Shown piece by piece: positions 1-32,548 of a DNA stretch of 32,548 nucleotides. Below the pieces are notes generated by a model. That model was not told the origin of the DNA. It did no database searches and worked only from the letters and a program-made list of their open reading frames with translations. The translations under genes and the position numbers were made by a program. Each line of letters opens with the position of its first letter. Position 1 is the stretch's first letter. This DNA comes from Bacteroidia bacterium (GTDB lineage: Bacteria > Bacteroidota > Bacteroidia > CAILMK01 > JBBDIG01). The stretch spans positions 1 through 32,548 of the forward strand of contig JBBDIG010000025.1 in assembly GCA_040880525.1 (NCBI GenBank). The letters are read 5' to 3'.

Positions 1-2
1 CG

Positions 3-158
3 GGGGCGCCCCCGCCCAGGAAGCTGCCCGGACAGAGTTCCGATTACACACCCGATAGGTGGAAGGAAGTGAATCCAATTAAGATACACCTAACCCCCAA
101 TGGCAAAATTCAACGCTATCATGAAAAACAAAAAGTCATCCAACCCAAAGTCCGTTGA
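3..158 (+). CDS. cas9: Cas9 C-terminus (partial, 5' end outside window)
   Basis: An open frame enters from the left edge and stops with TGA at 156-158, giving 51 residues. The segment WKEVNPIKIHLTPNGKI resembles the extreme C-terminus (PAM-interacting domain end) of Bacteroidota type II-C Cas9, which commonly ends with an F/V-NPIKV-x-I-x-x-x-GKI pattern. Context supports this: type II-C-like cas1 and cas2 and a 36-bp-repeat array follow on the same strand. No HNH or RuvC residue is visible because those parts lie upstream of the window. The following small gene overlaps its 3' end. Identification rests on a short tail plus context, so it is probable rather than certain. Confidence 0.7.
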   Translation, partial: GAPPPRKLPGQSSDYTPDRWKEVNPIKIHLTPNGKIQRYHEKQKVIQPKVR

Positions 159-372
159 ACCTTCTAGGGCAGAAGAACCGCTGACCAAAGGCTATCCTAA
201 CAAGATTACCTTCTTCAGTTCTTTCGAGGAAATGAATGAGTATGACTATAAAAGCTATGCGAGGTTCACTCCAGAGGAAGCACTCACTACGGTGACTGAG
301 ATGCGTACCAGAGCTTACCCCCACCTGAATACCTCGCAAAATGTTTGGGGTAGCCAAGTATATTTTGATTAG
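100..372 (+). CDS. small partner protein of the nucleotidyltransferase, inside the cas operon
   Basis: Encodes up to 90 residues. The first 36 or so are polar and low in complexity; the likely conserved core begins at ITFFSSFEEMNEYDYKSYA and runs through a helical stretch (FTPEEALTTVTEMRTRAY). Short proteins of this type with an 'F-x-S-x-E-E-x-x-E' start and a P-E-x-x-L helix are, to my knowledge, commonly encoded immediately before nucleotidyltransferases like the next gene in Bacteroidota; function is unknown and an antitoxin-like role is only inference. The gene overlaps the end of cas9 by 59 bases (38 if ATG 121 is used) and ends 2 bases before the next ATG, so the two are almost certainly cotranscribed. 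There is no clear ribosome-binding site at 100 or 121, so the start is uncertain. Confidence 0.7.
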   Translation: MAKFNAIMKNKKSSNPKSVEPSRAEEPLTKGYPNKITFFSSFEEMNEYDYKSYARFTPEEALTTVTEMRTRAYPHLNTSQNVWGSQVYFD

Positions 373-374
373 TC

Positions 375-851
375 ATGAATATTCTCTCCGATGCCCATAG
401 AAAGCTGTTAGAAGATCTTTTGACCGGAAAGGTCACCTTCCTGCTTGTGGGCGGCTATGCAGTGAATTATCATGGCTATCCCCGCTATACAGCGGATTTA
501 GATATTTGGCTAAAGCCTGACAATGCCAACAAGAAAAGTCTCTTATCGCTGCTTGAAGATTATGGTTTTGATGCAGAAAGTATAATGCGGGTCCAAGAGC
601 TAAATTTTTCAGAAGCGCACTCATTTCATATTGGAAAAAATGAGGCACGAGTTGATTTTATGACCAAAGCTTCAGGGTTGCAGTTTCATGAAGCATTTCA
701 GCATCATGTAATCCTAAAACTTGAAGATATAGAAGTGCCGGTTATTCACTTTCAGGATTTAATTGTGAATAAGCTAATGAGCGGCAGGCCGCAGGACAGA
801 GCCGATGTAGATATGCTTCAGAATATTCATAAATATCGAAATAAGCCATGA
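375..851 (+). CDS. nucleotidyltransferase of the Pol-beta fold (MNT/AbiEii-like)
   Basis: A 158-residue minimal nucleotidyltransferase. The signature is complete: LLVGGYAVNYHG (G26-G27), TADLDIWL with metal-binding D41 and D43, and ARVDFM with the third acidic residue D94. The rest is a short helical tail (DLIVNKLMSGRPQDRADVDML) typical of this family. Related enzymes transfer nucleotides to RNA or protein and often act as toxins or antitoxins in two-gene modules (MNT-HEPN, AbiE). Here the partner is the small upstream protein. Its stop overlaps the cas1 start as ATGA (848-851), so translation of cas1 is probably coupled to it. No such gene belongs to the standard type II-C set, so it is either a guest module or an uncharacterised accessory; the substrate is unknown. 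Confidence 0.88.
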   Translation: MNILSDAHRKLLEDLLTGKVTFLLVGGYAVNYHGYPRYTADLDIWLKPDNANKKSLLSLLEDYGFDAESIMRVQELNFSEAHSFHIGKNEARVDFMTKASGLQFHEAFQHHVILKLEDIEVPVIHFQDLIVNKLMSGRPQDRADVDMLQNIHKYRNKP

Positions 852-1756
852 TCAAGCGAACCATCTACTTCAGCAATCCTGCCCGGTTATCCATCAAACT
901 TGATCAACTGCTGGTGCAAAACAAGGAAACCGGTGAAGAGCGCCAGGTTCCGGTAGAAGATATTGGCTTCGTGATCCTGGATCATCCGCAGTTGACATAC
1001 ACCCATGCGGTGCTGCAGAAGCTGAGCGCCAATAACTGCTCGGTGATGGTATGTGATGACAAGCATTTGCCCGCTGCTCTGATCCATCCTTTCCAGGGCA
1101 ACACAATTCAGAACCAAGTGTACCGCAACCAGCTCGAGGCTTCGATGCCACTGCAGAAGCAGCTTTGGCAGCAGACCATAAAGGCCAAGATCACCAATCA
1201 GGCACTGTTGCTGGAGCGCCTGGGTAAAGATGGCACTTCCCTGAAACGCTTTGCCACGCAGGTAAAAAGTGGCGACACCACCAATATGGAGGCGCGTGCT
1301 GCAAAGGTGTATTGGTATCGCTTGTTTGAATTAGATAGCTTCAGGCGGGAGCGGTTTGGCCCGGCTCCGAATGATCAACTGAATTATGGCTATGCGGTAC
1401 TACGGGCGGCTGTGGCGCGGGCACTGGCCGGTTCAGGATTGCTGCCTGCGCTCGGCATTCATCATCATAATAAATACAATGCCTTCTGCCTGGCAGATGA
1501 CATAATGGAACCTTACCGCCCGTTTGTGGACAACATCGTATATGGGCTTTGGGAAGCCGGTGATATTGACACGTACCTCTCGCAGGAAAACAAGATGCGA
1601 TTGCTGGAGGTACTTACCTGTGACATTGCGATCAACAAGATGACCAGCCCGCTGATGGTGGGCCTTTCGCAAACCACTTCTTCGCTTGTACAATGCTTCA
1701 CGGGGCAGCGAAAGACTGTGAAGTACCCGAAAATTCCATCAGCCTATGCGGCTTAA
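848..1756 (+). CDS. cas1: CRISPR-associated endonuclease Cas1, type II-C
   Basis: The 302-residue integrase of spacer acquisition, acting with Cas2 to insert new spacers at the leader end. The N-terminal beta domain (1-80, KRTIYFSNPARLSIKLDQL) is followed by the helical catalytic domain. Metal ligands are visible at the expected places: E148 (TTNMEARAAKVYW), H205 (ALGIHHHNKYN) and E221 (LADDIMEPYRP). Length and the RFGPAPNDQLNYGYAVLR segment match type II Cas1. The start is fixed by the ATGA overlap with the nucleotidyltransferase; the end overlaps cas2 by 11 bases. No csn2 or cas4 is seen downstream, which fits subtype II-C. Confidence 0.97.
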   Translation: MIKRTIYFSNPARLSIKLDQLLVQNKETGEERQVPVEDIGFVILDHPQLTYTHAVLQKLSANNCSVMVCDDKHLPAALIHPFQGNTIQNQVYRNQLEASMPLQKQLWQQTIKAKITNQALLLERLGKDGTSLKRFATQVKSGDTTNMEARAAKVYWYRLFELDSFRRERFGPAPNDQLNYGYAVLRAAVARALAGSGLLPALGIHHHNKYNAFCLADDIMEPYRPFVDNIVYGLWEAGDIDTYLSQENKMRLLEVLTCDIAINKMTSPLMVGLSQTTSSLVQCFTGQRKTVKYPKIPSAYAA

Positions 1757-2075
1757 TGCTTACCGGATCATGTGGCTGTTCGTATTCTTTGACCTGCCTA
1801 CCGATACTAAGAAAGACCGGAAGAATTATGGCGTTTTCAGAAAAAAGCTCCTGAAGGATGGCTTTTCCATGATGCAGTTTTCGGTATATATCCGCCACTG
1901 TCCAAGCAGCGAAAATGCTGATGTACACCAGAAGCGTGTGCAGGCCAACCTACCGCCCAAGGGCCAGGTCAGCATTATTCGCATTACGGATAAACAGTAC
2001 GGGCAGATCACCAACTTCTGGGGAAAAGAGCAGGAGCCGCTGGCCCCGGCAGCCCGGCAGTTGGAGCTTTTCTGA
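1746..2075 (+). CDS. cas2: CRISPR-associated protein Cas2
   Basis: The 109-residue ferredoxin-fold dimer that holds Cas1 in the adaptation complex. Residues 9-20 (MWLFVFFDLPTD) form the first strand with the conserved Asp, followed by KDRKNYGVFRKKLLKDGF and the second-strand region MMQFSVYIRHCPS. ATG 1746 overlaps the cas1 end; ATG 1770 (MWLFVFFDLP) is an equally plausible start and would give the more usual Cas2 N-terminus. The last gene of the cas operon before the array. Confidence 0.95.
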   Translation: MRLNAYRIMWLFVFFDLPTDTKKDRKNYGVFRKKLLKDGFSMMQFSVYIRHCPSSENADVHQKRVQANLPPKGQVSIIRITDKQYGQITNFWGKEQEPLAPAARQLELF

Positions 2076-2115
2076 CGGTAGTGGTTCGCATCCCTCTTCC
2101 TCCGCCCAATAGAAA

Positions 2116-2158
2116 AAATGAGGAACAGCGGCCAAGAAGGCTTATCTGTTCCTCATTT
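2116..2158 (-). terminator. hairpin with T-tract on the minus strand, between cas2 and the array
   Basis: A 13-bp perfect inverted repeat (AAATGAGGAACAG at 2116-2128, CTGTTCCTCATTT at 2146-2158) encloses a loop with its own small GCC/GGC stem (2131-2141). Read on the minus strand the stem runs into TTTTTT, an intrinsic terminator for RNA coming from the array side. On the plus strand the stem is preceded by an A-tract and followed by TCTGTTCAATT, a poorer terminator, so the cas operon may use it only weakly. Confidence 0.65.
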
Positions 2159-2215
2159 CTGTTCAATTACCACCTCCTATAACTCACTGAAACAGAACCG
2201 GCAACAGCGGGTGAT

Positions 2216-5200
2216 AATATCAAATATCTCTCTTTTCAATCAATCCACAACCAACACAGCCTGATCAGCATCCACCACGTCAATATCAAATATCTCTCTT
2301 TTCAATCAATCCACAACAAGGAAAGTCTTTTAACTATCATGGGAGCTAATATCAAATATCTCTCTTTTCAATCAATCCACAACGCTGATCTTAATGATAA
2401 AGTGGCCTTGGTCAAATATCAAATATCTCTCTTTTCAATCAATCCACAACCCAAACTCCGGGATCTGCTGGAGAAAATTCAATATCAAATATCTCTCTTT
2501 TCAATCAATCCACAACGGCCCATCGTATCAAAGCATGTGTGGAATTAATATCAAATATCTCTCTTTTCAATCAATCCACAACAAGAAATCAACAGGAGAT
2601 TATTAAAAAAGAAATATCAAATATCTCTCTTTTCAATCAATCCACAACAGCCATAGTTCTTTGCGTTCATGATCATCGAATATCAAATATCTCTCTTTTC
2701 AATCAATCCACAACGTTTTAGCCCACTTTCTGACCACCACAGGGAATATCAAATATCTCTCTTTTCAATCAATCCACAACATCAGGGTTTGCATGGAAAT
2801 CCCAGGTGTGAATATCAAATATCTCTCTTTTCAATCAATCCACAACTCCAAAAGCTGGGAAGAATTTGAATCTAAAAATATCAAATATCTCTCTTTTCAA
2901 TCAATCCACAACCGTGGCGCTATTCTCGAAATATTGCGCACAAATATCAAATATCTCTCTTTTCAATCAATCCACAACCCTAATAAAGTAGAGGGCTGCT
3001 TCTATCCAAATATCAAATATCTCTCTTTTCAATCAATCCACAACGGTTATGGACAGCGTGAAGGTGAATGCCCAATATCAAATATCTCTCTTTTCAATCA
3101 ATCCACAACTCATCGGTGTATTCGCGGCATTGCTTCAGCAATATCAAATATCTCTCTTTTCAATCAATCCACAACAAGAGTACAAGGAGGCAATATATTG
3201 ATGGAAATATCAAATATCTCTCTTTTCAATCAATCCACAACGCATAGCTGGCATGATGCGAATGATGATCTAATATCAAATATCTCTCTTTTCAATCAAT
3301 CCACAACCGCCCTCTGCAATAACTATATGCTCTGACAAATATCAAATATCTCTCTTTTCAATCAATCCACAACGGTGACGGGCGTCAAAGAACTTGGCCG
3401 CGTAATATCAAATATCTCTCTTTTCAATCAATCCACAACGGCTCCGGCAAGGAGGAGGCTGCCGTGCGGAATATCAAATATCTCTCTTTTCAATCAATCC
3501 ACAACTGGCTGCACGAAGGGTGAACGAGAACCCGGAATATCAAATATCTCTCTTTTCAATCAATCCACAACCAGATGCAACTGCCATGAAAAAGTACCTC
3601 GAATATCAAATATCTCTCTTTTCAATCAATCCACAACAATACACGCCCTATATTATAAAATACCAATAATATCAAATATCTCTCTTTTCAATCAATCCAC
3701 AACACTCAACCGGCTCCATCGAATGGCTCTGGGAATATCAAATATCTCTCTTTTCAATCAATCCACAACTGCAAGTCAGCCTGGCTCCAACCGATATTGA
3801 ATATCAAATATCTCTCTTTTCAATCAATCCACAACGGAGGGTCAGGCCATCCTGGACAAGATGAAAATATCAAATATCTCTCTTTTCAATCAATCCACAA
3901 CCGGGACCTGATTGATGCTGAAATTGAACGGAATATCAAATATCTCTCTTTTCAATCAATCCACAACAGACAACCTGGCTGCCTATTTAGCAACGTAAAT
4001 ATCAAATATCTCTCTTTTCAATCAATCCACAACCAGAGGTTCAACTTCGACAACAGCGTGGTAAATATCAAATATCTCTCTTTTCAATCAATCCACAACC
4101 CGGTATATAGGATGTCGTTTCGGACTGTTAATATCAAATATCTCTCTTTTCAATCAATCCACAACCGAGACAGGGACAGGAGGGTATGGCTGCACAATAT
4201 CAAATATCTCTCTTTTCAATCAATCCACAACCACGTGATCGCCCTGGGCATCACCATTTTGAATATCAAATATCTCTCTTTTCAATCAATCCACAACCAT
4301 GACTAATTACCGGCCGGTGGCGGACGGAATATCAAATATCTCTCTTTTCAATCAATCCACAACAGGTAAGTTGCCGACATTGGTCGGAGCGTTAATATCA
4401 AATATCTCTCTTTTCAATCAATCCACAACGGTTCCGGTGCAGATACACTTTCCACAATAAATATCAAATATCTCTCTTTTCAATCAATCCACAACAGCAT
4501 CGTTTATAAAGGCATGGATTTCAGAAATATCAAATATCTCTCTTTTCAATCAATCCACAACTGTTTTTAACATCTACCTTCCAGCGGATTTAATATCAAA
4601 TATCTCTCTTTTCAATCAATCCACAACAGGAACCACCTGTTGACGAGGACGACCATTAATATCAAATATCTCTCTTTTCAATCAATCCACAACCGGATGC
4701 CGGGGGTGGTGAAATATGCGAGTAATATCAAATATCTCTCTTTTCAATCAATCCACAACCTGTGTACCTCGCTGTGAATGGGTTGAATAAATATCAAATA
4801 TCTCTCTTTTCAATCAATCCACAACACGTTGCGATTTGGTCCCGAAGTGCTGTGGAATATCAAATATCTCTCTTTTCAATCAATCCACAACAGGCGCAGG
4901 TAAACCACCGCCAGATCGATGAATATCAAATATCTCTCTTTTCAATCAATCCACAACAAGCCGCCAAAGGCGCTCCTGGCTCAACCAATATCAAATATCT
5001 CTCTTTTCAATCAATCCACAACAACACCGCGTCACCGCCTGAAACATCGTATAATATCAAATATCTCTCTTTTCAATCAATCCACAACTTCGGACATGAA
5101 GGGAATTGCTGAAATACTAATATCAAATATCTCTCTTTTCAATCAATCCACAACTTTGATCCAGCTATTAACTGATGCGTCATCAATATCAAATATCTCT

Positions 5201-5881
5201 CTTTTCAATCAATCCACAACGCACCACCCCTGTCTTTGAAGTAGTGCCATAATATCAAATATCTCTCTTTTCAATCAATCCACAACACGGGAAGACCAGG
5301 ATGTAGAATTTCTGGTAATATCAAATATCTCTCTTTTCAATCAATCCACAACTAAGTCTACGTATTCCATTAGCCTGATAATAATATCAAATATCTCTCT
5401 TTTCAATCAATCCACAACTAAGTCTACGTATTCCATTAGCCTGATAATAATATCAAATATCTCTCTTTTCAATCAATCCACAACGCATACACAGCATTCC
5501 AGAACGCAATAAAAAATATCAAATATCTCTCTTTTCAATCAATCCACAACTCTGATTCTTTAGCAGACGTCAGGAAAACTAATATCAAATATCTCTCTTT
5601 TCAATCAATCCACAACTTTCTTGGTGTCTCTGTGAACACCGTCACGAATATCAAATATCTCTCTTTTCAATCAATCCACAACCGCGCCCAGTTGCTTTGC
5701 TTCCTCCATTTTAATATCAAATATCTCTCTTTTCAATCAATCCACAACCATTATGTGTTATAAATGCCGATTTAGCACAATATCAAATATCTCTCTTTTC
5801 AATCAATCCACAACGGAACATGCTGAAGGAAATGACTGCGGATGAAATATCAAATATCTCTCTTTTCAATCAATCCACAAT
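2216..5881 (-). CRISPR. type II-C CRISPR array, 56 repeats and 55 spacers
   Basis: The repeat is 36 bp, beginning AATATCAAATATC and ending CAATCCACAAC on the plus strand, so in the usual type II crRNA sense (minus strand) it begins GTTGTGGATTG. I followed every unit by hand: repeat starts run from 2216 to 5846, spacers are 29-31 bp (mostly 30), and repeats appear identical except the last (5846-5881), whose final C is T. Spacers 48 (5353-5382) and 49 (5419-5448) are identical. The 140-bp stretch after cas2 is the expected leader side for Cas1-Cas2 integration, and the altered terminal repeat lies at the far end. Open frames through the array are artefacts of the near-66-bp period. Strand is inferred from repeat orientation and the minus-strand terminator. 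Confidence 0.98.
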
Positions 5882-5948
5882 TATAGTCTGGTGGTGCTAA
5901 AACCGGCCTTAATAAAGTCAATATTTCAAACCCTATTTCCATTGCCGA

Positions 5949-6416
5949 TTAATTTTGTTTCCAGAAATGATCTGGCCAATCCTTGTCTGGATCATGCGTT
6001 TCGTGGGACAGAACGTTCATCAGATATTTTAATTGCTCAGTGGTGGCTTCTAGTTGTATTATATTGAAAAGCTGCCGCTCCTCAAACCGGATGTGTTGCT
6101 CCAGCTCGTTTTCAATAATGGGAATGGTGCGCCCGGGGTCGTCCACGGTGGTGAAGAGCGTCTCAAGGCTCCGATGCTGGCTCAGGGCTGTTTTCACCAG
6201 TGGATGGTCGTTGCCTAATACCGGAAAAACATGCTCTTCTTCTTCCCGGAAATGCGCCCTTAAATGGTTCTCGAAAAAGAAATCCAGATACTTTTTGATG
6301 TCCTTAAATGAAGTGCCGTTCTTAATACCCTGTCTTATTTTAAAGCAAAGCAATAAACCGTGGTGGTGATCACGGCTCAGGGTTTTCAATGCTTCATGTC
6401 GTTTGATTGGTGCCAT
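5949..6416 (-). CDS. hemerythrin-like (HHE) cation-binding protein
   Basis: 155 residues predicted to form a four-helix bundle that binds two irons. Ligand-type motifs are in order: SRDHHHGLL (18-20), ENHLRAHFREEEEHVFPVL, LSQHRSLE and LEQHIRFEERQLF, matching the H-HxxxE-H-HxxxE pattern of hemerythrins. Such proteins bind oxygen or nitric oxide. It is the last gene of a minus-strand run with an NsrR-like regulator, a Ric protein and a 50-residue membrane protein, and starts 11 bases after that small gene, so a role in nitrosative or oxidative stress is likely. No strong terminator is seen between its stop and the array. Confidence 0.93.
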   Translation of the reverse strand: MAPIKRHEALKTLSRDHHHGLLLCFKIRQGIKNGTSFKDIKKYLDFFFENHLRAHFREEEEHVFPVLGNDHPLVKTALSQHRSLETLFTTVDDPGRTIPIIENELEQHIRFEERQLFNIIQLEATTEQLKYLMNVLSHETHDPDKDWPDHFWKQN

Positions 6417-6427
6417 TTTTTAAAATT

Positions 6428-6580
6428 TCAAATAATTAAAATTTCTAGTAATAGAAGAACCAGAATCAACAAATTTAAACTCCCTATAACTCCGGGGCTT
6501 GTGATCCAGCTATCAACGTTCCGGACATCGCTCAACAGCGGCAGCAGCAGGATTACTGCCACCGTTATAGCTTTTCTCAT
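6428..6580 (-). CDS. 50-residue hydrophobic membrane protein in the stress operon
   Basis: A short minus-strand frame: starts MRKAITVAVILLLPLLSD and ends with a second hydrophobic stretch (GSLNLLILVLLLLEILII). This predicts two short membrane segments (about 4-16 and 32-50) with a small polar hairpin (DVRNVDSWITSPG) between them. AAGGA-like purines precede the ATG closely. It lies 31 bases after ric and 11 bases before the hemerythrin gene, all on the same strand, so it is probably translated from the same message. I do not recognise the family; a membrane partner of the di-iron proteins is a guess. Confidence 0.6.
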   Translation of the reverse strand: MRKAITVAVILLLPLLSDVRNVDSWITSPGVIGSLNLLILVLLLLEILII

Positions 6581-6611
6581 CTTCCTTAATTCTTATGACG
6601 GAAATCGTCCT

Positions 6612-7358
6612 TCAACTCGCGGTTTCTGATTCAGCTTCCTGCAATTGTTTTTCTCTGGCTATGGTCTGTGGAAACAAGATGTTGTTCTCTAGATGGATAT
6701 GCAGGTGCAGATCATCCTCAAATTCTTTGAGCAATGCGAAGGTTACGCTATACGTATTGCAGGCATCTTCCGGAGGGTTATAATCATTGCTGAGTTCCGC
6801 GATTTGGCGAAAACGTTCGCCTTCAGTGTCATGCTCGTGCATTATCATCTGAATGGGGTTTTTCACGCTGCCGAAATGAGGCTGCTCCATTCCGGGATTT
6901 GGTTTTCCGGAATTTACCATCTTGCGAATATAAGGGAACAGGATCAGCTCTTCTTTTTTCATGTGTTGCGCCAGTTCTCCGGCTGAGATAGTGAAGAGTT
7001 CGTTGATCTTAAAGAGTTCAGGATGGCGTTCGCCATGAACGCGGCAAAGTTTGTCAAGAAAAGGCTTGATCTCCTGCGTACGCTGCTCCACACACCGGTG
7101 GTGCTTCTTCTCAATGTAGTCGGCCAGCAGGTCCAGCGGCCAGCTTTGAAAATCGGTAACGGATGCATCCGGCTTCTGCATTGCTTCCTGCAGTTCGGTT
7201 ACCAGCATGGTAATGTCCACACCTTTGCGCTCGCAGGCTTCGCTGATCGTACGCCCACCCTGGCAACAAAAGTCAATTTTGTATTTCTTAAATACTGTGG
7301 CGGTTCTGTAATTTTCAGCCACCAGCTCGCCAATCGGTTTATTTTCCATTGCTTTCAT
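6612..7358 (-). CDS. ric: iron-sulfur cluster repair di-iron protein (Ric/ScdA/YtfE family)
   Basis: Restores Fe-S clusters damaged by nitric oxide or peroxide by delivering iron from a di-iron centre. The N-terminal ScdA_N domain has the diagnostic FKKYKIDFCCQGG motif with a Cys pair; the hemerythrin domain follows, with KKHHRCVE, HMKKEELILFP, IMHEHDTEGERF and HIHLENNILFP supplying the His/Glu ligands. The frame is open to 7406, but the codons between 7406 and 7358 run through the palindromic operator at 7376-7399, so ATG 7358 (MKAMENKPIGEL) or 7349 is the better start. About 248 residues, normal for the family. It follows the rrf2 regulator gene and precedes two other membrane/di-iron genes. 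Confidence 0.93.
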   Translation of the reverse strand: MKAMENKPIGELVAENYRTATVFKKYKIDFCCQGGRTISEACERKGVDITMLVTELQEAMQKPDASVTDFQSWPLDLLADYIEKKHHRCVEQRTQEIKPFLDKLCRVHGERHPELFKINELFTISAGELAQHMKKEELILFPYIRKMVNSGKPNPGMEQPHFGSVKNPIQMIMHEHDTEGERFRQIAELSNDYNPPEDACNTYSVTFALLKEFEDDLHLHIHLENNILFPQTIAREKQLQEAESETAS

Positions 7359-7375
7359 AATTTTTAGTATTTTTT

Positions 7376-7399
7376 TATCGGACAATTTTATCCTGATTA
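7376..7399 (-). promoter_or_regulatory. probable Rrf2/NsrR operator upstream of ric
   Basis: The core GGACAATTTTATCC (7380-7393) is an imperfect palindrome (half-sites GGACA and TATCC). The whole 24-bp site matches the one upstream of rrf2 at 20 of 24 positions when read on the other strand, with the same flanks (TAAT..AGGA and TTGTCCGATA). It sits just before the preferred ric start. Confidence 0.7.
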
Positions 7400-7412
7400 G
7401 TTCCAAAAAAAA

Positions 7413-7844
7413 TCACACTTTTAAATAACTCATGCCTTCCTTCAAGCCTTTCGACAGCTCCTCCAAGTTGGTATTGTACATCATTTCAGCGAGCTGTTCG
7501 CGCACCTTGCTAAACTTGAAGTGGACCGGGCAAGGTTTAAGGGAATTACACTGCTCCAGGCCCAGCCCACATTTCGTAAAGACGCCATTTCCATCAATTG
7601 CGATCACGATATGGGCGAGGTTGATTTCCCGGGCAGGAGCAGAAAGCTGAAATCCTCCGGAAGCCCCTTTGCTCGAAAGCAACAGCCCCTCCCTGCTGAG
7701 GATCTGAAGAATCTTGGCCGTAAATGCCACCGGAGAGTTGATCTTCCCCGCAATTTCCTTCAGGCTCACCCACTGGTTTCCTTTAAGGTCCTGCGCAATG
7801 ATGATCATTGCTTTTATGCCGTACTCGCACGCTTTTGAGAACAT
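7413..7844 (-). CDS. Rrf2-family transcriptional regulator, NsrR-like
   Basis: A 143-residue Rrf2 protein: winged helix-turn-helix (SLKEIAGKINSPVAFTAKIL, then the wing SKGASGGFQL) and three cysteines, C92, C99 and C105 (KCGLGLEQC and KPCPVHF), spaced like the Fe-S ligands of NsrR/IscR. NsrR repressors lose their grip on DNA when nitric oxide attacks the cluster. The gene lies directly upstream of ric on the same strand and has a palindromic site overlapping its own promoter, so autoregulation and NO-responsive control of ric are the natural reading. NsrR versus another Rrf2 subgroup cannot be settled by eye, hence no symbol. Confidence 0.92.
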   Translation of the reverse strand: MFSKACEYGIKAMIIIAQDLKGNQWVSLKEIAGKINSPVAFTAKILQILSREGLLLSSKGASGGFQLSAPAREINLAHIVIAIDGNGVFTKCGLGLEQCNSLKPCPVHFKFSKVREQLAEMMYNTNLEELSKGLKEGMSYLKV

Positions 7845-7863
7845 GTTTAATAATTTTCCACTG

Positions 7864-7871
7864 CAAAGATA
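7864..7871 (-). promoter_or_regulatory. -7 promoter box of the rrf2 operon
   Basis: On the minus strand the bases read TATCTTTG, a full match to the Bacteroidota TAnnTTTG box, 20 bases before the rrf2 ATG. The -33 region would fall over the palindrome at 7883-7906, which fits repression by the gene product. Confidence 0.6.
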
Positions 7872-7881
7872 AGAATAATAT

Positions 7882-8052
7882 CTAATTAGGACATATTTGT
7901 CCGATATGAATGGGTTTTGATTGACACATTCTGGCTAAAATATGGTGCAGCCGCAGCGCCTCACGAATCAGTTCGCTCGCATTTTGGTAGGTCCCCTCTT
8001 CAAGCTGCCGGGCAATGTATTTTTTCTGCTTATCAGTAAGACTTACATTCAT
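7882..8052 (-). CDS. short ParD-like antitoxin (orphan, probably truncated)
   Basis: A 56-residue frame starting MNVSLTDKQKKYIARQLEEG and continuing TYQNASELIREALRL, the ribbon-helix-helix domain of ParD-type antitoxins (strand, helix with the G-x-Y-x-x-A-S-E turn, second helix). ParD proteins are usually about 80 residues, the C-terminal half binding the ParE toxin; here the tail is short and unusual (HHILARMCQSKPIHIGQ) because the frame runs into the rrf2 promoter region. No parE follows. It may be a remnant or a stand-alone RHH DNA-binding protein. Confidence 0.65.
   Translation of the reverse strand: MNVSLTDKQKKYIARQLEEGTYQNASELIREALRLHHILARMCQSKPIHIGQICPN
7883..7906 (-). promoter_or_regulatory. 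probable Rrf2/NsrR operator upstream of rrf2
   Basis: The core GGACATATTTGTCC (7889-7902) is a perfect inverted repeat of GGACA/TGTCC with a 4-base spacer. A second copy precedes ric. It overlaps the expected -33 region of the rrf2 promoter and also the last codons of the ParD-like gene. Confidence 0.72.
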
Positions 8053-8210
8053 AATAAATTAATATTGATGTCTAAATTTAACAAACATGGACAAAAATTT
8101 ACGCGAGGTTACGAATGAAAAATGGGCAAGGGATGATATTGTATTCGTATGATCCCGTGTGAAGTTTCATTCAATATTCCGTCTGTTTATTGCTATGTTT
8201 TCCACATAAA

Positions 8211-8222
8211 ATGTGTACACAT
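8211..8222 (+). promoter_or_regulatory. palindromic operator candidate at the RHH antitoxin start
   Basis: ATGTGTACACAT is a perfect 12-bp palindrome ending within the antitoxin start codon (ATG at 8221). RHH antitoxins normally repress their own operon by binding short inverted repeats here. A TATGTTTT sequence (8195-8202), one base from the -7 consensus, precedes it. Confidence 0.5.
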
Positions 8223-8442
8223 GAAAAATGTAACGCTAAGTATGCCTGTAGATTTACTGAGAAAAAGCCGGGAATATGCACGCAGGCACGGAACCACCCT
8301 GAACCAGATGATACGCGATTTGCTGAAGCGTCAGGTTGAAAAAGAGGAATCATCAGTGGCTGATGCCATTATCGAACATGCACAAAAAACCGCTGTAATA
8401 GCGAACTATAAATGGAATCGTGAAAATGCGTATGAAAAATAA
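8221..8442 (+). CDS. ribbon-helix-helix antitoxin of a PIN toxin pair
   Basis: 73 residues from ATG 8221 (MKNVTLSMPVDLLRKSREYA). The RHH fold is clear: N-terminal strand NVTLSMP, helix LLRKSREYARRHG, then TTLNQMIRDLLKRQVEK. The C-terminal part (SVADAIIEHAQKTAVIANYKWNRENAYEK) would wrap the toxin. The frame stays open upstream to 8149, but the Met at 8221 gives the family-like N-terminus and follows a palindrome. The PIN-domain gene that follows overlaps its 3' end and is frameshifted, so this antitoxin now guards a broken partner. Confidence 0.85.
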   Translation: MKNVTLSMPVDLLRKSREYARRHGTTLNQMIRDLLKRQVEKEESSVADAIIEHAQKTAVIANYKWNRENAYEK

Positions 8443-8852
8443 AGTATTCATAGATTCCAATGTGTTTATTTATTTGTTTGTTTGTTTGATAAAAGTGATA
8501 CTCAAAAGCAGGTTAAAAGCGCAAGCCTGCTAAAAAGACTGGAGCAGGAGAATACCATTACTATTTCTACTCAAGTGGTGAAAGAGGTGAGTGCGATTCT
8601 TTTAAAAAAATTCAATTACCCGGTTCAGTACCTTAAGATATTCCTGACATACCTTGACAGTTTCGAAATTGTTGAAACACCCTTTCATTGGTTCAAATTG
8701 CCCTGGATATTATGCTTACCCAGCAGCTTTCAATTTGGGATGCATTAATTGTGGCTGCGGCAAACAGGGCCAACTGCTCTGTATTAATCACCAAGGATTT
8801 AAATCCCGGTCAGCAAATTCTTGGAATGAAGGTGCAGAACCAATTTTCTTGA
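8432..8852 (+). pseudogene. PIN-domain ribonuclease toxin, two frameshifts (VapC-like)
   Basis: Reading across three frames reconstructs a normal PIN protein. Frame one gives MKNKVFIDSNVFIYL (first catalytic Asp), frame two FDKSDTQKQVKSASLLKRLE through VVKEVSAILLKKF (Glu) to FEIVETP, frame three VQIALDIMLTQQLSIWDALI (Asp) and VLITKDLNPGQQ (Asp), ending TGA at 8850-8852. The first break is at four TTTG units (8473-8488); two units would restore the frame exactly. The second is near the CCC at 8680-8682, where one base appears missing. All four PIN acidic residues survive, so decay is recent, reversible at the first site, or in part a sequencing error. Confidence 0.85.
8473..8488 (+). repeat. 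TTTG tetranucleotide repeat, four units, inside the PIN gene
   Basis: Four tandem TTTG units directly after two TTTA units. Unit number sets the reading frame of the PIN toxin gene; slipped-strand mispairing here could switch it. Confidence 0.9.
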
Positions 8853-9108
8853 CTGTTATGCTTATGACATGTTTACTGGTTGCTAAAACTTTCCCATGAA
8901 TTTCCGCACATATTTATCCGGTATCCTTTTCCTTCCGGTAACGCCAATAGTGTTCAATCAGGTCTAACCAAAAATATCCGAAGTAATAAAGATTAATCTT
9001 ATGAAAACAGTTCAAATTAATAACCATACATTTTCTTATATAGAGAGACATCAAACCACAACTAGATGGTAGTTCGTTGCCACAATACGCCCAATATCGT
9101 CAGTGGTT

Positions 9109-11913
9109 TTATCGGATGACGGTAACCGTACCGGTATACCGGTAGCTTTTACCTTCAATGTCTTTAATCCTTAAAACGTACAAAAAGGAATTCTCCGGGC
9201 ATGGATGTCCTTTGAAATTGCCGTTCCATCCCATTTCTTGATCGTTTGATTCAAAGAGCTTTTCGCCCCACCGGTTATATACCTGGAAGAGGTACTCAGC
9301 CGCCCCAAACACGGAAGGCCTGAACACTTCATTCTGATGAGGCCCCAATCCATTTGGAGAGAAAATATTTGGAATATATACCAGTAGCTCCGGGTAAATG
9401 TAAATTTCCTGATACGCGGTATCCTCACAGCCGTTGCTATTTATTACCACAAGTTGAATACGGAATTGACCTGTGTCACGATAACTGTATTGCGGCTCAA
9501 ATTCCTTTGATCTTCCACCATCACCGGTCAGGTAGTCACCAAAATTCCATTCAAATTCGGGATCAATAGTTTGGGTTGAATTATTAATGAAATTGATTTG
9601 TGGATAAACGATGGATGTCCTTTCAGGATCGGCATCAAATGCTGCCACGGGCGGCACGCTAATTCGAAAAGGTTCATCATGAATATATTCAGCCGTACAA
9701 TTATGATCGGAAGTAACCTTTAATCTCAAGGTATATAAGCCAGGTACTTCATATATTACTGCAGGATTGGTTTCAGTAGAAAACTGTCCGTCACCAAAAT
9801 CCCATTCATAACTGCTGATGCTCCCTCGGCTTATGAACGTCTCATTAATAAACTGAAGTTTGCGCGGCACCGAACAACTCACATCTCCATCGTATGCAAT
9901 GGAAATTTCAGGAATAGGATGAATGTCTATAATAAGCTCTTCTGATATCATTGGACAACCTGAACGCCCTTCACTATTAGCCCTGAGCTTTACAGAACCG
10001 GTATCAATATCTGCCGGGCTGGGTTCATAAGTGCCGGTAAAATTGTCTATAAAAGCAAATGTGCCGCTGCCGGAACTTTCCCAATGTAATGAATCCAGGT
10101 GGCTTACTTCTGCACTGAAATTTATTTTGTTGTCTGCACATATTTCTTTTGGGGCATCCAATTTAATCGTACCCACGGGCCTTACCCTGATATCAATTGT
10201 ATTGGCAGCAGAACAGTTCTGATCGGAAACTACCTCTAAGTTGACAGAATATATATCAGGATCTTCATAAATGATTTGAGGATGGGCCGCTGTGGATTGC
10301 TGTCCATCACCAAAATCCCATGCGTAACTACTAATGCTCCCACGGCTGATTTTCCCCTCGCTTCTGAACTGAACTTTAAGTGGCAAAGAACAAATCTCCT
10401 CGCCATCGGAGGTAAAAGTAATTTCGGGAATTGGATGAATGTTAATGATAGTCTCATCCGATCTTTCAAGACAAATTGAACTATCTGCACTGTAAGCCCG
10501 GAGTGCTACAAAGCCTGTATCAATCTCTGCCTGGCTGGGTTCATAAGTGCCGGTAAAACTATCTACAAACGTAAATGTGCCATTGCCTGAACTTTCCCAC
10601 TGTATGGCAGAAAAATGAGTTGCATCTGTCTGGAAATTTATATTGCTCCCGGCACAGATATCGTTGGGGGCCTGTATTGCAAGTGCAGGTTTTACTGATA
10701 CTGAGAATGCACTGGCTGTGGTTGCCACCAGCGGACACGCATTATCTTTCAGATTTACTGTAAAATAATATGAAGCTTGTCTTACGTGGTTCTCATTTGG
10801 TGTCCAGCAAAATTTTCCTTCCGGCCTTTTTGCCGTGGTGCTAGTAAATATTCCTCCCGGTATTCCATTGTTCCAACTCATCGTTAAGGAATCATCCACA
10901 TCTTCATCTTCGCTATAAATATCAAAACATATTTGCTGACCGGGGCATGTGGCAACGGAATACTGAGATGTGCCGTTGATGCCGCTGAGGACGGGAATGT
11001 CATTTGCCGGGCATTGCATAATGATCAATTGGAAATCGCGCCTAATTTCACCTATCTTTAGTCCGTTGCGAAACTCCTCTACTTTGATCGCCATTACGGT
11101 TACCTGTGATTGTGTTGGTTTAAATTTTAAATCACCATTCATGGAATCAAGATGAAAACCCAGACATGTAGTTTGGTTAAAAGTATGATCTGCGATAGGA
11201 AATCCATCGAAATAAAGGGGCCGGGTAAATGAAAATGGAGGCAGGTAACTGCCGGAAATGGTACTATTACTCAAGGGGGGCGTAAAGCTATATACGAGCG
11301 AATCATCCTCCACATCCGTAACGCCCTGATTGTAAATGATGCATTGGTTTATGCAGGCCATCCCAATCGGCATATTGGTAAAAACCGGTGAATTGTTACA
11401 GGGCGCGTTGCATATATCCAACATAGCGCTGATAAAGAAGTATTGGTTGGCCATTCCCGTAGTAATTATGCCATTTCTGGCATTCATCCGCCAGCTAATT
11501 TCAAATTGGCAACAATCCACATCGCTAAAATCCACAATAGTTGTGAGAAGAATCTTCTGAATACCATAAGGAAAATTACAAGGCCTGGTGCACCGGGTGC
11601 AAATCCCGGCACAGACAGGGGTAATATCCACTGGTGACGCCATGATAGCCACCACGCTCCGATTAAAATCACAATTGATCCCGTTAATATTTATCCTTGA
11701 CCCATGGATTAATTCCTGTCCATTGCAGTCGCGATATATGGCAATGGTGATCCGGTAGGTGCTGTCGCCTAAGCACTGCCACTGAATGTCGGATGCCATC
11801 AGGTGAGAAGCTTTGGCCTGGTACGCGGATATTAACATGAGGATCAGGATATAAAACAATATTAGATAGAGCTTCTTCCCCTTTGATTTATAAATTTGGT
11901 TAAAGCTCTTCAT
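9109..11913 (-). CDS. large secreted PKD-repeat protein with T9SS type B (CHU_C) C-terminus
   Basis: About 934 residues from ATG 11913 (MKSFNQIYKSKGKKLYLILF), giving a typical signal peptide ending at AYQAKAS; the frame is open a further 28 codons upstream. The mature N-terminus (HLMASDIQWQCLGDSTYRITIAIYRDC) is a start seen on many Bacteroidota surface proteins. PKD domains show YAWDFGDGQQS, YEWDFGDGQFS and FEWNFGDYLTG. The end (VYIPNIFSPNG, then YNRWGEKLFES, WNGNFKG, YVLRIKD) is the gliding-motility-associated C-terminal sorting domain that directs export by T9SS. Two roughly 190-residue units in the middle are clearly duplicated. Probably an adhesin or surface-layer protein. Confidence 0.92.
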   Translation of the reverse strand: MKSFNQIYKSKGKKLYLILFYILILMLISAYQAKASHLMASDIQWQCLGDSTYRITIAIYRDCNGQELIHGSRININGINCDFNRSVVAIMASPVDITPVCAGICTRCTRPCNFPYGIQKILLTTIVDFSDVDCCQFEISWRMNARNGIITTGMANQYFFISAMLDICNAPCNNSPVFTNMPIGMACINQCIIYNQGVTDVEDDSLVYSFTPPLSNSTISGSYLPPFSFTRPLYFDGFPIADHTFNQTTCLGFHLDSMNGDLKFKPTQSQVTVMAIKVEEFRNGLKIGEIRRDFQLIIMQCPANDIPVLSGINGTSQYSVATCPGQQICFDIYSEDEDVDDSLTMSWNNGIPGGIFTSTTAKRPEGKFCWTPNENHVRQASYYFTVNLKDNACPLVATTASAFSVSVKPALAIQAPNDICAGSNINFQTDATHFSAIQWESSGNGTFTFVDSFTGTYEPSQAEIDTGFVALRAYSADSSICLERSDETIINIHPIPEITFTSDGEEICSLPLKVQFRSEGKISRGSISSYAWDFGDGQQSTAAHPQIIYEDPDIYSVNLEVVSDQNCSAANTIDIRVRPVGTIKLDAPKEICADNKINFSAEVSHLDSLHWESSGSGTFAFIDNFTGTYEPSPADIDTGSVKLRANSEGRSGCPMISEELIIDIHPIPEISIAYDGDVSCSVPRKLQFINETFISRGSISSYEWDFGDGQFSTETNPAVIYEVPGLYTLRLKVTSDHNCTAEYIHDEPFRISVPPVAAFDADPERTSIVYPQINFINNSTQTIDPEFEWNFGDYLTGDGGRSKEFEPQYSYRDTGQFRIQLVVINSNGCEDTAYQEIYIYPELLVYIPNIFSPNGLGPHQNEVFRPSVFGAAEYLFQVYNRWGEKLFESNDQEMGWNGNFKGHPCPENSFLYVLRIKDIEGKSYRYTGTVTVIR

Positions 11914-12356
11914 GGCTCTGGCTTCTTCTCTTATTGATATACAAGAGACGAGGAGAAAGACGAAAAGGTTTCCTGATGCCAGGTCTTGCTGGTTCAAAAA
12001 TTTAATGTCCGGTCTAAATCTTTGAAAAACAACAGTATGTGTTTTATAAAATTTGTTTCACTTTAAACATGATGGAGAGATAAACAGCACATTTTCAGGT
12101 GCTCTCATTCCCAACATACAGCCAAATCAATATCTACCACTTCCATGTTGAAATAAAAGATTATCTATCTTATAATTACCGGTTAGATGAGGTATTTTCT
12201 CCATTGGCCTAAGGTGGGTTTACTTTCTATTTTCATTTTCAAATCTTTTTGTGTAAACCAATTTTAAGGGCGAGATAAAGAGGCCGTTACAGGGTCCACC
12301 CCGTTAGCTTAATAAACTAATAAAGTTCTTCATGTGGATAATAATTTCTCCTGATT
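11914..12356. other. intergenic region, no gene recognised
   Basis: AT-rich spacer of 443 bases between two minus-strand T9SS genes. It should hold the promoter and signal for the PKD-repeat gene, but I see no exact TAnnTTTG box and no convincing hairpin. Confidence 0.5.
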
Positions 12357-13643
12357 TTAAAAATCTATCTTAGTAAATTTCCTAGCTATGGATTTATTTA
12401 TACGGATCAGGTATATTCCAGCCGGGAGCTGTCTGATATCCAATTGATAGACGCTATTTTCTTTTTGTAACCCGAAATCAAATCGAATTCCTTCAAGAGA
12501 ATAGATTTGCACCTCTTCTATGTCAATGTCAGTTAAGCTGATTTTCAGAATATTTTCAGCAGGATTAGGCCATAGTTTAAGGTTGTGAGCAGTTGCCGGG
12601 TTATCTATTCCCGTGTTCAGGCATTCATTTCCGTTTCCTCTGATGACATATCCATTTGTACCAACGGCCATTCCTTTACTCTCATAAAAGTCCATTTTAT
12701 GTATCCATTCTCCTCCGGAACCTGAAGGAAGAAGATAATTCATAAAAGAGGCTCCGGTATCTACAGAATAAACTACTTCATTTCCATCTTCACCCGCCCC
12801 ACGAATATCTTCAGGGCAGATGACATACGCAGTATTGTAAAAATCCATGTCGGGATTTGACAAAGCCGACCACGTTTGCCCCGAATCCGCAGAGGTGATA
12901 AGATTAGAAGCACCTCCGGCACAGATTCCCACAGCACCATTGAAATGAATATCATTTAAACCAAAAAAGGGTGAAGAATATACTGACATCCAGGTATGGC
13001 CTGAATCATTTGTGCGATATATTTCTCCATTGTCATTACAGACCAGGCCAACCTCAGGAGTTATAAAATGAACTGCATTTACAGCAGATAAAGTGTCGGC
13101 TAATTTGACAAAGGCCCAAGTATCACCCCGGTTATCAGATAAGCCAACAATTCCATCGTCCGCAGCTATGTAGGCAAAAGGTAAATCCGGCCAGGGTGTA
13201 TGAACATCATGGATTGTTCTGAATTCCGCAAAGCCACCAATAATTGGATTGAGAGGTCCCCAGTTAGATCCATGATCAGTAGTTCTCCAGATTTGTGCTT
13301 TTTTTCCTACAAACGAAGAGGTAATATAGGGGTCATTCCCTACACATAGCCCCATATCATCCTTCCAAAAATCCAGGGCATGCATGTTTGTATTGGCATT
13401 AGAATCAATAACCACAAAAACCCTGTTCCAGGTATCCCCGTTATCTGCCGTTCGCCATATCACCCCATGAGAACCAAATTCCCCGCTCAAAGTGCCGCAG
13501 GTATAAGCATAGTCTGATTGCACTTTAACTCCGAATAAAGCGATTGCCGAATCTACCTTTGAGGCTAGTTCCCAGGAGTGAGTTTGTGCTGTGACAATAA
13601 CACTCATTAAAATCATTGCGGCTATAGTTAGAGCTTTTTTCAT
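12357..13643 (-). CDS. secreted beta-propeller protein with T9SS type A sorting domain
   Basis: 428 residues. Signal peptide MKKALTIAAMILMSVIVTAQ; then repeated Asp-box/YCF48-like blades (IWRTADNGDTWNR, IWRTTDHGSNWGP, LSDNRGDTWAF, IYRTNDSGHTWMS, ITSADSGQTWSA), characteristic of BNR/sialidase-fold or photosystem-stability-factor-like propellers. No catalytic sialidase residues are evident. The C-terminus (LKLWPNPAENILKISL ... LPAGIYLIRINK) is a type A sorting domain recognised by the T9SS. Extracellular or surface bound; ligand unknown. Confidence 0.92.
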   Translation of the reverse strand: MKKALTIAAMILMSVIVTAQTHSWELASKVDSAIALFGVKVQSDYAYTCGTLSGEFGSHGVIWRTADNGDTWNRVFVVIDSNANTNMHALDFWKDDMGLCVGNDPYITSSFVGKKAQIWRTTDHGSNWGPLNPIIGGFAEFRTIHDVHTPWPDLPFAYIAADDGIVGLSDNRGDTWAFVKLADTLSAVNAVHFITPEVGLVCNDNGEIYRTNDSGHTWMSVYSSPFFGLNDIHFNGAVGICAGGASNLITSADSGQTWSALSNPDMDFYNTAYVICPEDIRGAGEDGNEVVYSVDTGASFMNYLLPSGSGGEWIHKMDFYESKGMAVGTNGYVIRGNGNECLNTGIDNPATAHNLKLWPNPAENILKISLTDIDIEEVQIYSLEGIRFDFGLQKENSVYQLDIRQLPAGIYLIRINKSIARKFTKIDF

Positions 13644-14024
13644 GACTTTTTTGCTTTAATTGATTTAGCGAAAAATTCTGGTATTAGCCCCTGCTGGGCG
13701 CACCCTGTGACGGGATGGCCGTTTTTGATGACCGAAATGAATGCCACAACCTGTAACCGGCAGGGAATCATACGTATTACAATGCAAGTTAAAACTTTTT
13801 TGATTATTATCAGGTCACATCGCTTGTGTTTCTTGCCTGATGAAATTTATATCTTTAGCCTCAATGCAGTTGGCATGGACATTTTTACAATTAGTATAAA
13901 AAAACCCGCCTTTCAACATCCTGATAATATTGTATTTCAGATAAAACCTCGTTGAAAGTTAATCCGTTTTTATTCCGAAAGGCTAATTGCAAAATGCCAA
14001 TGGCCAACAGCTAAAGGCGAACGG
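13644..14024. other. intergenic region with a long-loop inverted repeat and a degenerate direct repeat
   Basis: No convincing gene in 381 bases. CTTTCAAC (13910-13917) and GTTGAAAG (13951-13958) form an 8-bp inverted repeat with a 33-base loop. From about 13994 into the miaA end, GCCAA/GGCTAACAG-like words recur every 10-20 bases. Confidence 0.45.
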
Positions 14025-14954
14025 CTAACAGCCAACAGTCTTCCCCCATGCCTCCGGGCCGAACCAACGCATAGTCTTGTCTTTTCGGAACCAGGTCAAT
14101 TGCCGCTTGGCGTAGTTGCGGGTGTGCTGCTTGAATTTCAGCACGGCTTCATCAAAACTGTATTTGCTATCAAAATAATCGAAGAATTCTTTGTATCCGA
14201 CCGTCTGAAGCGCCTGATGCTGCCGGAATGGAAGGAGTGCCTCAACTTCTTTCAGCAGGCCGGCCTCCAGCATGGCATCACACCTTTGGTTAATGCGCGC
14301 ATACAGCGCCTCCCGGGGCCATTCGATTGCGAGTTTGATGGGCGTGAAAGGCCGTTCCAGCGGCTCCTTCCCTAAGAAGGCGGAATAAGGCCGGCCCGTT
14401 CCCAGTGATACCTCCAGCGCCCGGAGTACCCGCTGCGGATTTTGTATCTCTATCTGCCGGTAGCCCGCTGGATCTGCCTCCATGAGTTCTTGCTGCAGCG
14501 CCTCCAGCCCGTTTTGCAGGAGTCGCTGCTGCAATTGCTGGCGGATTTCCGGACTTACAGCGGGAATGGAATCAAACCCTTGCAGCAATGCCTGAATATA
14601 AAGACCGGAGCCTCCACACAATACGGCAAAGTCATTTTCCTGGTAAAGCGACTCTAACACGTTCAGCGCATCCCGGGCATAGGCCGCGGCAGAATAATCT
14701 TCTGCAATGGATTTGTTGCCGATCAAGTAATGGGGAACTGCGCTGAGTTCACGCGCAGTAGGCGGAGCGGTTCCAATTTTCATTTCGCGGTACACCTGCC
14801 GTGCATCAGCCGAAAGCACAGATGTCTGGTATTGGCGCGCTATTTCTACGGCCAGCCCGGTTTTTCCTGAAGCGGTGGGGCCGCAAACCGCTATGAGATA
14901 TTTTGTGGGGCGATGACTGATAAGATGTCGTAATAGTACAGTGGAGCGCTGCAA
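14025..14954 (-). CDS. miaA: tRNA dimethylallyltransferase MiaA
   Basis: 309 residues. Adds the dimethylallyl group to A37 of tRNAs reading UNN codons, using dimethylallyl diphosphate. The P-loop GPTASGKT is at 25-32, followed by SADARQVYREMKIGTA (family DSRQVY; here Ala replaces Ser), GGSGLYIQALLQG, IEIQNPQRVLRALEV, and the tRNA-binding QTVGYKEFFDYF and FKQHTRNYAKRQLTWFRKD. The only near-N-terminal start is TTG at 14954; no ATG precedes the P-loop. Its 3' end runs into the short GGCTAACAGCCAACAG-type repeat. Core gene. Confidence 0.97.
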   Translation of the reverse strand: MQRSTVLLRHLISHRPTKYLIAVCGPTASGKTGLAVEIARQYQTSVLSADARQVYREMKIGTAPPTARELSAVPHYLIGNKSIAEDYSAAAYARDALNVLESLYQENDFAVLCGGSGLYIQALLQGFDSIPAVSPEIRQQLQQRLLQNGLEALQQELMEADPAGYRQIEIQNPQRVLRALEVSLGTGRPYSAFLGKEPLERPFTPIKLAIEWPREALYARINQRCDAMLEAGLLKEVEALLPFRQHQALQTVGYKEFFDYFDSKYSFDEAVLKFKQHTRNYAKRQLTWFRKDKTMRWFGPEAWGKTVGC

Positions 14955-14985
14955 GCCTGTGTGTTCGCAGCAATATTACCGGAAG

Positions 14986-15588
14986 CTAGTATTTGTCGAG
15001 GTCATCATAATAGGTGTCTTCGTCCAGTTCATCAAATCCGGGATTATCAGGATCGTCAAAATCGTTCTCCAGTTCTTCTTCTTCGTCAAAGAGGAACTGC
15101 TTGCGGTTCTTGCGGCTCAGCGCGTTCATGAGGCTGGCTTCGTCCTCACTAACGTGGGTCAGGTCTGTCTCAACCGGATACTGTTCCGGAACGGCTCCCT
15201 CTGATTCTACTACCATTGGATAATTCAGTCCCTCCTGTTCAGGTAGTGTTTCAAGCACCTGAAGGCGAAATGTCCACATATTCACGAAGTCGTATACATA
15301 AATAAAGCGGTTGAAGTTTTCGCCTACAATATGATCCAGTTCTGTTGATCTCATGACCAGCAGTTCGTTTTCCTCATCTGTATCGCCCATCTCCAGAAGC
15401 GTGATCTCTGTACCTTGCTCCCAATCCTCATCCGATATGTAAAATGACGCCAATTGTCCTTCATCAAAATTCACTGCATTCAGGATCGCCTGGTGCAGTT
15501 GCTCAAAATTCTGACTGCCCCGGATGTCAATTTTCCGGTACACGCTTTCATTATCGGCCAGCCAAATTTTTATCCTGTAAATTGACAT
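14986..15588 (-). CDS. plasmid pRiA4b ORF-3-like protein
   Basis: 200 residues. The first 130 (IYRIKIWLADNESVYRKIDIRGSQNFEQLHQAI ... SFYISDEDWEQG ... FIYVYDFVNMWTFRLQV) match the pRiA4b ORF-3 / TnpR-passenger fold, an uncharacterised domain widespread in bacteria. The tail is extremely acidic (FDEEEELENDFDDPDNPGF, then DELDEDTYYDDLDKY). A good Shine-Dalgarno (AGGAG, 5 bases before the ATG) supports the start. It lies 31 bases upstream of miaA on the same strand, so the two may be cotranscribed. Function unknown. Confidence 0.85.
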   Translation of the reverse strand: MSIYRIKIWLADNESVYRKIDIRGSQNFEQLHQAILNAVNFDEGQLASFYISDEDWEQGTEITLLEMGDTDEENELLVMRSTELDHIVGENFNRFIYVYDFVNMWTFRLQVLETLPEQEGLNYPMVVESEGAVPEQYPVETDLTHVSEDEASLMNALSRKNRKQFLFDEEEELENDFDDPDNPGFDELDEDTYYDDLDKY

Positions 15589-15832
15589 TTCTCCTGTTTT
15601 TGATTCTCATTAAAATAATAATCAAGCATTTGATTACTGCGATGCAAAGATCGGAATATGAGAATTTTTTCCTTCATAATTTTGCATTTTAAAGAGGACA
15701 AAAGATGAGGGCTATTCCGTGAAACAACGCATTAGCGCTATTTTTGACCGTTAAAAAAAAGGATCATTGTTCTCTCAATAATTCCGGCCTGTTTTAAAGT
15801 GAATATTCATTTTTTTGAAAAATTTAATGACA

Positions 15833-16255
15833 ATGAAACTACAATATCTTCTGTTGATCATGGCACTCCTGATCTTGTATAGCGGCTGTAAAAAGGACAC
15901 GGGCCCTGACGAGCGGGATGCTTTTACTGGCCGGTACGAAGTAGATGAATATTGCGATAAAGATTCTGCATTTTATCATATTGAGATCGTAAAAACAGGC
16001 TCCGGAAACAAGGTGGAGATAAGAGGTGATGGCCTGTACGAGACAGGGTTTGTCCTGGAGGCCCTGATTACGGGGCGTAAACTCACCATCCCCATCCAGC
16101 AGGTAGAGATCTCCGCTGTGCCTCATATCTACTTTGAGTTCAGCGGTTCCGGATCGCTGAGCGACAACTATCTCCGGATTGACTACCAGGTATTTACCCT
16201 GGATGAAGGGCTTATTACGAGCGAAGACAGTTGTACTGCTTTTTGCTATATGTAG
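15833..16255 (+). CDS. small lipoprotein, unknown function
   Basis: About 140 residues. MKLQYLLLIMALLILYSGCKKD is a classic lipoprotein signal with lipobox LYSGC; Lys at +2/+3 after the Cys is common in surface-exposed Bacteroidota lipoproteins. The rest is predicted beta-rich (FTGRYEVDEYC, YHIEIVKTGSGNKVEI, GSGSLSDNYLRIDYQVF), similar in style to calycin-like lipoproteins. ATG 15827 is an alternative start six bases upstream. It stands alone between miaA/pRiA4b on the other strand and ppk1. Confidence 0.8.
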   Translation: MKLQYLLLIMALLILYSGCKKDTGPDERDAFTGRYEVDEYCDKDSAFYHIEIVKTGSGNKVEIRGDGLYETGFVLEALITGRKLTIPIQQVEISAVPHIYFEFSGSGSLSDNYLRIDYQVFTLDEGLITSEDSCTAFCYM

Positions 16256-16364
16256 AGAATTCACCCGCCTTCATATCCTGATCCGGTTAAACAGTTAGCC
16301 CTAAAATTCTTTTTCAGAGAATATACATCTAAACCCGATAAACCGGCTTCTTTTGGAAGATCTG

Positions 16365-18431
16365 ATGATCAGCAATGAAACCTACTATAATCGCGAGCTA
16401 AGCTGGCTTTCCTTCAACCATCGTGTGCTTCAGGAAGCCAAAGATCCTACAGTGCCGCTGTTTGAGCGCATTAAATTTCTCGCAATTTATTCCTCCAATC
16501 TTGATGAATTTTACCGGGTACGGGTAGCCTCCCTCCGCGCTTTCATGGAGCTGAAAACAAAAACGATAAAAAAACTTCCGGACGAGCCTACCCATCTTTT
16601 GGAGGAAATTCATAGGCGCGTATATGAGCAACAGGTGGAGTTCGGCCACGTATTTTCCCAAACCATCCTTCCTGAACTCAGGGAGAACGCTATAATTCTG
16701 GTGGATGAAAATTCGGTACCCAAGAACCTCGAATCACAAATGCGCGCCTATTTTACCAGTCAGGTTCAGCCCTACCTGCGGCCCGTCATTGTGGAAAATC
16801 CGCAGCAGCCTCCCTTTCTTCAAAACAAAGGAAACTACCTCGCCTGCCAGTTGAAGATGGCCTCAGCCGGATCGCCATACGGATCTTACAGCATTGCTCT
16901 TATCCGCATTCCTTCTCCCGGCATTCAGCGGTTCCGGGCGTTTGCACTGGATGGAAAAAATTACGTCATTTTTCTGGATGACCTGATCCGGCTTTACATC
17001 CGCAGAATTTTCCCGGAAATAGAGGTCCGCGATATTTATGCGATCAAGGTATCACGTGATGCCGAACTTTATATTGATGATGAATACTCTGGTAACCTGG
17101 CCGATAAGATCCGCAAAAGCCTATCGAAGCGCATTACCGGAATGCCCATTCGTTTTCTCTACGACCAGGAAATGCCGGAGGATTTTCTGGAAACACTCCG
17201 CAGAATTTTTACGGTAGCGCAGGAAGATATGGCTCCGGGAGGCCGCTATCACAATCTTGACGAACTGATGTCCTTTCCCAACTTTGGCCGGACGGATTTG
17301 ATGTATGAAAAAATGCCGGCACTGGCCCATCCCCGGCTTCAGGAATATGATACGCTGATGGCCGAAATTGACAAGGGAGACCTGATGCTGCACTTCCCTT
17401 ACCAGTCGTTCGATTACGTGCGGCAGTTGATCGAAGAGGCTGCCGATGATCCTGACGTTAAAGAGATCAGGATCAGTTTGTATCGGATAGCTGAGCAATC
17501 CAGGGTGGTGAAGGCCATGCTTTATGCTGCTGAAAAAGGAAAGAAGGTAGTGGCTCAGGTGGAATTGAAAGCCCGCTTTGATGAAGCCACCAACCTCTAC
17601 TGGGCGGGCGAAATGGAGAAAGGTGGGATAAAGATCATTTACAGCCTGCCAGAGCTGAAGATACATGCCAAACTGCTGCTGATAAGCAAACGAATTGATG
17701 GGAAAACCAGAAACTACGCTTATCTGGGCACAGGCAATTTTAATGAGGAAAATGCACGTATATACTGTGATCATGCCCTCCTCACTTCTGATCCGCGACT
17801 GGCGGATGAAGTGGGCAGCATTTTCCAGTTTCTGCAAAAGCCGCAAACCCCACCGAAGCATCGGCATTTGCTCGTAGCTCCTTTCAACCTGCGCAGTAAA
17901 ATCGAGGAGTATCTGGATTTTGAAATAAACGAAGCAAAACAGGGACGGGAAGCCTGGGCGATCCTGAAAATGAACAGCCTTGAAGATTCATCTATGATCG
18001 CGAAACTTTACGAAGCCGGGCGGGCCGGTGTCAAGATCCGTATGATCGTTCGTGGAATTTGCTGCCTCGAACCGGGCATAAAAGGGCTGAGTGAAAATAT
18101 TGAGATCATCAGCATTGTGGATAAAATGCTGGAACATGCGCGGGTCTTCGTATTCTGCCATCACGGAAAACGCATTATGTATGCAGGATCTGCTGACCTG
18201 ATGAAACGCAATCTCAGCCACCGGGTGGAGGTGATGTTCCCCATTTACGATCCTCAGGTCTGGCAGGAGGTATGGGACATTCTCCAGTTGCAATTACGGG
18301 ACAACACCAAAGCCCGGATAATAAACAGAATTCAGGATAATCCTTATAAAAATGGCGGCAAGAAAAAGCACCGTGCCCAGGTGGAAACCTATCTGATGCT
18401 AAAGGAAAAGCTGAAGGATATTGCTGAATAG
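16365..18431 (+). CDS. ppk1: polyphosphate kinase 1
   Basis: 688 residues. Reversibly transfers the gamma phosphate of ATP to polyphosphate. The N-terminal YYNRELSWLSFNHRVLQEA and SNLDEFYRVRVASL are typical; the phosphorylated His is H434 (LKIHAKLLLI), close to the well-known H435 of E. coli, and the second His is H591 (KMLEHARVFVF, E. coli H592). GTGNFNEENARIYCDHALLT and GSADLMKRNLSHRVEVMFP complete the phospholipase-D-like halves. ATG 16365 is preferred over the upstream TTG. It converges on the nucleotide cyclase gene across a degenerate repeat. Confidence 0.98.
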   Translation: MISNETYYNRELSWLSFNHRVLQEAKDPTVPLFERIKFLAIYSSNLDEFYRVRVASLRAFMELKTKTIKKLPDEPTHLLEEIHRRVYEQQVEFGHVFSQTILPELRENAIILVDENSVPKNLESQMRAYFTSQVQPYLRPVIVENPQQPPFLQNKGNYLACQLKMASAGSPYGSYSIALIRIPSPGIQRFRAFALDGKNYVIFLDDLIRLYIRRIFPEIEVRDIYAIKVSRDAELYIDDEYSGNLADKIRKSLSKRITGMPIRFLYDQEMPEDFLETLRRIFTVAQEDMAPGGRYHNLDELMSFPNFGRTDLMYEKMPALAHPRLQEYDTLMAEIDKGDLMLHFPYQSFDYVRQLIEEAADDPDVKEIRISLYRIAEQSRVVKAMLYAAEKGKKVVAQVELKARFDEATNLYWAGEMEKGGIKIIYSLPELKIHAKLLLISKRIDGKTRNYAYLGTGNFNEENARIYCDHALLTSDPRLADEVGSIFQFLQKPQTPPKHRHLLVAPFNLRSKIEEYLDFEINEAKQGREAWAILKMNSLEDSSMIAKLYEAGRAGVKIRMIVRGICCLEPGIKGLSENIEIISIVDKMLEHARVFVFCHHGKRIMYAGSADLMKRNLSHRVEVMFPIYDPQVWQEVWDILQLQLRDNTKARIINRIQDNPYKNGGKKKHRAQVETYLMLKEKLKDIAE

Positions 18432-18530
18432 TGAACAGTGAGTAGTGAGTAGTGAGCAGTGAATTAGTGAAGAGTGAGCAGTGAATATTGAACTCGGAAC
18501 TCGGAACACTGAACTCTGAACACTGAAACA
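18432..18530. repeat. degenerate short tandem repeat between ppk1 and the cyclase
   Basis: The left half is built of variants of AGTGAGTAGTGAGCAGTGAA; the right half of GAACTCGGAACACTGAA-like words with a 7-10-base period. It fills the whole gap between two convergent genes exactly to their stop codons. Confidence 0.8.
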
Positions 18531-19634
18531 CTAACCCACCTTTTCTTCAACGGCATATACTTTTACCGTTTTGTTTTTTCCTTTTAAATCAATATCACCG
18601 ATCAATTCCATTGTGTAGGGAATATGGTCTGGCAGCTTTGATTTTACATTTTCAGAAATAAGCAGCTTTTTATGGAACACGTTGCACTGTCCTTCCAGTC
18701 GGGCTGCCGTATTCAGCACGTCTCCATGATAGGCGATCTCCGACTTTATCTCCCCTACCTCAACTATGGTAACAAATCCGGCATCCATCCCTGCCTTAAA
18801 AACCGGTACAAAACCATACTTACTCCTGTAATAACCTGCATTTAGCTGTAGTACTTTTTCAAAGGCAAAAAAAGCGCTGAATGGTTGAACATCAATCTGT
18901 CCTTTTTTCACCCGCCATGTCAGTACTACCTCATCCCCTACGTATTGATAGACCTCAGCATGGCATTTCCTCACCACCCTGGCCAGGTGATAAAAGCAAT
19001 CCTGTATGAGCATACTGAACCTGAGATGGCCTAGATCCTCAGCATACGTGGTGGATGATTTCAGGTCTATAAACAGGAATACACTCTCTTCGGTAATCGG
19101 CTGATAATATTTTCCGGTGAGCATATTCCATATCACCCTGATGCCGAGCTTTCGGGATACCTCCCGGGTGAAACTGATAATAAAGCTGAAAAAGCTGCAA
19201 TACACCAGGATAGCGATGAATGACCGGCTCAGAAAAAAGTCAGCAGCCAACGGAATGAGATGGCCCAGGGCGTTCTGTTTCACCAATACCTGGGAAATCA
19301 TAAAGAGCAGCAGGACAACAAAAACAATGGTGACAATGAGAAAAAGTGCTTTCAACAGAATAATGTAGAAGAGGGGCTTCTTGCGCATCGAAGGGTCGAA
19401 TATCCGGTTATCAGCCAAGCCCGTAATCAGACCAAGCAGGAATCCTCCCAGCGTGAGTTGCAGGTGCAGAAGCACCACACTATAGCTGTAAGTATCAGCA
19501 AGAATGGGTGAATATTCAGAGAATCCATACCATTTAAAAAAGGCATAAAGATTCCCTGCCAGAACCCATGCTGACACAAAAAACAAGATGTTTAGAAAGC
19601 TGTCGCGGTTATTAATAAAATATTTTCTCGGCAT
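18531..19634 (-). CDS. membrane class III nucleotide cyclase
   Basis: 367 residues. Four predicted membrane helices in 1-160 (ILFFVSAWVLAGNLYAFF, LHLQLTLGGFLLGLITGL, ILLKALFLIVTIVFVVLLLF, AILVYCSFFSFIISF), then a cyclase homology domain. Metal-binding D190 (VFLFIDLKSST) and D234 (YQYVGDEVVLTW) are present, as are N308 and R312 (GDVLNTAARLE) for transition-state binding. Positions that read adenine in standard adenylate cyclases (Lys and Asp) align with Q230 and A301, so the product cannot be assumed to be cAMP. The start lies 25 bases from the divergent HD-PycTM gene's first ATG, suggesting a shared control region. Confidence 0.93.
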   Translation of the reverse strand: MPRKYFINNRDSFLNILFFVSAWVLAGNLYAFFKWYGFSEYSPILADTYSYSVVLLHLQLTLGGFLLGLITGLADNRIFDPSMRKKPLFYIILLKALFLIVTIVFVVLLLFMISQVLVKQNALGHLIPLAADFFLSRSFIAILVYCSFFSFIISFTREVSRKLGIRVIWNMLTGKYYQPITEESVFLFIDLKSSTTYAEDLGHLRFSMLIQDCFYHLARVVRKCHAEVYQYVGDEVVLTWRVKKGQIDVQPFSAFFAFEKVLQLNAGYYRSKYGFVPVFKAGMDAGFVTIVEVGEIKSEIAYHGDVLNTAARLEGQCNVFHKKLLISENVKSKLPDHIPYTMELIGDIDLKGKNKTVKVYAVEEKVG

Positions 19635-19659
19635 AGATTAAATCGCTCTTTAACATCTC

Positions 19660-20991
19660 ATGGCTTCAGAAGTTGTGGTTTTACTTTCCTCTGCTCCTGT
19701 TAAACATTTGGTTTTAAAACTGGTAATTTATAACGGATATGCCTTACGTATTCAACAAAAAAATAATCATACAATTATAATAGTGAAGAAACACCCTGAA
19801 AGTGTGAACAGAACAGCCAATACAACCACCGAGGCAGAAGAGAAGGATATTGTAAACGAAGCCAAAGATTTCGTAACCAGATTATTGACGGAGGAACTTT
19901 CTTCTCATCACGTATACCACAACTATACGCATACCCGCGAAACTGTGGAAGCCTGTGAAGAAATAGCTTCGGCTACGGACCTGCCGGAACAGGAAAAGGA
20001 GGACCTTCTTATTGCGGCCTGGTTTCATGACACCGGATATACGCAGGTTTACACCGGCCATGAAGCGGAAAGCGTAAAATTTGCCGAACGGTTTCTGAAA
20101 GAGCAGAGCTACCCGGAGGAGCGCATTGACCGGGTGCGTAAAATAATCCTCAGTACGCAGCAGGATCAAAAGCCGGAAGACCTTGCCGAAAAAATAATTC
20201 ACGATGCTGACAATCTTCACATCGGAAAGAAACGCTTCTTCAGGCGCGGAGAATTGCTCAGAACCGAATTTGAGCACTTTTTGGATCTTCATTATTCAAA
20301 CAAAGAATGGGAAAAAATCCAGTTCAATTTTTTGCAAAAAACTGATTTTTATACGCTTTACGCAAAAAATGAATATGGCGGCCGCAGAGCCAAAAACCTT
20401 GCGAAACAGCGTAAAGCCAAAACCCAACGTACCAAACTTGGCCGCGGAATAGAAACCATGTACCGCACGGCTTATGACAATCACATCAGCCTGAGCTCAA
20501 TCGCTGATGCCAAAGCCAATATGATGATCAGTATCAATACCATCATCATGTCCATCATCGTAACGCTGATGAGCACGGGTTTCACCTTTTTCTCTGATAC
20601 TTCGCTGGAACATGTCCGGTACACTTTACCCATCCTGGCTTTGCTTGTGGGATCCACCATTTCCCTGGTATTCGCCATTCTCTCTGCCCGGCCCAACGTT
20701 ACGCACGTTAATGTGGATAAGGAAAAACTTTATAGCCGGCAGTCCAGCATTCTGTTTTTTGGCAACTTCGTTTCACTGCTTCGCGAAGAGTTTGTGAAAC
20801 GCCTGAGCACCTTCAGAAAAAATGAAAATATGCTTTATGATAATATGTCGGTTGATCTCTATTTTCTAGGATTAGTGCTACATAAAAAGTACAGGCTGGT
20901 TCGTATTTCCTATAATATTTTTATGGGCAGCCTTATCATTTGTGTTTCGCTTTTTATTGCAATTTTTCTTTATTCCGAATTTAGCAATTAA
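19660..20991 (+). CDS. HD-domain phosphohydrolase fused to a Pycsar-effector-like (DUF5706) membrane domain
   Basis: 443 residues from ATG 19660; the first 45 or so look unlike a protein start, and GTG at 19783 or 19804 (VNRTANTTTEAEEKD) may be real. The HD domain has H87/H91 (YHNYTHTRET), H123-D124 (AAWFHDTGYT) and D182 (IIHDADNLHIG). The C-terminal part (SSIADAKANMMISINTIIMS, TLPILALLVGSTISLVFAIL, SARPNVTHV) is the DUF5706/PycTM type, followed by a third hydrophobic helix at the end. PycTM proteins are membrane effectors switched on by cyclic pyrimidine nucleotides in Pycsar antiphage systems. A class III cyclase is divergent beside it, and a lipoprotein gene begins 10 bases after its stop. 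Confidence 0.9.
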   Translation: MASEVVVLLSSAPVKHLVLKLVIYNGYALRIQQKNNHTIIIVKKHPESVNRTANTTTEAEEKDIVNEAKDFVTRLLTEELSSHHVYHNYTHTRETVEACEEIASATDLPEQEKEDLLIAAWFHDTGYTQVYTGHEAESVKFAERFLKEQSYPEERIDRVRKIILSTQQDQKPEDLAEKIIHDADNLHIGKKRFFRRGELLRTEFEHFLDLHYSNKEWEKIQFNFLQKTDFYTLYAKNEYGGRRAKNLAKQRKAKTQRTKLGRGIETMYRTAYDNHISLSSIADAKANMMISINTIIMSIIVTLMSTGFTFFSDTSLEHVRYTLPILALLVGSTISLVFAILSARPNVTHVNVDKEKLYSRQSSILFFGNFVSLLREEFVKRLSTFRKNENMLYDNMSVDLYFLGLVLHKKYRLVRISYNIFMGSLIICVSLFIAIFLYSEFSN

Positions 20992-21001
20992 GCGGACAAT
21001 T

Positions 21002-21928
21002 ATGGCCATCAAGTTCTTGCCTTTATATTTTCTATTGCTGTTTTCATGCAATCAAAATAATATTGAGAATGAGGCTGAAACGTCATCTGAGGAAATATCA
21101 GATACGGTTCCCGATTTTAATTATCAATTAAATAAAGAAGATACTAAATATGATCCGGGGGAAGAACTGGTGGAAATTTCAGGGCTTGAATACCTCAATG
21201 ATTCTGTCCATTTGTGCATTCAGGATGAAGAAGGTATTGTATTCTTTTTCAACCTGAGAACGGAAAATGTGGTACGCAAGCTTCGCTTCCACGGCCAGGG
21301 CGATTTTGAAGGCGTGGCGCGCGCAGGCAATGATCTATGGGTTCTTAAGAGCGATGTTACCCTGTACCGCATTATAAATTTTACAGAAGAAAATCCCCGG
21401 GTAGAGAAACATACCACCCGGCTGGGTGAAGACCAGGATGCCGAAGGGCTTTGTTATGATGAAAAACATCATCGTTTATTGATCGCCTGTAAAGATGACG
21501 CAGGAATTAATAATAAAAATAAAAAAGCTGTTTATGCTTTTGATTTAAATAAAAAGGAAATACTAGAGCAACCTGTAATTCTTATTGATTCCGAAGAAAT
21601 GCGGGAACACGTGCTGGACAATGCACTTGATGAAGTATCCCTGGCCGTTCGGGAGGCCATTACCCTTTCCGGAAGCAAAAGCTTTATCCGGCCCTCTGCT
21701 ATTGCCATTCATCCGGCCGATGGCAGCGTATTTATTCTATCTTCCAGGTTTTCTATTTTAATTGTGCTTAATGCAGATTATACCGTCAGGCATGTATTAT
21801 CTGTTGAAAACGATCATTTTCTCCAGCCGGAAGGAATTACCTTCAGCTCTGGCGGTGATCTTTATATTTCAAATGAAGGAAATAATTTAACGCCCAATAT
21901 TTTAAAATTCTCGCAACGTGATAAATAG
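21002..21928 (+). CDS. SdiA-regulated-like beta-propeller lipoprotein
   Basis: 308 residues from ATG 21002 (MAIKFLPLYFLLLFSCNQN), a lipoprotein signal with lipobox LFSC at C16; the frame is open upstream but into the end of the previous gene. The body (VEISGLEYLNDSVHLCIQDEEG, GQGDFEGVARAGNDLWVLKS, EDQDAEGLCYDEKHHRLLIACKD, RPSAIAIHPADGSVFILSS, QPEGITFSSGGDLYISNEG) shows the blade pattern of the SdiA-regulated family, a predicted six-bladed propeller. It is 10 bases after the HD-PycTM gene and overlaps the next gene by 11 bases, so all three are likely one operon. Confidence 0.85.
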   Translation: MAIKFLPLYFLLLFSCNQNNIENEAETSSEEISDTVPDFNYQLNKEDTKYDPGEELVEISGLEYLNDSVHLCIQDEEGIVFFFNLRTENVVRKLRFHGQGDFEGVARAGNDLWVLKSDVTLYRIINFTEENPRVEKHTTRLGEDQDAEGLCYDEKHHRLLIACKDDAGINNKNKKAVYAFDLNKKEILEQPVILIDSEEMREHVLDNALDEVSLAVREAITLSGSKSFIRPSAIAIHPADGSVFILSSRFSILIVLNADYTVRHVLSVENDHFLQPEGITFSSGGDLYISNEGNNLTPNILKFSQRDK

Positions 21929-24900
21929 GTTGGTAAAGAGGGCACCGTGGCTGCTCATTATCGCATTTCTTCCCTCCTGCTCTGTTCAGGGACCCATGTA
22001 CAGCATCGCCAATATGGAGTGGGAGGAGAAATGGCCTGCACCGGCTGATACACCGCTTTATTCTGTAATCCTGCTGGGCGACCCCGGAAAACTGAAGGAA
22101 GAGAATGACCCTACACTGGCGCTGCTGGACAGCCTTCTGCCGGCAGCAGGTAAGAACAGCGCCACTGTTTCGCTCGGAGACAACATCTACACCTATGGAT
22201 TGCCTCCCGTTGGCGCAGAGGGCCGTGACGAAGCCGAAGAACGCTCCAGGCGATTTCTTGATGCTTTCTCAGAATATAAGGGCAAACTATTCCTGATACC
22301 CGGAAACCACGACTGGAAGCGAAGCCTGGAAGGTGGATGGGAACAGGTAAGGCGCCAGGAAAGATTTGTGGAAAACTACCTTGACCACGGCAACATCTGG
22401 CGGCCTGACAATGGCTGCCCCGGCCCCGTAGAGATCCCGCTGGACAGCAACATCGTACTTATCCTGCTGGACACGGAATGGTGGCTGCATCCCTTCGATA
22501 AACCTACTGACAGGGACGGCCTCTGCGACATTACCAACCGCAATGATTTTGTGCTGCAATTGCGAGACATGCTCCGGAAAAATAAGGACAAACAGATAAT
22601 CGTAGGAGCGCACCATCCGCTCATTACCAATGGAACGCATGGCGGGCGATTCCCCGTAACAGACCACATTTTTCCTTTCAGAGCACTCAATTCTGCCCTG
22701 TTTATTCCCATGCCCATTATCGGTTCCATATATCCGCTCTACAGGCGCTACCTCGGAAATATACAGGATCTCTCCCACCCCGACTATCAGGATCTGCAGG
22801 AAACATTGTTTCAGCTCTTTGAGCTTTATCCCAATATAATTTATGCAGCCGGGCATGAGCACAATTTGCAATACTCACGGTATCAGGATGATCACCACCT
22901 GGTAAGCGGATCTGCCTGCAAGGTTACCTATATCGCACGCGGTCCGGATGCTGATTTCCTGTATGCCCACCTGGGCCTTATGCAAATAGACTTTATGCCT
23001 GACCGGTCTGTTTGGCTCAAGGTATTTGCAAGTGCGGACAAAAACGAACCTACCGGGCTGGTATTCAGAAAGCTGCTGTTTAAAGTGCCGGAAGCTCCGG
23101 CTCTTGTAGAGAAGGCAACAGTAAAGGAAGGCGCATTCATTGACAGCACCGTAACCATCCCTGCCGGAGAATCCTTCCGTGCAGCAAGCTTCAAGCGCTT
23201 TTGGCTGGGCGATCATTATCGCGATGCATGGACAGCTCCGGTGGATGTGAAAGTAATGGACATGAGCACCTATGACGGAGGCTTGAGACCGATGAAACGC
23301 GGAGGCGGAATGTCTACAAAATCATTAAGGCTCAGCTCGCCCGATGGCAACCAGCACATATTCCGCAGTATTTTAAAATCGCCACAGGTGCTGCCGGAAG
23401 GACTGGAAAATACGCTGGCCGATGCGGTAGTGCGCGACCAGGTATCCGCTCTTCATCCTTACGGAGCCTTTTCGGTACCGGTGCTGGCTGATGCTGCCGG
23501 AGTTTTCCACACCACGCCAGTATTGCGGTTTATTCCGGAAGATCCGCTCCTGGGCAACTATGATGACTTCAACAATACGCTGGTGCTGGTGGAAGAACGG
23601 CCCAACGAGGATGAAACGGCCTGTACCAATTTTGGATGCGCACCAGACGTGAAAGGCACTAACGTAGCGCTGGAAGACCTGCAAAAGGACAACGACTATG
23701 AGGTGGATGAACATGCCGTTTTGCGGGCACGCCTCCTGGATATGCTGCTCGGAGACTGGGACCGCCATGATGACCAATGGCGGTGGGCCTATTTTGAGAA
23801 GGATAAAGGTGCGCTGCTGCTGCCCATCCCGCGGGACAGGGACGCGGTTTTTCACAAGTTTGATGGCCTGCTGCCCTGGATCATCAGGAGGGAATGGCTG
23901 TTTCCAAAATTAAGTTCCTACACTCCCGAAATTGAATCTTTGCGGGGACTGAACTATAACGCCCGGTATTTTGACAGGACTTTTCTTACCGGCCTTTCCC
24001 GGCAGGATTGGATATTGGAAGCACAGCGGTTGCAGCAATTGATGACGAATAAAACAATAGATTCTGCGCTCAGCGTATGGCCGGATACGATTTACGACCT
24101 CACCGGACCGGCCATTAAAGAAACCTTGCTTCAGCGAAGGGAAGATCTGGTAAAATATGCTATTAAATATTATGAAATACTAGCGAAAGAAGTGGATATC
24201 GCGGGAAGCGATAAACACGAATATTTTGAAGTGGAACGCCTTAATAATGACGAGACTGAAGTAACCGTATGGAAAACCACGACTGACAAAGGGCGCCAGC
24301 ATCTTATTTATCACCGGGTATTTAAAACCGGTGAAACTAATGAGATCAGGCTCTATGGGCGCGGAGGCAATGATACTTTCATCGTGAGCGGCCATGTGAA
24401 TAAAGGCATCAAAGTCCGCATCATCGGGGGTGGCAATAGCGATCTGATTATTGACAGTTCGCGCGTGAGCGGCCTTTCAAAAAAGACTGTTATTTATGAT
24501 ACTGAAACCGGGAATAAAATAATAGAAAGCAAAGAAACAAAAGATAAAACGATGGCAGATCCTGCGGTCAATCGCCTTGAGCGTACTGCTTTTGAATATG
24601 ACCTTGTGGCCCCGGCTTCTTATTTTCAATATAATATTGATGATGGCGTGCTGATAGGCGGTGGCGTTCAAATCACTACAGAAGGTTTCAGAAAGGATCC
24701 GTATAAAACGCGCCACAGAATTTTAGGAAATTTTGCATTTCTTACCCATTCTTTTAATTTTAAATATTCGGCTGAATTTAATGAAAGCATAGGAAATAAA
24801 GATTTCATAATGCAAGCCCATGCCTTTACGCCACGATATGCAGGTAATTATTTTGGAATGGGCAATGAAACTGAGAAGCTGGGCAGCCTTTATTTTCACC

Positions 24901-25634
24901 GCATCCGCTATGACGAATTCCTCATCCAGCCGGGCCTGAGAAGGCGCTACCGCAATAATCATCATTTGCAGTTTAATTTGAATTATTTATTTAATGAAGT
25001 ACGGGAAACGGATAATACATTTATTGCCTCCACCCAGTCAGATCAACCGGAATCAGTTTTTACGCAAAGTCATTGGTTAGGTGCAAACGGCCAATATAGT
25101 TATCATTTTGTGGATAGCGAGGTGAATCCCAAGCGCGGTATCCGCTTTAAGGCGCAGGCCGGAGCAAATCAGGAAATCGCTCCTGCTCCCAAGCAGTGGC
25201 TCACGCTGAATTCTGAATTCACCGTTTACATCACGCTCATCCGGCCGCTGGTGCTGGCCAACCGCTGGGGAGGCGGCACCAATATCGGGCAATTCGACTT
25301 TTACCAGGCCCAAACCCTGGGCGGACCAGAAAACCTGCGCGGATACAGGCGAACCCGGTTTTATGGCCATTCGCGTTTCTACCAGAACACTGAGCTCAGG
25401 TTGCATCTTTTCAATTTCAAAAGCATTTTATTTCCGGGGCATGTTGGCCTAATCGGTCATTATGATTATGGACGTGTCTGGGTGCAGGATGAAATTTCGG
25501 ATAAATGGCATCAGGGCTACGGAGGCGGAGTTTGGATCAGCCCCCTCAACAAAGTGATCTTCAGCGGCACCTACACTTTCTCCGAAGACGAAACTAACGG
25601 ACTGCTCAATGTGAAGCTTGGGTTTTTCTTTTAG
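21918..25634 (+). CDS. metallophosphoesterase - central domain - outer-membrane beta-barrel fusion
   Basis: 1238 residues from GTG 21918. A lipoprotein-type signal (WLLIIAFLPSCSVQG) leads into a calcineurin-like phosphoesterase: GDPGK, SLGDNIYTYG, IPGNHDWK (about 128-133), VGAHHPLITNGTHGG and AAGHEHNLQYS. The central part contains LLGDWDRHDDQWRW (613-622) and LPIPRDRDAVFHKFDG, reminiscent of atypical kinase-like catalytic loops. From about 900 (LIGGGVQITTEGFRKDP, NYFGMGNETEKLG) to the end (GGPENLRGYRRTRFYG, GLLNVKLGFFF with terminal Phe) it is a BamA/TamA-like surface-antigen barrel. Probably anchored in the outer membrane with the phosphoesterase in the periplasm or outside. Confidence 0.88.
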   Translation: MINRLVKRAPWLLIIAFLPSCSVQGPMYSIANMEWEEKWPAPADTPLYSVILLGDPGKLKEENDPTLALLDSLLPAAGKNSATVSLGDNIYTYGLPPVGAEGRDEAEERSRRFLDAFSEYKGKLFLIPGNHDWKRSLEGGWEQVRRQERFVENYLDHGNIWRPDNGCPGPVEIPLDSNIVLILLDTEWWLHPFDKPTDRDGLCDITNRNDFVLQLRDMLRKNKDKQIIVGAHHPLITNGTHGGRFPVTDHIFPFRALNSALFIPMPIIGSIYPLYRRYLGNIQDLSHPDYQDLQETLFQLFELYPNIIYAAGHEHNLQYSRYQDDHHLVSGSACKVTYIARGPDADFLYAHLGLMQIDFMPDRSVWLKVFASADKNEPTGLVFRKLLFKVPEAPALVEKATVKEGAFIDSTVTIPAGESFRAASFKRFWLGDHYRDAWTAPVDVKVMDMSTYDGGLRPMKRGGGMSTKSLRLSSPDGNQHIFRSILKSPQVLPEGLENTLADAVVRDQVSALHPYGAFSVPVLADAAGVFHTTPVLRFIPEDPLLGNYDDFNNTLVLVEERPNEDETACTNFGCAPDVKGTNVALEDLQKDNDYEVDEHAVLRARLLDMLLGDWDRHDDQWRWAYFEKDKGALLLPIPRDRDAVFHKFDGLLPWIIRREWLFPKLSSYTPEIESLRGLNYNARYFDRTFLTGLSRQDWILEAQRLQQLMTNKTIDSALSVWPDTIYDLTGPAIKETLLQRREDLVKYAIKYYEILAKEVDIAGSDKHEYFEVERLNNDETEVTVWKTTTDKGRQHLIYHRVFKTGETNEIRLYGRGGNDTFIVSGHVNKGIKVRIIGGGNSDLIIDSSRVSGLSKKTVIYDTETGNKIIESKETKDKTMADPAVNRLERTAFEYDLVAPASYFQYNIDDGVLIGGGVQITTEGFRKDPYKTRHRILGNFAFLTHSFNFKYSAEFNESIGNKDFIMQAHAFTPRYAGNYFGMGNETEKLGSLYFHRIRYDEFLIQPGLRRRYRNNHHLQFNLNYLFNEVRETDNTFIASTQSDQPESVFTQSHWLGANGQYSYHFVDSEVNPKRGIRFKAQAGANQEIAPAPKQWLTLNSEFTVYITLIRPLVLANRWGGGTNIGQFDFYQAQTLGGPENLRGYRRTRFYGHSRFYQNTELRLHLFNFKSILFPGHVGLIGHYDYGRVWVQDEISDKWHQGYGGGVWISPLNKVIFSGTYTFSEDETNGLLNVKLGFFF

Positions 25635-25671
25635 GGGTAGATTAAGTCTGAGAAAGCAGACCATAGCCAAC

Positions 25672-25804
25672 GGTTTAAACCATAGGTAATCGTTATCGAA
25701 ATAAACCCAACCATTTCAATGGTTTTAAAAACCGGACTGGCACAAATCGCTAATAACACAATTATTGAAAATGGTTAAAACCAATTTGTCTTGTGGTTTA
25801 AACC
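25672..25804. repeat. cluster of GGTTTAAACC-type palindromes
   Basis: GGTTTAAACC occurs at 25672-25681 and 25795-25804, with related GGTTTTAAAAACC (25721-25733) and GGTTAAAACC (25773-25782) between, in the 208-base gap between convergent genes. Confidence 0.6.
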
Positions 25805-25842
25805 TTTATTATCCACGAATATATTCATGAAGATATAAGGAT

Positions 25843-27849
25843 CTATTGCCCTTCTCCCGTATTTTCAATGTTCGCAGGCGGTTTCGGTTGGCTACTTTCT
25901 TTGAGGTAGGTGTCAAACCAGCGCAGCATTCTCAAATTGTAATCGTAGCGGGCAGTTGCTTTCCTGTTGCCGTGGCCTTCACCGGGATAGAGCACCAGCC
26001 TCACCGGAGTTTCTGTGCGGGTTTTGATGTGGCGGTAAAGCTCGTAAGATTGGCTGGGGCTTACGCGGGTATCGTCCTTGCCGTGCATAATCAGCAGGGG
26101 TGTTTTGGCCTGTCCTGCATAGAAAATGGGACTTCTCTCCATAAAAAATTGATAGTCTTCCCAGATTCTTTTCCGAAGGTGTACTAAAAACATTTCTTCA
26201 GGAATATCACTGGTTCCCCACAACGAAAGGTTATTGCTGATGCCAACAAACATTACCCCTGCTGCAAAACGGTCTGTGTGGCGGGTGCTGAGCCAGGCGG
26301 TGGCATATCCGCCATAAGAACCTCCGGTTACGCCAACTTTGTCTTTATCTACAAGCCCTGTTTCTATCAGGTGGTCAATACCATTTATGATGTCGTCAAA
26401 CTCTTTGCCTGCGGGATCTGCCTGGCTTGATTTGATAAATTCGATGCCCCTGCCCGTGCTGCCGCGATAGTTAGGGTAAAAAACGGCATAACCTTTTGCG
26501 GCACCCATCTGGCCCGGCATGCTGTAGTAAGTAAGCCAGCCATTGTCATAATGTGCTTCAGGGCCGCCATGTACCACAGTGATGAGCGGATATCGCTGAT
26601 TGTCCTGTACATCCACCGGCCTGATGAGGATGCCCTGGATTTCGAGGCCATCTGCGGCTTTGTAGGTTACAACTTCCTGCTTGCCCATCTTCCTTTCTTT
26701 TAGCCACGGATTTGATGTGGTGAGGCGTTCCGGTGTAGCGGAAGTGGACTTTGCATAAAAAAGCTCGTTGGGATGTTCGGGCGTGTTGCCGGTTAGCGCC
26801 ATCTTTCCATCTTTTGCTATGCTAAAGTTGCCGTAAGCCACATCGCCTTTCTCAATCATCATCTTCATTTTACCTTTAAGGTCAATCGTGCCGAGGCTGG
26901 TATACACACCTTCACTCGCCAAAAACGTAATGCCTGATTTATTTTTCCAGTCCAGTTTATCAAATGAACCTTCGAAATCGCGGTTAAGTATCTGTGGCTT
27001 TCCTCCATCTGCACTCATCACCAGCAGGCGTCCTGCAATGGGATCGTGCTGATCCTCACCACCAATAAATGCAAGGCGTTCTCCATCGTAGCTCCACACA
27101 AAATCGCCCAGTTTGGCCTTATGATCAGCTTCCCCAATCTTGTCACCGCTGGCATTCAGGATATAGATTCTTTGGCTGGTATAATGATCATCCACCATTG
27201 CGCTTGGCGCTGCACTCACTGCTATGCGCGAACCATCGGGACTAAAACGGGCCTGGCTGCAATGGAGGTCCAGGTTCAGTTTTTTGGCCGTTCCGTTATC
27301 GTCATTTACACTCACAATAAAAACGCTGGACATGCCCAGGTTTTCTTCGTATATCTCCGGCTCATAAGGCAGCTTGCTCTCTTTGTCCTTTTCTTTTACT
27401 TTGGAAATAAATACGATGCTATTCCCATTGGGGTGCCAATTGTAGTTGGAAATTGGTGATTCAAACTCATAGATCTTTTGCGCTTCGCCTCCCAAAAGCG
27501 AAATTTCATAGAGCGCATTGGTTTTGTCCTTGCCGCGCTTGCTGATAAAGGTAATACTGTTGTGTCCCGGCCTGAATTGAAGTGCGCCAATGCCGTTTTG
27601 CGTAATGAAGGGAGTAGATACTCCACTCGCCACATCGTACACATGGAGCCTGACATGCGTGGAAGCATTTTCTTTGGTTGGATCTGCCGGTACGGCCACG
27701 CCATAAGCGATCTTATTGCCGTCTTCCGAAATTTCTGCGAAAGTCACCATCTCCATCATGGCAATGTCCATAGGTGTGATTACCGGCCCCTGGGCCTGCC
27801 CCACCAGGTAGAATGCCAAAAGGCAGAGAATTAAACTGATTCTTTTCAT
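25843..27849 (-). CDS. S9 family prolyl oligopeptidase, secreted
   Basis: 668 residues. Signal peptide MKRISLILCLLAFYLVGQAQG. Residues 40-390 form a WD40-like/PD40 propeller (FAEISEDGNKIAYGV, FRPGHNSITFISKRG, WHPNGNSIVFISK, FSPDGSRIAVSA, WSYDGERLAFIGG). The alpha/beta-hydrolase half has PLITVVHGGPEAHYDNGW, nucleophile S511 in GGSYGGYATAW, D593 in HGKDDTRVSP and H626 in GEGHGNRK. It cleaves peptides, probably in the periplasm, as part of peptide scavenging. A TACTTTTG promoter box lies 41 bases upstream of the start. Stand-alone gene. Confidence 0.97.
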   Translation of the reverse strand: MKRISLILCLLAFYLVGQAQGPVITPMDIAMMEMVTFAEISEDGNKIAYGVAVPADPTKENASTHVRLHVYDVASGVSTPFITQNGIGALQFRPGHNSITFISKRGKDKTNALYEISLLGGEAQKIYEFESPISNYNWHPNGNSIVFISKVKEKDKESKLPYEPEIYEENLGMSSVFIVSVNDDNGTAKKLNLDLHCSQARFSPDGSRIAVSAAPSAMVDDHYTSQRIYILNASGDKIGEADHKAKLGDFVWSYDGERLAFIGGEDQHDPIAGRLLVMSADGGKPQILNRDFEGSFDKLDWKNKSGITFLASEGVYTSLGTIDLKGKMKMMIEKGDVAYGNFSIAKDGKMALTGNTPEHPNELFYAKSTSATPERLTTSNPWLKERKMGKQEVVTYKAADGLEIQGILIRPVDVQDNQRYPLITVVHGGPEAHYDNGWLTYYSMPGQMGAAKGYAVFYPNYRGSTGRGIEFIKSSQADPAGKEFDDIINGIDHLIETGLVDKDKVGVTGGSYGGYATAWLSTRHTDRFAAGVMFVGISNNLSLWGTSDIPEEMFLVHLRKRIWEDYQFFMERSPIFYAGQAKTPLLIMHGKDDTRVSPSQSYELYRHIKTRTETPVRLVLYPGEGHGNRKATARYDYNLRMLRWFDTYLKESSQPKPPANIENTGEGQ

Positions 27850-27889
27850 AATGAACTGATTGCATTTATTTTTTGAATTCTTAATTATC

Positions 27890-27897
27890 CAAAAGTA
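27890..27897 (-). promoter_or_regulatory. -7 promoter box of the S9 peptidase gene
   Basis: The minus strand reads TACTTTTG, a full TAnnTTTG match, 41 bases before the ATG. No exact TTG is found at the -33 distance. Confidence 0.5.
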
Positions 27898-28215
27898 CAG
27901 CTTGGTGAATTGAATATTGATAGGATCTGGATGAAAAGTGAAAAAATCAAAAGTGGAAAAATGGGAAGAAAGCGTGATAAACGCTGTGTAGAATAGTATT
28001 TCGCGTGGGGCAAGCTTATGCCTTCTGACAAGTCACGAATAACACGAAGCGCTAAACCACCCGGAAATGGTGGACCAAATAATAGATTGCATTCACCCGT
28101 ACCCGATAAAAGCGGGATATGAAACGCTGCCAGAAAACTGGTACTAAAGCAGCGCTTGTCCGGAAAGTCTTTGAACGTATTGGAGGTTCAGGAACCAGAA
28201 TTCAAACTACGCAAA

Positions 28216-28242
28216 GTCGTCACTTGGCTGGAGCCAGACGAC
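28216..28242. repeat. 27-bp palindromic repeat, copy 1
   Basis: GTCGTC and GACGAC ends flank the core CTTGGCTGGAGCCA, which itself folds (TGGCT-GG-AGCCA). A second copy lies at 29249-29275, on the other side of the methyltransferase gene. Confidence 0.75.
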
Positions 28243-28259
28243 TGGTGAGGGTCAGCAGA

Positions 28260-29093
28260 TCATGGTTTTATACCAGAGAAGATGACATAACAATTTTTAT
28301 TCTGGAGGGCGCTTATGTTCAGTTTAAAAATGAATTTAGCCCAGTATTTTATAAGCCGGTTTATTAAAGAATTTCCAGCAGTACTATTCTTAAACCAGTA
28401 ACGGTGTTGCTTAAACCCTTCAATTATTTGCGGAGTAATGTCTTCAGCGCAGATTAATTGAAGGTTGCTGTTCCGGAGGGCCTCGTGGTATTGCTCCATT
28501 GACCAGTTGAAATGCCACATCTTACTATCCCAATATCCGTAGGACCGGGTTTTCCGGCTCAGTACATCAGCAATGAGGAAGTGGCCACCGGGTTTCAGTA
28601 CCCTGAAAACCTGCTGGAGAAATGCCCCTTTATCAGGATAGTGCAACGCGCTCTCTATATTCAGGACTGTATCATACGTGTTATCTTCGAGGTAGCTAAG
28701 TTTCTGAGCATCATCGAAAATGAATCTGACGTTTACCAGTCCGAACTTTTCTGATTCTTGCTTTGCTATTTCCAGGTTATCGCGGTTTATATCAATGCCT
28801 GTATAGCTCGCAGGCGCGAATCTTTGCATCATATATATTCCCTGTATGCCATTTCCGCAACCTATTTCCAGAACATCTCTGCCAGCTATAGCGCTGGTTT
28901 TAGAAAGGCAGTAGTCAGTGAGGTTCTGCTGACATTGAAGGAAAGTCTCTCCCTCCTTTTTATAAAATGGAAAGTGGATTTGCTGATAATCTCCATACAT
29001 CCGCAGGTAGGCGCTATTTACCGCTATATAAAAGGAATTGGTGCCTGCCCCCGCCCGGAGATATTTCAGTGATGATAAAGCTATTTTTAACAC
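28260..29093 (-). CDS. class I SAM-dependent methyltransferase
   Basis: 277 residues from GTG 29093. Motif I DVLEIGCGNGIQGIYMM, acidic motif II YTGIDINRDNLEIA, motif III FIFDDAQKL, motif IV YDTVLNIESALHYPDKG and post-motif LKPGGHFLIADVL define the methyltransferase_11 fold seen in sterol, quinone and phenol-glycolipid methyltransferases. The N-terminal 45 residues (FYIAVNSAYLRMYGDYQQIH) and a C-terminal helix precede and follow the core. The substrate cannot be read from sequence. Isolated between palindromic repeats. Confidence 0.92.
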   Translation of the reverse strand: MLKIALSSLKYLRAGAGTNSFYIAVNSAYLRMYGDYQQIHFPFYKKEGETFLQCQQNLTDYCLSKTSAIAGRDVLEIGCGNGIQGIYMMQRFAPASYTGIDINRDNLEIAKQESEKFGLVNVRFIFDDAQKLSYLEDNTYDTVLNIESALHYPDKGAFLQQVFRVLKPGGHFLIADVLSRKTRSYGYWDSKMWHFNWSMEQYHEALRNSNLQLICAEDITPQIIEGFKQHRYWFKNSTAGNSLINRLIKYWAKFIFKLNISALQNKNCYVIFSGIKP

Positions 29094-29109
29094 GGCAATA
29101 TTTTTTTGA

Positions 29110-29199
29110 GGTAAAGATGCAGAAAAAGAGGTAGAAGCGGAGAAGGCATTAATGGCTCATGAAGCCATTACCGAATACTGGAGGAAATCGAATAATTAA
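29110..29199 (+). pseudogene. possible gene remnant (C-terminal fragment)
   Basis: A frame preceded by an in-frame stop reads GKDAEKEVEAEKALMAHEA followed by ITEYWRKSNN and TAA. The heptad-like, charged composition resembles the tail of a small helical protein, but it has no proper start. Family not recognised; weak evidence. Confidence 0.25.
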
Positions 29200-29248
29200 T
29201 GTTTTGTTTGGGAGATTTAGACAATTAACCTAAAGGTTGAAAATCCAA

Positions 29249-29275
29249 GTCGCCTCTTGGCTGGAGCCAGGCGTC
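29249..29275. repeat. 27-bp palindromic repeat, copy 2
   Basis: Same length and 23 of 27 bases identical to the copy at 28216-28242. Positions 5 and 23 both differ (T-A in copy 1, C-G here), preserving a base pair. Confidence 0.75.
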
Positions 29276-29444
29276 CGGGAAGGAGGACAATGAAATCAAA
29301 ATAGCCGATTTGTTATAGTTACCGCTATGTCTTACCAACCAAACCTGAATGGACCTGGAAAATGCCTTGGAGAAAAATATTTGTTAAAAACAGAAAGGGA
29401 CAAACACCGCCACCATCAAAACCCTAAACTAAAATAATCAACTC

Positions 29445-32198
29445 TTAACGTTGAATTACGAGGGACTTTGTTGCCTCCCCTTCTTTCGAGATTACATTAA
29501 AATAATAAATGCCAGCGGGGTATTTACTAAAATCCCAATTAAGCTTTTGATCCTGTCCTTTTGCCACCGTGCGGGTTTCCAGTGTGCGTCCAGCTTCATC
29601 AAAGAGTGACAACTGTACTTTTCCTTGGGTATTAAATTCGATTGTCATAATGGTACTGGCAGGATTTGGATAAGTTTTCAATCCAATTTTATCTGCCCAC
29701 GTCACTTCTTCCACACCCGTAATATCAATCAACGTATTCACATGGCCTGTGTAAATGCCATTGCCATGCGTGCCCACCGCTACGAGATTATCTGCCTGGC
29801 GCGTCTTCACCATCTCCACTACCACATTTCCGATGGTTGTCGCACCGATGTTCCGCCACATAGTACTCAAACCCAAGAGCGTGTCTGTGGCGAATAAGCC
29901 TGCACTGGTTCCTGCGAAATAGGCGTTCCGGCCATCCACCTTCATCACGGCCAGCCAGCGCACGGAAGGCCCGCTGCCGAGGCCGAGATCATTTTGCTCA
30001 AGGTTGCCTGCGCATTTCTCCCAGGTAGCACCAGCGTCCCATGATGTGAAAATACTATACACACCATAGTTGGAAAACACCACCACCACGTGGTCACCAT
30101 TGTCAGGGTCTACGGCTATGCAGTTCACATATCCCGATGGAGGGAACTGGACAAAAGTGATATCCTGATGCGCAGGGTCTCCCGTGTTGGCATTGTCCAC
30201 ACGGTAAACCTTCCTCCTGTTGGTACCATAATAAACCCGGTGCGAGGGACTGGCTTTAGAAACACCAATGGCTGTAATTTCAAGCGTGGAAACAGATAAC
30301 GTATCACTGAACCGGAACCAGTTTGTACTTATCGAATCGAACGTGTTGGTGAGCGGAATGGCATCCAGGTTATTGTTGCGCCAAAGGCTGCGGCCGGCCG
30401 GCAGGTACATAATCTTTTCATCAGACGGGTCAATCACAAACGGATTGATGAACTGGTAATCCCTGGCGCCAATAGGATCAATACGCGTAAAATCCCCGCG
30501 CGATCCATCAGAATTCAGCTTCATCTTCACAATGCGCCCCAGATGCTTGGAGAGGTAATATACATCTTCATCAGCCGGAATGGCCGCAAAAGAGCCGTCA
30601 CCGTTGTAGGGATTTACCCAGTCGCCCTCAGGATCGTTTGTCATGATTACCTGATTGCCGTTGTCCTGAAAACCTCCAAAAAGCGTATTGGTCACCTTTT
30701 CCTCATTGATGGTGACCGTATAGACCTGGGTAGTGTTATATCCCCGGTTCAGCGGCTGCCAGCGCACAATGCCCGCCAGGCTGTTGTCTGTTTTAAAAAG
30801 GCCGCCATCATTAAGATTCAGCACTTTATCGGGGTTTGACGGATAAAAAAGCAAATCATGCTGGTCCGGGTGATGGTCCTCGTACATCTGGAAATCCGGC
30901 AGTCTGGTGCCAATTTCGTAGCCCCCTATCTGCGTTGTATTGCCTGGCGTTTTAAAAGCATCGGTTGACCGGTACAAATTAGTACCGCCAATAAATACCA
31001 CATTGGAATCATCCGGTTTCACCTTTATCATCAGATTATAAGAACCCTGGGCATTAAAATTATCGAAAGATCGGGGCGCCTTGTTCGGAAGGTTTTGGGA
31101 CAGGTCTACCCAATGGCCATTGGTGTCAGCGCCATCACCATCCAGATAAGTATATTGCCAAAGGCTCACCCATTCCGTATCGCCCCGGTAATTGGTAAAA
31201 TCCATTCCGCTGCCGGGCGTTACACCAAGTATGTAAACCTGATCTTCATTCATGGGATTAACGGCAGGCACCAGCCGGTTATACTCCACGGCAAATCCGG
31301 GAGGCGTAAGGTTGGTCCAAGTTATTCCGTCCGGGCTTCTCCAGATTCCGCGCTGGGCGCTCTCACTGCTCAGTGTGGCGTACACCACGCCCGGAGAAGT
31401 CACCACCACATCCGTAAAGTACGAGTTCATATTATTGCCAAGAACAACCTGCCAGCTCTGCCCTCCATCCGTACTTCTGTAAATATTCCCGTAGGTAGCA
31501 GCATACACCTCATCTTCTGTCATATTTGAAGCATCCGTGGCCAGGCGATAAACAACCTGCCACGGTTTTTCAAATGTGGTGTTTGATACAGAAGCCGTGG
31601 AAGAAAGCTGGTTCCAGGTCAGGCCATTATCCGTTGATTTAAATAAGCCATCGCCATAAAAGAAGGCGCCACCCCCACTTGCCGAGTTGCCTGACCCCTC
31701 TCCCGTTCCGTAGTACCAGGTAGCGGTTTTTCCGGGCCTAACGTCCTGCACCAGGGTTGTCACGTTGTGCAAGTCTCCGGGTTCGGTGCGCTTGGTCCAG
31801 GAAAGGCCGCCATCCGTAGAGCGCCAGATGCCACCCGAAACGCCACCGGCAACTATGATCTGCTCATTGGCCACGTCAATGCCAGCGCCCCGCGTGCGGC
31901 CACCCACGTTGTAGGGGCCGCGTGCCGTCCATGCCACCGCCTTCTTGAAAAGTGCATCCGTAGGCAGCGTTTTCGCAAACATCAGCTCCCTGCTGCGAAT
32001 TCCCGATGGAATCTGCCCGTCAGGCCCTGCCAGCCGCGCCTTTTCATACTGCAACAGTTCTTTCGGATCGCGGTCGTTGGCTGCGCTATCCATTATTGCG
32101 GGTGGAACTTGCGCCTTGTCCTCCCCAAAATAGAAGAATGCAGCAATAGCACACATTATCGCAACTGCCCCTACTGCTAATATTTTATACATTTTCAT
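29445..32198 (-). CDS. large Asp-box beta-propeller protein with T9SS type A sorting domain
   Basis: About 917 residues from ATG 32198 (MKMYKILAVGAVAIMCAIAA, signal peptide or anchor); the frame is open 36 codons further but those read like non-coding sequence. Repeated Asp-box blades (IWRSTDGGLSWTK, LFKSTDNGLTWNQ, IYRSTDGGQSWQV, IWRSPDGITWTN, FTSWDAGATWEK) predict one or two VPS10/sortilin- or xyloglucanase-like propellers. No glycosidase catalytic site is evident to me. The C-terminus (IGLKTYPNPASTIMTIEF ... YPAGIYYFNVISKEG) is a type A T9SS sorting domain. Secreted or cell-surface. Confidence 0.92.
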   Translation of the reverse strand: MKMYKILAVGAVAIMCAIAAFFYFGEDKAQVPPAIMDSAANDRDPKELLQYEKARLAGPDGQIPSGIRSRELMFAKTLPTDALFKKAVAWTARGPYNVGGRTRGAGIDVANEQIIVAGGVSGGIWRSTDGGLSWTKRTEPGDLHNVTTLVQDVRPGKTATWYYGTGEGSGNSASGGGAFFYGDGLFKSTDNGLTWNQLSSTASVSNTTFEKPWQVVYRLATDASNMTEDEVYAATYGNIYRSTDGGQSWQVVLGNNMNSYFTDVVVTSPGVVYATLSSESAQRGIWRSPDGITWTNLTPPGFAVEYNRLVPAVNPMNEDQVYILGVTPGSGMDFTNYRGDTEWVSLWQYTYLDGDGADTNGHWVDLSQNLPNKAPRSFDNFNAQGSYNLMIKVKPDDSNVVFIGGTNLYRSTDAFKTPGNTTQIGGYEIGTRLPDFQMYEDHHPDQHDLLFYPSNPDKVLNLNDGGLFKTDNSLAGIVRWQPLNRGYNTTQVYTVTINEEKVTNTLFGGFQDNGNQVIMTNDPEGDWVNPYNGDGSFAAIPADEDVYYLSKHLGRIVKMKLNSDGSRGDFTRIDPIGARDYQFINPFVIDPSDEKIMYLPAGRSLWRNNNLDAIPLTNTFDSISTNWFRFSDTLSVSTLEITAIGVSKASPSHRVYYGTNRRKVYRVDNANTGDPAHQDITFVQFPPSGYVNCIAVDPDNGDHVVVVFSNYGVYSIFTSWDAGATWEKCAGNLEQNDLGLGSGPSVRWLAVMKVDGRNAYFAGTSAGLFATDTLLGLSTMWRNIGATTIGNVVVEMVKTRQADNLVAVGTHGNGIYTGHVNTLIDITGVEEVTWADKIGLKTYPNPASTIMTIEFNTQGKVQLSLFDEAGRTLETRTVAKGQDQKLNWDFSKYPAGIYYFNVISKEGEATKSLVIQR

Positions 32199-32548
32199 GG
32201 TGTAAAAATAAATGAAAAGGTTGAAGAACGTAGGCTTCAATTGGCGGGAAGCAAGTGACTGCTTTTGGTCCATCAAAGCAGCAAGACCACTGGGAGATAC
32301 ACCCACATCGCCACTAAGGAAATAGCCAGATAAATAATCCTTTAGACGATTTGGTTATCTAAGAAGTATTATGTCTACATTTGGCAACGAAGTCGGGGTG
32401 GAATTCCGGATTCAGGTAAAGTGGGTATATAGGCAATTGCGTATATAAACTCGTTGTAACCAATTGTAATGACATACAGACCATGGTAAAAAATTTATAG
32501 GTATAGGCTTTTAGATCGCAATTCTAAAGTGCTGATTTAATTCGTTTT
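32199..32548. other. upstream region at the right edge, no gene recognised
   Basis: 350 bases upstream of the propeller gene. No complete frame, RNA gene, exact TAnnTTTG box or hairpin is recognised. Confidence 0.45.

Follow-up and report, generated by a model that had tools for sequence, protein, structure and literature searches.

Two palindromes that flank the gene of an Rrf2-family regulator in a Bacteroidia genome are probably operators of the protein encoded between them, which would repress its own gene and the Fe-S repair gene ric behind it until nitric oxide (NO) relieves the repression. The window, i.e., the whole stretch of DNA analyzed here (32,548 nucleotides), comes from a 60-contig genome of 3.80 Mb. 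Its rrf2 gene (positions 7413 to 7844, minus strand) codes for a 143-residue member of the Rrf2 superfamily (TIGR00738, 91.6 bits for a cut-off of 73.3), whose nearest orthologues in an orthologue search are from Bacteroidota. The ric gene (6612 to 7358, minus strand) codes for a di-iron Fe-S repair protein of the RIC/YtfE/ScdA type (TIGR03652, 245.1 bits, cut-off 204.7). Behind ric, a co-directional gene (5949 to 6416, minus strand) codes for a hemerythrin-domain protein of 155 residues (PF01814, 40.9 bits, cut-off 25.3), and tblastn detected a relative of it in 30 of 91 rrf2 loci, our own included.

A long CRISPR array (repeat, ATATCAAATATCTCTCTTTTCAATCAATCCACAAC) comes after a cas1-like gene (848 to 1756) and a cas2-like gene (1746 to 2075), both named by eye; it begins at about position 2800, leaving some 70 bases between it and the end of the hemerythrin gene. 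At positions 8149 to 8858, a small protein that weakly matches Arc-like repressors (E value of 0.0002) is encoded ahead of what looks by eye like a PIN-type toxin gene, out of frame close to a run of TTTA/TTTG tetranucleotides. The two are perhaps a broken or phase-variable toxin-antitoxin pair.

The original prediction placed one site on each side of rrf2, and both the coordinates and the flanks that it gave are correct. The predicted operator of rrf2, O1, is a 26-bp palindrome at 7883 to 7908, upstream of the gene, and the predicted operator O2 lies between rrf2 and ric, at 7374 to 7399; neither is assigned to a strand. When the two are compared on opposite strands, they have the flanks attaGGACATATTTGTCCgata and atcaGGATAAAATTGTCCgata in common. 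The core GGACA-N4-TGTCC, which had been attributed to both sites, is exact in O1 (GGACATATTTGTCC, 7889 to 7902), but that of O2 (GGACAATTTTATCC, 7380 to 7393) carries one mismatch, in one arm.

By itself, this short core is uninformative. Allowing for up to two mismatches, it gave 18 matches in the window versus 11.2 ± 3.1 in shuffled sequences. The genome scan that had been proposed as a check returned a single exact match in 3.80 Mb, and up to one mismatch yielded 53 matches versus 129 for a reversed control pattern; GGAYA-N4-TRTCC occurs 13 times, as does its control pattern. As the genome counts did not exceed those of the controls, we dropped the short core alone as proof of operators, and the motif was therefore learned from relatives. 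The resulting matrix, 26 bp long and worth approximately 24 bits, was built from 131 sites, all in places beside rrf2, in 91 orthologous loci, our own included. Eleven of those loci came from a separate rrf2 search; the other 80, the named loci, are the best matches to the Rrf2 protein of the window and hence biased to close relatives. The consensus of the 131 sites is TAWWTMGGAYAAATTTRTCCKAWWTA. With a matrix rebuilt from 129 sites, from which both window sites had been left out, O1 scored 28.0 bits and O2 26.9 bits, while the next place in the window scored 8.9. A sequence-only profile that includes O1 and O2, R1, put O1 first in the genome (21.2 and 19.5 bits on the two strands) and O2 second (18.9 and 18.0 bits), followed by a place within an open frame at 16.1 bits, among the 150 scored of 3831 first-look candidates. 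Thus, both sites stand far above chance when judged by the 26-bp palindrome learned from orthologues rather than by the short core, and the palindromes are real.

The protein itself had been called NsrR-like. The NsrR name does not hold, given a score of 32.3 bits against the NsrR equivalog model NF008240, for a cut-off of 182, and a different DNA motif. The IscR equivalog models do not fit either (TIGR02010, 58.5 bits for a cut-off of 207.55; NF008110, 39.4 for 275), and the highest NCBIfam scores below that of the superfamily model are to a SUF regulator and to IscR, both under cut-off. Solved structures offer remote relatives only, the best match (E value of 2e-9) being to an Rrf2 protein that we take to be RsrR, followed by CymR and IscR. 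The residues Cys92, Cys99, Cys105, and His108 are invariant in an alignment of nine sequences and are, on that alignment, the likely cluster ligands; their codons lie in the Cys92-to-His108 stretch CGLGLEQCNSLKPCPVH (7521 to 7571, minus strand), which gives the predicted ligand pattern C-X6-C-X5-C-X2-H. We built a tree of 66 rows from 33 of the 80 named loci, 30 loci of the separate search, the paralogue of our own genome, and two Escherichia coli references. It contains a clade of 56 (support 96/92) that leaves out eight other Bacteroidota Rrf2 proteins as well as E. coli NsrR and IscR; both E. coli rows have long branches, and NsrR is outside the clade, but on a branch of 6.25 changes per column, for which the program warns of long-branch joins. 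The signature C..G.{2,3}C....PCP.H, present in the window protein, was found in 54 of the 56 clade members and in none of the 10 other rows of the tree. The window member of this PCPxH group also has the operator upstream of its own gene, at 28.0 bits. Most likely, these proteins form a distinct Bacteroidota Rrf2 group that resembles NsrR in its action but, by its motif, ligand spacing, and model scores, is not NsrR.

Other members of the family have neighborhoods of their own. The paralogue of our genome (G000:C17:8143-8589, or L207 1644-2090) carries the same Cys signature, and the gene that immediately follows it codes for a tryptophan 2,3-dioxygenase; upstream of the paralogue are a TACCTTTG box and a palindrome of only 10.6 bits. 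Two loci of Arenibacter and one of Maribacter (L064, L083, and L093) also have this rrf2-dioxygenase order. On an Acinetobacter variabilis plasmid (L136), an Rrf2 protein 45% identical to that of the window is encoded near tet(X3), with a weak palindrome of 9.0 bits upstream. This rrf2 gene may have traveled with the resistance gene.

We then counted as conserved any site of at least 10 bits. Such a site precedes rrf2 in 64 of the 80 named loci, with a median center 53 bp before the start codon, and 51 of them have one within 200 bp behind the gene, with a median center 26 bp past the stop. Both standard sites are present in 48 named loci and neither in 13, seven of which have sites before norC, nirK, or ric a few kilobases off in the same locus. 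Among the 11 other loci, 10 have the upstream site and 6 the site after rrf2 (both, 6; neither, 1). Over the 91 loci (951,280 bases), at least 10 bits are reached at 178 places, just 49 of which are outside both standard places. There are 42 extra places of at least 12 bits, 25 of which lie before norC (8), ric (11), or nirK (6). Between the arms of the palindrome, co-variation at pairs 7, 9, 11, and 13 was higher than in any of 500 shuffles; at pairs 1 to 4 and 12, it did not exceed those shuffles. Moreover, the two operators of one genome differ by 6.7, compared with 8.1 between genomes (54 loci; none of 2000 permutations was as low).

The reach of the operator within the group is limited. 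In the separate search (30 of 53 listed matches), the upstream site was found at 12 of 22 rrf2 genes with the Cys signature and at 0 of 8 without it, a count that is partly in-sample, as 10 of the 12 positives are among the 11 training loci. Only two of the other 11 signature-bearing rrf2 genes, which are outside the training set, have the site. Sorted by identity, it was found in 10 of 12 cases at 43% or above and in 2 of 10 below. The operator marks the nearer members of the PCPxH group and is rare in the more distant ones.

According to passages of PMC2483708, promoters of Bacteroidota are marked by TTTG at -33 and TAnnTTTG at -7. For rrf2, the -7 box TATCTTTG (7864 to 7871, minus strand) starts 24 bases right of the center of O1, and the -33 place, TATG (7892 to 7895, minus strand), is inside the right half of O1, so that the site indeed overlaps the -33 region just upstream of the box, as originally predicted. 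This geometry recurs in relatives: TAnnTTTG begins +20 to +28 from the operator center in 64 of the 74 loci with an upstream operator (0.8% of shuffles), and TTTG occupies the operator center, on the -33 place, in 38 of the 74. A dimer on O1 would thus cover the -33 element.

At O2, a candidate -33 TTTG of a ric promoter (7404 to 7407, minus strand) lies 21 bases left of the operator center, an offset found in 27 of 55 loci with O2-type sites (next commonest offset, 7). The -7 region would thus fall under O2. As TAnnTTTG was found near such sites in only 1 of the 55 loci, we put forward a second, weaker ric promoter at O2 as a suggestion only. The same TTTG bears on the start of ric, since the long ric open frame opens at a TTG (7406) that is part of it. 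The ATG at 7358 is preceded by TAAAAATT; passages of published work propose TAAAA as a Flavobacterium ribosome site. Counted from this ATG, the N-terminal length agrees by eye with that of orthologues such as METLEKITIGEYV. ATG 7358 is the likely start of ric, downstream of the first codon of the open frame as had been predicted; the bases of that TTG belong to a TTTG whose offset is kept in 27 of the 55 loci.

A regulon of several operons was not borne out in our own genome, where the profile search (150 of 3831 candidates scored) gave convincing sites at the rrf2-ric operon only. The further candidates were rejected: C24:49198, C55:47024, and C55:61134 are inside open frames, C21:83077 (15.9 weight-matrix bits) is inside an 81-residue frame, C21:144520 (15.1 bits) is weak and lies 39 bp before a 309-residue frame, C19:65855 reaches 6.7 bits before an RND pump-like gene, and C7:25214 is intergenic but has asymmetric flanks. 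In searches for NirK and for the COX1 family, NirK was not found in this genome at 1e-60, and there is a single COX1-family gene. We therefore discarded NorB or NirK of this organism as targets. The operon thus appears to be the whole regulon here, and the link to NO rests on the relatives.

Among the 91 loci, counting sites of at least 11 bits within 260 bp before a gene, we found 74 sites before rrf2 in 70 loci and 49 before ric in 46 loci. Thirteen more precede nirK in 10 loci, although five of them belong to a divergent rrf2 or ric, and 10 in 5 loci precede a gene that we take to be norC and whose product has a cytochrome c match in Pfam. Sites also precede genes for a cbb3-like oxidase (6 loci), qNor (3), a c-type cytochrome (4), and tryptophan 2,3-dioxygenase (3); the remaining downstream genes are mostly single cases, including those of a truncated globin and a Crp/Fnr regulator. 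Of 395 genomes, 60 bear NirK, and we scored the nirK promoters of the best 30, rrf2 neighbors included. At least 8 bits were reached in 15 of 30 promoters versus 5 of 600 shuffles, and at least 14 bits in 5 of 30 versus 0 of 600, in a test that is largely, not wholly, independent, as the training set includes a few sites from between divergently oriented rrf2 and nirK genes. The ric loci of class-level relatives were scored as well (30 genomes with the best ric of each, 30 of 46 matches). A site of at least 10 bits was found in 2 of 19 genomes with the clade versus 0 of 11 without it (Fisher P = 0.52), both positives being training loci (our own and G012), and at 5 bits the counts were 5 of 19 versus 0 of 11 (Fisher P = 0.13). 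Both differences point the expected way but are not significant. Across the class, then, ric is not generally controlled by means of an operator of its own. The NO link of the original prediction holds by comparative genomics only, through the same operator before nirK, norC, qNor, and ric in relatives.

Several of these loci have features of their own. In L079, L110, and L113, rrf2 is clustered by eye with norC-like, ribonucleotide reductase, and nadA-nadB genes, joined by ric in the first two; the cluster of L113 contains one COX1 match. Small hydrophobic proteins of about 100 to 125 residues are encoded behind the operator in L119, L077, L017, L084, and L056, with no match for that of L119 in NCBIfam and Pfam or for that of L084 in Pfam. 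A protein of 483 to 606 residues, beginning near HSFHIPVMGL, follows the operator in two genomes (L058 and G017:C6, i.e., L151), and its L058 copy had no NCBIfam or Pfam match. In four Winogradskyella loci (L097, L114, L116, and L118), an operator of 22 to 25 bits lies 19 bp before the gene of a 132-residue protein, the L114 copy of which had no match in Pfam.

Altogether, the palindromes lie where the operators of the adjacent Rrf2 protein, as originally proposed, should sit, in conserved places before and after rrf2 and across the -33 place. We infer that the window protein binds them as a repressor. A cluster-loaded Rrf2 dimer would sit on each palindrome, that at O1 over the -33 place, repressing rrf2 and the operon behind it, and that at O2 across the -7 region of the putative weaker ric promoter. 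NO, or another insult, would nitrosylate or strip the Fe-S cluster and release the dimer, so that rrf2, ric, and probably the hemerythrin gene would be made until clusters have been repaired. Such relief of repression on attack by NO would provide RIC when clusters need repair.

The signal could also be redox or iron instead of NO. The Rrf2 protein might sense Fe-S supply or redox state in the manner of IscR or RsrR, with ric, nirK, and nor controlled for cluster need or damage. Its C-X6-C-X5-C-X2-H pattern is nearer the C-X5-C-X5-C-X2-H of E. coli IscR than the C-X4-C-X5-C of E. coli NsrR, and a SUF regulator and IscR are the next NCBIfam matches, under cut-off. However, no isc/suf operon was recognized among 38 target clusters inspected by eye, most of them without a family search; one weak neighbor (L120, 11.2 bits) resembles a PaaD/SufT-type protein. 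As the recurring targets are enzymes that make or consume NO, together with ric, we hold this reading to be unlikely. A regulator of another kind, e.g., a Crp/Fnr protein in control of NO genes, might instead bind the palindromes, rrf2 being merely one of its targets. One operator indeed precedes a Crp/Fnr gene (L056), passages of PMC1274295 predict that the FNR-like HcpR controls dnrN, that is, ric, in Bacteroides fragilis, and the site is absent at many distant rrf2 genes of the clade. The consensus is nevertheless unlike the deltaproteobacterial HcpR motifs in those passages, wTGTGAnnnnnnTCACAw and wyTTGACnnnnGTCAArw, while that of B. fragilis may differ. Moreover, 64 of the 80 named loci have the site before rrf2 and none of the 8 rrf2 genes from other groups does, and such presence before a regulator's own gene and absence before those of other groups is the usual mark of self-regulation. 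An outside regulator is thus improbable.

Activation rather than repression from O1 and O2 would be in line with Rrf2 proteins that act both ways, IscR being annotated as a dual regulator. We also give it little credence, because the distance from the O1 center to the -7 box on its right is 20 to 28 bases in 64 of 74 loci and the -33 element is covered, which suits blocking of the polymerase. As for a match between the palindromes by chance or by shared ancestry without function, the short core shows no enrichment genome-wide (53 versus 129 for the control). Yet both places are conserved in many genera amid varying surroundings and the palindrome recurs at nirK; given the nirK test, the left-out matrix scores, and the conservation of the loci, we regard this last reading as refuted.

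The PCPxH group may be the NO switch of much of Bacteroidota, a separate Rrf2 lineage with an operator and a ligand spacing of its own, and organisms such as that of the window, without denitrification genes, may keep a reduced, self-contained rrf2-ric repair module; we find the arguments for this broader view evenly balanced. The group would then control nirK, norC/qNor, a nos-linked cytochrome, and ric, and have in Bacteroidota the role of NsrR, NnrR, and DNR in Proteobacteria. Since the operator is defined and its geometry fixed, the regulon can be read off many genomes by scanning, and a tractable Flavobacterium offers a test of the sensor. The recurrence of the operator at nitrite and NO reductase genes points to a little-studied nitric oxide switch. 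Our literature search, in which most subscription journals were outside the scope so that absence is not proven, brought up no title on this operator or on an NO-Rrf2 regulon of Bacteroidota. Clade II nosZ is carried by Bacteroidota, among others, and passages of a 2018 survey (PMC6264515), confined to gene neighborhood, describe an enrichment of Rrf2 at clade II nos clusters in Bacteroidota fosmids. According to the survey, knowledge of these regulators did not extend beyond Proteobacteria and Firmicutes. The Rrf2 proteins beside these nosZ genes possibly belong to the protein group of the window. On a Tunicatimonas plasmid, we found the order rrf2, ric, two genes, and nosZ, with a 19.9-bit site before rrf2.

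Among known regulators, IscR shares the C-X2-H end of the ligand pattern with the window protein, which however has one more residue between its first two Cys than E. coli IscR. IscR sites are unlike the operator of the window group, among whose targets an isc/suf operon was not recognized by eye. HcpR resembles the present system by its predicted control of ric (dnrN) in B. fragilis, but belongs to the Crp/Fnr family and, in passages of PMC1274295, has different deltaproteobacterial motifs. NsrR is similar in family, in the wing motif Lx3Gx6Gx2GGx2L, which we recognized by eye in the window protein, and in having three Cys. It is probably also similar in its targets, as the ric/dnrN, nirK, and norB genes placed under NsrR in passages of PMC1274295 and PMC9268430 match the kinds of genes found behind the operator in relatives. 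Its DNA site is gATGyAT-N5-ATrCATc in passages of PMC1274295, in contrast with GGAYA-N4-TRTCC for the window group. The Cys spacing is X4-X5 in E. coli NsrR and X6-X5 in the window protein, which is outside the NsrR branch of a tree with long branches. In Streptomyces coelicolor NsrR, the ligands are Cys93, Cys99, Cys105, and Asp8, according to passages of PMC9338935. As NsrR controls the same kinds of genes elsewhere, the Rrf2 protein of the window would work like NsrR, through an operator and a ligand spacing of its own.
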